Source: Pseudomonadota bacterium
Lineage (GTDB): Bacteria > Pseudomonadota > Alphaproteobacteria > Reyranellales > Reyranellaceae
Assembly: GCA_018240685.1 (NCBI GenBank)
Contig: JAFEFG010000049.1
Span: 1-34,514, forward strand
Reading direction: 5' to 3'
DNA length: 34,514 nucleotides
The notes under the pieces were generated by a model. That model was not told the origin of the DNA. It did not search any database and saw only the letters and a program-made list of their open reading frames with translations. This document shows positions 1 to 34,514 of the stretch, one piece after another (position 1 is the stretch's first letter; the number at the start of each line of letters is the position of its first letter). A program made the position numbers and the translations under genes.

Positions 1-327
1 CGCGTCAAGGAGGCGGGCCTCCCCTACATCGTCGTGCTGACCGATCCGACGACGGGCGGCGTCTCCGCTTCGTTCGCCATGCTGGGCGACGTGCATATCG
101 CGGAGCCCGACGCCATCATCGGCTTCGCCGGCCCGCGCGTGATCCAGGACACGATCCGCCAGGAGTTGCCGCCCGGCTTCCAGCGCTCCGAATATCTGCT
201 GGAGCACGGCATGGTCGATGCCGTCGTCCATCGCCACAAGATACGCGAGACGCTGATCCGGCTCGTCACGCTGCTGATGGATCCCCTGGTCGTGGAGAGC
301 CGCAGCCTCGCCGTCGCGGGCGGTTGA
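1..327 (+). CDS. accD: Acetyl-CoA carboxylase carboxyltransferase subunit beta, C-terminal part (AccD)
   Basis: This is the last 108 codons of accD; the 5' part lies before the window. AccD is the beta half of the carboxyltransferase of acetyl-CoA carboxylase and helps move CO2 from carboxybiotin to acetyl-CoA, giving malonyl-CoA for fatty acid synthesis. The visible residues carry the crotonase-fold core typical of Acc[20 protein letters not shown], then [18 protein letters not shown] and [14 protein letters not shown]. The frame is open from base 1 to TGA at 325-327. The zinc-finger N-terminus cannot be seen. folC follows after 22 bases on the same strand, the usual accD-folC pairing in proteobacteria, so the two are probably cotranscribed. 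Confidence 0.95.
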
Positions 328-349
328 GCGCATCCCACCGGAGCGCAAG

Positions 350-1642
350 GTGATCGATCCGATCCTGGAACGCGTGATGCGGCTGCATCCGCGGTCGATC
401 GACCTCGGCCTCGAGCGCATCGAACGTCTGCTGGCGGCGCTGGGCGCGCCGCAACGCAAGTTGCCGCCGATCGTCCATGTCGCCGGCACCAACGGCAAGG
501 GCTCGCTGGTTGCTTACCTGCGCGCCATGGCCGAGGCCGCGGGCTATCGCGTGCATGTCTACACCTCGCCTCATCTGGTGCGCTTCAATGAGCGCATCCG
601 CATCGCCGGCCGGCTGATCGGCGACGACGAGCTCGACGCGGTGCTGGCCGATTGCGAACGCGCGAACGAAGAGAAGCCGATCACCTTCTTCGAGATCACC
701 ACAGCCGCGGCCTATCTCGCTTTCTCGCGGGTGCCCGCGGACCTGGCGGTGATCGAGGTCGGTCTGGGCGGCCGCTACGACGCCACCAACGTCATCGATC
801 CCGCCCTGTCGGTCATCACGCCGATCGGCTACGACCATACGGGCTTCCTGGGCGAGAAGCTCGAGGGCATCGCGGGCGAGAAGGCCGGCATCATCAAGAA
901 GGCGGTACCGGCCGTGATCGGGCGCCAGCGCGAGGTGAGCGCCAAGGTCATTGCCGCCGAAGCCGCGTCGCTCGCCGCGCCGCTCTTCCGCCTGGGGCAT
1001 GAGTGGCAGGTCACTCCGACCGCTTCCGGCTTCCGCTACGAGAGCGACTGGCAGCACCTCGACCTGCCGGCCCCGGCCCTGGTGGGCGCGCACCAGCTCG
1101 ACAACGCGGCCACGGCGGTGGCCTGCGTCGAGCGCCTCCGGGCCGCCGGTTTCCGCATCGACGACGGCGCGATCACCAAGGGGCTGGCGACGGTCGACTG
1201 GCCGGCGCGGCTGCAGAGGCTCACGCATGGACCTTTGGTCGAGGCGCTGCCGCCCGGCTGCGAGCTATGGCTGGACGGGGGCCACAACGAGGATTGCGGG
1301 CTGGCGCTCGCGCGCATGGCTGCCGACTGGGCCCGGGAACCGGCGCCGCTGCCGCTCTATCTCGTCTTCGGCATGCTGACCAGCAAGGATGCGGCGGGCT
1401 TTCTGCGGCCGCTGGCGCGTCATGCCACGGGCGCCCGCACCGTGCCGTTCCCGGAGGGCCATAGCGCCTACACCCCGCAGGAGGCCTGTGCCAAGGCTGC
1501 CGAAGTCGGCCTCGATTGCGCGCCTGCAAACGACATCGGCGCGGCGCTGGAAGACCTCCTGGCCACCCAGCCCGCGCCGATGCGCATTCTTATCTGTGGA
1601 TCGCTCTACCTCGCCGGCTCCGTCCTGGAGCGCAACGGCTAG
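350..1642 (+). CDS. folC: Bifunctional folylpolyglutamate/dihydrofolate synthase (FolC)
   Basis: A 430-residue Mur-ligase-family enzyme that adds glutamate to dihydropteroate and to folates in the cytoplasm, using ATP. The start is GTG at 350; the N-terminus VIDPILERVMRLHP and the IDLGLERIERLL stretch match the normal FolC beginning, so the next ATG (377) would clip conserved sequence. The P-loop HVAGTNGKGS is at residues 43-52. FEITTAAAYLAF and GLGGRYDATNVID follow, the latter being the Mur-ligase glycine/omega-loop region. A LDGGHN motif near residue 310 marks the C-terminal ligase domain. Length is normal for the family. It follows accD by 22 bases and converges on trxA with only 14 bases between stop codons. 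Confidence 0.95.
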   Translation: MIDPILERVMRLHPRSIDLGLERIERLLAALGAPQRKLPPIVHVAGTNGKGSLVAYLRAMAEAAGYRVHVYTSPHLVRFNERIRIAGRLIGDDELDAVLADCERANEEKPITFFEITTAAAYLAFSRVPADLAVIEVGLGGRYDATNVIDPALSVITPIGYDHTGFLGEKLEGIAGEKAGIIKKAVPAVIGRQREVSAKVIAAEAASLAAPLFRLGHEWQVTPTASGFRYESDWQHLDLPAPALVGAHQLDNAATAVACVERLRAAGFRIDDGAITKGLATVDWPARLQRLTHGPLVEALPPGCELWLDGGHNEDCGLALARMAADWAREPAPLPLYLVFGMLTSKDAAGFLRPLARHATGARTVPFPEGHSAYTPQEACAKAAEVGLDCAPANDIGAALEDLLATQPAPMRILICGSLYLAGSVLERNG

Positions 1643-1656
1643 CGCGCCTGCCGCCT

Positions 1657-1977
1657 TCAGCTGACGACGGTGTTGATCCAGCTCACCAGCTTCTGCTTCG
1701 GCTCGGCGCCGATCTTGGTCGCGGCGACCTGGCCGTTCTTGAACAGCAGCAGGGTCGGGATCGAGCGCACGCCGTAGCGCGTCGGCGCCATCGGGTTCTC
1801 GTCGATATTGACCTTCACGATCTTGAGCTTGCCGTCCATGTCCTTGGCGATCTCCTCGAGCGAGGGACCGATCATGCGGCAGGGGCCGCACCACTCGGCC
1901 CAGAAGTCGACCAGGACCGGCTTGTCGGATTTCAGGACTTCCTCTTCGAAGGAGGCATCGGTCGCTTTAACGGTCAT
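1657..1977 (-). CDS. trxA: Thioredoxin (TrxA)
   Basis: A 106-residue thioredoxin, a cytoplasmic protein disulfide reductase that is itself reduced by thioredoxin reductase. The active site WCGPC sits at about residues 30-34 in [13 protein letters not shown], and the cis-proline loop is seen in [10 protein letters not shown]. The start at 1977 is supported by AGGAG seven bases upstream and by the family N-terminus [14 protein letters not shown]; an in-frame extension to 2037 has no family support. It lies 84 bases downstream of addA on the same strand, with a GATC-centred palindrome between them, so it may have its own promoter rather than depend on the addAB transcript. Confidence 0.95.
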
Positions 1978-2003
1978 TGTGAGGTCTCCTGAAGACAAAT
2001 AAG

Positions 2004-2021
2004 GCCGGTCGATCGACCGGC
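2004..2021. promoter_or_regulatory. Perfect 18-base palindrome between addA and trxA
   Basis: The sequence GCCGGTC-GATC-GACCGGC is a perfect palindrome. Read on the minus strand it lies after the addA stop and upstream of trxA, and is followed by CTTATTTG. It could be a weak terminator hairpin (7-bp stem, GATC loop) for the addAB operon, or an operator for trxA. The T-run is short and broken, so neither role is established. Confidence 0.4.
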
Positions 2022-2061
2022 GCCGCCCTTGACGCAAAGCTAGGAACAGGCTCCGGCCAAG

Positions 2062-5000
2062 TCAAGATGCCGTGGCATAAGGCATTGATTTATCAAGGAT
2101 TCCTGCGTCCAGTTCCATCAGGCGCGGGGCCGAGGTCCAGAGCAGGAAAGCCCGTACCGGCCGACCGGGATAGATTTCGCCCAGAAGGGCGCGATAGAGG
2201 GCGAGCTGGCGGCGGTAGGCGAGCGGGATGCCAGCCGCGTCGACCGGCGGCGGCCGGTTGGTCTTGTAGTCCACGATCAGCACTTCCCGGTCGGAAAGGG
2301 CGAGGCGGTCGATCTGGCCGCTGACCGTGAAGGTCCCGCGCGCCGTTCGCACGGTGCCAATCAGGGGCACTTCCGCCCGCGACTCCGGCGCGAACAGCGC
2401 AGCGTATTCGGGCGCCTCGGTCACGGCCAGAGCCTCGGCCGCCCACTGCTCGATCTCCTCGCGCTGCAGCGCATGCGCCGGCTGGGCGAGGAAGCGCCGG
2501 GCGGCCTCGGCGCGTTCGGCCGGCGGCAGCGCCGGCAGATGGCACAGCAACTCGTGCAGCAGCCGGCCGCGCTTCCAGCGGTTCGAATCGTCGGCGCTCA
2601 ACGGGCTGAAGGCGCGCGGCTCGGCCGCCTGCTCGTCGGGGAGGGGCTGCGAGGGCGCCAGCGGCGTCGGCGGGTCGGGCTCGGCAGGCGCAGGCTTGTC
2701 GAGCCACGCCGCTGGAGCGGCGGTCTGCGGCAGGGCCAGCTCCCGCTGCTCGGGAATGGTGATGCGGCCTTCGTTCACCAGTTCGAAGCCGTCGCCCGAC
2801 CAGCCTTCCTCGCGCAGAAGGGGGGAGAAGTCGAAGACCCTGGCCGTCGCGCGTCGGCGCCTGTCATGGGCGTCGCTCTCCGCGCTGGCCGCGAGACCCG
2901 CCGCGATGCGGTCGTACCAGCAGCCGGTATCCTGCTTGCGGGCGCCGATCCAGCCGCCGACGTAAAGCCGGTCCTCGGCGCGCGTCATTGCGACATAGAG
3001 CAGGCGGTTCTGTTCCTCGAGCGCCCGTTCGCGCGCTTCGGCGCGCCAGGCGCGGGCCGCTTCGTTGGCGTCGTCGGCGCGCGGCAGCCAGAGGCGCGTC
3101 TCGCCGTCGGCGCCAGCCAGCAGCCGTTCGCCGTCGCGCGGCACGCGCGTGGTGTCGGGCAGGTAGACGATCGGCGCCTGTAGTCCCTTGGAGGCGTGCA
3201 CCGTGAGGATACGCACCTCCTGGCGGCGGTTGGCGTCGAGGTCGCGCTTGATCTCGCCGCCGCCAGCCTCGAACCAGCGCAGGAATCCCTGCAGCGAACT
3301 CGTCTCGACGCGCTGGTACTGCAGCGCACGCGCCAGCAATTCGTCGATCGGATCAGAGGCCTCGCGGCCCAGCCGCTCCAGCAGCCGTCGGCGGCCGCCC
3401 TCAGGACCGAGCGCCTGGGCGAAGAAATCGAATGGCGTGGTGAGATCGGCGCGGGCGAGCCAGGCCGAAAGCCGCGCATGCGCCTCGGCGAGGGCAGGAT
3501 CGACCGCGCGCTCGCGCAGGGCCCGCCACAGCGTGCCGGTGCGCTTCCAGGCGAGGCTGAAGAGCTGCTCCTCGTCGAGGCCGATCAGCGGGGACTTCAG
3601 CAGGCAGGCGAGGTTCAGGTCGTCCTGCGGTAGCAGGACGAAGCGCGCCATCGCCATCAGGTCCTGGATGGCCAGCTCCTCGGCGAGATTCAGCCGGTCG
3701 ACGCCCGCAACCTCGATCTGCTCGCGCTTGAGCGCGCGCACGAGCGCATTGACGAACTCGTTGCGCCGCCGGACCAGCACCATGAAATGGCCGGGATGCA
3801 GCAGCTCGCCGCCCTTCCTGTCGGAGCGGGCGCGCCGCTCCGTGCCGATCAGGCTCTTGGCGTGGGCCGCGATCAGATCCGCGAGCCGCTGGTGCGGCGG
3901 CTGCGCGGCGCCGCCCGCCGGCTCGATCTGCGTCGGATCCGTTTCCGCCTTGATGGCTGCGACCAGCGGCCAGAGCTCGACCCGGCCGGGATCGGTCTTG
4001 CGGCTCGGCAGATGCTCGACCTCGCCGGCCGGCGCCACACCGCGTGCCGCCTGCGGCTGGTCGAACACCCAGTCGACGGCGTCGAGCACGGCCGGCGTCG
4101 AGCGGAAGGAGACGTTGAGGTCGACCGATTCGAACCCCTTGCGGGCAAGCCGGCTCTTCTCCTCGAACCACTGCCGCATCTCCGCGAGCTTGCGCGGATC
4201 GGCGCGCTGGAAGCCGAAGATCGACTGCTTGGTGTCGCCGACGGCGAAGATCGTGCGCTCGCGGTCGCCGGCGCCGCTTTCGCCGGCGAAGAATTCCTCG
4301 GTGAGGCGGCGGATCACCTCCCATTGGTCGGGGTTGGTGTCCTGCGCCTCGTCGACCAGCACGTGATCGATGCCGCCGTCGAGCTTGTAGAGGACCCAGG
4401 CCGCGCTCTCCGCCGATTCGAGCAGGCGCCTCGTGGCCACGATCAGGTCGTCGTAGTCGAGCACCGCGCGACGGCGCTTGGCCGCGGCATAGCGTTCGGT
4501 GATGTCGAGGCCGAGCCGCAGCAGCGCCAGCGTCAGCTCGACCAGCGCGCAGCCTTTTGCATGGTTCAGCGCCTCGCCGAGCCGTGCGGCCTCCGCTTCG
4601 AGGATCTCGACCAGGCCCGGAAGCGCCGCGATCGCCGCCTTGGTCGCGAGCCGTGAGCGCACTTCGCCTGCCGCGGTAAAGAAAGCGGTCGAATATCCGG
4701 AGAGCCCTGCGGCGCGGGCCTCGCCGGCATCGAGCCAGGCCGCGATGATGGCGCCGCGCTCGGCGTCCTGCTTGCCGCCTTTGGAGAGGGCCTTGGCCGC
4801 GAGTCGCAATGCCGTCTCGTCGGGACGACTGTCGATCGGCCTGTCGCATTTCACGTGCTTGGCCAGCCGGCGGCCGAGTTTCTTGAGGCCGGCCTCGTTG
4901 CCGATCCGCGCCAGCAGCCAGGCCCGTTCGGCCAGGAGCTTGGTCATCAGCTCCGCGTACTCGGCGATGGAGACGCGGCCGGCGACGGCGGCCAGCGCCT

Positions 5001-5544
5001 CGCGCAGCGCGGCCGGCGCATCGGGGTGCGCCAGCGCCTCGATCTGCGCGTCCTGTGCCTGGCGCAACAGCGTCGAGGCCTCGGCCTCGTCCATCACGTC
5101 GAAGCCCGGCGCCACGCCCGCCTCGAGCGGGAAGCGCTTCAGCAATGCCTGGCAGAAGGCATGGATGGTGAGGATGTTGATGCCGCCGGGGGCGTCGAGC
5201 ACGCGCGCGAACAGCCGGCGGGCCGTGATGCGCTGGCCGGGCTCGGGCTCGCGGTCGATCAGCCGCTCGATCTGCTCGTCGAGCAGCGCGGGGTCGGCCA
5301 TCGCCCAGCCGCCGAGCTGGCCGGCCAGGCGATTGCGCATCTCGGCCGCCGCCGCCTTGGTGAAGGTGAGGCAGAGGATGCGTTCGGGCCGCACGCCGTC
5401 CAGCAGCAGCCGCATCACGCGCTCGGTCAGCACCTTGGTCTTGCCGGTGCCGGCATTGGCCTCGACCCAGGCCGAGCTTCCGGGCGTCGTCGCGATGCGC
5501 TGCGCCGTGGTCGCGATCCGGAGCGTGTCGAGCGCCTCGCTCAT
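2062..5544 (-). CDS. addA: Double-strand break repair helicase-nuclease AddA
   Basis: A 1160-residue UvrD/Rep-type (SF1A) helicase fused to a RecB-like nuclease; with AddB it resects DNA ends to load RecA. Helicase motif I ANAGTGKTK is at about residues 29-37, TFTKAAAAEMRNRL (Ia) at about 60-73, LTIHAFCQALLKRFP near 125, Walker B LVDEAQDTNPDQW at about 396-408, GDTKQSIFGFQRADP (III) near 437, TVHASKGLQAPIVYLP and LLYVAMTRAEDRLYV (V-VI) further on. The C-terminal nuclease motif VLIVDYKTNRPP followed by YRRQLALYRALL is intact. The start ATG at 5544 overlaps the addB stop by 4 bases (ATGA), which fixes it; the much longer open frame extending upstream is only an antisense-free extension inside addB. 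Downstream lies trxA. Confidence 0.95.
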   Translation of the reverse strand: MSEALDTLRIATTAQRIATTPGSSAWVEANAGTGKTKVLTERVMRLLLDGVRPERILCLTFTKAAAAEMRNRLAGQLGGWAMADPALLDEQIERLIDREPEPGQRITARRLFARVLDAPGGINILTIHAFCQALLKRFPLEAGVAPGFDVMDEAEASTLLRQAQDAQIEALAHPDAPAALREALAAVAGRVSIAEYAELMTKLLAERAWLLARIGNEAGLKKLGRRLAKHVKCDRPIDSRPDETALRLAAKALSKGGKQDAERGAIIAAWLDAGEARAAGLSGYSTAFFTAAGEVRSRLATKAAIAALPGLVEILEAEAARLGEALNHAKGCALVELTLALLRLGLDITERYAAAKRRRAVLDYDDLIVATRRLLESAESAAWVLYKLDGGIDHVLVDEAQDTNPDQWEVIRRLTEEFFAGESGAGDRERTIFAVGDTKQSIFGFQRADPRKLAEMRQWFEEKSRLARKGFESVDLNVSFRSTPAVLDAVDWVFDQPQAARGVAPAGEVEHLPSRKTDPGRVELWPLVAAIKAETDPTQIEPAGGAAQPPHQRLADLIAAHAKSLIGTERRARSDRKGGELLHPGHFMVLVRRRNEFVNALVRALKREQIEVAGVDRLNLAEELAIQDLMAMARFVLLPQDDLNLACLLKSPLIGLDEEQLFSLAWKRTGTLWRALRERAVDPALAEAHARLSAWLARADLTTPFDFFAQALGPEGGRRRLLERLGREASDPIDELLARALQYQRVETSSLQGFLRWFEAGGGEIKRDLDANRRQEVRILTVHASKGLQAPIVYLPDTTRVPRDGERLLAGADGETRLWLPRADDANEAARAWRAEARERALEEQNRLLYVAMTRAEDRLYVGGWIGARKQDTGCWYDRIAAGLAASAESDAHDRRRRATARVFDFSPLLREEGWSGDGFELVNEGRITIPEQRELALPQTAAPAAWLDKPAPAEPDPPTPLAPSQPLPDEQAAEPRAFSPLSADDSNRWKRGRLLHELLCHLPALPPAERAEAARRFLAQPAHALQREEIEQWAAEALAVTEAPEYAALFAPESRAEVPLIGTVRTARGTFTVSGQIDRLALSDREVLIVDYKTNRPPPVDAAGIPLAYRRQLALYRALLGEIYPGRPVRAFLLWTSAPRLMELDAGILDKSMPYATAS

Positions 5545-8489
5545 TCCTCGCCTCCGCCCGCCGTCGACCATTCGGCGACGCGCTCCAGGTGCGCGTAGTC
5601 GTTGAAGTAGGGGCCGAACTCGGGCCAGGGCAGCGCGGCATAGGGTGTTGCCGGGTTGGCGAAGTGCTCGGCCATCTTTGCCACCAGCGCCAGCATCGCT
5701 GGCACCAGCGCGTCGCTGCCCTTGATCTCCCTGATCGTGCCGCCGTCGCCCAGGCCGTTCGCCTGCCAGTAGGCGAGATGCACCGCGCGCGCCTTGCCCT
5801 TGATCCGGGCGAAGCCGCCTTGCTCCGCCATCGCGGCCTCGAGCAGGAGCTGCGGCGCGAACAGCGCTTCGAGCTCCTTGGGCGAGGGCGCGCGGCCGGT
5901 CTTGTAGTCGATGATCTCCCAGCCGCCCGGCTCGATCTCGTCGATACGGTCGGCGCGCGCCTCGATGCGCAGCGGCCGGGACGGCGGGCCGACGGTGATC
6001 GCCCCGTCGGTCTCGCTGCCGAGCAGTCTCGTGCCGGCGGCGCGCCTCGCATTCTCGGTGGCCACGAACCAGTGCGCCAGGCGCTGGAAGCGCGGCCACC
6101 AGAAGGCGCGCTCGGCCGGCGCCGTCATCAGCGCGCCGAGATGATGCTCGCCCAGCGCTTCGAAGCGGGCCAGCGCATCAGGGGGCAGCGCGCCCGAGGG
6201 ATGTTCCTTCAGGAACTCGTCGAGTGCCCTGTGGAGCGCCGAGCCGCGATCGGCCGCGCCCAGCTCCGCCTCCAGCGGCTCGAGGGCCTGGAGGCCGAGG
6301 ATGCGCCGCGCATAGAGGCCATAGGGGTCGCGCCGCCATTGCTCGACACCCGATACGGAAAGGCGGGTCGGCCGCGCGTCGAGGGGCGGACGGGGCTCGG
6401 GCCGCGGCCGGGGGCGGTAGGCCTGAGGGTCGTCCATCGCCTGCGCCCAGGCGAGATAGCTGTAGCGGCCGCGCTGGATGTATTCCGGCGGCGAGGCGCC
6501 GCTCTCGGCCTCGTAGCCGAACAGCGCGTCCAGCCGCGCCAGCCAGCGCGACGGGACGGTCGGTGCGCCGCCCTCGCGCTCGGCGCGCGTCAGCAGCACG
6601 CGCTCGGCGGCGAGTGCCGACGCGAAGTCGTGTGCGGAGAGACCGACGCGCCGCTCCGGCTGCGGCAGGCCGAGTGCAGCGCGCATCGGCCGGTTGATCC
6701 ACGGGCCGGTCTCGACCGACGGCGGCCACGTTCCTTCGTTGAGCCCGCCCAGGATCAGGAGATCGGCCCGCTGCAGTCGCGCCTCGAGCGCTCCCCAGAT
6801 CGCGAGGCGCGGATGGCGGCCGAAACGCGGCCGCAGCGTTTCGGGGGCGAGCATCGCCGCCAGCAGTGCTGGCCATTCGTCGCCGGCGATCGTACGGCGG
6901 CCCTGCCATGCCACGCGCTGTCGCGCCAGGGCATCGGCCAGGGCTTCTCCGGCATCGCCCATCCACAGCGCGTCGGCAGCCGCGACCTTCTCTGCCGCGG
7001 CGATGGTCGCGTCGAGCAGGTCGGCCGGCGCGGCATCGCCGGCCATCCGGGCAACGAGGTCTGCCGTTGCCGCCTCGACGCGATCGACGAGATCCGTCAC
7101 CTGCTGCCGGTCCGCCTCGGTGCTGAGGGGCGTCTCCTGCACGCGGGCGCGCAGGGCGGCGAGGCCGGGCGCCGGTTTCAGCCCGCGCAGGCATTTGCGA
7201 TCGAGGCGGCGCGCGGCGTCGAGCAGTTCGGCGCGCGTGAGGCCGATGGTGCAGAGCGGGTGCTTCAGGAGTGCCAGCAGATCGACCGGCGCGAAGCCAC
7301 CGTCGACGGCACCGACCAGCGCGCGCAGCAGCGCCGCCGGCGGCGAATCGGCGAGTGGCAGGCCCGCCGAATCGTCGATGTCGATGGCCCAGCGCCGCAG
7401 CTCGGCGGCCACCCGCCGTGCAAGATCGCGATCGGGTGTCATCAGCGCCGCCGTGCGCGTCGGCGTTTCCAGCGTCTCGCGCAAGGCGAGCGCGATCACC
7501 AGCGCCTCCTGGTGCGGCGTCGCGCAATCGGCGCGCGTCACATGGTCCAGCGCCGCTGCGGGAGGGCGCGACCAGTGCTCGCTGGTCTCCGCCGGCCGCA
7601 TCAGCTCGGCGATCAACTGGCGGCGCGCGGCATCGCCCGCCTGCCCGGGCCAGTCGGCGACGGCCTGGCGGTCGATCTTCAGGGCGCCCAGAAGCTCCCT
7701 GAGGCCGAACTGCGGATGCGACGGTTCGAGCTGGCCCCAGCTCTCGTCGTCGAGGTCGCGGTCGAGGCCGGGCAGCACCACGGTGCCGTGGGGCAGTCCG
7801 GCGATCACCTCCAGCAGTTCGCGCGTGGCCGGTTGAGAGCCGGTCGAGCCGGCCGCGATCACCGGCGTGGTGGGCGGATGCTCGCGCCAGCGCGCCGCCC
7901 GGCCGCGGATCGCCTGCGTGCGCCGCGCGATGGCGTCGATCTGGCCGCGCTCGGCGAGCACCTGCGGCCACGCCTTGCCGACGATGGAGAGGAATTCGAG
8001 CGTCCGCCGCCAGTGGCTGGCGAAATTGCCCTCGACCAGCGCTTCGAGCTTGTCGAAGGCCACGCCCTCGATGGCGAGTTCGTCGAGCAGGCTGCCGAGC
8101 TCGCGCGCGAGCATGAGCGCCTGCGCCGCCGATTGTGCGATCGGCTGGCCCTGGTCGTCCCTGAACGCGGTCACCAGTTCGGCCAGCAGCGCCTCGCGGC
8201 CGGCCTGGTCGATCGCCGGCGGCAGGTCGAGAGCGGCGCTGTCACCGGCGGCTTCCGTCCAGTCGCTTTCATCGAGATCACCGAGCGGCGCCATGCGCGG
8301 CAGGATCGTCGGCTTGCCGCCGGCTGCGCGCAGGAAGGCCTCGCCGAGCGCGCGCACCGAACGGCGCGTCGGCAGCAGGATCAGGATATCGGCCAGCGCC
8401 AGCGGGTCGGCACCCCAATGCGCGAGGATGCCCTGCGCCAGTTCGTCGGCGAAGCGCCGGTCGATGCCGATGCTGAAGACGCCCTTCAC
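5541..8489 (-). CDS. addB: Double-strand break repair protein AddB
   Basis: The 982-residue partner of AddA. The C-terminal PD-(D/E)XK nuclease is visible as GGWEIIDYKTGRAPSP at about residues 855-870, followed by FAPQLLLEAAMAE. The N-terminus DILILLPTRRSVRALGEAF holds the place where Bacillus-type AddB has a Walker A, but no GxxGxGKT is present. Only three cysteines are visible in the chain, all well before the nuclease domain, so the four-cysteine iron-sulfur staple of Bacillus AddB is absent. Start is GTG at 8489, overlapping the murU stop as GTGA; its stop overlaps addA as ATGA. Function in end resection follows from family and from the adjacent addA. Confidence 0.93.
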   Translation of the reverse strand: MKGVFSIGIDRRFADELAQGILAHWGADPLALADILILLPTRRSVRALGEAFLRAAGGKPTILPRMAPLGDLDESDWTEAAGDSAALDLPPAIDQAGREALLAELVTAFRDDQGQPIAQSAAQALMLARELGSLLDELAIEGVAFDKLEALVEGNFASHWRRTLEFLSIVGKAWPQVLAERGQIDAIARRTQAIRGRAARWREHPPTTPVIAAGSTGSQPATRELLEVIAGLPHGTVVLPGLDRDLDDESWGQLEPSHPQFGLRELLGALKIDRQAVADWPGQAGDAARRQLIAELMRPAETSEHWSRPPAAALDHVTRADCATPHQEALVIALALRETLETPTRTAALMTPDRDLARRVAAELRRWAIDIDDSAGLPLADSPPAALLRALVGAVDGGFAPVDLLALLKHPLCTIGLTRAELLDAARRLDRKCLRGLKPAPGLAALRARVQETPLSTEADRQQVTDLVDRVEAATADLVARMAGDAAPADLLDATIAAAEKVAAADALWMGDAGEALADALARQRVAWQGRRTIAGDEWPALLAAMLAPETLRPRFGRHPRLAIWGALEARLQRADLLILGGLNEGTWPPSVETGPWINRPMRAALGLPQPERRVGLSAHDFASALAAERVLLTRAEREGGAPTVPSRWLARLDALFGYEAESGASPPEYIQRGRYSYLAWAQAMDDPQAYRPRPRPEPRPPLDARPTRLSVSGVEQWRRDPYGLYARRILGLQALEPLEAELGAADRGSALHRALDEFLKEHPSGALPPDALARFEALGEHHLGALMTAPAERAFWWPRFQRLAHWFVATENARRAAGTRLLGSETDGAITVGPPSRPLRIEARADRIDEIEPGGWEIIDYKTGRAPSPKELEALFAPQLLLEAAMAEQGGFARIKGKARAVHLAYWQANGLGDGGTIREIKGSDALVPAMLALVAKMAEHFANPATPYAALPWPEFGPYFNDYAHLERVAEWSTAGGGEE

Positions 8490-9178
8490 CCCAGCACCTT
8501 CTCGGCCGCGGCAAGGGCCTGCGGCGTGCCGACATGGAACCAGTCGCCCTCGTGCACGATCCCGTACAGCCGCCCCTGGGCCTCGGCGCGGTTCCAGAGC
8601 CTGAGCAGCGAGAAGGCGCCGTCCGGCGACTCCCGGAAGAGCCGTGCGTCGCAGATCGACACGCTGGCGAAGAGCAGCGGCGCCGACGGAGCCTGTCCGC
8701 GATGCCGGGCGCGATGGTCGGCTTCGAGGAAATAGTCGCCACGGTCCTTGGCCTCGCGGCCGACCGTCGACTCGAGCGGATGAAGCAGCAGGAGCGCGTC
8801 CATGCGCGCGGGATCCCAGGTGGCCGCCATGCGCTCCAACATGGGCGTGGGCCCGTCACGCCACAAGCCGTCGCCGTTCAGTACGAAGAACGGCCCGTCG
8901 CCCAGGAGCGGCAGGGCGTTCTTCACGCTGCCGCCGGTCTCCAGCAGCCGGTCCTCGCGGACGATCGTGGCGCGGCCGGCGAGATGGGAGGCGATCTGCT
9001 CGCCGAGATGATGCACGTTGACGACGATCCGGCGTACGCCGTGGGCGATCAACCGATCCAGGGAACGATCGAGCATGGACCGGCCGCCGACGGGAATGAG
9101 CGGCTTCGGGATGGTGTCGGTGAGCGGCCGCATGCGCTCGCCGCGGCCCGCCGCGAGGATCATCGCGGTCTCGATCAT
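8486..9178 (-). CDS. murU: Nucleotidyltransferase, probable MurNAc-1-phosphate uridylyltransferase (MurU)
   Basis: A 230-residue sugar-1-phosphate nucleotidyltransferase. The N-terminal signature AMILAAGRGERMRPLTDT then KPLIPVGGRSMLDRSLDRL (residues about 5-40) is the nucleotide-binding and catalytic loop of the family, and FFVLNGDGLW marks the metal-binding aspartate. ATG at 9178 overlaps the stop of the upstream kinase (ATGA), and its stop overlaps the addB GTG. The upstream neighbour is an AmgK-type sugar kinase, and the AmgK-MurU pair is known in Pseudomonas and many alphaproteobacteria to recycle cell-wall N-acetylmuramic acid to UDP-MurNAc, bypassing the MurA step targeted by fosfomycin. 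Other sugar-1-phosphate specificity (mannose-1-P type) cannot be excluded by sequence alone. Confidence 0.85.
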   Translation of the reverse strand: MIETAMILAAGRGERMRPLTDTIPKPLIPVGGRSMLDRSLDRLIAHGVRRIVVNVHHLGEQIASHLAGRATIVREDRLLETGGSVKNALPLLGDGPFFVLNGDGLWRDGPTPMLERMAATWDPARMDALLLLHPLESTVGREAKDRGDYFLEADHRARHRGQAPSAPLLFASVSICDARLFRESPDGAFSLLRLWNRAEAQGRLYGIVHEGDWFHVGTPQALAAAEKVLG

Positions 9179-10170
9179 GGGACGCCCACGCGGCGCAGGG
9201 GCGGCGGGAGCAGGCGGTCGACCCAGCATCGCAACGGCGCCAGCGCGTCGTGGCGAAGCGCGCGCTCGAACAGGCGCCAGACACGCGGCAGGTGCTGGAG
9301 ATAGACGGGCTTGCCGTCGCGCTTCCACAGCCGGATGAAGAGGCCGATTACGCGCGCGTGCCGTTGGGCGGCCATCAGCGCGAAGCCGGTTCGGAAATCG
9401 GCTCCGTCGAGACCGGTCTGCGCGATATAGCGGGCGAGGCAGGCCTCGTGGACCGAGGGCAGCACGTCGCGGCGCGCATCCTCGATCAGGGAGACGAGGT
9501 CGTAGGAGGGATGGCCGCGCTGCGCATCCTGGAAGTCGAGCAGGCCGCAGGCCTTCACGCCCGGCCGGTCGGGCAGCCACAGGAGGTTGTCCTTGTGGTA
9601 GTCGCGCAGCAGCAAGGCCGGCGCCAGGGGTGGCAAGGCCGCGAGGCAGGCCCGCCAGGCAGCCCGGTAGGCGTCGAAAGCATCAGCCGGCGTCGGCCGG
9701 CCGGTCGCGGCGGCCAGATACCACTCGGGCAGGAGGATCGCGGCCTCGATCAGGGCTTCTCCCTCGTAGGCACCGATATCCGGCAGCAGGCCGTGGTCCG
9801 GCGCCGCGTGCAGCGCGACCAGCACGTCCGTGGCGCAGGCATAGAGCGCCGCTTCGTCGCCGCCGCGATCGAGCACGTGTGCGAAGGTGTCGTCGCCCAG
9901 GTCCTCCAGCAGCAGGAAGCCGCGCCCGGCATCTTCCGCCAGGATCTCGGGCGCGCTGAGGCCAAGGCCAAGCAGGTGCCGGGCGATGCGCACGAACGGG
10001 CGCACATCCTCCTGTGGCGGCGGCGCGTCCATGACGACGGCCGTGCCGTTCGCGCGCCGGAGGCGGAAATACTTGCGGAACGAGGCGTCGCCCGCGAGCA
10101 GGCTCTCCCTGGCGTCGCCCCATCCCGCGCCAGCGACGAAATCCGCCCGCAGCCTTGCCCGATCATCCAT
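9175..10170 (-). CDS. amgK: Aminoglycoside-phosphotransferase-fold sugar kinase, probable AmgK
   Basis: A 331-residue APH-fold kinase, likely phosphorylating anomeric N-acetylmuramate/N-acetylglucosamine for the MurU partner encoded next. It shows GDASFRKYFRLRR (nucleotide loop, near residue 28), LLLEDLGDDTFAHVL, the Brenner-type catalytic loop LLLRDYHKDNLLWL, and the metal site GLLDFQDAQRGHPSYDLVSL. The start ATG at 10170 overlaps the tsaE stop by 8 bases and fits the MDDRARLRADFV beginning; an alternative ATG at 10203 would lie 33 bases further into tsaE. Four-base overlap with murU points to coupled translation. Linkage to tsaE and to murU is a recurrent alphaproteobacterial arrangement. 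Assignment to AmgK rests on domain and partner; the substrate is inferred. Confidence 0.85.
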   Translation of the reverse strand: MDDRARLRADFVAGAGWGDARESLLAGDASFRKYFRLRRANGTAVVMDAPPPQEDVRPFVRIARHLLGLGLSAPEILAEDAGRGFLLLEDLGDDTFAHVLDRGGDEAALYACATDVLVALHAAPDHGLLPDIGAYEGEALIEAAILLPEWYLAAATGRPTPADAFDAYRAAWRACLAALPPLAPALLLRDYHKDNLLWLPDRPGVKACGLLDFQDAQRGHPSYDLVSLIEDARRDVLPSVHEACLARYIAQTGLDGADFRTGFALMAAQRHARVIGLFIRLWKRDGKPVYLQHLPRVWRLFERALRHDALAPLRCWVDRLLPPPLRRVGVP

Positions 10171-10606
10171 GTGCCAGTCGTTCCTCGCCAACCAGGGTTG
10201 CACGCCGCCTGTCGCCGTCGAGGGTCAGCGTCACCGTGAGCCTGTGCCGGGGCAGCAGGGGCCCCAGCCGTTCCGGCCATTCGACCAGCACGACGCCATC
10301 GGCGCGCGCCTCCTCCCAGCCGAGCTCGAACACCTGTTCGGGCGACTCGAGCCGATAGAGATCGAAGTGCCAGAAGACGCCCCTCGGCGTGTCGTAGACC
10401 TCGACCAGGGTGAAGGTCGGGCTGGGCACGACCAGCGTGGGATCGCCGGCCGCAGCCCGCAGGATGGCGCGGGCAAGGGTCGTCTTGCCGGCGCCGAGGC
10501 CGCCCTCCAGCGCCACCACGTCGCCCGCGCGCAGCCGCCGGGCGAGGGAAGCCCCCAGCCGCCCGGTCGCGGCCTCATCGGGCAGGGACAAAGAAAAAGT
10601 CGGCAT
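10163..10606 (-). CDS. tsaE: tRNA threonylcarbamoyladenosine biosynthesis ATPase TsaE
   Basis: A 147-residue P-loop protein that works with TsaB and TsaD to make t6A37 in ANN-decoding tRNAs. Walker A GGLGAGKTT is at residues 35-43, PSPTFTLVEVYD follows as switch region, and HFDLYRLESPEQVFELGWEE is the diagnostic TsaE block. The MPTFSLSLPDEAATGRLG start at 10606 fits the family. The ATG lies inside the 3' arm of the hairpin that terminates ahcY, and the U-tract encodes the next residues, so no Shine-Dalgarno sequence precedes it in the normal place. An in-frame GTG at 10630 preceded by AGGCGG is the alternative start and would put the whole hairpin inside the gene. It heads the tsaE-amgK-murU-addB-addA operon. 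Confidence 0.92.
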   Translation of the reverse strand: MPTFSLSLPDEAATGRLGASLARRLRAGDVVALEGGLGAGKTTLARAILRAAAGDPTLVVPSPTFTLVEVYDTPRGVFWHFDLYRLESPEQVFELGWEEARADGVVLVEWPERLGPLLPRHRLTVTLTLDGDRRRATLVGEERLAHG

Positions 10607-10623
10607 CTTTCGATGCCGACTTT
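10590..10623 (-). terminator. Intrinsic terminator of ahcY, overlapping the tsaE start
   Basis: On the minus strand a perfect 12-bp stem (AAAGTCGGCATC / GATGCCGACTTT) with a GAAA tetraloop begins 37 bases after the ahcY stop and is followed by TTCTTT, giving a U-rich tail TTTTTCTTT. This has every mark of a Rho-independent terminator. The 3' arm (10596-10607) contains the tsaE ATG at 10604-10606. Confidence 0.85.
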
Positions 10624-10634
10624 CTAGCACGCGT

Positions 10635-10648
10635 CCGCCTGTGGGCGG
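10635..10648. promoter_or_regulatory. Small inverted repeat between ahcY stop and its terminator
   Basis: CCGCC-TGTG-GGCGG forms a 5-bp stem with a 4-base loop, lying just upstream (in the minus-strand reading) of the main terminator hairpin. It has no T-run. Its 3' arm on the minus strand includes AGGCGG, the only Shine-Dalgarno-like sequence in front of the alternative tsaE GTG at 10630, so the stem could mask that site. Confidence 0.35.
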
Positions 10649-10660
10649 CTAGCGGGATGG

Positions 10661-12055
10661 CTAGTAGCGGTAGAGGTCGCCCTTGAAGGGGCCAGCCTCG
10701 GGCACGCCGATGTACTTGGCCTGGTCGGGGCGCAGCTTGGTGAGCTTGGCGCCGACCTTCTCGAGGTGGAAGGCCGCGACCTTCTCGTCGAGGAACTTCG
10801 GCAGCGTGTAGACCTTCTTCTCGTACTTGCCCGGGTTGGTGAAGATCTCGACCTGGGCCAGCGTCTGGTTCGAGAACGAGGCCGACATCACGAAGCTCGG
10901 ATGGCCGGTGGCATTGCCCAGGTTCACCAGGCGGCCTTCGGACAGCACGATGATGCGCTTGCCGTCGGGGAATTCGACCTCGTCGACCTGCGGCTTGACG
11001 TTGTGCCATTTGTAATTCCGGAGGTTGGCGATCTGGATCTCCGAGTCGAAGTGACCGATGTTGCAGACGATGGCGCGGTGCTTCATCGCCTTCATGTGCT
11101 CGAGCGTGAGAACATCGACGTTGCCCGTGGCCGTCACGAAGATGTCGGCGCGCGGCGCCGCCTCTTCCATGGTGACGACCTCGTAGCCTTCCATCGCCGC
11201 CTGCAGCGCGCAGATCGGGTCGATCTCCGACACCATCACGCGGCAGCCGGCCTGGCGCAGCGAGGCGGCCGAGCCCTTGCCGACGTCGCCGAAGCCCGCG
11301 ACCATCGCCACCTTGCCCGACATCATGACATCGGTGCCGCGACGGATGCCGTCGACCAGCGATTCACGGCAGCCGTAGAGATTGTCGAACTTCGACTTGG
11401 TGACCGAGTCGTTGACGTTGATGGCCGGCCACAGGAGCTTGCCTTCCTTCTCCATCTGGTACAGGCGATGCACGCCCGTCGTCGTCTCCTCGGTGACGCC
11501 GCGGATCGAGGCGCCGAGCTTGGCGTACCAGCCGGGCTTTTCCTTGTTGGTCCGGGCGATCGCCTTGTAGAGGACTTCCTCTTCCTCGTTGGTCGGCTTG
11601 GCGATCAGCGACGGATCCTTCTCGGCGCGGATGCCGAGATGGACCAGCAGCGTGGCGTCGCCGCCATCGTCGAGGATCATGTTCGGCGCACCGCCGTCGG
11701 CCCACTCGAAGATCTTGTGGGTGTAGTCCCAGTATTCCTCGAGGCTCTCGCCCTTCACGGCAAACACCGGCGTGCCCGACTGGGCGATCGCGGCGGCGGC
11801 GTGGTCCTGGGTCGAGTAGATGTTGCACGAGGCCCAGCGCACGTCGGCGCCCAGCGCCTTCAGGGTCTCGATCAGCACGCCGGTCTGGATGGTCATGTGC
11901 AGCGAGCCCGCGATGCGTGCGCCCTTGAGCGGCTGCTTCGGCCCGTATTCCTTGCGGATCGACATGAGGCCCGGCATCTCGGTCTCGGCCATGTCGAGTT
12001 CCTTGCGGCCCCAATCGGCGAGTCCGATATCCTTGACGATGTAATCCTGGGCCAT
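10661..12055 (-). CDS. ahcY: S-adenosyl-L-homocysteine hydrolase (adenosylhomocysteinase)
   Basis: A 464-residue cytoplasmic NAD-dependent enzyme splitting S-adenosylhomocysteine into adenosine and homocysteine, so relieving product inhibition of methyltransferases. Visible family marks are [20 protein letters not shown] and [18 protein letters not shown] in the substrate domain, [20 protein letters not shown] with the catalytic lysine region, the NAD-binding [17 protein letters not shown], and the C-terminus [10 protein letters not shown], which supplies the conserved lysine and tyrosine that contact NAD of the neighbouring subunit. The length includes the insert seen in bacterial forms. ATG at 12055 has GGGAG six bases upstream. 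It follows the HPr gene by 153 bases and is ended by the strong hairpin at 10590-10623, so it is likely its own transcription unit. Confidence 0.97.
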
Positions 12056-12135
12056 GTGGCGCTCCCGGCGATCTTGCGGTGGAAAAGTCGCCGTCTCTTA
12101 TCAGCGCCCCGCCTGCGCCTCAACGCGCGGCATCA

Positions 12136-12157
12136 ACATATAAGCAAGAATTTATGT
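12136..12157. promoter_or_regulatory. A/T-rich inverted repeat upstream of ahcY (candidate operator)
   Basis: An imperfect inverted repeat ACATATAA (12136-12143) and TTTATGT (12151-12157), separated by GCAAGAA, lies about 80 bases upstream of the ahcY ATG in an otherwise GC-rich leader. ArsR-family regulators of the SAM cycle (SahR, SamR) are known to bind A/T-rich palindromes in front of ahcY in proteobacteria; I infer but cannot confirm such a site here. Confidence 0.35.
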
Positions 12158-12160
12158 CCA

Positions 12161-12186
12161 TATGCCCGAGGCTTTATGGGGGCATA
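12161..12186. repeat. Inverted repeat TATGCCC...GGGCATA upstream of ahcY
   Basis: TATGCCC at 12161-12167 is mirrored by GGGCATA at 12180-12186 with a 12-base loop. It lies between the HPr stop and ahcY. No T-run follows on either strand, so it is not a standard terminator; a leader structure or second operator is possible. Confidence 0.3.
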
Positions 12187-12208
12187 ACAGGCTGTTCGCA
12201 GGGGGGCG

Positions 12209-12508
12209 TCAGTCTTCGCCGAACTTGCCTTCGACCAGGGCCGATATCGCGGTCATCGCCTCGGCGGCCTCGCGGCCGGTGCAGGAGACCTCGATCTCGC
12301 TGCCCAGCCCGGCCGCCAGCATCATCAGGCCCATGATCGACAGGCCCGACACTTCCTGACCCTTGAAGGCCACGCGTATCACCGCATCGAACTGGCCCGC
12401 CGTGCGCACGAACTTGGCGGCGGCGCGGGCATGGAGGCCGCGCTTGTTGGCGATGCCGAGCGTGCGTTTCAGCGCGCCGGCCGTCGTATCGGAGGCTCCA
12501 TCGTTCAC
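12209..12508 (-). CDS. ptsH: Phosphocarrier protein HPr
   Basis: A 99-residue HPr, the phosphocarrier between enzyme I and EIIA proteins. The PTS phosphorylation site is His26 in NKRGLHARAAAKFV, and the regulatory serine is Ser57 in VSGLSIMGLMML, the site used by HPr kinase, encoded four genes upstream. The N-terminus is about ten residues longer than in E. coli HPr. The start is GTG at 12508, overlapping the EIIA stop as GTGA. No sugar permease (EIIB/EIIC) is present in the cluster, so this HPr most likely serves a regulatory phosphorelay (PTS-Ntr type) as in other alphaproteobacteria, not sugar uptake. Confidence 0.93.
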   Translation of the reverse strand: MNDGASDTTAGALKRTLGIANKRGLHARAAAKFVRTAGQFDAVIRVAFKGQEVSGLSIMGLMMLAAGLGSEIEVSCTGREAAEAMTAISALVEGKFGED

Positions 12509-12909
12509 GAGGCTTCCTTGGCGAGGATGCGCGACGCGACGGTGATGTACTTGCGGCCGGCTTCCTGCGCCATGCGCACCGCTTCGGCGATCGGCCGGTT
12601 ACGGACGCTGGCGAGCTTCACCAGCATGGGCAGGTTGACGCCCGCCAGCACTTCGATGTGCGCCTGTTCCATGATCGAGATGGCGAGGTTCGATGGCGTG
12701 CCGCCGAACATGTCGGTCAGCACGATCACCCCTTCGCCCGTGTCGCAGGCGCGCGCGCGCTCCAAGATCTCGCTGCGCCGTTTTTCCATATCGTCATCGG
12801 CGCCGATACAGACCGCCGAAATGCACTGCTGCGGACCGACGACATGCTCAAGTGCCGCGAGGAACTCGCGGGCGAGATTGCCGTGGGTCACGAGTACGAT
12901 GCCAATCAT
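12505..12909 (-). CDS. PTS EIIA component, mannose/fructose (ManX) type
   Basis: A 134-residue soluble EIIA of the mannose family. The phospho-accepting histidine is His9 in MIGIVLVTHGNLAREF, and VIVLTDMFGGTPSNLAI is the typical second block of the fold. It overlaps rapZ by ATGA at its start and HPr by GTGA at its stop, so translation is coupled through the three genes. No partner EIIB, EIIC or EIID is visible. In alphaproteobacteria this stand-alone EIIA-Man is part of the regulatory PTS with HPr and HPr kinase near chvI-chvG; the output of EIIA-Man is not well defined. Family call is secure, physiological role is inferred. Confidence 0.92.
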   Translation of the reverse strand: MIGIVLVTHGNLAREFLAALEHVVGPQQCISAVCIGADDDMEKRRSEILERARACDTGEGVIVLTDMFGGTPSNLAISIMEQAHIEVLAGVNLPMLVKLASVRNRPIAEAVRMAQEAGRKYITVASRILAKEAS

Positions 12910-13841
12910 ACACGCATGCCCGAACTGTCCCCCTGCCGACCACTCCCCAGGTCGACATCTCGATGAGTGAGAGTGACCGAGCGGCCGGCCTTTCGCAACC
13001 AGTCCGCAAGGGTCTCGGCGACGGCCACCGAGCGGTGACGCCCGCCGGTGCAGCCTACGGCAATGGTCAAATAGCTTTTGCCCTCTGCGTCAAAACGAGG
13101 CAGCAGCGGGCCGAGCAACCCCTGCAGATGCTCGATGAAGGGCCGGTAATCCGGGTCGGTCTCTATATAGGACGCGACCGGTTCATCGCGTCCCGTGAGC
13201 GGCTTCAGCTCGGGCACATAATGCGGGTTCTTCAGGAACCGCGCATCGAAGACGAGGTCGGCCTCGCGCGGCAGGCCGCGCCGGAACGAGAAGGACATCA
13301 CGGCAAGCCGCAGACCGGGCGTGCGGTCGAGCGCGAAATGACCGGCCAGGATCTGCTTGAACCGGTGCGGGGAAAGTGCCGACGTGTCGATCACGATGTC
13401 GGCCGAATCGCGCACCGGCGTGATCTGCCGGCGCTCGTCGACGATGCCGTCCATGACCGGCCGGTCGGGCGCCAGGGGATGCGGGCGGCGCGACTCCGTG
13501 TAGCGCCGCTGCAGCGTCTCCGTGTCGGCCGTCAGGAACAGCAGGCATGGCGAGAGGTCGGGACGCGCGCGCAGCTCCTGTGTGCAACGGACGAGTTCGG
13601 GTGCTTCGAACCCGTAGGTCCGGGTGTCGACGCCGAAGGCCAGCGGCACGGCCGCGCCCCCGGCCTCGCCCGCCGTGGAGCGGATGAGATCGCTCAGCAG
13701 GATGAGCGGGACGTTGTCGACGGCGACGTAGCCGAGATCCTCCAGCGCACGCAGCGCCGTGGCGCGGCCCGCGCCGGAAAGACCGGTGACCAGGACGAAG
13801 GGACGACGCTTGTCGGACATGGCGCGAGCGGCCGCGATCAT
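12906..13841 (-). CDS. rapZ: RNase adapter RapZ / YvcJ-family nucleotide-binding protein
   Basis: A 311-residue P-loop protein of the RapZ family. Walker A is VTGLSGAGRATALRALED, followed by VAVDNVPLILL; the conserved C-terminal block includes FSFRRGLPREADLVFDARFLKNPHYVPELKPLTG (split here by its subdomains) and GCTGGRHRSVAVAETLADWL, the part that in E. coli RapZ binds RNA and glucosamine-6-phosphate. The Walker A has Arg in place of the usual Lys (GAGRAT), a change worth checking for nucleotide binding. ATG at 13841 overlaps the hprK stop (ATGA); a second ATG at 13820 (MSDKRRPFVLV) is closer to the usual family start. The role in small-RNA control known in E. coli cannot be assumed here. Confidence 0.92.
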   Translation of the reverse strand: MIAAARAMSDKRRPFVLVTGLSGAGRATALRALEDLGYVAVDNVPLILLSDLIRSTAGEAGGAAVPLAFGVDTRTYGFEAPELVRCTQELRARPDLSPCLLFLTADTETLQRRYTESRRPHPLAPDRPVMDGIVDERRQITPVRDSADIVIDTSALSPHRFKQILAGHFALDRTPGLRLAVMSFSFRRGLPREADLVFDARFLKNPHYVPELKPLTGRDEPVASYIETDPDYRPFIEHLQGLLGPLLPRFDAEGKSYLTIAVGCTGGRHRSVAVAETLADWLRKAGRSVTLTHRDVDLGSGRQGDSSGMRV

Positions 13842-14278
13842 GCGGCGGCCGTGCGGGCCAAGGCAAGGTGCAACTTCGCGACGGCCGACGCTTCGAACGG
13901 CGCCAACGCGAGCAGCGGCAGCGTCGCACCGAGCAGCGTCTCGTGCAGGGGCTCCGGCATGCGTTCGACCTGAGACGGCGGCACCAGGTCGACCAGCAGT
14001 GCGACCGTCGCGCGCGGCATGAGGCGCGCTTTCGGCAGGTCGACGATGCCCAGTCCTCGCACCTCGATCCGCCCGGTGAGCGCTGGCGGCGGCGTGGCGA
14101 TCAGGGCGCGGCCCCGGAGCGCGAGATGGGTCTGGTCGTCGGCGATCAGGCGCCCGCCGGCCTCGATCAGGCGCAAGGCGAGGTCGGATTTGCCGGCGCC
14201 GGACGGGCCGCGCAGCAGCACCGCGCGCCAGGACCGGCCGGCGGTCTTCAGTGCGACGGAGGTCGCATGCACGAACAC
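13838..14278 (-). CDS. hprK: HPr kinase/phosphorylase, short alphaproteobacterial form
   Basis: A 146-residue HPrK made of the C-terminal catalytic domain only; Gram-positive HPrK is about 310 residues with an extra N-terminal domain. The P-loop is GPSGAGKSDLALRLIE at about residues 24-39, the ADDQTHL strand follows, and VRGLGIVDLPKARL is the HPrK signature that binds HPr-Ser. It phosphorylates the serine of HPr, here Ser57 of the HPr encoded three genes downstream. Start is GTG at 14278, four bases after the chvG stop; the stop overlaps rapZ. The short form next to chvG is a known alphaproteobacterial trait, where it ties carbon/nitrogen PTS signalling to ChvG-ChvI. Confidence 0.93.
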   Translation of the reverse strand: MFVHATSVALKTAGRSWRAVLLRGPSGAGKSDLALRLIEAGGRLIADDQTHLALRGRALIATPPPALTGRIEVRGLGIVDLPKARLMPRATVALLVDLVPPSQVERMPEPLHETLLGATLPLLALAPFEASAVAKLHLALARTAAA

Positions 14279-14282
14279 CGGC

Positions 14283-16043
14283 TCAGCCCCTCTTGTCGGC
14301 GGCGGGGATGCGGATTGTAAAGCGCGCGCCCAGGACGCGGCCGTCGGGCGCCTTGCGGTTGCTGGCCGAGATCGAGCCGCCGTAGGTCTCCATGATCTGG
14401 CGGCAGATCGAGAGGCCGAGGCCCGAATGCTTGCCGAAATGCTCGGTCGGGCGCTCCGAGTAGAAGCGCTGGAAGATCGATTCGAGATTGTCCTCGGGGA
14501 TGCCCGGCCCCTCGTCGTCGATGGTCACCACGAACGGCCCGTTGCGCGGCTCGCGGCTGAGTTCGATCACCATGTGCGAGCCTGGCGGGCTGAAGGAGAG
14601 CGCATTGTCGATGACGTTGCGGAACACCTGCCCGTAGCGCCCGTCGTGACCGTGCGCGGCGTAGGGTGGGTTGGCTACGGTCCGGAACTCGATCGTGACG
14701 CCGGACTTGTTGGTGGCCGAATTCGTGTAGTGGCGCGCCATGTCCGACAGCAGCGTCTGCAGGTCGACGGGCTTGACCTCGCCGCGCATCAGCTCGGCAT
14801 CCAGCCGCGAGGCGTCGGAGATGTCCGAGATCAGCCGGTTGAGCCGGTTCACGTCGTCGATGACGATCGACATCAGCTTGGCGCGCCGCTCGGGCTCGAG
14901 GTCGGGCCGCGCCGCCACCTCGATCGCCGAGCGCAGCGAGGTGAGGGGATTCTTGAGCTCGTGCGCCACGTCGGCGGCGAAGCTCTCGATCGCGTTGAGC
15001 CGCTGCCAGAGCGCATCGGTCATCGAACGCAACGCGTCGTTGAGATCCCCGATCTCGTCGCCGTGGCGGCCGAGATCCGGGATCTCGGGACGCGTGTCGC
15101 GCGCCATGCGGACGATGTCCGCGGCACGGGCGAGGCGCACGATGGGCTGGGTGATCGTGCCGGCGAGATAGAGCGAGAGCAGGACCGTGATGCCCAGTGC
15201 CGCGACGGCGATGGTGAGCATGTCGTAGCGCACCTCGCGCAGCGACGCCGCGATCGCCCGGTTGTCGCGCGTCAGCAGCAGGGCGCCCATGACCTGCTTG
15301 TAGCGCTGCACCGGCACGGCGGCGCTCAGCATCAACCGGCCATCGGCGGTGACGCGCACGGCTGAGGCGTTGAAACCGCGCAGCGCGCTAGCCGCTTCGG
15401 GGAAGTCGCGCACCGAGGGATTGGCCCGCTCGACATAGCGCGGGTAGCGGTCGCTGTGCGAGAGCTGGCGGGTGACCCAATTCGCCATGCGTTCGCCGAG
15501 CCCTTCCTCGTTCTGCTCGGCGGCCTGATCCTGCGGCGGCGGAAGCGGCACGGAATGGATCCGGCCAACGTCGCTCAGGATCGCCGAATCGCCCAGCAGC
15601 TCGCCGGTCTCGCTGAACAGCCGGGCGCGCACGCCGGTGGGATGCACGAGACGCGTCAGGAGCTGGCGGGCGGCGTCGGCGTCGAGACGGTTGACCGTCG
15701 TCTCGCCGCCCACGACCGCGACCTCGCCGATGCCCGCGGCCACCATCTCGCCCTGCACCAGCAGCGAGGCGAGCTCGGCATCGATCAGCTCGTCCTCGTA
15801 GTCGCTGAGATACACCGCGCCCAGGGCGAGCAGCACCACGGGTACGATGTTGAGCAGGAGGATGCGGCGCGTGAGCGGCGAATAGCGGCGGCCCTGATGG
15901 CGCCGCCGGCGCAGCAGCGACGGCGATTCGGCAGGCGGCATCACCCGCGTCCGCCGGAAGGGCGAGAGCAGGCGTTTCCAGGCCGCCTCCAGAAACCGGC
16001 GCCAGCGTCCGTCAGGAGTCGCGATATCTGTATCCGATGCCAT
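14283..16043 (-). CDS. chvG: Sensor histidine kinase ChvG (ExoS-like)
   Basis: A 586-residue inner-membrane kinase. A cytoplasmic basic N-terminus leads to TM1 (about 61-79), a periplasmic sensor domain (about 80-274), TM2 (about 275-295) and a HAMP linker. The phospho-accepting histidine is His361 in [17 protein letters not shown]-box [13 protein letters not shown] is at about 476-488, G1 [12 protein letters not shown] at about 509-520 and G2 [14 protein letters not shown] at about 537-550. In Rhizobiales ChvG with ChvI responds to acid and cell-envelope stress. The chosen ATG (16043) overlaps chvI by 32 bases; a start at 15941 is possible but would cut the basic N-terminus. hprK follows after four bases. 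Confidence 0.93.
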
Positions 16044-16707
16044 AAAGCGTTTCGATCTGCTCGAACTCGCTGTCGACTTCGCGGAACTTGCGGCGCACGC
16101 GCTTGATGTGGCTGTCGATGGTACGGTCGTCGACATAGATCGTCTCTCCGTACGCGGCATCCATCAGCTGGTCGCGGTTCTTTACGTGGCCGGGCCGCTC
16201 GGCGAGCGACTTGAGCAGCAGGAATTCCGTCACCGTCAGGTGCACTTCCTTGCCCTTCCAGGTGCACTGGTGGCGGCTTGGATCGAGGACCAGGTCGCCG
16301 CGCACGATGCGCTCGGCCTGGCCTTCGCCCTTGGCGCCGCCGGCATCGGCGCGCCGCAGCACGGCGCGGATGCGCTCCAGCAGCAGCCGCTGCGAGAAGG
16401 GCTTGCGGATGAAGTCGTCGGCTCCCATGCGCAGCCCCAGCACCTCGTCGATCTCCTCGTCCTTGGAGGTGAGGAAGATCACCGGGAACTGCTGGGTCTT
16501 GCGGATGCGGTTGAGCAGCTCCATGCCGTCCATGCGCGGCATCTTGATGTCGAAGATGCCGAGATCGGGCGGCGACTGGTTCAGCCCTTCGAGCGCCGCG
16601 GCGCCGTCGGAATAGGTCTTCACCTGGAAGCCCTCGGCTTCGAGCAGCATCGACACGGATGTGAGGATGTTGCGGTCGTCGTCGACCAGGGCGATGTTCT
16701 TGCGCAC
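16012..16707 (-). CDS. chvI: Response regulator ChvI (OmpR family)
   Basis: A 231-residue OmpR/PhoB-type regulator. The receiver has the acidic pair VDDD (Asp9-11), phospho-acceptor Asp53 in [17 protein letters not shown], Thr80 in FLTSKDEE and Lys102 in FIRKPF. The winged-helix DNA-binding domain runs from about residue 135, with [17 protein letters not shown] and [18 protein letters not shown] as recognition helix region. The start is GTG at 16707, ten bases after AGGAG and giving [11 protein letters not shown]; no ATG fits. It heads the chvI-chvG-hprK-rapZ-EIIA-HPr run and is divergent from the HugZ-like gene, so its promoter lies in 16708-16821. Confidence 0.94.
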
Positions 16708-16750
16708 GATTCTGCTTCTCCTGACGGTCTCCGAGAACTGTAGCACAGAC

Positions 16751-16770
16751 CGGGCGGTTGCCGCCGCCCG
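16751..16770. repeat. GC-rich inverted repeat in the chvI leader
   Basis: CGGGCGG (16751-16757) and CCGCCCG (16764-16770) pair over a 6-base loop in the divergent chvI/HugZ-like intergenic region, about 44 bases before the chvI GTG. It may be a leader hairpin or an operator. There is no sequence support beyond the symmetry. Confidence 0.3.
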
Positions 16771-16821
16771 CCCGATCTGCCATCGATAACTTACCAAATA
16801 CGGCTTTTTTCGACCTTCTCC

Positions 16822-17559
16822 ATGACCAATCACCCACCGCCCTCTCAACTGGTGTGCGATCTGGTGCGCCGCAGCGACCGCGCCGCACTGGCCACGGCCC
16901 TGCCGGGCGCCGCCGGGACGGGGAGTTGGCCCTACGCCTCCCTGACGCTGGTGACGGTCGATCACGACCTGTCGCCGATCCTGCTGCTCAGCGACCTTGC
17001 CGACCACAGCAAGGCGATCGCATCGGACGACCGCGTCTGCCTGCTTTTCGATGGCACGGCGGGTTTCGATCAGCCGCTGACGGGGCCGCGCGTATCGCTG
17101 CTGGGGCGGGCGACGCCCACCAACGATGCACGATTGAGGGGGCGTTACCTGGCACACCATCCCGATGCCGGGATGTATGCGGGATTTGGGGATTTCAGGT
17201 TCTACCGCGTGGCGCTCGAGCGGGCCCATCTGGTGGGCGGCTTCGGCAATATCCACTGGCTGCCGGCCGCCGATCTCGTGCCGGGCGCGCAAGCCGGCGC
17301 GCTCGCCGCCTTTGGCGCCGCCGAGGGCGACATCCTCGCGCACATGAATGCCGACCACGCCGATGCGGTGCAGCTCTACGCGCAGCGCTTGCTCGGGCTG
17401 GCCGGAACGGGTTGGAAGATGACGGGCATCGACGCCGAAGGCCTTGACCTGCGTTTCGGCGGGCAGGTTGCGCGGCTTGTCTTCGAGGTGCCGCTTTCGG
17501 GCCCTGGCGAGGCACGCGCGGCGCTGGTCGGGCTCGTTGCGAAGGCGAAGGCGGCATGA
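16822..17559 (+). CDS. HugZ-like pyridoxamine-5'-phosphate-oxidase-fold protein with DUF2470 domain
   Basis: A 245-residue protein with an N-terminal split-barrel FMN/heme-binding domain (about 10-150; [21 protein letters not shown] and [21 protein letters not shown]) and a C-terminal DUF2470 domain (about 165-240; [20 protein letters not shown] and [12 protein letters not shown]). This two-domain form is that of HugZ-type heme utilisation proteins and of FMN-binding oxidoreductases; whether it binds heme or flavin cannot be decided here. The ATG at 16822 gives the usual start, though no clear Shine-Dalgarno precedes it. It is divergent from chvI and lies six bases before the earliest possible cyclase start, so both genes may share a transcript. 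Confidence 0.85.
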
Positions 17560-17565
17560 TGCGGC

Positions 17566-19470
17566 GTGGCGCCACGTCGGACGCTCTTCCGCTCCGGTAG
17601 GTTGTCCCCATATGGAAAAGGCTTGAGTACGACGACCGACGATCCCAGCGCTGCCGGCGGGCGGCGTGCCTGGCGGATGCCCTTGATTGCCGCGCTTGCG
17701 CTGGCCTTCGGCTCGCTCGCGCTCATTTCGGGCATCGCCTATGTCGCTGTTCTTGCCGGCGCCACCGGCACGACGGAACGCCTGCTCGTGGATCGCGCCG
17801 GCCGCGTGATCGATGCCCAGGTCACGATGGTGAAGAGCCGGCTCGACCCCGTGGCCGAGCAGCTGGAACTCGTCGCCGCCCTGACCGCGGACGGGCGCAT
17901 CGACGTCGGCTCGCCGGTTGCGGTCCGCGAGACGCTCGCCGTCATGGTGGCCAAGACGTCGCCCATCTCCATCGCCGCCTTCGCCGGGCTCGATCTGCGG
18001 GTGGACCGTGCCATCCGCGAGCGCGATGGAGCGATCAAACGAGACACCGTGCCGCTCGACGAGCTGCCCGGAACGCTCAAGCGCTTCCGCGAGATGGAAA
18101 CGGCGCGCAATACCTTCTGGGGCGCCCTGTTCTGGAGCCCCTCGCTGCAACAGCCGATGCTGAATGTCCGCACTCCCGTGCGGCGCAGCGACAATGCCTT
18201 CATTGGCGGCCTGATCGCCACGGTGGCCGTCGGCGACCTCTCGCGCCTGATCGACGATCCGGCGCAGAGCGGCAATGGCGGCTATTTCATTTTGGTCGGG
18301 CGCGATCGTGTTCTGGCCCACCGTCGGCTGATCGATCCGGCCGGGCTTGGCCTTTCCGAGTCGAGGCCGCTGCCGACCATCGCCGAGGTCGGCGATCCGG
18401 TGCTGGCCCACATCTGGGACAAGCCCGCTAGCAGCCCGACGATCGAACACGCCCTGGGCGGCCTCGGGCATATCGTCGAGGTCGACGGGCGGCTCTGGGT
18501 GTTCGTGCAGCGGAAGCTGAGCGGATACGGTCCGGATCCGTGGATCGTCGGCCAGTACTTTCCGTTCGAGGAGGCCACGAGCGGGCTGGAGCGACTGACC
18601 AACGGGGCCATCGTCGGGGGCGTCACGCTGGCGTTCGCGGCCGTCCTCGCGCTGCTCATGGGGCTGCGCATGGCGCGGTCGATCCGCACCATCACCACGG
18701 CGGCCGAGGAGATCGAACGGCTCCAATTCGACCGCCCCATGCATCGCCCGTCACGCCTGCGCGAGATCGACGATGCCGGCCGCAGCCTCGAGAAGGCGCG
18801 TAGCGCGCTCAAGTGGTTCGGCGTGTACGTGCCGCACCGCCTCGTGCAGCGCCTGATGGAGCGCGGCGAGGCGGGTGTCGCCTCGCGGCGTGTCAATGCC
18901 ACCATCATGTTCACCGACATCGTCGAGTTCACGCCCCACGCGGAGAGCCTGCCCGAGCAGGAAACGGCCGACCTGCTCAATCACCACTTTGCGTTGCTGG
19001 GCGCCTGCATCGAGCATGAGCACGGGGTGATCGACAAGTATATCGGCGACTCGGTGATGGCCGTGTGGGGCGGTGTGTCCGCGGCCGAGGACCATGCCGA
19101 GCGTGCGATCCGCGCCGCACTCGCCATCGCCAAGGTCATCAAGGAAGACAATGTCCAGCGCCGCACGGAGGGCAGGCCGCCGATCCGTCTGCGCATCGGG
19201 CTGCATTCGGGCCCGGTCGTGGTTGGGAACATCGGGGCGCCCGGCCGGGTCAACTTCACGGTCGTCGGCGATACCGTCAACATCGCCCAGCGGTTCGAGC
19301 AGCTGGGCAAGGAATTCATGGGCCCCGATGACGAGGTGGTGCTGCTGACAAGCGGCGGGACGCTCGCGGCCGTCAAGGACCGTAGCTCGCTCGGCATCGA
19401 TCTGCCGCTGCCGCAGCGCCGGGAACTGCGCGGCCACGAGCAGCCGATCGACGTCTACCGGCTGGTCTAG
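17566..19470 (+). CDS. Membrane class III adenylate cyclase with periplasmic sensor and HAMP domain
   Basis: A protein of up to 634 residues: TM1 at about 39-65, a Cache-like periplasmic domain, TM2 at about 345-367, a HAMP linker and a class III cyclase domain. Metal-binding aspartates are Asp451 ([12 protein letters not shown]) and Asp495, purine-specifying Lys491 ([13 protein letters not shown]) and Asp569/Thr570, and transition-state Asn572 and Arg576 ([15 protein letters not shown]). The Lys plus Asp/Thr pair predicts adenylate, not guanylate, cyclase, and no catalytic residue is missing. The start is uncertain: GTG at 17566 is six bases after the HugZ-like gene, while an in-frame TTG at 17623 and ATG at 17677 would also keep TM1. 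The ligand of the periplasmic domain is unknown. I infer a cAMP output linked to envelope or nutrient sensing. Confidence 0.9.
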
Positions 19471-19633
19471 CGCCGCCGTCCGATTTTTCCGCTACCGAGC
19501 AGCACTGCGGGCTCCTCGTCGGTGCCGTTGGCCTCCCTGCGGATGCCGTGGCGATCGGCCGTGTCGGAACCCTACCCTCCGGGGCGATGCCTGCGATGCT
19601 TCGAACGACCCCACGAGGGCTGCGACGCGACGG

Positions 19634-20881
19634 TCAATATATGGCTTCGAGCCTTGATGCTGCCGGTGTCGACTCGCGGACGCGTTGAACGGCAGCGCGC
19701 AGATCGGACAGGTATTCGTCCATGACCGGCATGTGAAGGCGGGACAGCATGCGATGGATGGCCTTCGGCCGTTGCAACAAGCCGGGTAGCCAGCCCTTTT
19801 CGGCCATGACCTCGGCCACCCGGAAGACGTCGATTTCATCCGATCCGAAGGCGACGATCGAAAGATGAGGGTCGCCGAGCACCTTCAATCCCGGGATTGC
19901 GGCAATCCCGGCGCGATAGGCGTCGACATGTGCCAGTAGATCTTCGGCAATTCGTTTGTAGCCGGCGATTCCCAAATGCCTGAATACGGCCCAAGCGGCC
20001 GCAACGCCGCCAGCCGGTCGGGTTCCGACGATGGTCGTCGTGTAGAAGCGGCCGCTCGGCCAGCCGGAGAACTCGAACGGATGGAATCGCGCGTGGTCGG
20101 CCGTGCGGTAGAACACCGTCGAGGCAGGCTTCGGGCACAGTCCGAACTTGTGCAGGTCCGCTGACAGGGAACACACACCCTCTATGGCAAAATCGAAAGC
20201 CGGGATTGGCCGCCCGATCATCCTGGCGAAGGGAGCGATATAGCCGCCGACGCAGGCGTCGACATGCATCCATACCCCTCGCTCTCTGGCGATAGCGGCA
20301 ATCTCCGAAATCGGATCGATCGTCCCGTACGGGAAGCAGGGCGCCGAGCCGACCACCATGATGGTGTCTTCGTCGATCGCCGCTCGGATAGCCGCCGGAT
20401 CGGCCCGGAAATCTGTCCCGACGGAGACCCGACGGACTTGTATGTCCATCAGTCTTCCCGCCTTTTCGAAAGCCGGATGCACCGAATCGGGCGCAACGAT
20501 GTTGTTGCGGTTCCCTGAACTGGGCCGAGTCGCGCGGAAAAGGTCCCGGCATGCCTGGACGGCCTGGATGATGCTTTCCGTACCGCCCGTCGTCATGAAG
20601 CCGGTCGCGCCGGGCGGTCCATTGAACAGGCCGAGCGCCATGTCGATCACTTCGGTCTCGAGCTGCTTCACGCTTGGAAAGGCGCGGTGCATGCCGAGCG
20701 CGTTTTCACTGAAGTACTCGAGGAAGGCGGAGCGACCCAGCTCGTAGATCTCGTCGACCGGGTTGAAGGCGTAGGCCGGCGCCCGACCGTTCTTCCAGTC
20801 GCAATCCTTCTGCTTGAGCGCGGCCAGCGTCGTGAGCACGTCTTCCGCGGCCATTCCGTGATCGGGCATGAGCATGCGCAT
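19634..20881 (-). CDS. PLP-dependent lyase of the sphingosine-1-phosphate lyase / group II decarboxylase family
   Basis: A 415-residue fold-type I PLP enzyme. TTGGTESIIQAVQACRDL, VDACVGGYIAPFAR, SLSADLHKFGLCPKPAST and VGTRPAGGVAAAWAVFRHLG match, block by block, the sphingosine-1-phosphate lyase family; the Schiff-base lysine is Lys245 in DLHKFG. It is shorter than the human (568) or Symbiobacterium (507) enzymes and lacks their N-terminal membrane segment, so it should be soluble. The start at 20881 has AGGGAGCG at a normal distance; an in-frame extension to 20965 overlaps the divergent regulator. It is divergent from an IclR gene and an ABC importer. True substrate is unknown: phosphorylated long-chain bases, phosphoethanolamine-like amines or acidic amino acids are all open. 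Confidence 0.85.
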   Translation of the reverse strand: MRMLMPDHGMAAEDVLTTLAALKQKDCDWKNGRAPAYAFNPVDEIYELGRSAFLEYFSENALGMHRAFPSVKQLETEVIDMALGLFNGPPGATGFMTTGGTESIIQAVQACRDLFRATRPSSGNRNNIVAPDSVHPAFEKAGRLMDIQVRRVSVGTDFRADPAAIRAAIDEDTIMVVGSAPCFPYGTIDPISEIAAIARERGVWMHVDACVGGYIAPFARMIGRPIPAFDFAIEGVCSLSADLHKFGLCPKPASTVFYRTADHARFHPFEFSGWPSGRFYTTTIVGTRPAGGVAAAWAVFRHLGIAGYKRIAEDLLAHVDAYRAGIAAIPGLKVLGDPHLSIVAFGSDEIDVFRVAEVMAEKGWLPGLLQRPKAIHRMLSRLHMPVMDEYLSDLRAAVQRVRESTPAASRLEAIY

Positions 20882-20907
20882 GACGTTTCGCTCCCTCTGT
20901 CGGTCGG

Positions 20908-20937
20908 TTGACGGCGTTATGATGAAGCGTCTAAAGT
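20908..20937 (+). promoter_or_regulatory. Candidate promoter of the IclR gene
   Basis: TTGACG (20908-20913) and TAAAGT (20932-20937) are separated by 18 bases and end six bases before the IclR ATG at 20944. This would give a leaderless or nearly leaderless transcript, consistent with the absence of a Shine-Dalgarno sequence there. The site overlaps the 62-base divergent region shared with the lyase, a natural place for IclR binding. Confidence 0.4.
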
Positions 20938-20943
20938 TCGTCA

Positions 20944-21759
20944 ATGCAAAACGATCGTTCGGCAAAACCGAACAAGACCAGACCGAGATCGGGGCTCAAC
21001 AGCGGCCTGGATGTGCTCGAGGCCATTGCCGGCGAGAGAGGCGCGCTCACGTTGACGGAGATCGCGACGCGCCTCGGCATGTCGAAGTCGAGCGTGCATG
21101 AATTGCTTGGAACGCTTTCCGACCGCGGATACGTCAAGAAGCTGGCCGACAGCGGCTACGGCGTGGGGATAAAGGCATGGGAGGTCGGCTGCCTGTCGGC
21201 GCCGATCGGAATGGCCCGAGCCGCGGCGCCGCACATGACGCACCTGGTCCAGGCCGTCACGCATGGCGTTTCGCTTGCCGTGCTCGACGGCGCTGAGACG
21301 GTCTGCATCCAGCTCATCGAGGCCGCCCGCGCCGTTCGCGTGCACAACAACATCGGCGATCGAAGCCCCGCGCACGCGGTCTCGGCGGGATTGGCGATGC
21401 TTTCGACAATGGATGACGAGGACGTTGCGAGGCTATTGCCTGCAAGGTTGATGCGCATCACGCCTGAAACCCTGGCGACGCGCGAGGACCTTCTGGGCGA
21501 ACTCGTTCGTATCCGGCGGCGCGGCTATTCGATCAGTCGTGGAGCATGGCGCACCGATGTCGCGGGCATCGCCGTGCCCGTTCGCGGCCCCGATGGACGG
21601 GTGGCCGCGGGCCTGGCCATCGCTGCACCCCGCGATCAGGTGACGGACGCATGGATCAAGGGCGCGGCGCCTCTTCTCATGAATGCCGCGCAGAAGATCG
21701 AAGGGGATTTCGGCGCGCCGCCGGTCGGCCGGGGGAATCGGGAGCAGGGGGTAAAGTGA
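20944..21759 (+). CDS. IclR-family transcriptional regulator
   Basis: A 271-residue regulator with an N-terminal winged helix-turn-helix (about 17-75; SGLDVLEAIAGERGALTLTE, then ATRLGMSKSSVHELLGTLSDRGYV) and a C-terminal GAF-like effector domain (about 85-255), including VHNNIGDRSPAHAVSAGLAM and GAWRTDVAGIAVPVRGPDG, the normal IclR ligand-binding strands. The ATG at 20944 lies 62 bases from the divergent lyase ATG. The ABC importer follows on the same strand after 64 bases, and the lyase reads away from the same gap, so this gene probably controls both. The effector is presumably the imported compound or a product of the lyase; that is inference from layout. Confidence 0.93.
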   Translation: MQNDRSAKPNKTRPRSGLNSGLDVLEAIAGERGALTLTEIATRLGMSKSSVHELLGTLSDRGYVKKLADSGYGVGIKAWEVGCLSAPIGMARAAAPHMTHLVQAVTHGVSLAVLDGAETVCIQLIEAARAVRVHNNIGDRSPAHAVSAGLAMLSTMDDEDVARLLPARLMRITPETLATREDLLGELVRIRRRGYSISRGAWRTDVAGIAVPVRGPDGRVAAGLAIAAPRDQVTDAWIKGAAPLLMNAAQKIEGDFGAPPVGRGNREQGVK

Positions 21760-21823
21760 ACCAAAGAAGCAGAGACATGGCCCGGGTGTCGCTTCCGCTT
21801 GCAAGCCGGCGGGAGTTCGCCCG

Positions 21824-22594
21824 ATGAGCGGCGAGACAGGTGCCAGGGTCGAGGTCAAATCGGTTTCGAAGATCTTTCGACGCTCCCGGCAGCTGACCCA
21901 GGCCCTGGCTTCCGTCGACCTGTGCGTGGAGCCCGGTGAGTTCATATGCCTCCTCGGACCGTCCGGCTGCGGTAAGTCCACCCTGTTGCACATCGTTGCC
22001 GGCTTCATTGTGCCAGACGATGGAGAGGTGCGGGTGGACGGTGTCGCCAGGACCGGGCCCGGAGCGGACCGCTGCATGTTGTTCCAGTCGCCGACATTGT
22101 TCCCCTGGCTGACCACGGCCGACAACGTGCTTTTCGGCCTTCGAGCCCGCGGCGTGGTCACGTCCGAAAGCCGCCGCCGGGTCGATGAATTGCTGGAACT
22201 GGTCGGTCTCGGCTCCTTCGGCGATCACTACCCGCATCAACTATCCGGTGGCATGCGGCACCGGGCGTCCCTTGCGCGCGCCCTGATCAATCGGCCACGC
22301 GTCCTGCTGATGGACGAGCCGTTCGCTGCCCTGGACGCCATCACGCGCGAGGCGATGCAGAACTTCCTGCTGGAGCTATGGGAGCGGGAACGGACGACGA
22401 TCATCTTCGTCACTCACGATGTCGAAGAGGCGGCGCTTCTTTCCGACCGGGTCTGTGTCATGTCGGGTCGCCCGGGACGGATCGTCGCCACCGAGGAGAT
22501 CACGCTTGGCCGCCCCCGCGACGAAGTGTTGCGCGACACGGCCGAATTCGTGGCCTTGCGCCGCAAGCTCCGGGAAAGGCTCGCCGACGCATGA
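21824..22594 (+). CDS. ABC transporter ATP-binding protein, nitrate/sulfonate/taurine type
   Basis: A 256-residue ATPase of the SsuB/TauB class. Walker A GPSGCGKSTLLH, Q-loop LFQSPTLFPWLTTADNV, signature LSGGMRHRASLARAL, Walker B VLLMDEPFAALDAITREAM and switch His in FVTHDVEEAALLSDRV are all complete. Start ATG 21824 has GGGAG eight bases upstream. It overlaps the permease by ATGA and heads an importer made of ATPase, permease and periplasmic binding protein. Substrate cannot be read from the ATPase. The position after IclR and near the PLP lyase suggests uptake of the lyase substrate or precursor. Confidence 0.94.
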   Translation: MSGETGARVEVKSVSKIFRRSRQLTQALASVDLCVEPGEFICLLGPSGCGKSTLLHIVAGFIVPDDGEVRVDGVARTGPGADRCMLFQSPTLFPWLTTADNVLFGLRARGVVTSESRRRVDELLELVGLGSFGDHYPHQLSGGMRHRASLARALINRPRVLLMDEPFAALDAITREAMQNFLLELWERERTTIIFVTHDVEEAALLSDRVCVMSGRPGRIVATEEITLGRPRDEVLRDTAEFVALRRKLRERLADA

Positions 22595-23433
22595 GCAGCA
22601 TTCCATCTTCCCGCCGATCCGGGCCTTCGGGCGTATCCTCGGTCTGGCGCGACGGTCTTTCAGTCTCCGCCCGCCACTGGCTGATCTCGGTCGCCAGTGT
22701 TGGCCTGGGCATCGTCGTATGGCATCTCGCCGCGGCCGTTCTTGTCCGCGATCCGGTCCTGCTGCCGGGACCGCTCACGACCATCGAAGTGTTGATCCGC
22801 TATCTCAAGACGCCCTATCCGGCCGACGGGGAAACCCTGATCGGTCACGCCTTGGTGAGCATGGCGCGCGTGTTGGTCGGTTTTGTGTTCGGCTCGCTCA
22901 TCGGCATCGCCGTCGGTGCGCTGATGGCCGGGATCAGGGGCTTCCGGGCGATGGTCGATCCCTTCATCGAGATCACGCGCCCGCTGCCGCCTCTTGCTTT
23001 CGTTCCCGTGCTGATCGTCTGGTTCGGGATCGGTGAGGCGCCAAAGATCATTCTCATTGCGGCGGGCATCGTGCCGGTAATGGCAATCTCGACGGCAGCC
23101 GGCCTCGATGGTGTCCCCAAGGACATGCTGAACTGCGCCCGCTGCCTGGGCGCTTCCGAGTGGTACACGATGCTGCATGTGCGCATCCGCGCCGCCATGC
23201 CACAAATCATCACTGGCATGCGCCTTTCGGTCGGCCTGTCGTGGACGAGCATCGTGGCGGTCGAGATGATCGCAGCAACTTCGGGCCTCGGCTTCGTCAT
23301 CCTGCAGGCCGGCCAGTTCCTCAATACCAGCCTGATCTTCTCCGGCATCCTGATCATCGCCGTCCTGGGCCTGACCATCGACGCGGCGCTGCGGCGCCTG
23401 CAATGGCATCTCGACCCGAGCATGAGACCTTAG
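22591..23433 (+). CDS. ABC transporter permease, SsuC/TauC type
   Basis: A 280-residue inner-membrane permease of the BPD-transport family with about six membrane helices: WLISVASVGLGIVVWHLAAA, then segments around LVSMARVLVGFVFGSLIGIA, LAFVPVLIVWFGIG, IILIAAGIVPVMAISTAAG, and two near the C-terminus. The cytoplasmic EAA-like loop is seen in CLGASEWYTMLHVRIRAAMP, the contact site for the ATPase. The ATG at 22591 overlaps the ATPase stop (ATGA), which fixes the start and indicates coupled translation. A long open frame reading through from 22378 in the same phase is not the gene start. Confidence 0.94.
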   Translation: MSSIPSSRRSGPSGVSSVWRDGLSVSARHWLISVASVGLGIVVWHLAAAVLVRDPVLLPGPLTTIEVLIRYLKTPYPADGETLIGHALVSMARVLVGFVFGSLIGIAVGALMAGIRGFRAMVDPFIEITRPLPPLAFVPVLIVWFGIGEAPKIILIAAGIVPVMAISTAAGLDGVPKDMLNCARCLGASEWYTMLHVRIRAAMPQIITGMRLSVGLSWTSIVAVEMIAATSGLGFVILQAGQFLNTSLIFSGILIIAVLGLTIDAALRRLQWHLDPSMRP

Positions 23434-23469
23434 GGCGAGATCCGTTCACAACGACGAAGGGCAATGAGC

Positions 23470-24480
23470 ATGCGATCCATAGCTGATCTTCTGGCGCCGG
23501 CGATTGCGGGTCTCGTACTCGCCACAACGGCGGCGCAGGCAGAGACGATCAACGTCTCGACCTGGGCACATGGTGCACCGCTGCAGGAGGCGGTGATCGC
23601 CACCCAGCCGGATCTATTGAAGAAGATCCCCGGCGAGGTGAAGTGGCTGCCGATTACCAGTGGTCCTGCGGCGCTCGCGGGCATGAAGGGCGGCGCCTAC
23701 AACATCGTCAACGGCGTCGGCAATCCGCCAGTCACCACGGCGATCGCGAACGGCGTGAATCTCAAGGTCGTGTGGGCGCAGTTCTACGACAATGCCGGGC
23801 TTGTCCTCGACAGTTCCCTGTCGCCGGAACAGATGGCCGGCAAGACCTTCGGGACCTTGCAGGGGTCTTCGGAGGATTTCGCATTCAATGGCTGGCTCGA
23901 GTCCAAGGGGCTGACGGGCAAGGTGAAGCTGGTCGGTCTGGAGCGTCAGGCAATGGTCGCGGCGTTCAAGACCAAGGCGATCTCCGGCGGTTTGAACTCC
24001 GAGCCCGGCGTAAGCCAGATGCTTGCCGATGGCGGCAAGCTCGTCGCAACCACGCGCGAGATGGGCGCGCTGGGGTATCCTGCGCTCGATGTCGTCGTCG
24101 TCGACGGAGACTTCGCCAAGAAGCGCCCCGACGTCGTGCAAGCCTACGTCTGCGCGCAATACGCGGCCTACAAGCTGATGACCGGTCCCAACAAGGAGGA
24201 GGTCTTCCGCAAGGCCGCGGCTTTCGTCGGGGCCGATCCCGATCAGGCCGTCAAGGTCGGCACGTCATGGCCGATCTGGAAGCCGGAGGATGAGCTGACC
24301 GCGCGTGGTCTCGGCGCGCCGGGCAAGATCGCCGACGGGGAGGTGGCCAACGCTTACTTCCGGACCGGCGCCTGGTTGAAGAAGTCGGGCCGGCTGGAAA
24401 GTCCGCCGAGCATGGAGACCATCGTCGCCCATATCGACCAGACATACGCGCAGAAGGCGCTGAGCGGCGGCTGTAACTGA
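23470..24480 (+). CDS. Periplasmic substrate-binding protein, SsuA/TauA/NMT1-like
   Basis: A 336-residue binding protein. The N-terminus MRSIADLLAPAIAGLVLATT-AAQA is a signal peptide, with cleavage expected after residue 24 (AQA, then ETINVSTWAHG). The body resembles periplasmic binding proteins for sulfonates, taurine and nitrate (ITSGPAALAGMKGGAYNIVN, VWAQFYDNAGLVLDSSL). Two start codons are in frame: 23464 and 23470; GAAGGG lies three bases before the first and nine before the second, so 23470 is preferred. It follows the permease by 36 bases and ends the operon. The ligand is unknown to me. An imperfect hairpin follows in the 52 bases before the convergent gene. Confidence 0.9.
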   Translation: MRSIADLLAPAIAGLVLATTAAQAETINVSTWAHGAPLQEAVIATQPDLLKKIPGEVKWLPITSGPAALAGMKGGAYNIVNGVGNPPVTTAIANGVNLKVVWAQFYDNAGLVLDSSLSPEQMAGKTFGTLQGSSEDFAFNGWLESKGLTGKVKLVGLERQAMVAAFKTKAISGGLNSEPGVSQMLADGGKLVATTREMGALGYPALDVVVVDGDFAKKRPDVVQAYVCAQYAAYKLMTGPNKEEVFRKAAAFVGADPDQAVKVGTSWPIWKPEDELTARGLGAPGKIADGEVANAYFRTGAWLKKSGRLESPPSMETIVAHIDQTYAQKALSGGCN

Positions 24481-24501
24481 GGTCGCCGCGGAGGGGCGAG
24501 A

Positions 24502-24526
24502 GGCCGACGTCGTCAGGACGCCGGCC
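24502..24526. terminator. Imperfect hairpin between the convergent importer and GST genes
   Basis: GGCCGACGTC (24502-24511) and GACGCCGGCC (24517-24526) pair over GTCAG with one A-C mismatch. It occupies the short gap between the binding-protein stop and the GST stop. No T-run follows on either strand, so termination is plausible from position only. Confidence 0.35.
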
Positions 24527-24532
24527 CTCCCG

Positions 24533-25150
24533 TCAGGTCATCTTCACCATGATGTGCTTGGCGTAGGCCGGGCGGGTCGTCAGCCGCTCGTACCAGGCCT
24601 TCACGTTCTTGAGGTCGGGCCGCTCGATGTCGAGCGCATACCAGCGATAGACCATGCAGCCGGCCGGAATGTCGCCCATGGTGAAGTACTGGCCGGCCAC
24701 GTACTTGCGGCCCTCCAGCCAGCCGTCGAGCCGCGCCCACAGCGCGCCGAGTTCCTGGGCCGCCTTGGCGATGGCCGCCGTGTCGCGCTTTTCCGGCGGC
24801 GTGCGGATCAGGCCCCAGAAGACGATGCGCATGCCGTCGGAGATGGTGCTGAGCTGCCAGTCCATCCAGCGGTCGGCTTCGCTCCTCTGGCCCGGATCGG
24901 TGGGCCACAGCGAGCCGGCGGCATAGCGCGCCGCGAGATAGCGCAAGCAGGAATTGCTCTCCCAGATGATGCGTCCGCCGTCCTCGATCGTCGGCACGAC
25001 GCCGTTGGGATTCATCTTGAGATACCAGGGCTGGTCGTTGCCGCCGAAGGCACCACCGACATCCTCACGCGTGTAGGTCACGCCGCATTCATCGGCGGCC
25101 CACAGCACCTTCTGCACATTGATCGAATTGGCACGACCCCAGATCTTCAT
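24533..25150 (-). CDS. Glutathione S-transferase family protein
   Basis: A 205-residue GST. The thioredoxin-like N-terminal domain (about 1-80) has the start MKIWGRANSINVQKVLWAAD, the cis-proline motif NPNGVVPTIEDGG and WESNSCLRYLAARYA, the SNAIL-like glutathione-gamma-glutamyl contact. The all-helical C-terminal domain (about 88-205) has YFTMGDIPAGCMVYRWYA, the N-capping box of the fold. The substrate and whether it conjugates glutathione cannot be told from sequence. It follows polA by 21 bases on the same strand and could share its transcript; it converges on the ABC importer operon, with which there is no clear functional link. Confidence 0.92.
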   Translation of the reverse strand: MKIWGRANSINVQKVLWAADECGVTYTREDVGGAFGGNDQPWYLKMNPNGVVPTIEDGGRIIWESNSCLRYLAARYAAGSLWPTDPGQRSEADRWMDWQLSTISDGMRIVFWGLIRTPPEKRDTAAIAKAAQELGALWARLDGWLEGRKYVAGQYFTMGDIPAGCMVYRWYALDIERPDLKNVKAWYERLTTRPAYAKHIMVKMT

Positions 25151-25171
25151 CGCATCCTCGTCTTCGGGAAT

Positions 25172-28117
25172 TCAATGCGCCGCCGCCCAGTTCAGACCGA
25201 CGCCGGTCTCGACCACCAGCGGCACGGTCAGCTTCGCGGCACCTTCCATCACCTGGCGGGCGACTTCCTTCGTCTTGTCGATCTCGTTGTCGGCGACCTC
25301 GAACAGCAGTTCGTCGTGCACCTGCAGCAGCATGCGTGCCTCGAGATGGGCGTCCCTGAGCGCTTGCGGCAGGCGGATCATGGCCCGCTTGATAATGTCG
25401 GCGGCACCGCCCTGCAGCGGCGCGTTGATCGCGGCGCGCTCGGCGAAGGCGCGCATGCCCTGGCTCTTGTCGTTGATGAACCTGAGGTGGATCTTGCGGC
25501 CGAACGGCGTTTGCACGTAGCCGTGCTTGCGTGCGAAGTCCTTGGTCCGCTCCATGTAGTCGCGGATGCCGGGATAGCGCTGGAAGTACCTGGCGATGTA
25601 GTCGCGCGCCTCGGGCTGGCCGATGCCGAGCTGGGCGGCGAGGCCGAAGGCCGAGATGCCGTAGATGATGCCGAAGTTGATCGCCTTGGCGCGGCGGCGC
25701 ACCAGCGGATCCATGCCCTTGATCGGCACGCCGAACATCTCGCTCGCGGTGATGGCATGGATGTCGTCGCCGCGGGCGAACGCCTCCTTCAGCGAGTCGA
25801 TGTCGGCGACATGGGCGAGTAGCCGCAGCTCGATCTGCGAATAGTCGGCGGAGAGGAGCTTGTGGCCCTTCTCGGCGATGAAGGCCTCGCGGATCTTGCG
25901 GCCTTCCTCGGTGCGCACCGGGATGTTCTGCAGGTTGGGATCGGTCGAGGCCAGCCGGCCAGTGGCGGCGCCCGTCATGTGATAGGACGTGTGGACGCGG
26001 CCGGTCCTGGCGTCGAGCTGGCGCACCAGCGCATCGGTGTAGGTGCCCTTGAGCTTGGCGAGCTGCCGATGCTCCAGGATCTTCACCGGCAGCGGATGGC
26101 CGGCATTGGCCAGTTCGTCCAGCACCGAGGCGTCGGTCGACCAGGCTCCGGTCTTGCTGCGCTTGCCGCCCGGCAGCTTCTGCTCGTCGAACAGGATCTC
26201 GCCCAGCTGCTTGGGCGAGTTCACGTTGAACTCGCGGCCGGCGATCTTGTGGATCTCGCGCTCGAGGTCGGCGAGGCGCTTCTCGAAATCGGCGCTGAGC
26301 CGCTTGAGGGCGGGCGCATCGATCTTGACGCCGGCCTGCTCCATGCCCAGCAGGACGGGGATCAGCGGCCGCTCGATCGTCTCGTACATGGTGACCATGC
26401 GCTCATGGGCGAGGCGGGGCTTGAACTGCGCCCAGAGCTGCAGCGTCACGTCGGCATCCTCGGCGGCATATTCCATCGCCCGCTCGATCGGCACCTTGTC
26501 GAAGCTCACCTGCTTGGCGCCGCTGCCCGCGACATCGGAGAACTTGATGGTCTTGTGCTCTAGATACTTCTCGGCGAGCTCATCCATGCCATGGCCGTGC
26601 TTGCCGCCGTCGAGCACGAAGGAGAGCAGCATCGTGTCGTCGACCGGCCCGATCCTGACGCCGTAGCGCTCGAACACGCCCATGTCGTACTTGATGTTCT
26701 GGCCGACCTTGAGCACGCCGGAATCCTCGAGCATCGGCTTGAGCTTGGCGATCGCCGTCTTGAGGTCGATCTGGCCGGGCAGCAGCTTGCCGCCGCCGTC
26801 GGGCGTTTCGCCGGTACCGCCGAGATCGAGCGCGCCCTGGGCCTCGCCGTTCTTCTCGCCGCCGGGGGCGCGATGGGCGAGCGGCAGATAGGCCGCGCGC
26901 CGGCGCGTGGAGTTCACGTTGTCCCACGGTCCGTCGAGCAGGGCGAGCGACACTCCCACCAGCCCGGCGTTGTTGGAATCGAGCGCGTCGGTCTCGCAGT
27001 CGAAGGCGACGACGCCGGCCCTGGTCGCCTCCGCGATCCAGTCGTCGAGCGCCGCCTCGTCGCGGATCAACTCGTAGTCGGCGGCCGTGAAGGGCCGGTT
27101 GGGCTTCGCGCGCGCGGGTGGCGCAGGCTTCGGTGTAACCGGTTCGGCCTTCGTGGCCGTCGCCGGCGCGGTGGCGGGCGCCACGGGCGCCGTCGCCTCG
27201 CCCAGTTCCTTGGCGTACTTGGCGATCAGGCTCTTGAAGCCCTGCTGTTCCAGCCACGGCAGCAGCACGTTGGGGTCGGGCTTCCTCTTGTCGAACGAGT
27301 CGGGATCGGCCGGCGCCGGAACGTCGTCCCTGAGCTGCACCAGCTGCCGGGAGATGCGGGCCAGTTCGGCGTTGGTCTGCAGGGCCTCGCGGCGCTTGGG
27401 CTGCTTGATCTCGCCGGCGCGCTGCAGCAGCGTTTCGAGGTCGCCGTATTCGTTGATGAGCTGCGCCGCGGTCTTGACGCCGATGCCGGGCACGCCCGGC
27501 ACGTTGTCGGTCGAATCGCCTGCCAGCGCCTGGACATCGACGACCTTGTCCGGCGTGACGCCGAACTTCTCCATCACCGCGTCGGGGCCGAGCTTCTTCT
27601 GCTTGATGGGGTCCATCATGTCGACGCCGGGCCGGATGAGCTGCATCAGGTCCTTGTCGGACGAGACGATGGTGCAGGTCCCGCCTTCCTCCAGCGCCAT
27701 GCGGGCGTAGGTCGCGATCAGGTCGTCGGCCTCGTAGCCCTCGAGTTCGCAGACCGTGACGTTGAACGCCTTGGCCGCCTCGCGGATGAGCGGGAATTGC
27801 GGGATGAGGTCTTCCGGCGGCTCGGGCCGGTTGGCCTTGTACTTGTCGTAGATCTTGTTGCGGAAGGTGGTGCGCCCCGCATCCAGAACCATCGCGATAT
27901 GGTCGACTTCGGGATCGTCGAGGTGAATGGCCAGCATGCGGCAGAAGCCGTAGACGGCATTGATGGGCGTGCCGTCGGGCCGCGTCATTGGCGGCAGCGC
28001 ATGGAAGGCGCGGAAGAGGTAGCCCGACCCGTCGACGAGCCAGAGATGCCGGATGGGCGCGCCGTCGCCTTTCGTCGCCTTGGTCTGGGCCGGAGCGGGA
28101 GCCTTGGATTTTGCCAT
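25172..28117 (-). CDS. polA: DNA polymerase I
   Basis: A 981-residue replication and repair polymerase with all three domains. The 5'-3' exonuclease (about 20-310) starts with HLWLVDGSGYLFRAFHALPP and has the helical clamp region EGYEADDLIATYARMA. An Ala/Pro-rich linker of about 30 residues follows. The 3'-5' exonuclease is intact: FDCETDALD (Exo I), GQNIKYDMGVFERYG (Exo II) and YAAEDADVTLQLWAQF (Exo III), so proofreading is expected. Polymerase motifs are LLSADYSQIELRLLAHVA (A), RRRAKAINFGIIYGISAFG (B) and LLQVHDELLFEV (C). ATG at 28117. It is divergent from the riboswitch-controlled GDT1 gene, with 77 bases to the likely riboswitch transcript start. Confidence 0.97.
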   Translation of the reverse strand: MAKSKAPAPAQTKATKGDGAPIRHLWLVDGSGYLFRAFHALPPMTRPDGTPINAVYGFCRMLAIHLDDPEVDHIAMVLDAGRTTFRNKIYDKYKANRPEPPEDLIPQFPLIREAAKAFNVTVCELEGYEADDLIATYARMALEEGGTCTIVSSDKDLMQLIRPGVDMMDPIKQKKLGPDAVMEKFGVTPDKVVDVQALAGDSTDNVPGVPGIGVKTAAQLINEYGDLETLLQRAGEIKQPKRREALQTNAELARISRQLVQLRDDVPAPADPDSFDKRKPDPNVLLPWLEQQGFKSLIAKYAKELGEATAPVAPATAPATATKAEPVTPKPAPPARAKPNRPFTAADYELIRDEAALDDWIAEATRAGVVAFDCETDALDSNNAGLVGVSLALLDGPWDNVNSTRRRAAYLPLAHRAPGGEKNGEAQGALDLGGTGETPDGGGKLLPGQIDLKTAIAKLKPMLEDSGVLKVGQNIKYDMGVFERYGVRIGPVDDTMLLSFVLDGGKHGHGMDELAEKYLEHKTIKFSDVAGSGAKQVSFDKVPIERAMEYAAEDADVTLQLWAQFKPRLAHERMVTMYETIERPLIPVLLGMEQAGVKIDAPALKRLSADFEKRLADLEREIHKIAGREFNVNSPKQLGEILFDEQKLPGGKRSKTGAWSTDASVLDELANAGHPLPVKILEHRQLAKLKGTYTDALVRQLDARTGRVHTSYHMTGAATGRLASTDPNLQNIPVRTEEGRKIREAFIAEKGHKLLSADYSQIELRLLAHVADIDSLKEAFARGDDIHAITASEMFGVPIKGMDPLVRRRAKAINFGIIYGISAFGLAAQLGIGQPEARDYIARYFQRYPGIRDYMERTKDFARKHGYVQTPFGRKIHLRFINDKSQGMRAFAERAAINAPLQGGAADIIKRAMIRLPQALRDAHLEARMLLQVHDELLFEVADNEIDKTKEVARQVMEGAAKLTVPLVVETGVGLNWAAAH

Positions 28118-28159
28118 GGCTCAACGTCTAGCACGCTGGGAGCGGCATCCGGGAGGCGC

Positions 28160-28188
28160 TTGCGCTTACTTGCCCACCGGGCTATGTC
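28160..28188 (+). promoter_or_regulatory. Possible promoter of the riboswitch-GDT1 transcript
   Basis: TTGCGC and TATGTC with 17-base spacing lie just in front of the riboswitch core, so that transcription would start near 28195, the expected 5' end of the aptamer. Both boxes match the sigma-70 consensus at only three of six positions. Support comes from position, not from sequence strength. Confidence 0.3.
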
Positions 28189-28194
28189 CCCGCC

Positions 28195-28330
28195 GTCATT
28201 GGGGAGTAGCCGGCCCTGCTTCAGGGGCGGATGCGTCAACAGACTTGGTTCCTTCGACGGTTTCCGGCGGGGACCATGGCGCTTCCGGCGACTTGCGGCC
28301 GTTTATCGGCCGCGCTTGGCGAGACCTTTG
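28195..28330 (+). ncRNA. yybP-ykoY-type manganese riboswitch
   Basis: Three conserved blocks of the yybP-ykoY aptamer appear in order: GGGGAGTAGC (28201-28210), GTCAACAGACTTGG (28235-28248) and GGCGAGACC (28318-28326). Between the first two is a P2-like hairpin, CCGGCCCTG with CAGGGGCGG (8 of 9 pairs), and in the later arm GCGGCCG/CGGCCGC pairs over TTTAT. The two Gs of the first block pair with the CC of GAGACC; further P1 pairing is weak (two T-T mismatches). This RNA family is known to bind Mn2+ and to control Mn2+ exporters, and the gene downstream is a GDT1-type transporter, which supports the call. An alternative would be a non-functional remnant. Confidence 0.82.
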
Positions 28331-28349
28331 GCTTGCAGGCGTTTCACCC

Positions 28350-28398
28350 GCGGGATCGGGCGGCGCCGGCGGCCAATGGTTTGTGCGCTCGATCCCGC
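28350..28398 (+). promoter_or_regulatory. Inverted repeat in the likely riboswitch expression platform
   Basis: GCGGGATCG (28350-28358) and CGATCCCGC (28390-28398) form a perfect 9-bp stem between the aptamer and the GDT1 ATG at 28413. The 3' arm ends 14 bases before the start codon. It may switch access to the initiation region; no U-tract follows, so control of translation is more likely than termination. Confidence 0.45.
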
Positions 28399-28412
28399 CT
28401 GATGATTCGATC

Positions 28413-28985
28413 ATGGAAGCTTTCTTCGTCTCGGCGGGCCTCGTGGCCGTGGCCGAGATCGGTGACAAGACGCAGCTGCTGGCGATGATCCTGGCCAGCC
28501 GCTATCGCCAGCCCGTGCCCATCATCCTGGGAATCCTGGTGGCGACGCTGGCCAACCATGCCCTCGCCGCCAGCATCGGAGCGGAAGTGGCCTCCTGGGT
28601 CGGGCCGCAGACCATGCGCTGGGTCCTGGCCGTGCTGTTCCTGGGGATGGCGGTCTGGTGCCTGATCCCGGACAAGGCCGACGAGGGGCCCAAGACGGTC
28701 GGTCGGGCCGGCGCCTTCCTGGCCACGGCCGTCGCCTTCTTCCTGGTCGAGATGGGCGACAAGACCCAGATCGCCACCGTCGGCCTTGCCGCGCGCTTCC
28801 ACAACATCGTGACGGTTACGGCCGGCACGACGGTCGGCATGTTGCTGGCCAACGTGCCAGCGGTGCTGTTCGGAGACGTGCTGTCGAGAAAGATCTCGCT
28901 TCGGCTCGTCCGCTCGGTCGCGGCGGCGGCCTTCGCGGTCCTGGGGATTCTCACCCTGCTGGGCGTCAACATGGGACTGTTCTAG
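28413..28985 (+). CDS. GDT1/TMEM165 (UPF0016) family cation exporter, probable Mn2+ exporter
   Basis: A 190-residue membrane protein with six predicted helices in two repeats, each carrying the family motif E-x-G-D-K-T: Glu15-Thr20 in AVAEIGDKTQLLAMILASRY and Glu113-Thr118 in FLVEMGDKTQIATVGLAARF. These acidic residues bind cations in the family, which exports Mn2+ or Ca2+. The ATG at 28413 gives the usual short N-terminus (MEAFFVSAGLVAVAE); the open frame extends upstream through the riboswitch but that part has no family support. The yybP-ykoY-type leader makes Mn2+ the most likely substrate. No Shine-Dalgarno sequence is obvious; a stem ends just in front of the start. Confidence 0.9.
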   Translation: MEAFFVSAGLVAVAEIGDKTQLLAMILASRYRQPVPIILGILVATLANHALAASIGAEVASWVGPQTMRWVLAVLFLGMAVWCLIPDKADEGPKTVGRAGAFLATAVAFFLVEMGDKTQIATVGLAARFHNIVTVTAGTTVGMLLANVPAVLFGDVLSRKISLRLVRSVAAAAFAVLGILTLLGVNMGLF

Positions 28986-28995
28986 CCGTCCCGCT

Positions 28996-29017
28996 CTGTC
29001 CCCGAGGGGTGGGACAG
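28996..29017 (+). terminator. Hairpin just after the GDT1 gene
   Basis: CTGTCCC (28996-29002) and GGGACAG (29011-29017) pair perfectly over an 8-base loop, starting 11 bases after the GDT1 stop. No T-run follows. It could act as a Rho-assisted or weak terminator. Confidence 0.35.
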
Positions 29018-29030
29018 CTTGGATGCCGAT

Positions 29031-29058
29031 GGGACAAGCGTTTCAGACGCCTTGTCCC
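29031..29058. repeat. Second hairpin, GGGACAAGCGT with ACGCCTTGTCCC
   Basis: Arms 29031-29041 and 29047-29058 pair with one bulged C over the loop TTCAG. Its right arm runs straight into the 9-base GTCCC repeat array and supplies the first GTCCC unit. Confidence 0.5.
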
Positions 29059-29116
29059 GCTCGTCCCGGCTGTCCCGTCCGTCCCACGTGTCCCGTCCGT
29101 CCCACGTGTCCCACGC
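29054..29116. repeat. Seven tandem 9-base units GTCCCNNNN
   Basis: GTCCC recurs exactly every 9 bases at 29054, 29063, 29072, 29081, 29090, 29099 and 29108. The four variable bases are GCTC, GGCT, GTCC, ACGT, GTCC, ACGT, ACGC, so the middle forms an 18-base unit repeated twice. The array lies between the convergent GDT1 and DUF4336 genes and is not part of any gene I can support; because 9 is divisible by 3, it leaves frames open and makes artefactual repetitive peptides on both strands. Confidence 0.85.
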
Positions 29117-29166
29117 ACCATCATGCAACGCCGGGCTCGCAGCGTCCGCGAGGTCTCGGCCTGCGC

Positions 29167-29910
29167 CTAGAGAAGCCAGCGGAAGGCACGACGCAGTTCG
29201 GCCGCCCCGTCGGTTTCGAACCAGCGCCCATGCGCGATGACGACGCGCTTGGGGCCCCAGGCGATCATGCGTTCCACCGCTTCGCGCAGTTGGACCTTCT
29301 GCTTCGCGTAGGTGAGGCGCATGTCCCTCGGCATCTGGCCGTCGGGCGCCAGGACGCCACCCAGCCGCATGAGCCAGCGCATCCACATGGAAGAGGCCTT
29401 GCGGGGCTCGAAGTTCTCGATCAGGTCGGCCACGATCAGGGTCGCGCTCGGCCGATGGAAGAAGACGACCTCGGTCATGAAGCTTCCGTGGACCGGCAGG
29501 GTCGCGATCGTTTCGTCCCACGGATAGCCCTGCTCGCGATCGAGCGGCCGGTAAGGGAAATCGATGCGGCCGCGCGCCTGTTCGGCGATGCGTGGCGCGA
29601 GATAGACGTCGGCCTCGGGGAATGCGCGCCTCCAGTCGGGGATCCACCAATAGTGGAGGCGGTTCGGCCCGATGATCCAGCGCGGCCGGCCGATCGCTTC
29701 GATTTCCGCCTTCAGAGACGGAACGAGCGGCGTGGGCGAATGGATGAAGAGTGCATCGTCCTGCCGCACGACGGTCATCCGCGTGGGGAAGGGCATCTTC
29801 GGCCAGGGCATCCCGAAGCGGATCAGCGGTCCATCGACGATCCAGAGATCGCGCGCGATGCGTTTGAGCGTGTCGAGGGGCGGATAGGCGGGCTCGATCG
29901 GGCCGTGCAT
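29167..29910 (-). CDS. DUF4336 domain protein
   Basis: A 247-residue protein of the DUF4336 family, which has a metallo-beta-lactamase-like fold of unknown function. Visible blocks are LDTLKRIARDLWIVDGP near the start, WIIGPNRLHYWWIPDWRRAF in the middle, EVVFFHRPSATLIVADLIEN after that, and KRVVIAHGRWFETDG at the end. The classical HxHxDH zinc motif is not present in this form, but His in NRLHYW and HGRW are family-conserved. The ATG at 29910 (MHGPIEPAYPPLDTLK) matches the usual start; an upstream extension to 30078 has low-complexity, non-family sequence. It stands alone, convergent with GDT1 and divergent from the RND efflux genes. No function is claimed. Confidence 0.82.
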   Translation of the reverse strand: MHGPIEPAYPPLDTLKRIARDLWIVDGPLIRFGMPWPKMPFPTRMTVVRQDDALFIHSPTPLVPSLKAEIEAIGRPRWIIGPNRLHYWWIPDWRRAFPEADVYLAPRIAEQARGRIDFPYRPLDREQGYPWDETIATLPVHGSFMTEVVFFHRPSATLIVADLIENFEPRKASSMWMRWLMRLGGVLAPDGQMPRDMRLTYAKQKVQLREAVERMIAWGPKRVVIAHGRWFETDGAAELRRAFRWLL

Positions 29911-30246
29911 GACGGGGCGGTGAACGTTGCGTGCCGGCAAACCGGCGTCGGGTGCGAAGCCGTCGCCAATGTCGCATCGCTGCCTGTGGGCGCCGGTACT
30001 CCAATTTGACGCGGCGCTGCCGCCCGTCCTCGCAGCCCGGAGGGTGGCTGGCCGCCACATTCGTCCTGTTTTCGCCACACTCGGCGGCGATAGTCAGCAC
30101 ACAATGTGCAATGGATAACGCCGTCAAATCATAGGCTTAGCTGCTGCATTGGCTGTGAGATGGCGGTAACCGGGAGGAAAGGCACCGCATCCGGAAGGAG
30201 CATGCGTGCGGTCGCGTGCGTGCGTAGTTCATCAGTGGGAGAGAAG
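29911..30246. other. 336-base intergenic region between DUF4336 and the RND operon
   Basis: No gene is supported here. It must hold the divergent promoters for the DUF4336 gene and the efflux operon, but I see no strong -35/-10 pair. The one clear symmetry is GCACA-CAA-TGTGC at 30097-30109. A short GCCGG-CAAA-CCGGC stem lies near 29934. GGGAG seven bases before 30247 is the ribosome binding site of the adaptor gene. Confidence 0.6.
30097..30109. promoter_or_regulatory. Palindrome GCACA-CAA-TGTGC, candidate operator of the RND operon
   Basis: A 5-base perfect inverted repeat with a 3-base spacer, 138 bases before the adaptor ATG, in a comparatively A/T-rich stretch. TetR- and MarR-type repressors of efflux pumps use sites of this kind, but no regulator gene is adjacent within the window. 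Confidence 0.3.
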
Positions 30247-31461
30247 ATGCGTATCGACAAGCGTGTGAGAATGGGGGCGGTTGCGCTGGCCGTTTCGGGC
30301 GTGCTGGCAGCGACGTTTTCCTTCCTCTGGGGGCGCGAGACGCCGACATCCGCCGCAGCCGAGACGGCGCCGCCGGACGTGAGCATCGTCACCGTCAAGG
30401 CCGAGGATCGCGCCATTCTGCGCGAGCTTCCGGGCCGCATTGCTCCGATGCGCGTGGCCGACGTACGGCCGCGGGTGTCCGGCATCATCGTCGCGCGCAT
30501 GTTCAACCAGGGCAGCGACGTGAAGGCGGGCGATCCGCTCTACCAGATCGATCCGAAGCCCTTCGAGGTCGAACTGCAGGCGCAGGAGGCGGCGCTGGCC
30601 AAGGCCAATGCCGCGCTCGACCACGCCATCCTCCAGGAGAAGCGCGCGCTTGCGATGACGAAGGCGCAGGCGATCTCCCAGGCCCAGAGCGAGACCGCAG
30701 TCGCAACCGTGCAGCAGGCGCGGGCCGAGGTGGCTGCGCGCCAGGCCGATGTGGCGCGTGCGCGCCTCAACCTCGACTATGCGACCATTCGGGCGCCGAT
30801 CAGCGGCCGCATCGGCGCCGCGCTTGCCAGCGAAGGTGCGCTCGTCGTCCAGAACGATGCGGTCAATCTCGCCACCATCCAGCAGCTCGACCCCATCTAT
30901 GCCGATTTCACCCAGTCGGTGAGCGAGCTCAACAAGCTGCGCCAGGCCTTCGAATCGGGCGATCTGGAGCGGATCTCGCCCGACGCGGCGAAGGTCCAGC
31001 TCGTGATGGACGACGGATCGCGCTATCCGTTCCCCGGCAAGCTGCTCTTCTCCGAGGCCAAGGTCGACGCCTCCACCGGCCAGGTCACGCTGCGCGGCGA
31101 GTTCGCAAATCCGAAGAACGTCCTGCTGCCGGGCATGTATGTGCGCGTGCTGATCGAGCAGGGCATCGATACCGATGCCATTGCGGTGCCGCAGCAGGCC
31201 GTGCAGTGGAATGGCGGCGGCGGCGCCGAGGTGTTCGTCGTCAAGGACGACGGCCGGGCTGCCGTGCAGCCGGTGCGGACCGGATCGCTTCAGGACGGCC
31301 AGTGGCTGGTGCTCGAAGGGTTGAAGCCCGGCGACCGGGTTGTCGTCGAAGGCTTCCAGAAGTTTGCGGCCGGCGACAGCGTCCGGCCCTTGCCCTGGAA
31401 TGAGCAGCAGGCGCGCGTCGAGCGTTCCTTGCGCACCGGCTTCACCGAAACGACACGCTGA
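30247..31461 (+). CDS. RND efflux periplasmic adaptor (AcrA/MexA family)
   Basis: A 404-residue membrane fusion protein linking an RND pump to an outer-membrane channel. A hydrophobic N-terminal anchor (about 9-28) has no lipobox cysteine, so it is not a lipoprotein like AcrA. ELPGRIAPMRVADVRPRVSG and DPLYQIDPKPFEVELQ form the first lipoyl half, an alpha-hairpin rich in Ala/Gln spans about 115-185, and LDYATIRAPISGRIGAALAS is the second lipoyl half. The beta-barrel and membrane-proximal parts follow (LLPGMYVRVLIEQGID; GLKPGDRVVVEGFQKF). ATG at 30247 has GGGAG seven bases upstream. The pump gene follows after nine bases. No outer-membrane factor is seen before the window ends. Confidence 0.94.
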   Translation: MRIDKRVRMGAVALAVSGVLAATFSFLWGRETPTSAAAETAPPDVSIVTVKAEDRAILRELPGRIAPMRVADVRPRVSGIIVARMFNQGSDVKAGDPLYQIDPKPFEVELQAQEAALAKANAALDHAILQEKRALAMTKAQAISQAQSETAVATVQQARAEVAARQADVARARLNLDYATIRAPISGRIGAALASEGALVVQNDAVNLATIQQLDPIYADFTQSVSELNKLRQAFESGDLERISPDAAKVQLVMDDGSRYPFPGKLLFSEAKVDASTGQVTLRGEFANPKNVLLPGMYVRVLIEQGIDTDAIAVPQQAVQWNGGGGAEVFVVKDDGRAAVQPVRTGSLQDGQWLVLEGLKPGDRVVVEGFQKFAAGDSVRPLPWNEQQARVERSLRTGFTETTR

Positions 31462-31470
31462 GCCCCCGGG

Positions 31471-34400
31471 ATGCCGAGCTTTTTCATCGACCGGCCCATC
31501 TTCGCGTGGGTCGTCGCTCTCTTCATCTGCCTGGTCGGTGCGATCGCGATTCCGCTGTTGCCGGTGGCGCAGTATCCGATCATCGCGCCGCCCTCGATCT
31601 CGGTCAGCACCAGCTATCCCGGCGCGTCGCCGGAGAACCTCTACAACAGCGTCACGCGTCTGATCGAAGAGGAGCTGAACGGCGCCTCCGGCATCCTCAA
31701 TTTCGAATCGACCAGCGATTCGCTGGGGCAGGTCGAAATCACCGCCAACTTCGTGCCGGGTACCGATTCCAGCATGGCCTCGGTCGAGGTGCAGAACCGC
31801 CTCAAGCGCATCGAGTCGCGCCTGCCGCGGGCCGTCATGCAGCAGGGCATCCTGGTCGAGGAGGCCTCCAGCGCGGTGCTGCAGATCATCACGCTCACCT
31901 CGACCGACGGCAGCCTCGACGAGGTCGGGCTGGGCGACTTCATGGTCCGCAACATCCTGGGCGAGATCCGGCGCATCCCCGGCGTCGGGCGCGCCACGCT
32001 CTATTCGACCGAACGGTCGCTGCGCATCTGGCTCGATCCCGCCCGTCTCGTCGGCTACAGCCTGACGGCCGACGACGTCACCAACGCCATCAATGCCCAG
32101 AATGCCCAGGTGGCCTCCGGCAGCATCGGCGCCGAGCCCAGCAACGGCCAGAGGATCTCGGCGCTGGTCCTGGTGAAGGGCCAGCTGAGCTCGCCGGACG
32201 AATTCGGCGCCATCGTGCTGCGCGCCAATCCCGATGGCTCGACCGTGCGCCTGCGCGACGTCGCCCGCATCGAGGTCGGCGGCATGGGCTACCAGTTCAC
32301 CACGCGCCTGAACGGCAAGCCGACCGCGGGCCTCTCGGTTCTGCTCGCGCCGACCGGCAACGCACTCGCGACCGCGGGCGCGGTCGAGGCGAAGATGAAG
32401 GAGCTTGCGCGCTTCTTCCCCGCCAACATCAGCTACGAGATTCCCTACAACATCACCCCGGTCGTCGAGGCCTCGATCGAGAAGGTCGTGAGCACGCTGG
32501 TCGAAGCGGTGGTGCTGGTCTTCGTCGTGATGTTCCTGTTCCTGCAGAACATCCGGTACACGATCATCCCGACCATCGTGGTGCCGGTCGCCCTGCTCGG
32601 CACCTGCGCGACGCTGCTGCTGGCGGGCTACTCCATCAACATGCTGACCATGTTCGGCATGGTGCTGGCGATCGGCATCCTGGTCGACGACGCGATCGTC
32701 GTGGTCGAGAACGTCGAGCGCATCATGGCCGAGGAAGGCCTGCCGCCCAAGGAGGCCACGCGCAAGGCGATGTCGCAGATCACCGGCGCCATCGTCGGCA
32801 TCACGCTGGTGCTGATGGCGGTGTTCGTGCCGATGGCCTTCTTCCCCGGCTCGGTGGGCATCATCTACCGGCAGTTCTCCGTGACCATGGTGGCGGCGAT
32901 CGGTTTCTCGGCGCTGATGGCGCTGTCGCTGACGCCGGCCCTCTGCGCCACGCTGTTGAAGCCGGTGCAGCAGGGGCATTCGCACGCGCGGCGCGGCTTC
33001 TTCGGCCTGTTCAACAGCGGCCTCGATGCCGTGCGCGACCGCTATGCCGGCACGGTCGGCTGGTCGTTGAAGCGTGTCGGCCGGCTGATGGCGCTCTACG
33101 GCGTCCTGGTGGCCTGCCTGGTCTGGGGCTTCGCGCGCCTGCCGGGCGGCTTCCTGCCGATCGACGATCAGGGGTTCATCACCACCGACGTGCAGACCCC
33201 CTCCGACGCGGGCTACAGCCGCACGCTCGCCGCCGTCGAGCGCGTGGAGAAGTATCTCGCCGCGAAGCCGGGCGTCGACAACGTCACGTTCCTGACCGGC
33301 TTCAGCTTCTTCGGCCAGGGCATGAACACCGCCCAGGCCTTCATCACCCTGAAGGACTGGACGGAGCGCGGCCTGACGGAATCCGCAGAGGCGATCGTCG
33401 ACGACATCAACCGCGACCTGGGCTCGGTCCGCGATGCGGAGATCTCGGCGCTGCAGCCGCCGCCGATCGACAATCTCGGCAATTCGAGCGGCTTCAGTTT
33501 CCGCCTGCAGGATCGCGGGCAGAAGGGCTATCCGGCGCTGAAGAGCGCGGCCGACCGGCTCATCGCGGCCGCGAATGCGAGCCCGGTCCTGCAGAACGTC
33601 TACATCGAGGGCCTGCCGCCAGCGCCGCAGGTCAATCTGGTGATCGATCGCGAGAAGGCGAGTGCCTTCGGCGTGTCGTTCGAGAGCATCAACAACACGA
33701 TCTCGACCAACCTCGGCTCGGCCTACGTGAACGACTTCCCCAACCGGGGCCGCATGCAGCGCGTGATCGTGCAGAGCGACGCTGCCGGTCGCATGAACGC
33801 GGACGACATCCTCGCCTACAATGTGAAGAACGATCGCGGCCAGCTCGTGCCTTTCTCGTCCTTCGCGACGGTGGAGTGGTCCAAGGGACCGGCGCAGATC
33901 GTGGGCTTCAACTACTATCCCTCGATCCGCATCAGCGGCGAGGCGCGACCGGGCTATACCAGCGGCGACGCCATCTCGGAGATGGAGCGCCTCGCCGGCG
34001 CCCTGCCGCGCGGCTTTGGCTACGAGTGGACCGGACAATCGCTGCAGGAGAAGCTTTCCGGCTCGCAGGCGCCGTTCCTGCTGGCGCTCTCGGCGCTGGT
34101 CGTCTTCCTCTGCCTGGCGGCGCTCTATGAAAGCTGGACCATCCCGCTCGCGGTGCTGCTGACGGTGCCGCTCGGCATCTGCGGCGCGGTCCTGGCGGCA
34201 AGCCTGCGCGGCCTGCCGAACGACGTCTATTTCACCGTGGCCTTGATCACCATCATCGGGCTCGCCGCCAAGGATGCGATCCTGATCATCGAGTTCGCCA
34301 AGGACCTGCGCGCCCATGGCATGCCGCTGATCGATGCGACGCTCACGGCCTGCAGGCTGCGCTTCCGGCCGATCCTGATGACCGGCTTCGCCTTCGTCTG

Positions 34401-34514
34401 CGGCGTGCTGCCGATGGCGATCGCCACCGGTGCCGGCGGCAAGAGCCAGCAGGCGCTGGGCACCAGCGTCATGGGCGGCATGATCGCCGTCGTGATCCTG
34501 GCGCTGCTGATGGT
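31471..34514 (+). CDS. RND multidrug efflux pump, HAE1 family (AcrB-like), 3' end beyond window
   Basis: The first 1014 residues of an inner-membrane RND pump that drives drug export by proton antiport; AcrB has 1049, so only about 30-40 residues are missing. The start MPSFFIDRPIFAWVVALFIC matches the AcrB N-terminus. The proton-relay aspartates are Asp406-Asp407 in GILVDDAIVVVENVERIM (TM4) and the relay lysine is Lys934 in GLAAKDAILIIEFAKDL (TM10). The porter-domain half repeats and the internal TM8-TM12 block (SALVVFLCLAALYESWTIPL) are intact. It follows the adaptor by nine bases with a weak ribosome binding site. Substrate range cannot be predicted; HAE1 pumps usually export hydrophobic drugs and solvents. 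Confidence 0.95.
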   Translation, partial: MPSFFIDRPIFAWVVALFICLVGAIAIPLLPVAQYPIIAPPSISVSTSYPGASPENLYNSVTRLIEEELNGASGILNFESTSDSLGQVEITANFVPGTDSSMASVEVQNRLKRIESRLPRAVMQQGILVEEASSAVLQIITLTSTDGSLDEVGLGDFMVRNILGEIRRIPGVGRATLYSTERSLRIWLDPARLVGYSLTADDVTNAINAQNAQVASGSIGAEPSNGQRISALVLVKGQLSSPDEFGAIVLRANPDGSTVRLRDVARIEVGGMGYQFTTRLNGKPTAGLSVLLAPTGNALATAGAVEAKMKELARFFPANISYEIPYNITPVVEASIEKVVSTLVEAVVLVFVVMFLFLQNIRYTIIPTIVVPVALLGTCATLLLAGYSINMLTMFGMVLAIGILVDDAIVVVENVERIMAEEGLPPKEATRKAMSQITGAIVGITLVLMAVFVPMAFFPGSVGIIYRQFSVTMVAAIGFSALMALSLTPALCATLLKPVQQGHSHARRGFFGLFNSGLDAVRDRYAGTVGWSLKRVGRLMALYGVLVACLVWGFARLPGGFLPIDDQGFITTDVQTPSDAGYSRTLAAVERVEKYLAAKPGVDNVTFLTGFSFFGQGMNTAQAFITLKDWTERGLTESAEAIVDDINRDLGSVRDAEISALQPPPIDNLGNSSGFSFRLQDRGQKGYPALKSAADRLIAAANASPVLQNVYIEGLPPAPQVNLVIDREKASAFGVSFESINNTISTNLGSAYVNDFPNRGRMQRVIVQSDAAGRMNADDILAYNVKNDRGQLVPFSSFATVEWSKGPAQIVGFNYYPSIRISGEARPGYTSGDAISEMERLAGALPRGFGYEWTGQSLQEKLSGSQAPFLLALSALVVFLCLAALYESWTIPLAVLLTVPLGICGAVLAASLRGLPNDVYFTVALITIIGLAAKDAILIIEFAKDLRAHGMPLIDATLTACRLRFRPILMTGFAFVCGVLPMAIATGAGGKSQQALGTSVMGGMIAVVILALLM

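Follow-up and report, generated by a model that had tools for sequence, protein, structure and literature searches.

The window (the whole stretch of 34,514 nucleotides that was analysed) carries a leader of the yybP-ykoY riboswitch class in the 295-base intergenic gap (28118-28412) that separates the start of the divergent polA gene at 28117 from the ATG of a GDT1/UPF0016 family gene at 28413 (Table 1). The product of the latter gene matches PF01169 in two stretches, far above the cut-off of 27 bits, and contains the E-x-G-D-(K/R)-(S/T) motif of the family twice, as EIGDKT at residue 15 and EMGDKT at residue 113. The gap, the 190-residue protein and its two motifs are all as the initial annotation had described them, and its call of a GDT1/TMEM165 family exporter agrees with the profile match. 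The NCBIfam profiles gave no match to the protein, and a sequence search for a related solved structure found none; by analogy with characterised members, the protein would export Mn2+. The reading frame is open upstream through the riboswitch to 28053 (28053-28985, 310 codons), and a longer protein starting there was considered and rejected: homology among relatives and their start codons place the start at the MEAF position, and the open frame is taken as chance. Immediately 3' of the gene lie GTCCC-rich near-repeats (29055-29110), and further downstream an RND efflux adaptor gene (30106-31461, forward strand; TIGR01730, 276 bits).

Table 1. Features of the polA-GDT1 intergenic region and the two genes that flank it.
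Feature	Position	Strand	Evidence or remark
polA (DNA polymerase I), divergent neighbour	25172-28117	-	PF00476 525 bits, NF004397 1159 bits
Likely promoter: TTGCGC (28160-28165), 17-nt spacer, TATGTC (28183-28188)	28160-28188	+	By eye, 19 relatives
Mn2+ riboswitch aptamer	28189-28304	+	RF00080, 52.9 bits, gathering score 45, E 1.9e-11
P1.1 5' strand, GTCATTGG	28195-28202	+	Pairs with 28325-28332 except 28199/28328 and 28200/28327; likewise in 19/19 relatives
Conserved core GGGGAGTAGC, L1 side	28201-28210	+	Sequence; invariant in 19/19 relatives
Conserved core GTCAACAGAC, L3 side	28235-28244	+	One base off the RF00080 consensus GUCAACAUAC
Core GGCGAGACC	28318-28326	+	Sequence
P1.1 3' strand CCTTTGGC (28325-28332), with core GGCGAGACC	28318-28332	+	Equivalent of X. 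oryzae GAGACCAGGGAU
Anti-P1 hairpin, 28318-28343 with 28362-28389	28318-28389	+	RNAalifold consensus of 19 leaders
Helix A 5' arm, GCGGGATCGGGC, in the anti-P1 apical loop	28350-28361	+	12 bp with 28387-28398
Helix A 3' arm, GCTCGATCCCGC	28387-28398	+	Ends 14 nt upstream of the start codon
GDT1/UPF0016 protein gene, 190 aa	28413-28985	+	PF01169, 148.9 bits

The class of the leader is clear from both its motifs and its covariance-model score. The core motifs of RF00080 (Mn2+ riboswitch, yybP-ykoY) occur in the expected order, GGGGAGUAG at 28201, GUCAACA at 28235 and (G/A)AGACC at 28318, and a P2 hairpin lies between the first two, as had been noted from the sequence at the outset. The initial annotation had named an RF00080 score above the gathering threshold as support for its yybP-ykoY assignment, and the match, whose E-value refers to the whole window, exceeds that threshold by 7.9 bits; it is also the sole match at E up to 1 across the 5.04-Mb genome. 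Motifs and match together are not a product of chance. Because the RF00080 model does not include P1, the score is independent of that helix. A second riboswitch was considered at 27938-28021, inside polA, where a NiCo model matches at 18.8 bits against a cut-off of 37 (E 0.38), and this too is taken as chance. The GDT1 gene, a putative Mn2+ homeostasis gene as expected for this class, lies directly 3' of the aptamer and is predicted to be under its control. This arrangement is already known, since UPF0016/GDT1 genes are reported under a yybP-ykoY riboswitch in 328 of the 333 screened strains that have a UPF0016 member (PMC7380456). The leader thus appears, judged by its sequence, to be a mostly ordinary Mn2+-sensing riboswitch ahead of a probable Mn2+ exporter gene.

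Upstream of the aptamer, TTGC and TA(T/A) recur at equal spacing in 19 relatives when the leaders are compared by eye. The promoter-like pair is a weak consensus (three of six positions in each box) and was not listed by a scan of 28100-29200. It would place the transcription start near 28195, the first base of P1.1, and with such a start P1.1 would not extend further 5'.

The P1.1 helix pairs 28195-28198 with 28329-28332 and 28201-28202 with 28325-28326, and is interrupted by two interior mismatches, U28199/U28328 and U28200/U28327. It was compared across 80 usable leaders, which also served for the same-place helix test and for the comparisons of SD opening and C/G content described below. 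Left out of the 80 were L027 and L028-L057 (loci already represented, or GDT1 genes that lack the element) and L058 (the same match as in the genome of L007); a further 45 leaders were left out for lacking an exact GGGGAGTA or [GC]C.AGACC. P1.1 is conserved: all 19 of the closest leaders keep the remaining six pairs and leave both mismatch positions unpaired, with UU or UC facing UU. The tandem mismatch is present in 54/80 leaders (19/26 in the genus-and-order group, 24/36 among named records, which are mostly Burkholderiales by title, and 11/18 at class level), and the four outer pairs are kept in 55/80.

This bears directly on a doubt raised by the initial annotation, which had described P1 as weak, with two T-T mismatches, and as unusual for a working switch. 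The mismatches are real, but the form is the common one, and this comparison of leaders refutes the weak P1.1 as an argument against function. The study of the crystallised X. oryzae member describes P1.1 as an 'inherently weak' switch helix, stabilised by Mn2+ against strand invasion, with GAGACCAGGGAU as the probed 3' half (PMC6754395), and in L. lactis it is reported to be nucleated by its first two G-C pairs (PMC11087558). Since the mismatch is common among the leaders and P1.1 is also weak in X. oryzae, the weakness would be how the switch works, which accounts for the earlier doubt. The P1.1 strand can also pair with codons 2-7 (GGCUU/AAGCC and GAGAC/GUYUC), and most of the 19 leaders preserve these pairs; as both strand and protein have other reasons to be conserved, the pairings carry no evidential weight.

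In the RNAalifold consensus of the 19 leaders, the P1.1 3' strand is recruited into a downstream anti-P1 hairpin. Its pairing is present in 97.7% of 398 cells, against 34.9-48.7% when slid, a comparison that favours the given fold over its slid versions because the structure was derived from the same 19 leaders that were counted. The hairpin covaries: six pairs are changed on both sides, which amounts to 19 two-sided cells where shuffles average 6.8, and none of 500 shuffles reaches as high. These two-sided changes all fall in the inner stem (28335-28343 with 28362-28370). The outer stem, the portion in competition with P1.1, shows one-sided variation only, and in many named records it reads, by eye, UGACCA/UGGUCA rather than UGGC/GCCA. 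In the window sequence alone the duplex is unremarkable (24/200 shuffles as good). Taken across the leaders, P1.1 closes the core, with the two positions unpaired in 19/19, and can be competed for by a downstream strand in a covarying hairpin, as expected of an RF00080 member. That the P1.1 3' strand can apparently re-pair into this conserved hairpin is a new detail.

A second conserved pairing, helix A, joins the anti-P1 apical loop to a strand just 5' of the start codon. In the 19 leaders, 98.7% of 228 cells are paired, against 27.6-50.4% when slid, and no two-sided changes occur within this set. Helix A crosses the anti-P1 hairpin, so that the two should be mutually exclusive or form a pseudoknot. 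Of the 80 leaders, 41 have a helix at this location that outscores 95 or more of its 100 shuffles; by group, such a helix ranks in the top five of 100 shuffles in 21/26 of the genus-and-order leaders, 7/36 of the named records and 13/18 of the class-level leaders. These helices differ in sequence across genera (e.g. GCAGGGTCGGGC/GCCCGACCCTGC) and end 4-21 nt before the start codon.

In equilibrium folding, helix A is dominant in 18/19 leaders if the P1.1 strand is free and again in 18/19 if it is hidden; as it dominates in either state, a choice between the anti-P1 hairpin and helix A would be kinetic, made during transcription. In the genus group the computed opening of the SD region is a little greater for the anti-P1 state (0.50 vs 0.43), a difference that is partly a length bias, as less RNA is folded; the values are 0.55 vs 0.47 and 0.47 vs 0.42 in the other two groups, and the direction is the same in 59/80 leaders. 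With P1.1 formed, the region from -30 to -15 is less open (0.17) than when the upstream RNA is shuffled (0.37, genus group); the SD region does not differ in this way (0.40 vs 0.41). The free 3' arm of helix A does not close the SD either (0.48 vs 0.48). Neither helix A as an SD blocker nor its 3' arm as an anti-SD is therefore supported against shuffled leaders, and folding settled neither the output route nor the polarity of the switch. An intrinsic terminator was also considered as output and set aside, as no terminator-like site was found in the scan of 28100-29200; regulation of translation and/or Rho-dependent termination is, by exclusion, the likeliest output.

The X. oryzae and L. lactis members resemble the present leader in their core motifs, in P1.1 as a short, weak switch helix and in a downstream hairpin that invades the P1.1 3' half (PMC6754395, PMC11087558). 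As described, however, both act through a terminator hairpin, of which nothing similar was found here. The E. coli mntP riboswitch likewise precedes an exporter gene, and its output is reported as translation plus Rho (PMC11647493). MntP belongs to a different transporter family than GDT1, and the likeness covers gene role and output rather than leader structure. The V. parahaemolyticus gene mneA, of the UPF0016/GDT1 family, is reported to be induced by Mn and has the same class of riboswitch before the same family of protein (PMC13274385); Vibrio is another lineage, and this likeness rests on riboswitch class and protein family rather than on a leader alignment. From such precedent, the GDT1 gene in the window is expected to be induced by Mn2+.

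Together, these observations make it very probable that the leader is a Mn2+ riboswitch that switches between P1.1, the anti-P1 hairpin and helix A, with the exporter ON at high cytosolic Mn2+. Transcription would begin at about 28195, and Mn2+ binding to the docked L1-L3 core would stabilise the short P1.1. Without Mn2+, the P1.1 3' strand would instead pair downstream into the anti-P1 hairpin, locking 28350-28361 in its loop and thereby blocking helix A, which would form only while P1.1 holds. The choice between the two folds would be made cotranscriptionally. Acting on translation, on Rho-dependent termination or on both, the switch would let the exporter be made when cytosolic Mn2+ is high.

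Other readings of the same leader differ in whether it works at all and in what it does. A relic aptamer, decayed or without function because its P1.1 is too weak, could draw on the two adjacent U-U mismatches beside the two closing G-C pairs, on the small excess of the RF00080 score over the gathering score and on the absence of the element from some members of the genus. Such decay is nevertheless scarcely credible: all core motifs are intact, the X. oryzae P1.1 is reported to be inherently weak too (PMC6754395), and conservation of the mismatch and of the four outer pairs among the leaders rules it out in our assessment. The opposite polarity, in which Mn2+ turns the gene off by favouring P1.1 and with it a repressive helix A beside the ribosome-binding site, would fit the slightly more open ribosome-binding region computed for the anti-P1 state, and inspection by eye shows a short UCAC/GUGA pairing beside helix A in some members of the genus. 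Yet the SD is sequestered no more than in shuffled leaders, Mn2+ is reported to induce related exporters (PMC13274385, PMC11647493), and repression by Mn2+ makes little sense for an exporter, so that an OFF switch is highly improbable.

Within the preferred reading of an ON switch, the output could take more specific forms. Rho alone might be the target, with Mn2+ causing helix A to hide its C-rich 3' arm from Rho and translation not directly gated. This would agree with the excess of C over G between -30 and -11 (0.43 vs 0.27, genus group), with the closing of the C-rich stretch by helix A while the SD region stays at chance level, and with the reported action of Rho on E. coli mntP (PMC11647493). 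However, an excess of C over G may be general for such leaders, and mntP is described as being under translation control as well (PMC11647493); we regard a purely Rho-dependent output as possible but unlikely. About as unlikely is a broader proposal, that the leader represents its own kind of conserved output device, common to many proteobacterial GDT1 riboswitches, in which the anti-P1 apical loop, freed while P1.1 holds, pairs with a strand whose end lies about 10-18 nt 5' of the start codon, and which would act by neither SD hiding nor a terminator and would instead gate Rho, RNA decay or 30S standby.

The pairing of riboswitch and GDT1 gene is known; what is new is the conserved anti-P1/helix A arrangement, which, if real, offers a testable model of switching without an intrinsic terminator. 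The locus further predicts Mn2+-controlled export in this Reyranellaceae-lineage host, and a false ground for doubting such elements is removed, the tandem U-U gap in P1.1 being the prevailing form in the related leaders that were compared.

The distribution of the element is patchy among relatives. RF00080 is above its cut-off in 26 of 61 (25/37 in the genus, the window's own genome included, 1/1 in the same order and 0/23 in the others), and GDT1 is present in 36/61 (35/37 in the genus). Of 289 genomes drawn evenly from the class, 39 match RF00080 at E up to 0.001, 29 of them above the cut-off; the class-level searches used Infernal's stricter filters, by which weak matches are lost, and 7 of the 27 new class-level loci have no GDT1 in the stretch examined. 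Ten of the 35 genus genomes with GDT1 have no RF00080 match. Nine GDT1 leaders were read, eight from as many of these ten genomes (G007 and G020 falling outside) and one a second copy in G012: the core motif is absent upstream of GDT1 in all nine, and cmscan of five (L036, L037, L047, L050, L055) gave no match. Eight riboswitch-less GDT1 genes (L036, L038, L042, L045, L047, L049, L050, L055) have another conserved leader in common and, by eye, are divergent from a putative cysteinyl-tRNA synthetase gene. L037 has the polA-GDT1 spacer of a genus member with the whole riboswitch missing, apparently a natural deletion. In G023, a near-identical second copy of the GDT1 leader (L027:1481-1700) precedes a CusF-like gene (PF11604), some 1.5 kb upstream from the first copy. 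This second copy has GGGGATTA in its core in place of GGGGAGTA, and its RF00080 score of 31.3 bits is below the cut-off; it is perhaps a copied riboswitch that became joined to another metal gene and is decaying.
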